Assembly (NCBI GenBank): GCA_018644745.1
Contig: JABGPX010000864.1
Span: 1-5,098, forward strand
From: Spirochaetales bacterium
GTDB lineage: Bacteria; Spirochaetota; Spirochaetia; ARS1246
Length of the DNA stretch: 5,098 nt
Reading direction: 5' to 3'
Shown here: positions 1 through 5,098 of the stretch, piece by piece
How positions within the stretch are numbered: the first letter of the stretch is position 1
How the letters are laid out: each line of letters begins with the position of its first letter
Notes under the pieces: generated by a model
Told to the model about the DNA's origin: nothing
Database searches by the model: none
The model's input: the letters and a program-made list of their open reading frames with translations, nothing else
Position numbers and translations under genes: made by a program

Positions 1-1209
1 CCTTCAATAGCATTCCCGATCATATTCTTTCTTATTATTTTTGCTTTTGGATTCTCAACCGCGGGTACTACATTAATTTCTCAAGCAAAAGGCAAGGGCG
101 ACGAAGATAAAATTAACTTTTACGTGGGACAGATCACCACGCTCATGATTTCCGCGGCTATTCTGCTCTCACTCATCGGGATTGTATTTACCGATCCGCT
201 TCTTCGAATACTAGCGGTGCCTGAAGAAACATACGAATATACCCGGCAATACATAAGGATCGTGCTGCTCGGTTTGCCGTTTATGTTCATGACATTTATC
301 CTGCAGGCAGCGCTTCACGGCATCGGCAACAGCATCGCCTCGCTTGTCATCCAGATCATTACCGTCGGATTGAATGTTCTCCTCGATCCGCTGCTCATTT
401 ATGGAATCGGCTTTTTTCCAAGACTCGAAGTGCGGGGAGCGGCCATCGCTACGGTTATTGCACGAGTTGTCAGCTCAGCGATCGCGTTCACCATTCTGCT
501 TCGAGGCCGAAAAGGTGTCCGGCTGATCGCTCGGAATATGATACCGGAGAAACATGCAATGCGGATGCTGCTCAAGATTGGGGTACCGGCGTCCGTCGGG
601 CAAAGTGTGTCGGCACTCGGCTTCACCGTCCTTCAGGGAGTTGTGAACAGCTTCGGTACGGCAACCATCGCTGCGTTCGGCATAGGAAACAGGATAATCA
701 GCTTGTTCAACATGCCTGCTATGGGATTTTCCCGCGCCACGGCGGTTCTCGTAGGGCAGAGCCTCGGAGCAAAAAACCGGAAACAGGCCTGGCAGGTTAT
801 TAAGCTGTCGGTGATTATTATTGCGATTTTCATCATTGCCGGGATGAGTTTCATGTTCTTCAAAGGCTCGTCGTTCGTTCGCCTGTTTGTCGATGATCCG
901 GAGGTCCTCGCTCTGGGATCGAGCCTTTTCAGGATCGTGTCGGTGGGAGTCGTGTTTTTCGCAATGTTTATGGTTTTGACCGGAGCACTGCAGGGCGCCG
1001 GTGACACAAAAACTGTCATGTACCTGAACCTCGGCAGACTCTGGATCGTACGGGTGCCTCTCGCATATCTGATGGGTTATACCATGAATCTTGGACCGAA
1101 CGGAGTCTGGTACGCGATGCTGATATCCAACGTCCTGGTGTCAGGTGTCGGATTCTTCGTGGTAGAACGGGGTAAATGGCAGGATAAGATTAATCCTGAC
1201 GAAATATAG
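1..1209 (+). CDS. MATE-family efflux transporter, 5'-truncated by the window edge
   Basis: Inner-membrane antiporter of the MATE family, which exports cationic drugs or metabolites in exchange for Na+ or H+. The frame is open from base 1 (402 codons before the TAG stop). The GTG at 124 is internal, because the preceding 41 codons already read as a MATE helix-loop (SQAKGKGDEDK). Family members are about 450 residues, so roughly 50 N-terminal residues are missing. Visible hallmarks, in window codons: AALHGIGNS (about 103-111) and its second-half counterpart GALQGAGDTKT (328-338), LDPLLIYG (128-135), the start of the second six-helix half at about 187 (MRMLLKIGVP), and ATAVLVGQSLGAKN (246-259). 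Many hydrophobic helices span the whole length. Substrate and coupling ion cannot be told from this fragment. The gene is intact to its stop and ends 25 bp from the convergent OmpA-like gene. No convincing terminator lies in that gap. Confidence 0.95.
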   Translation, partial: PSIAFPIIFFLIIFAFGFSTAGTTLISQAKGKGDEDKINFYVGQITTLMISAAILLSLIGIVFTDPLLRILAVPEETYEYTRQYIRIVLLGLPFMFMTFILQAALHGIGNSIASLVIQIITVGLNVLLDPLLIYGIGFFPRLEVRGAAIATVIARVVSSAIAFTILLRGRKGVRLIARNMIPEKHAMRMLLKIGVPASVGQSVSALGFTVLQGVVNSFGTATIAAFGIGNRIISLFNMPAMGFSRATAVLVGQSLGAKNRKQAWQVIKLSVIIIAIFIIAGMSFMFFKGSSFVRLFVDDPEVLALGSSLFRIVSVGVVFFAMFMVLTGALQGAGDTKTVMYLNLGRLWIVRVPLAYLMGYTMNLGPNGVWYAMLISNVLVSGVGFFVVERGKWQDKINPDEI

Positions 1210-1234
1210 AGCACCGCTATAATATTCCAATCCG

Positions 1235-2431
1235 TTAATTCTCCAGGATAGTTATCTCAACACGGCGGTTCTTGCGCATCTCCGTTTCGGTATTATTGCC
1301 GGCGATGGGCTCCCTAGCCCCCATTCCTTTCGTGGTAATCTGATCGACACTCCGCACCCCTAGAGAGTGAAGATAGTTTCCAACCGCCCGTGCCCGTTCC
1401 TCAGAAAGCACCTGTCGTCCGGCAGCGGTTCCTGCCAGAGCTGTATGTCCGACAATAAGAATATCCCGATCCGGATAACGGTTAAGAATTTCGCCAATCA
1501 CCTGCAGTTTCACCTTCTCTTCAGGTACAAGAACCGCGGAATCCGGCAGGAATTGGATACCTTCCAATGATACTGTAACTCCCTCGTCACTTATTCGCAC
1601 CTCCGTATCCCCTACATTCGATTCATCAAGCTGCTCCCGGATTTCCTCCGCAACTTCCTCCCGATTCAATTCAGTAGATTCGATGACCTTCGCGTCTGCC
1701 TCTCCCACATACTCGACAGTGTCGCCCGTAGAGAGATCGAAAACAAAGTCGAACTGCTCTCGATAAAAGTACGGCCGACCGTATTCGGCGTCCCAGTACA
1801 ATACCTGCGAAGAATAGCCGCTAATTCTGACCGGATACATCGCCGCCTCATACCGGACATCCGGCCGAAAAAAAACAGTGTAATCCACGGTTATTACATC
1901 CAAAATACGGCCATCCATTTCCTCCCGTCCGATCAGCTTGTAGCTGACCTGTATTGGAAAATGATATGCATCAGGTATACCGAAGTTGGATCTCAGGTCA
2001 TGCACCTCCTCACCCGGCGAAGACCAGGTATCTCCAGGCTGAAGATCTCTATCAGGAAACCATGGGACATGCCGAACGACGGGCATAAAATACGTATCGT
2101 CTATCTCATAGCCCCCTTGCGCGTCTCTCCAGAATTCAGAAAGGTATTCCTCGGCCCATTCATAAACCGATTCACTGCCGTAAGCACGTTCAGAAGTTTG
2201 AAATTGAGCAGAAAGGTAACCCGCGTCCCTATCGGTTCTCAAAACCTCAATGGATATTTTATTCAGGATATCAGCCCGATGCGAATACACACCGTTTACA
2301 TACACGACCTCATCGACCCGCGAGAGCACGCGATATCGGCTTCCCGCCTCATAGCTGAATTTGAACTCTTCTGCTGCGATAAACCCGACTGATGCAGACA
2401 GCAAAACCAGAAATAAGATAATTTTTCTCAT
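1235..2431 (-). CDS. Exported protein with C-terminal OmpA-like peptidoglycan-binding domain
   Basis: A 398-residue envelope protein predicted to anchor to peptidoglycan from the periplasm or outer membrane. Start ATG at 2431 is chosen because GGAGAAGG lies just upstream and residues 1-20 form a classic signal peptide (MRK, hydrophobic core, likely cleavage after about A19-A20). A longer in-frame ATG at 2488 would run through the promoter and bury the signal peptide. Residues 21 to about 245 are beta-rich, aromatic and acidic, and belong to no family I recognise; LQPGDTWSSPGEE is at 130-142. Residues about 250-270 are charged and probably helical. The OmpA-like domain covers about 276-397, with FLPDSA (294-299), GHTALAG (328-334), LSEERARAV (342-350), KGMGAREP (368-375) and NRRVEI (388-393). 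The aspartate of the usual GHTD motif is alanine (A331), while the ligand-binding arginine (R346) is kept. There is no lipobox and no evident eight-strand barrel. The gene is divergent from the pseudohelicase gene at 2615. Confidence 0.9.
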   Translation of the reverse strand: MRKIILFLVLLSASVGFIAAEEFKFSYEAGSRYRVLSRVDEVVYVNGVYSHRADILNKISIEVLRTDRDAGYLSAQFQTSERAYGSESVYEWAEEYLSEFWRDAQGGYEIDDTYFMPVVRHVPWFPDRDLQPGDTWSSPGEEVHDLRSNFGIPDAYHFPIQVSYKLIGREEMDGRILDVITVDYTVFFRPDVRYEAAMYPVRISGYSSQVLYWDAEYGRPYFYREQFDFVFDLSTGDTVEYVGEADAKVIESTELNREEVAEEIREQLDESNVGDTEVRISDEGVTVSLEGIQFLPDSAVLVPEEKVKLQVIGEILNRYPDRDILIVGHTALAGTAAGRQVLSEERARAVGNYLHSLGVRSVDQITTKGMGAREPIAGNNTETEMRKNRRVEITILEN

Positions 2432-2432
2432 A

Positions 2433-2440
2433 CCTTCTCC
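2433..2440 (-). promoter_or_regulatory. Ribosome binding site deciding the OmpA-like gene start
   Basis: On the minus strand GGAGAAGG precedes the ATG at 2431 with one intervening base (five between the GGAG core and the ATG). No comparable site precedes the longer in-frame ATG at 2488. With the signal peptide beginning exactly at 2431, this settles the start. Confidence 0.75.
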
Positions 2441-2476
2441 AGAATATAGAACTATTCTTAAGTATAGAGCGATTCT
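2441..2476. repeat. Imperfect 18-bp tandem duplication upstream of the OmpA-like gene
   Basis: Two adjacent 18-bp units (2441-2458 and 2459-2476) match at 13 of 18 positions. The shared core on the plus strand is TATAGA-N-C-N-ATTCT, at 2445-2458 and 2463-2476. Each minus-strand unit contains a -10-like hexamer (TATATT or TATACT), so the duplication may have doubled a -10 element or a regulator half-site. It lies between the promoter and the ribosome binding site. Confidence 0.6.
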
Positions 2477-2488
2477 CAATATGAACAA
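2461..2488 (-). promoter_or_regulatory. Candidate sigma-70-type promoter for the OmpA-like gene
   Basis: Minus strand: -10 TATACT (2461-2466, five of six consensus bases) and a weak -35 TTGTTC (2483-2488) with a 16-bp spacer. Transcription would start around 2454, leaving a leader of about 23 nt that contains the ribosome binding site. An alternative -35, TTGAGA (2476-2481), lacks a good -10 at standard spacing unless the second repeat unit supplies it. Confidence 0.45.
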
Positions 2489-2552
2489 TATCGGCAGTTA
2501 AGAGGGACTCGGCGGATAATTCTTCAGTTTTTCTGCGGGAAATAGGCGATAT

Positions 2553-2581
2553 TGACAAAGGCCCTTTGTATCTATATTTTT
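2553..2581 (+). promoter_or_regulatory. Strong sigma-70-type promoter for the pseudohelicase gene
   Basis: Perfect -35 TTGACA (2553-2558), 17-bp spacer, -10 TATTTT (2576-2581, four of six consensus bases); TATATT at 2574-2579 is an alternative with a 15-bp spacer. The expected transcription start near 2588 leaves a leader of about 27 nt before the GTG at 2615. The spacer is filled by a perfect palindrome, which suggests repression at this promoter. Confidence 0.65.
2556..2570. promoter_or_regulatory. Operator-like 15-bp palindrome in the promoter spacer
   Basis: ACAAAGGCCCTTTGT is a perfect dyad: 7-bp arms (2556-2562 and 2564-2570) around a central C at 2563. It overlaps the last three bases of the -35 and most of the spacer. 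Beyond a 3-bp mismatch on each side, ATA (2550-2552) and TAT (2574-2576) pair again, giving a 27-bp imperfect dyad. A homodimeric repressor bound here would block RNA polymerase. It is unlikely to be a terminator: it lies upstream of the predicted transcription start and no plus-strand gene precedes it. Confidence 0.5.
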
Positions 2582-2614
2582 ATCTAGTAAAGATTTACCA
2601 ACCGGAATAGCATC

Positions 2615-3793
2615 GTGTTTCAAAAAACTGACCAATCAAACAAAGAGGAACTTTTACTCAACTATATTCGACATGCCGGGTATAAGCGGGCGACAACTCT
2701 GCAAAAAAAAGGTCTTCCTCATATCATGACCGGTCGAGACGTTATCTTTGAGACGGCAGCAGGTAACGGTAGAACAGGACTCTTCCTTATCTCAATCCTC
2801 ATTCAGATGAACCGGGGAACCGACGGGATAAAGGCGCTTATTCTCACGCAAGACAGCATTGAAGTCGGTAAAATCGTCCGACAATACAAGAGATTCGCAG
2901 CCAGGACCCATGACAAGCCGATCATTGCCGGCCTCGGAACGGATGAGAATATTCGTAAGGAATTGCGGCTGCTCGCGAATTCCCCGGATATTGTGGTGGG
3001 AACAACGGAGCGAATTATTGATCACATCCGACGTGAGAATATACGGCTGGAGGGTGTCCAGTCCGTTACCCTTGTGGCCCCCGAAGCAATTGATACCGCC
3101 GGATTCGATAAAGATATACTTTTTATTTATTCAAAGCTGACAGGACGTTTCCAGACGCAGGTATTCTGCTCGAACCTTGATAGAATTAGGACATTGGTTC
3201 CAATTCTGAAAAGGCCTTCTCAGATACTAGAAGCTGATTGGAACACGGCAGATAATAGCCCAAATGACGAAGTAAGAACCGGACGGAAGGAGAAACCCGA
3301 AATGAAGACGTCGAACAATAGCGACAATGCGCAGATGGCAGAATACGTCAAAAGCATAGTCAAAAAAATCAAGGAAGATGAAAACCCGGAGATTCTCAAC
3401 GACTATAGAAAGATATTCCGAAAAACAATCCCGCTCCATCTCCGCGCATATGTTACCGCTTACCTGCTAAAGGAATCTTTTGGCCCAGATCATCGAAGCC
3501 CGGGTCGGCAAAACTCAGGCGGTAGGGGTTCAAGCGGTAAGGGATCAAGCGGGTACAAAACAATTTTTGTTAGCGTCGGAAAGAATCGACGGGTATTTCC
3601 GAAGGATCTAACCGAATTGTTCAGCGACACCCTGGCAGTACCGGCCGAGCAAATTGGTGCTGTGAAAATCCTCGAGAGCTATTCTTTTATCGATATACCA
3701 GAGTCAAAGGCCCAACTTGCGATTGATCGCCTCAACGGATCGGATTTCCGAGGCCGCAAAATAACCGTGAACTTTGCCAGAAAAAAAACCTGA
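2615..3793 (+). CDS. Degenerate DEAD-box helicase-like protein with C-terminal DbpA-type RNA-binding domain
   Basis: A 392-residue protein, probably RNA- or ribosome-binding rather than an active helicase. GTG start at 2615 has a weak GGA (2604-2606) upstream and a good promoter at 2553; the next Met, residue 38, would lose the Q-motif region. Residues about 10-205 follow the layout of a DEAD-box first RecA lobe: Q-motif remnant GYKRATTLQ (22-30), motif I as GNGRTG (50-55, Walker lysine replaced by R53), motif Ia PTRELA as QDSIEV (79-84), TPGR as TTER (130-133), motif II DEAD as VAPE (154-157), motif III SAT as CSN (185-187). The second RecA lobe is absent. After a polar linker come a charged helical segment (about 240-288), a Gly/Ser/Arg linker (299-313), and a DbpA-type RNA-binding domain (about 314-390; IGAV at 347-350, RGRKITV at 379-385). 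In E. coli DbpA this domain binds hairpin 92 of 23S rRNA; the same target here is inference. Convergent with the membrane protein gene. Confidence 0.88.
   Translation: MFQKTDQSNKEELLLNYIRHAGYKRATTLQKKGLPHIMTGRDVIFETAAGNGRTGLFLISILIQMNRGTDGIKALILTQDSIEVGKIVRQYKRFAARTHDKPIIAGLGTDENIRKELRLLANSPDIVVGTTERIIDHIRRENIRLEGVQSVTLVAPEAIDTAGFDKDILFIYSKLTGRFQTQVFCSNLDRIRTLVPILKRPSQILEADWNTADNSPNDEVRTGRKEKPEMKTSNNSDNAQMAEYVKSIVKKIKEDENPEILNDYRKIFRKTIPLHLRAYVTAYLLKESFGPDHRSPGRQNSGGRGSSGKGSSGYKTIFVSVGKNRRVFPKDLTELFSDTLAVPAEQIGAVKILESYSFIDIPESKAQLAIDRLNGSDFRGRKITVNFARKKT
3287..3304 (+). promoter_or_regulatory. Internal ribosome binding site and in-frame ATG at a domain boundary
   Basis: AAGGAG (3287-3292) lies 9 nt before an in-frame ATG (3302-3304, Met230). 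This is a far better initiation signal than that of the full-length GTG start. Initiation here would give a 163-residue protein lacking the helicase-like lobe but keeping the helical segment, the Gly/Ser/Arg linker and the whole DbpA-type RNA-binding domain. The purine-rich codons for R-K-E-K could also produce the motif by chance. Confidence 0.45.
3521..3550 (+). repeat. Two-copy 15-bp tandem repeat in the linker of the pseudohelicase
   Basis: GGTAGGGGTTCAAGC (3521-3535) is followed directly by GGTAAGGGATCAAGC (3536-3550); 13 of 15 positions match. They encode the flexible G-R-G-S-S / G-K-G-S-S linker in front of the RNA-binding domain. Copy number may vary between strains without breaking the frame. 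Confidence 0.7.
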
Positions 3794-3829
3794 TCTCTCG
3801 TAAAACTTTATCTGATCCAGAGATTTAGG
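3781..3829 (-). terminator. Possible intrinsic terminator of the minus-strand membrane protein gene
   Basis: Read on the minus strand, arms at 3829-3819 and 3798-3789 pair as CCT/AGG plus ATCTCT/AGAGAT around a small internal bulge. A run of eight T (complement of 3781-3788) follows immediately. The loop is about 20 nt, large for an intrinsic terminator, and holds the stop codon. The T-run doubles as the final lysine codons of the opposing pseudohelicase gene. Plus-strand transcripts have no T-run after this structure. Confidence 0.35.
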
Positions 3830-4989
3830 AGTATCAGCGCACTGATCAAGTTCGGCAGATAACATAACAGAAAGGACAATCCCGCCAACACCTCGAACCG
3901 TCTTGCTTTTCTCTCGCAATTCAAGGAAATCTCCAGAGGGTTACCTGGTATCATGAGATTTTCCGCCATTGGATCAACCTGGCCGCCGCCCGTATCCTCG
4001 GGAGCAAAAACATAATATAACCGGGAGTCTTCTTGTGCATGCCTCATAACCGAAGCTGTTCGAATCTTCGGTTTTGACATCCCTGCTAACGCATGCTCGC
4101 GGCTAGTGAAAACCTCGAGGGAATACCGGCCGCCGTCGGGCATCAGCGCACTCATGTTGGACGCCGGCGCCTTATACCCGAAATAGCGCGTGGGAAGTTT
4201 TAAAATGTCTCGTTCGGCCCGGTTAAATCTAGCCCTCTTCCATAGATTTCGATACAGTAAGAAAAAAGGCAGCCCAATCGGCAGGAAAGGCAGAATCGGA
4301 GTCATGCTCAAGCCGATGGCAAAGAACGCGGGAATCCCGGTTGTACCGAGTCTAAGAGAATTGTACGCAAGGATAAGCAGCGCCAGGCTTCCGGCGATGA
4401 GCGAAATGGCGGTAAATCTATTCCAATATTCGTTTCGCTGGCGGCCGGCCCAAATAGATCTACGGAGAATAGTATCCTGCTCGCCGTCATAGATCACGAC
4501 GGTAAGGGGATGCTGTCGTGTCGAGCGGAAAACCCGCTGCCCGTGATGAAAAAAAAGCGCGCCGCTCAGGAACATTTTTGTTCCTTCGGGAAGAGAGAAG
4601 ATGCGATTCCATGGAATTCGCTGGGGTATTTCGTCGGGTATATTTTCTTCATTCCTCTCGACAACACCTTCATTCTCGGAATAAGAAAACGAAGGCAGGA
4701 GATACACCATTACGCCGGCGAGTTCCGCGGAAAGAGAGAAACTGCCGCCGCTTATCCAAATAGTGTTATTCCCCTGTATTGCTTCGAGACTCCCGAAAAA
4801 TCGGAACACTCCTGCGAACCCTTCGACTTCCTGCACTCCTCGCTGATATCTGACCCGCGGAAGCATTGATGATCCGGTAATACGGAGACGGAATTTCCGC
4901 CACTGGCTTCGAACAAAAAAAGCGCCTATCCCGGGGATGAGGAGAAAAAATGCCGTAAAGATAAGGAAGAGAACCGGGTATCTCCACAT
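3808..4989 (-). CDS. Unrecognised four-helix membrane protein
   Basis: A 393-residue protein I cannot place in a family. Predicted membrane helices lie at about 5-25, 193-211, 218-246 (long, possibly kinked or two short helices) and 367-388. Basic residues cluster after helix 1 (R27, R31, K32, R34, R36), after helix 3 (R247, K251, R252, R254) and before helix 4 (K361, R363, R364). By the positive-inside rule, two soluble regions (about 27-190 and 247-365) would be cytoplasmic. The first appears beta-rich and includes SLPEGTKMFLSGALF (132-146). No catalytic motif or signal peptide is evident. The ATG at 4989 has no good ribosome binding site. The same frame continues upstream through TAA (4993-4995) to an ATG at 5025 with AGGAG eight bases before it. 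Translation from 4989 may therefore depend on reinitiation after that stop, or the gene may be a slightly damaged version of a longer one. Confidence 0.85.
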   Translation of the reverse strand: MWRYPVLFLIFTAFFLLIPGIGAFFVRSQWRKFRLRITGSSMLPRVRYQRGVQEVEGFAGVFRFFGSLEAIQGNNTIWISGGSFSLSAELAGVMVYLLPSFSYSENEGVVERNEENIPDEIPQRIPWNRIFSLPEGTKMFLSGALFFHHGQRVFRSTRQHPLTVVIYDGEQDTILRRSIWAGRQRNEYWNRFTAISLIAGSLALLILAYNSLRLGTTGIPAFFAIGLSMTPILPFLPIGLPFFLLYRNLWKRARFNRAERDILKLPTRYFGYKAPASNMSALMPDGGRYSLEVFTSREHALAGMSKPKIRTASVMRHAQEDSRLYYVFAPEDTGGGQVDPMAENLMIPGNPLEISLNCERKARRFEVLAGLSFLLCYLPNLISALILLNLWIR

Positions 4990-4992
4990 AAC

Positions 4993-5025
4993 TTACACGT
5001 AAAAGGTGTTCTCATTTTGATCCAT
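4993..5025 (-). CDS. 10-codon upstream ORF, or the stop-interrupted native N-terminus of the membrane protein
   Basis: ATG at 5025 encodes MDQNENTFYV and then TAA (4993-4995). It is in the same frame as the membrane protein, whose ATG at 4989 follows the TAA after a single GTT codon. The AGGAG at 5034-5038 is ideally placed for this ATG. Two readings fit: a leader peptide whose termination feeds reinitiation at 4989, or an original N-terminus of 12 extra residues cut by a nonsense change (one base from AAA, CAA or GAA). Peptide function is unknown. Confidence 0.45.
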   Translation of the reverse strand: MDQNENTFYV

Positions 5026-5086
5026 TGTGGTCACTCCTATCGACTGTACCGGTGAAGATACGTAGTATATTGAACAAAATGAGAAC
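5008..5086. repeat. 12-bp perfect inverted repeat flanking the upstream start
   Basis: GTTCTCATTTTG (5008-5019) and CAAAATGAGAAC (5075-5086) are exact reverse complements separated by 55 bp. In a minus-strand transcript they could pair and enclose the AGGAG site (5034-5038) and the ATG at 5025 in a loop. Confidence 0.55.
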
Positions 5087-5098
5087 TCCCGGCACAAA
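5012..5098 (-). CDS. Possible 3' end of an upstream gene, cut by the window edge
   Basis: One minus-strand frame is open from the window edge for 28 codons to TGA (5012-5014). It encodes a hydrophobic stretch (FVPGVLILFNILRIF) followed by a short polar tail, as at the C-terminus of a membrane protein. It would overlap the ATG at 5025 by 14 nt, a common arrangement in operons. The stretch is too short to identify, and a second minus-strand frame is also open here, so this is tentative. Confidence 0.3.
   Translation of the reverse strand, partial: FVPGVLILFNILRIFTGTVDRSDHNGSK
5034..5038 (-). promoter_or_regulatory. Ribosome binding site AGGAG for the ATG at 5025
   Basis: Minus-strand AGGAG with 8 nt to the ATG at 5025. 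It is the best ribosome binding site in this region, and no comparable one lies directly upstream of the ATG at 4989. This makes 5025 the more likely place where ribosomes load. Confidence 0.6.

Follow-up and report, generated by a model that had tools for sequence, protein, structure and literature searches.

The protein encoded at positions 2615 to 3793 of the window (the whole stretch of 5,098 nucleotides that was analysed, from a Spirochaetales bacterium) very probably belongs to a family of spirochaete proteins that derive from DEAD-box helicases, have lost the motor and act today as ATP-independent RNA-binding proteins. With the helicase fold kept, the catalytic motifs lost and selection at work (seen in its relatives only), it would classify as a pseudohelicase.

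Descent from the DEAD-box superfamily is indicated by the RecA1 fold and by sequence homology. The protein departs from an active DEAD-box enzyme in motif I (A-x-T-G-x-G-K-T), in motif II (D-E-A-D) and in having no second RecA lobe (motifs IV-VI), the spacer and the helical linker being found after residue ~210 instead. A sequence-only reading of this DNA had described a degenerate RecA lobe without catalytic motifs (R53 for the Walker lysine, VAPE, CSN) and without its second lobe, in an intact frame that ends in a well conserved RNA-binding domain (RBD). All of this is confirmed by the 392-aa open reading frame and by the match of the PF03880 profile (64.1 bits, above the gathering cut-off of 25.6). 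The GTG start at 2615 aligns with the M-x-x-K start of many relatives. The spacer has pLDDT values below 50 at residues 294-311 of the structure model and a mean top-residue frequency of 0.10. The Rfam scan of the window gave no match at gathering score, and RNA folding around the stop codon of the gene gave no significant structure (z -0.20). The coordinates are collected in Table 1.

Table 1. Features of the pseudohelicase gene and its immediate surroundings in the window.
Feature	Position	Strand	Remarks
CDS of the single-lobe pseudo-DEAD / RNA-binding protein (window protein)	2615..3793	+	392 aa, GTG start, stop included
Sigma-70-type promoter-like site TTGACA-17-TATTTT	2552..2580	+	10/12 matches; a consensus match plus conservation, not a mapped start
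RecA1-like putative pseudo-ATPase lobe	2624..3241	+	residues 4-209
Motif I remnant TAAGNGRT	2753..2776	+	R53 replaces the Walker lysine
Motif Ib and next helix GTTERIIDHIRREN	2999..3040	+	residues 129-142; most constrained part of the lobe
Motif II remnant VAPE	3074..3085	+	DEAD in active enzymes
Motif III remnant CSN	3167..3175	+	SAT in active enzymes
Helical linker domain	3317..3484	+	residues 235-290; three predicted helices; present in all three forms
Gly/Ser-rich low-complexity spacer	3485..3553	+	residues 291-313
DbpA-type RNA-binding domain, RRM fold	3554..3784	+	residues 314-390
393-aa protein gene	3808-4989	-	convergent neighbour; cluster in 65/81 loci compared, window included
OmpA-domain protein gene	1235-2488	-	divergent from the 2615..3793 gene; cluster in 61/81 loci, window included

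In order to follow the motifs across the family, we have aligned the best 120 of 410 relatives found by protein search at E <= 1e-5 (window protein included) with DbpA of Escherichia coli. Among these best 120 of 410, 44 are of a short form (361-412 aa) and 76 of a long form (488-547 aa), in which the second lobe is present but degenerate. DE[AVC]D, PTREL and [ST]AT are each found in 0/120, the full motif I consensus A-x-T-G-x-G-K-T is likewise found in 0/120 and, among the long forms, motif V and motif VI are each intact in 0/76. The suggestion that the gene is a retained, catalytically dead derivative of a DEAD-box protein is thus borne out, no aligned member having intact motifs. The tripeptide GK[TS] is kept in 55/120 (11/44 short and 44/76 long forms), with K53-T54 in 51/120 and R53-T54 in 27/120. 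TPGR is left in a single member and DE-x-[DH] in two (DEPD, with the P-loop ruined in both), while the glutamine of the Q-motif is kept in 88% of the 120. A subgroup of four loci (L010, L013, L014, L017) has kept D-E in motif II (DEPA, DEPE) and has a ruined P-loop, the reverse of many others. Three long forms in frames of 537-547 aa (L195, L196, L197) have RecA lobes that are barely recognisable by eye and still carry the stretch R-A-I-D-H-I-R-R-D-N-I together with the RBD.

As a control, canonical helicases from spirochaete genomes were put into one alignment with the family loci; they retain their motifs apart from isolated substitutions, among them CPGR in L083 and L093, DEVD in L111 and, in one of the frames of L142, TAT. 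A canonical set of 64 sequences (63 from spirochaete genomes and E. coli DbpA) was defined by a motif VI match together with DEAD or DEVD, and in it conservation is 97-100% at the key positions of motifs I, Ia, GG, Ib and III. The other 67 sequences longer than 300 aa in the same alignment do not look intermediate but carry scattered remnants; GK[TS] and DE at motif II occur together in only 1/67 of these non-canonical sequences. Such remnants include SAT at motif III in L032 and L033, both outside the 120-member set, and TPGR in L050.

Purifying selection acts on the lobe, and more strongly on the RBD, in close relatives of the window protein. We have measured it in 11 disjoint close pairs of short-form relatives, none of which includes the window protein itself, whose nearest relatives are about half identical to it. 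Pooled pN/pS fell from 0.225 in the lobe to 0.107 in the linker and 0.061 in the RBD; dN/dS of the lobe was below 1 in 11/11 pairs, and the RBD fell below the lobe in 11/11 (10/10 without one pair that was saturated at synonymous sites in linker and RBD). Orthologues with intact motifs beside a drifting copy in the window, the outcome that the sequence-only reading had raised against itself, were not borne out, given the 0/120 members with intact motifs and the constraint on the lobe in every pair of relatives.

Within the lobe the constraint has shifted away from the catalytic motifs, which are free to vary, and residues that vary in helicases are now nearly fixed. I135, D136 and R139 are identical in 120/120 members. 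At position 139 the pseudo set has R in 100% and the canonical helicases have N in 25%; at 174 the figures are K in 96% vs H in 16%, at 173 S in 81% vs S in 25%, and at 170 F in 85% vs K in 22%. The motif Ib helix of DEAD-box proteins contacts RNA. This shift from the catalytic motifs to R139, K174 and other residues suggests that the lobe, in the members that retain it, has taken on a new role. The window protein itself has the consensus residue at 23/23 lobe and 31/33 RBD positions that are at least 85% conserved, in a set gathered by similarity to it.

By its sequences the family comes in three sizes, with two degenerate lobes (long), with one (short) or with none (mini), the mini form consisting only of the linker and the RBD. 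A contig scan of the genome collection gave 112 relatives, and since the best 80 of the 112 are all titled spirochaetes, a restriction of the family to spirochaetes is likely. A profile of linker plus RBD matched at E <= 1e-5 in 244 of 392 spirochaete genomes, the RBDs of intact helicases being mixed in, and members of some form are present in at least 150/392 of these sampled genomes (E <= 5.7e-22). Among the best 150 of the 244, the open frame has >= 480 aa in 10 genomes, 330-479 aa in 13 and <330 aa in 127; these lengths run from stop to stop and the size split is therefore approximate, frames of 344 and 359 aa being mini forms on reading. The lobe was absent in 10/10 frames fetched from the genome list. 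From the frame sizes and these ten lobe-free frames, the mini form appears to be the commonest one among the best 150 of the 244 matching genomes.

The promoter-like site, noted earlier as a good promoter, is supported both by its agreement with the consensus and by its conservation in relatives. The window contains 4 promoter-like sites vs 0.8 expected, and the block TTGACAAAG is identical in 6/6 aligned upstream regions. The pattern TTGACA..TA...T near the start was found in 34/41 short, 14/18 long and 4/14 mini forms vs 183/7,900 random windows; the mini forms fall short here, and rows that are related do not count as independent. The conserved pattern sits between the divergent OmpA-domain gene and the gene at 2615..3793.

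The origin of the family can be glimpsed from its profile, whose match to intact DeaD helicases of spirochaetes extends across the two lobes, the linker and the RBD (probability 100, E 4.2e-70), the linker aligning with the region that follows the core in these enzymes. The family thus appears to descend from two-lobed helicases of the DeaD type that carried a linker domain. Its three forms also have neighbours in common. Counting loci with enough flank, the OmpA gene stands beside 36/39 short, 11/17 long and 9/11 mini forms, and the 393-aa gene, whose product has no Pfam or NCBIfam match and stands for an unnamed spirochaete family, beside 31/36 short, 11/19 long and 13/13 mini forms. The distance is <=1.5 kb for the OmpA gene in 59/61 loci and for the 393-aa gene in 63/65. 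Downstream there is a conserved gene cluster (DksA-type zinc finger, Smr, BatD/TPR, VWA, DUF58 and AAA lid), found on the opposite strand from the family gene at L002:5599-13583 and L004:11885-12349. We take this cluster to be a Bat-type operon, its AAA lid presumably being of the MoxR type. All ten conserved neighbours tested are present at the mini locus L221, and the OmpA gene is the sole conserved neighbour at the short-form locus L222.

In a tree of 132 linker plus RBD segments the form label changes 15 times, the minimum being 3, and the starred branches require the label "mini" to change at least 6 times and the labels "short" and "long" at least 4 times each. The tree was made by a quick method from 153 columns, with a weak support of 70 for the split from canonical helicases, and one mini row (L203) falls on the canonical side. 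By itself it cannot tell gain of lobes from loss. Since the forms share one neighbourhood in most environmental genomes fetched, repeated loss of lobes, starting from an ancestor with two dead lobes, is probable. Two observations point to loss and not gain: the long and short forms examined have lost the motor already, and the family can be aligned along its length with intact DeaD helicases that have both lobes.

Taken as an ATP-independent RNA-binding protein, the window protein would have the helical linker and the RRM-type RBD as its working unit, which may bind RNA that is single-stranded or in loops, probably rRNA or RNA associated with the ribosome. The retained lobe could offer, through the motif Ib helix and the basic residues R133, R139, R140 and K174, a fixed second contact for RNA or for a partner protein, and would then be a dispensable docking or RNA-contact surface. 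No ATP-driven cycle would be expected, the protein behaving as a passive RNA chaperone or placeholder and not as a motor. A bolder version, in which the family would be a phylum-wide, abundant, ATP-independent RNA chaperone of spirochaetes, derived from a helicase stripped to its RBD several times independently, seems to us rather unlikely. Such a chaperone would be a functional counterpart of the general RNA-binding proteins Hfq, ProQ and the cold-shock proteins.

Concerning the target, the backbone of the [IVL]-G-x-[IV] loop is reported to hold a guanine in YxiN and Hera (PMC3695512), and this loop is retained in 109/120 members. Characterised DbpA-domain helicases are described as acting in 50S maturation (PMC8190605), and a GO term gives the Treponema pallidum member the label "rRNA processing" (PMC8525777). 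These points are consistent with a ribosome-assembly factor that would bind but not unwind 23S rRNA, perhaps close to hairpin 92, an alternative that we find plausible but short of probable. Ribosome-related RNA is, with about the same reserve, the most likely class of target. On the other side, CsdA and some other DbpA-domain proteins are reported not to bind hairpin 92 (PMC8190605), and Y356 of the window protein stands where YxiN has Ala, with F318 and F358 aligned with Tyr; the RNA surface therefore appears not to be that of YxiN. Hairpin 92 as the target, proposed at the outset, is left unsupported by this difference in the aromatic positions and by the alignment with DeaD-type, linker-bearing helicases.

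Intact helicases occur in the genomes of relatives. A strong best match to PF00270 (151-183 bits) was obtained in 25/25 of these genomes, the best locus of each having a DEAD box, and a separate intact DbpA-domain helicase accompanies the pseudo protein in 7/10 relatives' genomes examined. This coexistence, together with the homology of linker and RBD to those of intact helicases, would suit a dominant-negative competitor or regulator that occupies RNA sites of an intact DbpA or DeaD helicase and tunes its activity. However, a partner was not confirmed in 3/10 genomes: G001 and G024 have one DbpA-domain match each, and the second match of G005 falls in a frame of 249 aa whose identity as a helicase was not confirmed. 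The lobe is missing from many relatives, some of them at the same locus, so that it is not an essential competing part for the family and mimicry of the helicase core is not a family-wide need. We consider such a role unlikely. Competition with a DbpA helicase in particular, as the sequence-only reading had it, finds no support in the full-length alignment with DeaD-type enzymes, the aromatic difference from YxiN or the absence of the lobe in many relatives.

Somewhat less likely still is a subunit acting in trans, in which the linker would mediate dimerisation and the protein would act as a scaffold, paired either with an intact helicase or with a second copy of itself. In alignments the linker corresponds to the region after the core of intact DeaD helicases, where Hera is reported to have its dimerisation domain (PMC3695512). 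Fold searches with the linker plus RBD model listed RRM-type matches and placed the linker on no known dimerisation domain, that of Hera or CshA included, in searches that barely probed the linker and thus exclude nothing. An ATPase working with altered motifs could draw on the GK[TS] of 55/120 members and on the widely kept Q-motif glutamine, but we reject it as very improbable in view of R53 and of A155 at the catalytic Glu position of the window protein, the missing second lobe that should give the motif VI arginines, and the joint presence of GK[TS] and DE in 1/67 sequences. A decaying pseudogene would explain the lost catalytic motifs and the faster evolution of the lobe than of the RBD, and is rejected for the family as extremely improbable on account of the open frame, the purifying selection on the lobe in 11/11 pairs of relatives, the conserved promoter pattern and the wide occurrence in spirochaete genomes.

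Helicases of the DeaD/CsdA and DbpA/YxiN types (PF00270 + PF00271 + PF03880) share with the window protein the RecA1 fold, the order lobe-linker-RBD and the DbpA-type RRM. They differ from it in that its catalytic motifs are lost, no motor being expected, and in the second lobe, missing here and degenerate in the longer relatives. Pseudohelicases as such are already known. The yeast Utp25 is described as having a DEAD-box fold without catalytic motifs and a retained function, but belongs to the eukaryotic SSU processome and has two lobes and a disordered N-terminus, and the account consulted describes neither a DbpA RBD nor a reduction to the RBD (PMC9539457). PriA of Deinococcus radiodurans is another bacterial protein of a helicase family called a pseudohelicase, but is presented as a DNA replication-restart protein and not as an RNA-binding DEAD-box derivative (PMC4504706). 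A literature search among open-licence papers, with most subscription papers outside it, found no functional study of the spirochaete family and no account of it as dead helicases. The natural series of dead two-lobed, dead one-lobed and lobe-free forms would illustrate what a DEAD-box helicase keeps once its motor is gone, a useful case of an enzyme turned into a probable RNA-binding protein. On the practical side, the label "DEAD/DEAH box helicase" in spirochaetes includes proteins that are most likely unable to unwind RNA.

By homology of linker and RBD, the window protein belongs to a wider sequence family that includes TP_1029. The mini form of one genome matches proteins entered as "DbpA RNA binding domain-containing protein" of Treponema denticola, and the source name "uncharacterized protein TP_1029" is attached to near-identical proteins. 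With the profile of the window family, mini genes were recovered from three genomes (E 5.6e-58 to 2.1e-52), T. denticola among them. The named Treponema proteins listed differ from the window protein in having 208-225 aa and no RecA lobe, in a search that admitted 0.55-1.75 times the query length and excluded longer ones. The T. denticola gene also lies in another neighbourhood, the three mini genes having no conserved neighbours within ~9 kb on either side. TPANIC_1029 is included in a table of the fifty most expressed protein genes of T. pallidum, and its read counts go in the same direction as those of dnaA, described there as higher in rabbits than in culture (PMC8525777). A table of protein abundance in T. 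pallidum includes TP1029, there called uncharacterised (PMC5015957). The present reading provides a testable hypothesis for this highly transcribed yet uncharacterised protein of the syphilis spirochaete. Elsewhere the mini form sits in a 234-aa frame (genome G081), and the mini forms L193 and L208-L214 have long Arg/Asp/Ser-rich or Glu-rich low-complexity stretches around the RBD, which are possibly disordered tails.
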